Source of the DNA: an uncultured Blastococcus sp.
GTDB taxonomy: Bacteria > Actinomycetota > Actinomycetes > Mycobacteriales > Antricoccaceae
DNA: 5,471 nucleotides
Direction of reading: 5' to 3'
Assembly (NCBI GenBank): GCA_946221975.1
Contig: CAMIGT010000127.1
Coordinates: 1-5,471, forward strand
Below are positions 1-5,471 of the stretch, in pieces (the first letter of the stretch is position 1; every line of letters starts with the position of its first letter). The notes below the pieces were generated by a model. That model had not been told where the DNA came from. It saw only the letters and a program-made list of their open reading frames with translations, and did not search any database. Made by a program: the position numbers and the translations under genes.

Positions 1-47
1 GCCCGGCTCGATCACCAGAGGGGCGGGGCTCGCCCGGCTCGATCACC
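1..47. repeat. Partial 31-bp tandem repeat downstream of dnaB
   Basis: The 16-base string GCCCGGCTCGATCACC occurs at 1-16 and again at 32-47, a period of 31 bases. The part between contains a short inverted repeat (GGGCG at 21-25, CGCCC at 31-35). The repeat lies right after the dnaB stop codon and is cut by the window edge, so the copy number is unknown. It could act as a rho-independent-like stem without a T run, or be a member of a dispersed intergenic repeat family. I see the repeat directly; its role is not known. Confidence 0.6.
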
Positions 48-55
48 GAGATGGC

Positions 56-1444
56 CTAGTCGAAGCCGCCGGCGTCGGCGAAGCGGCTGAACTGGCCCTG
101 GAAGATCGTCAGCGCCTCGCCGGTCGGCCCGTTACGATGCTTGGCCACGATCAGGTCGGCCTCACCCTCGCGCCCTGAGTCCTTGTCGTACACCTCGGGC
201 CGGTTGATCAGGATCGCCACGTCGCAGTCCTGCTCGATCGCGCCGGACTCGCGCAGGTCCGACAGCATCGGCTTCTTGTCGGTGCGCGACTCCGGCCCAC
301 GGTTCAGCTGGCTGATCGCGACCACCGGGACCTCAAGCTCCTTGGCGAGCAGCTTCAGCGCGCGGGAGAACTCCGAGACCTCCTGCTGGCGCGACTCGAC
401 TCGCTTACCGGAGGTCATCAGCTGCAGGTAGTCGACCACGATCAGGCTCAGCCCGTGCTGCTGCTTCAGCCGGCGCGCCTTGGCGCGGATCTCCATCATC
501 GTCATGTTGGGCGAGTCGTCGATAAACAGCGGCTTGTCGGCGATATCGCCGCTGATCCGGGTGAGCTTGCTCCACTCGTCGTCGGTGAGCTCGCCCGAGC
601 GGATGCGGTTGAGCTTGATCGCGGCCTCTGCCGAGAACAGCCGCATCGCGAGCTCGGACTTGCTCATCTCGAGCGAGAAGATGACCGAGGCCTTGCCGTG
701 CCGCAGCGAGCACGAGCGTACGAAGTCCAGCGCGAGCGTCGACTTACCCATGGCAGGGCGGGCCGCGACGACGATCATCTGCCCCGGGAAGAGGCCCTGC
801 AGGATCTCGTCGAGGCTGTGGAACCCGGTCGGTACGCCGCCGAGCTGACCGTGCGCGCCGATCATCTCGATCTCGGAGATCACCGGATCCAGCAGGTCAC
901 CGATCACGACATAATCCTCGGCGGTCCGCCGCTCGGTCACGTCGTAGATCGCCGCCTGCGCCCGATCGACCACGTCGTCGACCTCGCCGCCGAGCTCAGC
1001 CTCCCCGGTCGCGGCGCCGTACCCCATCTGCACGATCCGCGTGCCGGCATCGACCAGCCGGCGCAGCACGGCCTTCTCGGCGACGATCTGCGCGTAGTAC
1101 CCGGCGTTGGCCGCGGTCGGCACGAGGTTGATCAGGGTGTGCAGGTACGCCGGACCGCCGATGCGCAGCAGCAGGCCCCGCTTGGTTAGCTCGTCGCCGA
1201 CGGTGAGGATGTCGGCCGGCTCCCCGCGCCCGTACAGGTCGAGGATCGCGTCGTGCACCATCTGGTGCGCCGGACGGTAGTAGTCATCCGGACGCAGCGT
1301 CTCCACGACGTCGGCAATCGCGTCCTTCGACAGCATCATGCCGCCGAGCACCGACTGCTCCGCGGCGACGTCCTGCGGGGGTTGACGGTCGTTGCTGTCC
1401 CAGTCGCGTGGTTCGGCGTACTCCTCGGTGGCGACTGCGCTCAC
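56..1444 (-). CDS. dnaB: Replicative DNA helicase DnaB
   Basis: DnaB is the hexameric 5'-3' helicase that unwinds the replication fork and recruits primase. The protein has 462 residues, normal for an intein-free DnaB. The N-terminal helical domain covers roughly residues 20-125 and the RecA-like motor domain roughly 195-455. Visible motifs are Walker A ARPAMGKST (228-236, Lys234), the SLEMS segment with the likely catalytic glutamate (Glu259), Walker B LIVVDYLQ (334-341), SQLNR (378-382) and KHRNG (435-439) with a likely arginine finger. No intein interrupts these sites, unlike several mycobacterial DnaB proteins. The frame stays open 61 codons upstream. I chose the GTG at 1442-1444 because AGGGGAG lies 7 bases before it and the DnaB-like sequence begins shortly after. 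It is 494 bases from rplI and separated by a terminator, so it probably has its own promoter. Confidence 0.96.
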   Translation of the reverse strand: MSAVATEEYAEPRDWDSNDRQPPQDVAAEQSVLGGMMLSKDAIADVVETLRPDDYYRPAHQMVHDAILDLYGRGEPADILTVGDELTKRGLLLRIGGPAYLHTLINLVPTAANAGYYAQIVAEKAVLRRLVDAGTRIVQMGYGAATGEAELGGEVDDVVDRAQAAIYDVTERRTAEDYVVIGDLLDPVISEIEMIGAHGQLGGVPTGFHSLDEILQGLFPGQMIVVAARPAMGKSTLALDFVRSCSLRHGKASVIFSLEMSKSELAMRLFSAEAAIKLNRIRSGELTDDEWSKLTRISGDIADKPLFIDDSPNMTMMEIRAKARRLKQQHGLSLIVVDYLQLMTSGKRVESRQQEVSEFSRALKLLAKELEVPVVAISQLNRGPESRTDKKPMLSDLRESGAIEQDCDVAILINRPEVYDKDSGREGEADLIVAKHRNGPTGEALTIFQGQFSRFADAGGFD

Positions 1445-1583
1445 GCCCTGGCTCCCCTGTGCTCGACGACCCGATCGATGTGGCTGCTCCCCGACCAGAG
1501 AGATCTCGTTACGCATGCCGCGACTGTGACAGATGGGGCAGACAATGCCGGGAGAACTCGAGCTTGGAAGAGCGCCGCCAGCA

Positions 1584-1613
1584 AAGATAGGCCCCGCCTC
1601 GAGGCATCGACAA
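1584..1613 (-). promoter_or_regulatory. Candidate dnaB promoter
   Basis: On the minus strand TTGTCG (1608-1613) and TATCTT (1584-1589) are 18 bases apart and resemble a housekeeping -35/-10 pair. The spacer contains the perfect palindrome GCCTCGAGGC (1596-1605). The start of transcription would lie near 1577, giving a leader of about 130 bases before dnaB. The nearest DnaA-box-like site begins 20 bases upstream, so DnaA could act on this promoter. This is inferred from sequence match only. Confidence 0.4.
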
Positions 1614-1620
1614 CTCTCGA

Positions 1621-1798
1621 TGTGCACAGACCTGTGGACAACGTGTGTGCGACACGCGACCGCCCTGTGGACGACACGCGGACGGCCTGTGATTGAGCCT
1701 GTGGATGAACCTGTGCATAACGATCAATATGCACTCTGACCTGACATTTTAAAAACCACAGCCTGTGGACGAAAAGTTCTTCCGAGATTTTTTCCACG
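1621..1798. promoter_or_regulatory. DnaA-box cluster with AT-rich stretch (origin-like or DnaA-regulated)
   Basis: Plus-strand 9-mers that are reverse complements of DnaA boxes occur at 1633-1641 (TGTGGACAA, a perfect TTGTCCACA box on minus), 1666-1674 (TGTGGACGA), 1700-1708 (TGTGGATGA), 1712-1720 (TGTGCATAA) and 1764-1772 (TGTGGACGA). Weaker ones are at 1688-1696 (TGTGATTGA) and, in the opposite orientation, 1790-1798 (TTTTCCACG). CCACAG and CTGTGG face each other across one base at 1756-1768. Between the fifth and sixth sites lies AT-rich DNA (15 G/C of 40 bases at 1721-1760), including ATTTTAAAAA at 1746-1755. The start-to-start spacings of 33, 22, 12, 12 and 52 bases are near whole helical turns. 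The region is non-coding and lies between rplI and dnaB. It may be oriC, a DnaA-titrating site, or a DnaA operator for dnaB. Confidence 0.7.
1650..1721 (+). repeat. 22-bp and 12-bp tandem repeats built from DnaA-box units
   Basis: Two 22-base units (1650-1671 and 1672-1693) start with the same CGACACGCG and end in a CTGTG box half; 17 of 22 positions match. They overlap a second array of three 12-base units, CCTGTGATTGAG (1686-1697), CCTGTGGATGAA (1698-1709) and CCTGTGCATAAC (1710-1721). Each 12-base unit carries one box-like site in the same orientation, so the box array seems to have grown by local duplication. Confidence 0.75.
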
Positions 1799-1812
1799 CC
1801 CCGGCCATCCGC

Positions 1813-1842
1813 TAGATACCCCCATCGACCACCCCGCCGCAA
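1813..1842 (-). promoter_or_regulatory. Weak candidate upstream promoter for dnaB
   Basis: Minus-strand TTGCGG (1837-1842) and TATCTA (1813-1818) are 18 bases apart. The match is poor at the last -10 base. The perfect palindrome GGTAATTACC (1845-1854) lies just upstream and could be an operator. A transcript from here would cross the whole DnaA-box cluster before reaching dnaB. Apart from these sites I see nothing recognisable in 1799-1882. Confidence 0.2.
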
Positions 1843-1882
1843 GGGGTAATTACCGGTGAGTATCCCCAGGTTTCGAGCGCTG

Positions 1883-1928
1883 AAAAGACGAGTACGCCGC
1901 CACCGGTTGCCGGTGGCGGCGTACTCGT
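1883..1928 (-). terminator. Intrinsic terminator after rplI
   Basis: A perfect 19-bp inverted repeat (1888-1906 and 1910-1928) with a 3-base loop starts 10 bases after the rplI stop. On the minus strand the stem is followed by CTTTTC (AAAA at 1883-1886 on plus). It should end the rpsF-ssb-rpsR-rplI transcript, so dnaB needs its own promoter. Confidence 0.88.
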
Positions 1929-1938
1929 TGGGCGTGTG

Positions 1939-2394
1939 CTAGCTGGCGACAACCTCGATGGTGAAGCGAGCGGTGACATCGTCGTGCAGCTTGACCGAGG
2001 CCTCGTGCTTGCCGGTCGTCTTGACGTGACCGGGCAGCTCGATGCGGCGGCGGTCGAGCTGCGGACCACCGGCGGCCTGGACGGCCTCGACGACGTCGGT
2101 CGCGGTCAGCGAGCCGAAGAGGCGGCCGTCCTCACCCGCGCGTGCGGCGTGGCGCACGGTGAGCGCGGCGAGCTCGGCCGCGATCTGCTTGGCGTGGTCG
2201 AGATCGCGGACGTCACGCACCTCGCGGGCCCGCTTGATCTGCGCGATCTGCTTTTCCGCGCCCTTGGTGGCGACCATCGCGAACCCGCGCGGGATGAGGT
2301 AGTTGCGGGCGTAGCCGCCCTTGACCTCCACCACGTCGCCGGGCGCGCCGAGGCCGCTGACCTCGTTGGTCAGGATGAGCTTCATGTTGGACAT
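1939..2394 (-). CDS. rplI: 50S ribosomal protein L9
   Basis: L9 binds domain V of 23S rRNA at the base of the L1 stalk and helps hold the reading frame. The 151-residue protein has the two-domain L9 layout. The N-terminal rRNA-binding domain carries the family signature GDVVEVKGGYARNYLIPRG (19-37). A long connecting helix follows (about 44-80), and the C-terminal domain has GRLFGSLTATDV (90-101) and LPGHVKTTGKHEASVKLHDD (120-139). Length is usual for actinobacterial L9. Two ATG codons are possible, 2392-2394 and 2383-2385. The second gives the more typical MKLILT start, with GAGGA about 10 bases upstream; the first has AGGGG about 9 bases upstream. I give the longer form. The gene starts 13 bases after the rpsR stop, so the two are very likely co-transcribed, and a strong terminator follows it. 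Confidence 0.96.
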   Translation of the reverse strand: MSNMKLILTNEVSGLGAPGDVVEVKGGYARNYLIPRGFAMVATKGAEKQIAQIKRAREVRDVRDLDHAKQIAAELAALTVRHAARAGEDGRLFGSLTATDVVEAVQAAGGPQLDRRRIELPGHVKTTGKHEASVKLHDDVTARFTIEVVAS

Positions 2395-2407
2395 ATCCTC
2401 AGGCCCC

Positions 2408-2644
2408 TTAGCGAGCGGTGCTCGTGTAGGGCAGCAGGGCCATCTCGCGGGCGTTCTTGATCGCCTTGGCGAGCTGGCGCTGCTGCTGCGAGGTCACCCC
2501 GGTGACGCGGCGAGCACGGATCTTGCCGCGATCGGAGATGTACTTGCGCAGCATCGCGGTGTCCTTGTAGTCGATGTACTCGATCTCGGCCGCGAACAAC
2601 GGGTTGGGCTTCTTCTTGGGTTTACGAATGACTGGCTTAGCCAT
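2408..2644 (-). CDS. rpsR: 30S ribosomal protein S18, cysteine-free form
   Basis: S18 binds the 30S platform as a heterodimer with S6. The protein has 78 residues, the usual length, and shows the conserved core [20 protein letters not shown] (23-42), ARRVTG (44-49), [10 protein letters not shown] (63-72) and a YTSTAR end. Many actinobacterial S18 proteins encoded beside rpsF and ssb carry zinc-ligand cysteines (CVFC-like near residue 14 and GNCSQH-like near residue 50). Here these places read NPLF and GVTSQQ, and the protein has no cysteine at all, so it is the C-minus, zinc-independent type. The ATG at 2642-2644 has AGGAG 10 bases upstream. It lies 65 bases after ssb and 13 before rplI, inside the operon. 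The product assignment is secure; what the missing cysteines mean for zinc response is inference. Confidence 0.96.
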
Positions 2645-2709
2645 GGGGGTTTTACTCCTGATGAAATGGTGCGGCGTACGCCGGATCATCGCCGGCGGTC
2701 CGCGGGTGC

Positions 2710-3189
2710 TTAGAAGGGCGGTTCGTCGCTGAATCCACCGCCGCCACCGCCGGCAGCCGGTGCCGAACCCCAGGGGTCCTCGGCCTGGCCGCCGCCGTAA
2801 CCGCCGCCTCCGCCGCCGGAGCCGCGGGAAGCCTTGGTGACCTTGGCGGTCGCGTAACGCAGGGACGGTCCGATCTCGTCGACGTCCATCTCGACCACGG
2901 TGCGCTTCTCGCCTTCCTTGGTCTCGAACGAGCGCTGCTTGAGCCGGCCGGTGGCCACCACGCGCGTGCCCTTGGTCAGCGAGTCGGCGACGCTCTCTGC
3001 GGCCTGCCGCCAGATGCTGCAGCGCATGAACAACGCCTCGCCGTCCTTCCACTCGCCGCTTTGGCGGTCGAAGGTGCGCGGGGTCGACGCGATGGTGAAG
3101 TTGGCGACCGGGGCCCCGCTCGGGGTGAACCGCAGCTCGGGGTCTGCGGTCAGGTTGCCAACGACCGTGATGACGGTTTCGCCTGCCAT
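2710..3189 (-). CDS. ssb: Single-stranded DNA-binding protein
   Basis: SSB coats single-stranded DNA in replication, recombination and repair, and recruits partner proteins through its acidic tail. The protein has 159 residues. An OB-fold domain occupies about 1-112, including [13 protein letters not shown] (9-21), VANFTIAS (28-35) and [18 protein letters not shown] (57-74), where Trp60 is a likely base-stacking residue. A glycine-rich linker follows (about 122-152), and the tail ends SDEPPF (154-159), the usual partner-binding tip. The ATG at 3187-3189 has AGAGGA 7 bases upstream. It lies second in the operon, 116 bases after rpsF, a gap long enough to hold a promoter of its own. The intact domain, linker and tip make it the main chromosomal SSB rather than a plasmid or phage version. 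Confidence 0.97.
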
Positions 3190-3229
3190 GGTGGATTCCT
3201 CTCGGTGTACGACGCGCCTGCGTGTGTAG

Positions 3230-3259
3230 TGTCTACCGGCTCGCGCCGACTTCTGTCAC
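3230..3259 (-). promoter_or_regulatory. Candidate internal promoter for ssb
   Basis: In the rpsF-ssb gap the minus strand reads GTGACA (3254-3259), 18 bases, then TAGACA (3230-3235). The -35 matches the consensus at 5 of 6 bases and the -10 is weak. A short inverted repeat (GTAG-TGT-CTAC, 3226-3236) covers the -10. The start of transcription would lie near 3224, about 35 bases before the ssb ATG. Extra ssb promoters are common in bacteria; this one is inferred. Confidence 0.3.
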
Positions 3260-3305
3260 TGCGCAGGAGGTCCGAAGTGGACGACACGCCGTACGTGTGG
3301 ATGGA

Positions 3306-3596
3306 CTACCGGATCTCGGGACGGATGACCTTGGTGCGCAGGACCTGCTCGTTGAGATTGAGCTGGCGGTCGAGCTCGGCGACCGTCTGCGGCGTGGCCT
3401 GCATGTCGATGACGGCATAGATGCCCTCGGCATGCTTCTTGATCTCGTAGGTGAAACGGCGCCGGCCCCAGATATCGACGTTGTCGACGGTGCCGCCATC
3501 CTTCTTCACGATCGCCAGGAACTTATCGAGCTGCGTTCCGACGGTACGGTCGTCAACCTGCGGGTCGAGGATGACCATCATTTCGTAATGACGCAC
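3306..3596 (-). CDS. rpsF: 30S ribosomal protein S6
   Basis: S6 binds S18 and the central domain of 16S rRNA on the 30S platform. The 96-residue protein has the single ferredoxin-like S6 domain. It starts (V/M)[11 protein letters not shown], then has [20 protein letters not shown] near residues 41-60, and ends with [20 protein letters not shown]. These are hallmark S6 segments and the length is normal. I chose the GTG at 3594-3596 because it gives the family start and lies 10 bases after a strong AGGAGGT site. The GTG 12 bases further upstream overlaps that site and is unlikely. It is the first gene of the operon, and its ribosome binding site is part of a leader fold that S6:S18 may bind, so the operon is probably autoregulated. 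Confidence 0.96.
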
Positions 3597-3607
3597 TAGT
3601 AAACCCA

Positions 3608-3650
3608 CCTCCTCTGGACTGAACGGTCACGGGATTTCCGTGACAGGAGG
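3608..3650 (-). promoter_or_regulatory. S6:S18-binding leader motif covering the rpsF ribosome binding site
   Basis: On the transcript GTCACGG (from 3644-3638) and CCGTGAC (3632-3626) form a perfect 7-bp hairpin with loop AAATC. Directly outside it, CCTCCT (3650-3645) can pair perfectly with AGGAGG (3613-3608), the core of the rpsF ribosome binding site. The 12-base 3' bulge between the two helices (3625-3614) begins CGTT, so CCG sits at 3626-3624 where hairpin meets bulge. The known S6:S18 complex-binding motif in rpsF leaders is a CCG in a bulge flanked by a stem and a hairpin. The layout here fits and suggests that bound S6:S18 would hold the site closed. Pairing is seen in the sequence; binding is inferred. 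Confidence 0.7.
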
Positions 3651-3689
3651 GTCTTGCGTCAGCGGCTCGGCCACGAAGCCGGGCCGCCA

Positions 3690-3727
3690 GGTGTGCCCGC
3701 CGGGAGGCGGCGCACCGATCCACGATA
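3690..3727 (-). promoter_or_regulatory. Candidate rpsF operon promoter (-10) with adjacent hairpin
   Basis: TATCGT on the minus strand (3722-3727) is a fair -10 element; no good -35 is seen 17-19 bases upstream. Just downstream an imperfect hairpin (3690-3701 with 3706-3716, loop GGGA on plus) would lie at the 5' end of a leader of roughly 120 bases. Elsewhere in 3597-3944 I see only the leader motif and the signals of the plus-strand gene; there is no supportable coding sequence. Confidence 0.3.
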
Positions 3728-3879
3728 CCCGCTCGCGGTACGGCGCACCTAGCCGGAGTGAGCGGGCGCACGTCACGGTCCGCGGCGAAACCAGAGGCGA
3801 ACGCGCGGGAAACCGTTGGCGAACCCGCGTGCGGCAGCGGCAGAAAGTTCGCGGAACACGGTGTGTCGCATACCGATAT

Positions 3880-3891
3880 CCGGTAGGAACG
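3880..3891 (+). promoter_or_regulatory. CCGGTAGGAACG motif upstream of first Rv0909-like gene
   Basis: CCGGTAGGAACG lies 53 bases before the ATG of the small plus-strand gene. An almost identical CCGGTAGGAATG lies 45 bases before the start of its paralogue at 5181. Its location suits a -10 region or an operator. The GGTA core resembles the GGGTA -10 of stress sigma factors of the SigB/SigF group, but no -35 at a matching distance is shared by both copies. Promoter function is inferred. Confidence 0.35.
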
Positions 3892-3944
3892 TGACTGGTG
3901 GGGCCAATTCCGGTCTTGCTATTCGCGACGAGAAGGAGACTTCC

Positions 3945-4133
3945 ATGGGACTCGGCGATTTCGCTGATAAGGCCAAGGACGCGCTCGGCGACGAGCAGAA
4001 GTCCGACCAGGTGCTCGACAAGGGCCAGCAGCTCGCGGGCGACCGGTTTGCCGGCCAGGAAGACAAGATCCAGCAGGGCCGCGACGCGCTCGATGACCGC
4101 ATCGGTGACGGCGGCTCGGAGCAGCAGCAGTAA
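3945..4133 (+). CDS. Rv0909-like (MT0933-like antitoxin family) small protein
   Basis: The 62-residue protein is very hydrophilic, with no membrane segment or cysteine. It begins MGLGDFADKAKDAL, has DQVLDKGQQLAGDRF (21-35), GQEDKIQQGRDALDDRIG (37-54) and a glutamine-rich tail. The MG-x(n)-DKAK start, the central LDK-x(n)-A segment and the short length match the family named after M. tuberculosis Rv0909/MT0933, reported as the antitoxin of the Rv0909-Rv0910 pair. No Rv0910-like toxin lies next to it; its neighbours are rpsF (divergent) and a crotonase gene (convergent). An antitoxin role is therefore unproven, and a small stress protein resembling CsbD in size and character is possible. The ATG has AAGGAG 7 bases upstream. 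It is paralogous to the gene at 5181, and the sequence just before the start is also alike (CGACGAGAAGGA versus CGACGAAAGGA). Confidence 0.8.
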   Translation: MGLGDFADKAKDALGDEQKSDQVLDKGQQLAGDRFAGQEDKIQQGRDALDDRIGDGGSEQQQ

Positions 4134-4144
4134 CTAGCTGCCAT

Positions 4145-4193
4145 CGCAGAATGGAGCGTTGGTCGCCAAGGGCGACCGACGCTCCATTCTGCG
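4145..4193. terminator. Long hairpin between convergent genes
   Basis: A 23-bp inverted repeat (4145-4167 and 4171-4193) with loop AAG starts 11 bases after the stop of the small plus-strand gene. One T/G position (4160 with 4178) is the only non-Watson-Crick pair. No T run follows on either strand, which is common for actinobacterial terminators. It lies between convergent genes and could stop transcription from both sides. The stem is unusually long and uniform for a simple terminator. Confidence 0.7.
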
Positions 4194-4218
4194 TTCGGCG
4201 GCGGGGTGCGATCCAATT

Positions 4219-4275
4219 CTGCACACCAGAGAGGGGTCAACCCAATAATCCGGTGAGACCCTCGCTGGTTTGCAG
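4219..4275. terminator. Second imperfect hairpin, downstream of the crotonase gene
   Basis: CTGCACACCAGAGAGGGGTC (4219-4238) is nearly the reverse complement of 4257-4275; two mismatches and one bulged base interrupt the stem. The loop is 18 bases (4239-4256). It begins 19 bases past the crotonase stop on the minus strand and probably helps end that transcript. No T run follows. Confidence 0.5.
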
Positions 4276-4294
4276 TTCTGGCTCGTAGCGGTTC

Positions 4295-5056
4295 CTACTT
4301 GCCGGTCCAGCGGGGCTCGCGGCGCTCGAAGAAGGCGGCGATGCCCTCCTCACGATCGGCCGAGGCATAGACCGCCTCGCGCGCGGCCGTCGTCAGCTCC
4401 CAGCCCTGCGGGTCGTTGAAGCCGGCGGTACGGCGTACGACGTCCCGGCTCAATGCGACCGCGAGCGGTCCGTTTGCGCAGATCACGCGCGCCATCGCCC
4501 GCGCCTCGTCGAGCGCAGCACCGTCGTCGACCACCCGGTTGACCAGCCCGAAATGGGCGGCACGCTCAGCGGTGATCGGCTCTCCGGTGATCGCCAGCTC
4601 CATGGCGATGTTCAGTGGGAGCGCGTGCGGACCGCGAAAGAGCCCCGCGCAGCTGGCGATCAGTCCGCGGCGTACCTCCGGGAGCCCGAACCGGGCGTTC
4701 TCACCTGCCACGATCAGGTCGCAGGCGAGCGCGATCTCCAGACCGCCGCCCAGCGCGAACCCCTCGACGGCGGCGATCAGCGGGGTACGCCGCTCGCGCC
4801 GGATAATGCCGTACTCGCCGCCGCGCTCGGTGTAGTAGTCACCGGCCGCGTTGAGATCACTGCCCGCGCTGAACGCCGGGCCGGCCCCGGTCAGGATCCC
4901 GCACCACAGCTCGTCATCGTCATCGAGCTCGTTGAACGCGGCATCGAGCAGATCGGCAAGCTCGCGGTCGACCGCGTTGCGCTTCTGCGGCTTGTTGATC
5001 GTGATGGTCAGGACGTGACCGTCGCGCTCGGTCAGCACCAAGTCAGAACTTTCCAT
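4295..5056 (-). CDS. Enoyl-CoA hydratase / crotonase-family protein
   Basis: Crotonase-fold enzymes act on acyl-CoA thioesters; enoyl-CoA hydratases add water to trans-2-enoyl-CoA in fatty-acid breakdown. The protein has 253 residues, the usual length. ITINKPQKRNAV (18-29) is the family start. Oxyanion-hole segments are FSAGSDL (62-68, Ala64) and GFALGGGLEIALACD (99-113, Gly104). Glu107 and Glu127 (in FGLPEVRRG) fall where the two catalytic glutamates of enoyl-CoA hydratase lie, so hydratase or dehydratase activity is plausible. The usual GAGGTQRLP stretch reads SCAGLFRGP (135-143), an uncommon variant. The end, IAAFFERREPRWTGK, is typical. The ATG at 5054-5056 has only a weak AAGG nearby. 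The substrate cannot be told; carnitinyl-CoA dehydratases share this pattern. It stands alone, convergent with one small gene and divergent from another, with no other lipid genes in view. Confidence 0.9.
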   Translation of the reverse strand: MESSDLVLTERDGHVLTITINKPQKRNAVDRELADLLDAAFNELDDDDELWCGILTGAGPAFSAGSDLNAAGDYYTERGGEYGIIRRERRTPLIAAVEGFALGGGLEIALACDLIVAGENARFGLPEVRRGLIASCAGLFRGPHALPLNIAMELAITGEPITAERAAHFGLVNRVVDDGAALDEARAMARVICANGPLAVALSRDVVRRTAGFNDPQGWELTTAAREAVYASADREEGIAAFFERREPRWTGK

Positions 5057-5082
5057 AGACCGACCTTAGAGAGACCGTCCTT
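5057..5082 (-). promoter_or_regulatory. Candidate crotonase-gene promoter with 11-bp direct repeats
   Basis: On the minus strand AAGGACGGTCT (5082-5072) and AAGGTCGGTCT (5067-5057) differ at one base and are 15 bases apart; the second ends against the ATG. TAAGGT (5068-5063) fits a -10 element 6 bases before the ATG, which would give a leaderless or near-leaderless mRNA. No clear -35 is seen. The repeats could be an operator covering the -10. Confidence 0.35.
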
Positions 5083-5123
5083 GGAGAATTCACGCGCCAG
5101 GTAATGACGCACCCACCCGCTTG

Positions 5124-5135
5124 CCGGTAGGAATG
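5124..5135 (+). promoter_or_regulatory. CCGGTAGGAATG motif upstream of second Rv0909-like gene
   Basis: This is the second copy of the motif found before the gene at 3945; 11 of 12 bases match. It lies 45 bases before the GTG start, in the 124-base space shared with the divergent crotonase gene. A -10 or operator role is inferred from the conserved placement. Confidence 0.35.
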
Positions 5136-5180
5136 AAGAGGCCGCTCGGAAATGACGCGGCGCCGACGAAAGGAATGTCT

Positions 5181-5471
5181 GTGGGACTCGATGACATGCT
5201 CAACAAGGCCAAGCAGAAGCTGACCTCGGACGAACAGGGCACCGACAACATCCTCGACAAGGCCGCGGATTTCGCCAAGTCGAAGTTCTCCGGCCAGGCC
5301 GAGACCATCGACAAGGTGCGCGACGCGATCGATGACAAGATCGGTAGCGGCGACAAGGGCGGCCCGGGAACCACCGCCGACCGGCCCGACAAGCCCGTCG
5401 AGCCCACGGACGCCCGCGCCGAGACCGGCGGCACCGGCCCGCTGGGTTCATCCCCGGACGGAGATCCGCAG
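5181..5471 (+). CDS. Rv0909-like small protein with long Pro/Gly/Asp-rich tail (3' partial)
   Basis: The frame is open from the GTG at 5181 to the window edge, 97 codons with no stop, so the C-terminus is missing. Residues 1-54 align with the 62-residue protein encoded at 3945: MGLDDMLNKAKQKL, then NILDKAADFAKSKFSGQ and IDKVRDAIDDKIGSGD. About 43 residues of low-complexity sequence rich in Gly, Pro, Asp and Thr follow, probably disordered. The paralogue has only a short glutamine-rich end. I chose the GTG because AAAGGA lies 6 bases before it and the protein then starts MGLDD like the paralogue. The ATG at 5175 overlaps that ribosome binding site. Like the first copy it belongs to the MT0933-like antitoxin family. 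A partner toxin could lie beyond the edge; none is visible here. Confidence 0.75.
   Translation, partial: MGLDDMLNKAKQKLTSDEQGTDNILDKAADFAKSKFSGQAETIDKVRDAIDDKIGSGDKGGPGTTADRPDKPVEPTDARAETGGTGPLGSSPDGDPQ

Follow-up and report, generated by a model that had tools for sequence, protein, structure and literature searches.

A helically phased DnaA-box array before dnaB, shared by most sampled relatives, as a predicted DnaA-responsive control region of the helicase promoter

The gap between rplI and dnaB in the stretch of DNA analysed here (5,471 bp, hereafter the window) contains a cluster of DnaA-box-like sequences at positions 1621-1798. Judged from its sequence, this cluster is probably a DnaA-responsive control region of the dnaB promoter, at which binding of DnaA is predicted to raise expression of the replicative helicase. 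An array of evenly spaced DnaA-type sites before dnaB is common to most of the relatives sampled. The original prediction had offered several interpretations of the cluster, and our results bear it out in part: a DnaA operator is supported, whereas a displaced or second replication origin is not.

The window genes that match NCBIfam models are dnaB, rplI, rpsR, ssb and rpsF, which places the cluster between rplI and dnaB, as had been proposed, and leaves neither dnaA nor dnaN in view (Table 1). By eye, the start of dnaB was assigned to the GTG at 1444, which has a GGGGAG-type ribosome site immediately upstream and also has a counterpart in Epidermidibacterium keratini. This species, placed in Sporichthyales by NCBI, is the closest named relative according to the L9 protein (95% identical; another sequence reaches 99%), and its DnaB is 96% identical to that of the window. 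Just past the dnaB stop codon, gcccggctcgatcacc occurs twice (window 1-47). At the other end of the window, two small similar proteins, at 3945-4133 (MGLGDFADKAKDAL...) and about 5175-5471 (VGLDDMLNKAKQKL...), flank an enoyl-CoA-hydratase-like gene (named by resemblance); we presume that these proteins resemble MT0933-type antitoxins.

Table 1. Positions and conservation of the features in and around the rplI-dnaB gap, listed from rplI towards dnaB.
Feature	Position	Strand	Remarks
rplI, ribosomal protein L9, upstream neighbour of dnaB	1939..2394	-	NCBIfam TIGR00158
19-bp perfect hairpin past rplI, then TCTTTTC	1888..1928	-	fold -41.1 kcal/mol; E. keratini has a similar one
Weak box TTTTCCACG, reverse orientation	1790..1798	+	2 mismatches
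DnaA box TCGTCCACA, first of array	1764..1772	-	8/9 identical in E. keratini
Short inverted repeat CCACAGGCTGTGG, first box plus opposing half box	1756..1768	-	called terminator-like by terminator scan
CAGGTCAG element, exactly 20 bp past first box 1764-1772	1736..1743	-	7/8 identical in E. keratini
AT-rich stretch	1721..1760		15 G/C of 40; 25/40 identical to E. keratini
DnaA box TTATGCACA	1712..1720	-	7/9 identical in E. keratini
DnaA box TCATCCACA	1700..1708	-	9/9 identical in E. keratini
DnaA box TCGTCCACA	1666..1674	-	9/9 identical in E. keratini
DnaA box TTGTCCACA, exact consensus	1633..1641	-	9/9 identical in E. keratini
Weak box CTGTGCACA	1621..1629	-	2 mismatches; 9/9 identical in E. 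keratini
Predicted -35 TTGTCG	1608..1613	-	6/6 identical in E. keratini
Predicted -10 TATCTT	1583..1588	-	18-bp spacer; 6/6 identical in E. keratini
dnaB, replicative DNA helicase	56..1444	-	NCBIfam TIGR00665, 511 bits, cut-off 385

A box was defined as a 9-mer with no more than one mismatch to TTRTCCACA, and a weak site as one with two mismatches. By this definition, the window contains five DnaA-box-like 9-mers, all within 1633-1772 and all on the minus strand, which is the dnaB sense strand; the rest of its 5,471 bases holds zero further boxes at this threshold. Sites with two mismatches in the cluster region include those at 1620/1621 and 1790, with more elsewhere in the window. The expected group of at least five good boxes with some weaker ones, mostly in one orientation, was thus recovered. 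An accidental cluster was ruled out by shuffling: the 494-bp gap has 5 boxes, as compared with a mean of 0.15 and a maximum of 2 in 2000 dinucleotide shuffles, and shuffles of the whole window (n=100) gave a mean of 0.73 and a maximum of 3. The spacings between adjacent boxes are 52, 12, 34 and 33 bp, corresponding to 4.8, 1.1, 3.1 and 3.0 turns at 10.9 bp, so that the spacing near whole helical turns that had been remarked on applies to three of the four and recurs as a 10.8-bp period among relatives (see below). The base count of the AT-rich stretch also proved correct.

Beyond the features known from the earlier inspection, the gap contains the hairpin at 1888-1928, a promoter-like pair at 1583-1613 and the conserved CAGGTCAG element at 1736-1743. 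The hairpin is likely the rplI terminator; a simple terminator scan did not call it. If, as is probable, it ends the rplI transcript, dnaB would need its own promoter and form a separate transcription unit. The promoter-like pair lies 19 bp past the box at 1633-1641, with the downstream weak box in between, 12 bp past that exact box and 7 bp ahead of the -35 hexamer. Both hexamers are fully conserved in E. keratini, while the spacer at 1589-1607 matches at 13/19 positions. Taking the predicted transcription start (near 1576) as zero, the weak box is centred near -49 and the exact box near -61. The predicted promoter agrees with only 8/12 consensus bases, and a strict promoter scan of 1400-1960 returned no sigma-70 site. 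An RNA element was also considered for the gap and dropped, as an Rfam search of the window returned no match.

The gap before dnaB was then compared among relatives. A set of 190 loci was assembled, consisting of the 80 best of 562 matches (rich in Amycolatopsis and its kin), a further 30 best matches and 80 chosen by hand; the last two groups constitute a broad sample of 110 loci from 394 genomes searched, in which the 80 were picked by us among the matches listed. The dnaA loci L081-L088 are excluded from the counts, and the near relatives L217-L222 stand outside the 190; of these six, L220 and L222 were dropped for having no dnaB match in the stretch used. The results showed that at least two boxes lie within 600 bp before dnaB in 172/190 loci and at least three in 135/190, although some loci repeat a genome (the pairs L003/L090, L049/L101 and L056/L107 each stem from one genome, and L070/L102 look identical). 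This is the conservation that was to be looked for in the gap of related genomes. For the three groups separately, at least two boxes were found in 78/80, 25/30 and 69/80 loci, where shuffles gave means of 0.14-0.17 per locus; 18 of the 190 loci have fewer than two boxes near dnaB, including 4 with none. Orientation is biased, with 610 boxes along dnaB and 87 opposite. The distances between adjacent boxes in the broad sample are best described by a period of 10.8 bp (R 0.81, n=158; 99.9% null quantile 0.28), and collapsing repeated spacing patterns gave R 0.82 (n=126; null maximum of 2000 draws 0.33). Between the window and E. keratini, the segment 1608-1720 is identical at 104/113 positions, as compared with 106/166 for the rplI side of the gap.

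Those relatives in which the two genes have separated are informative about which gene the array belongs to. In 31 loci rplI lies at least 2 kb from dnaB, and all 31 keep at least two boxes within 600 bp before dnaB, with a mean of 4.8 and a minimum of 2; the 600 bp after rplI in the same loci hold a mean of 0.03 boxes and a maximum of 1. Since the boxes stay at dnaB and not at rplI, the array belongs with dnaB. In L002, L005, L025, L054 and further loci of Amycolatopsis or Prauserella type, other DNA separates the two genes, rplI being found about 3.8-4.7 kb from dnaB, with the array still at dnaB. A promoter-like pattern (TTGnnn, 16-19 bp, TAnnnT), searched up to 65 bp past the last box, was found in 66/80 loci of the Amycolatopsis-rich set and in 43/106 box-bearing loci of the broad sample, whereas shuffles would give 0.5 and 1.0 and control segments gave 6/558 and 3/736, respectively; the other 63/106 box-bearing loci of the broad sample are without the pattern in the place tested. 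Its distance from the last box is stepped, being 4-8, 15-20 or 28-31 bp.

These two properties bear on the main rival to a DnaA-responsive promoter, which is titration: the cluster would chiefly be a datA-like site that titrates or inactivates DnaA and thereby limits initiation, its location before dnaB mattering little. We consider this unlikely as the main function, since neither the persistence of the array at dnaB when rplI is displaced nor its stepping to a promoter-like pattern is needed by titration alone. What speaks for it is that five boxes exceed the need of one promoter and that they are several boxes outside oriC, the sister genome E. keratini having its dnaA elsewhere; moreover, a review reports, in the portion accessible, that initiation at the wrong time is repressed by clusters outside oriC in both B. 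subtilis and S. coelicolor (PMC5742627). Strict paired boxes, searched in 16 genomes chosen for long contigs, are rare as well (0 to 16 per genome), and those within 160 kb of dnaB make up 5/5 in G384 and, if the contig is circular, 3/3 in G106. Against this, such matches are scattered in G160 (16) and G130 (5), and 3/16 genomes have none. The paired-box pattern was abandoned as an indicator of the cluster at dnaB, because among the 16 genomes the dnaB gap itself matched only in G384. Titration may possibly be a second role of the array.

If the dnaB promoter responds to DnaA through this region, the following mechanism can be envisaged. DnaA would bind the helically phased row of boxes adjoining the -35 element, the bound protein would raise dnaB expression, and the supply of helicase would thereby be coupled to the level of the initiator; a putative partner protein would occupy the CAGGTCAG element, which lies 20 bp from the first box. 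Binding of DnaA at such a place has been published for mycobacteria, according to the available text of one study (PMC7738170): M. tuberculosis DnaA at 150 nM enriched five regions in vitro, including Rv0057 upstream of dnaB and rpmH-dnaA, and ChIP-seq in M. smegmatis placed DnaA on the homologues of the same five regions. Together with the tracking of dnaB by the array and the frequent occurrence of the promoter-like pattern at fixed steps past the boxes, this binding supports the proposal of a DnaA operator that ties helicase supply to initiation.

The sign of the effect is a further question. Activation is favoured by the position of the boxes near -49 and -61, that is, upstream of the predicted core promoter and not over it, which suggests the geometry of an activator. 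It also rests on one DnaA mutant in a distant relative, M. tuberculosis, in which reduced binding upstream of dnaB goes along with under-expression of dnaB, as stated in the accessible part of the report (PMC7738170). Both observations run counter to the converse possibility that DnaA represses dnaB and so curbs the supply of helicase at high levels of free DnaA; under repression, weaker binding in that mutant would give higher, not lower, expression. We therefore hold a repressing role to be improbable, even though DnaA is able to act as an activator or a repressor (PMC8203912, as far as its text is available) and in some relatives 4-8 bp separate a box from the -35 element.

The cluster is probably not a second origin, and a displaced or second origin with its unwinding element at 1721-1760 seems very unlikely to us, mainly by analogy with the sister species E. 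keratini, judged from the dnaA position and the skew in its genome. There, dnaA (1,916,006-1,917,475) and rplI (2,142,080) are about 225 kb apart. The GC skew, calculated from 34 sampled 20-kb pieces and noisy as a trend, with single pieces deviating in sign (e.g. 2.18 Mb, -0.009; 0.20 Mb, +0.004), runs from -0.029 at 1.80 Mb through +0.008 at 1.90 Mb to +0.028 at 2.00 Mb, which puts the main negative-to-positive switch at dnaA and not at rplI-dnaB; near dnaB the sampled values drop from +0.026 at 2.08 Mb to -0.009 at 2.18 Mb, opposite to the direction of an origin. Boxes also occur in the dnaA flanks of 8/8 other relatives. It is true that the box cluster contains an AT-rich stretch, and that in three near relatives the AT fraction around CAGGTCA is 0.42-0.53 as compared with 0.36-0.38 in the surrounding 620 bp. 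However, a separate AT peak apart from the boxes is absent from the broad sample and modest (0.48, at -120) in the Amycolatopsis-rich set, and 1721-1760 is identical to E. keratini at only 25/40 positions, as against the 104/113 of 1608-1720. Two more compact box groups lie within 80 kb of the E. keratini dnaA, at 1,841,975-1,842,050 and 1,877,509-1,877,539 of G413, and one of these groups includes two oppositely oriented boxes that abut.

The second conserved component of the predicted control region is the CAGGTCAG element. When the 8-mers in the gaps of the 110 relatives of the broad sample were ranked, DnaA-box words came first, and the top word unrelated to the box was CAGGTCAG, present in 35 loci versus 2.25 expected. 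In the same sample, exact CAGGTCA was found 20 bp past a box core 30 times and at most 6 times at each other spacing listed; allowing one mismatch per side, 39 loci have it at 20 bp, and no other spacing in the range of 8-44 bp exceeds 14 loci. In the Amycolatopsis-rich set of 80 loci, CAGGTCA is inverted in 32 loci versus direct in 11, at other spacings, which weakens the reading of a single geometry. The combined pattern TCCMCA-N19-GCAGGTCA is present in 123/394 genomes of the class, as compared with about 39 genomes for a reversed control pattern. At 26 places it occurs upstream of dnaB at a distance of up to about 500 bp; many of the remaining places resemble coding sequence. Another 20 places were picked by eye as box-like: 15 are next to a ygjP-like peptidase gene, 4 belong to dnaB loci and 1 was left unassigned.

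CAGGTCA also appears near dnaA, within 500 bp before the dnaA match in 8/14 loci, where sampled DNA of E. keratini gives a background of about 0.14 per 500 bp. In L082, L083, L211 and L215 it stands 14 bp past an opposite GTGGAC-type core, about 190-230 bp before the dnaA match, a geometry that differs from the 20-bp one at dnaB. Another DnaA-box place is found beside the ygjP-like metallopeptidase gene in L261-L271, L273, L275, L277 and L278, close to ThiF-like and ABC1-kinase-like genes in several loci (names by resemblance). The E. keratini cluster at this place (L257:4205-4366) has four boxes in about 160 bp, and CAGGTCA is present there, not 20 bp from a box. A broader proposal, which we put forward as a doubtful extrapolation only, is that DnaA of Actinomycetes might act before dnaB, before dnaA and beside the ygjP-like gene together with an undescribed partner whose recognition site would be CAGGTCAG, set at a constant distance from a box, with the rplI-dnaB array as the actinobacterial counterpart of datA/DARS placed in the helicase promoter.

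Two other kinds of motif before dnaB were considered. GACAC is the WhiA motif; WhiA as its reader was dropped, as plain GACAC is without clear enrichment (273 versus 198 and 197 versus 203 expected). The longer GACACGCCGAA is enriched upstream of dnaB, in 60/80 and 23/110 loci versus 1.8 and 1.4 expected, and repeats about 330-450 bp before dnaB in relatives; the window has only GACACGC, twice (1651-1657 and 1673-1679), on the plus strand and in the opposite orientation. A LexA-type box (TCGAACNNNNGTTCGA, no more than two mismatches) was found before dnaB in 55/80 and 29/110 relatives, versus 1.8 and 3.4 expected, mostly about 75-300 bp before the gene (e.g. L164, L188 and L153). M. tuberculosis dnaB is discussed alongside LexA-controlled promoters in the available part of one paper (PMC8151990). 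In the window no LexA-type box was found at this threshold, and LexA was therefore dropped as part of the mechanism here.

Overall, a known mycobacterial kind of site can now be traced through most of a class-wide sample, and the design of the array is rigid: its boxes are in helical phase, the promoter-like pattern follows at set distances, and CAGGTCAG is conserved. If DnaA sets the supply of DnaB, the helicase would increase along with the initiator, in bacteria some of which, the mycobacteria, lack any identified homologue of the helicase loaders known so far, according to the text available to us (PMC5720831). The CAGGTCAG element could serve as a specific bait with which to isolate a regulator of replication that is still missing. 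A literature search, made largely in papers outside subscription, returned no description of the class-wide array, of its phasing to the promoter or of CAGGTCAG, and the element at dnaB is possibly new.

In E. coli, datA and DARS are groups of DnaA boxes that work with the site of a second protein, IHF or Fis; where these have IHF or Fis sites, the window array has CAGGTCAG, and it lies before dnaB. A DnaA-bound control region of dnaB is already known in mycobacteria: the site upstream of dnaB in M. tuberculosis and M. smegmatis (the Rv0057 region) belongs to the same class of bacteria, occupies the same place and is bound by DnaA in vitro and in vivo (PMC7738170); the accessible text describes no box array, phasing or promoter for it, and it is likened to the window array here by its description. 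In Caulobacter crescentus, a member of another phylum, dnaB belongs to the DnaA-dependent regulon and has predicted boxes upstream (Hottes 2005, as cited in the available part of PMC8203912). The clusters of S. coelicolor (Smulczyk-Krawczyszyn 2006) and B. subtilis (Okumura 2012), as cited in the accessible portion of PMC5742627, likewise lie outside oriC, but differ from the array before dnaB in that they are known for limiting initiation.
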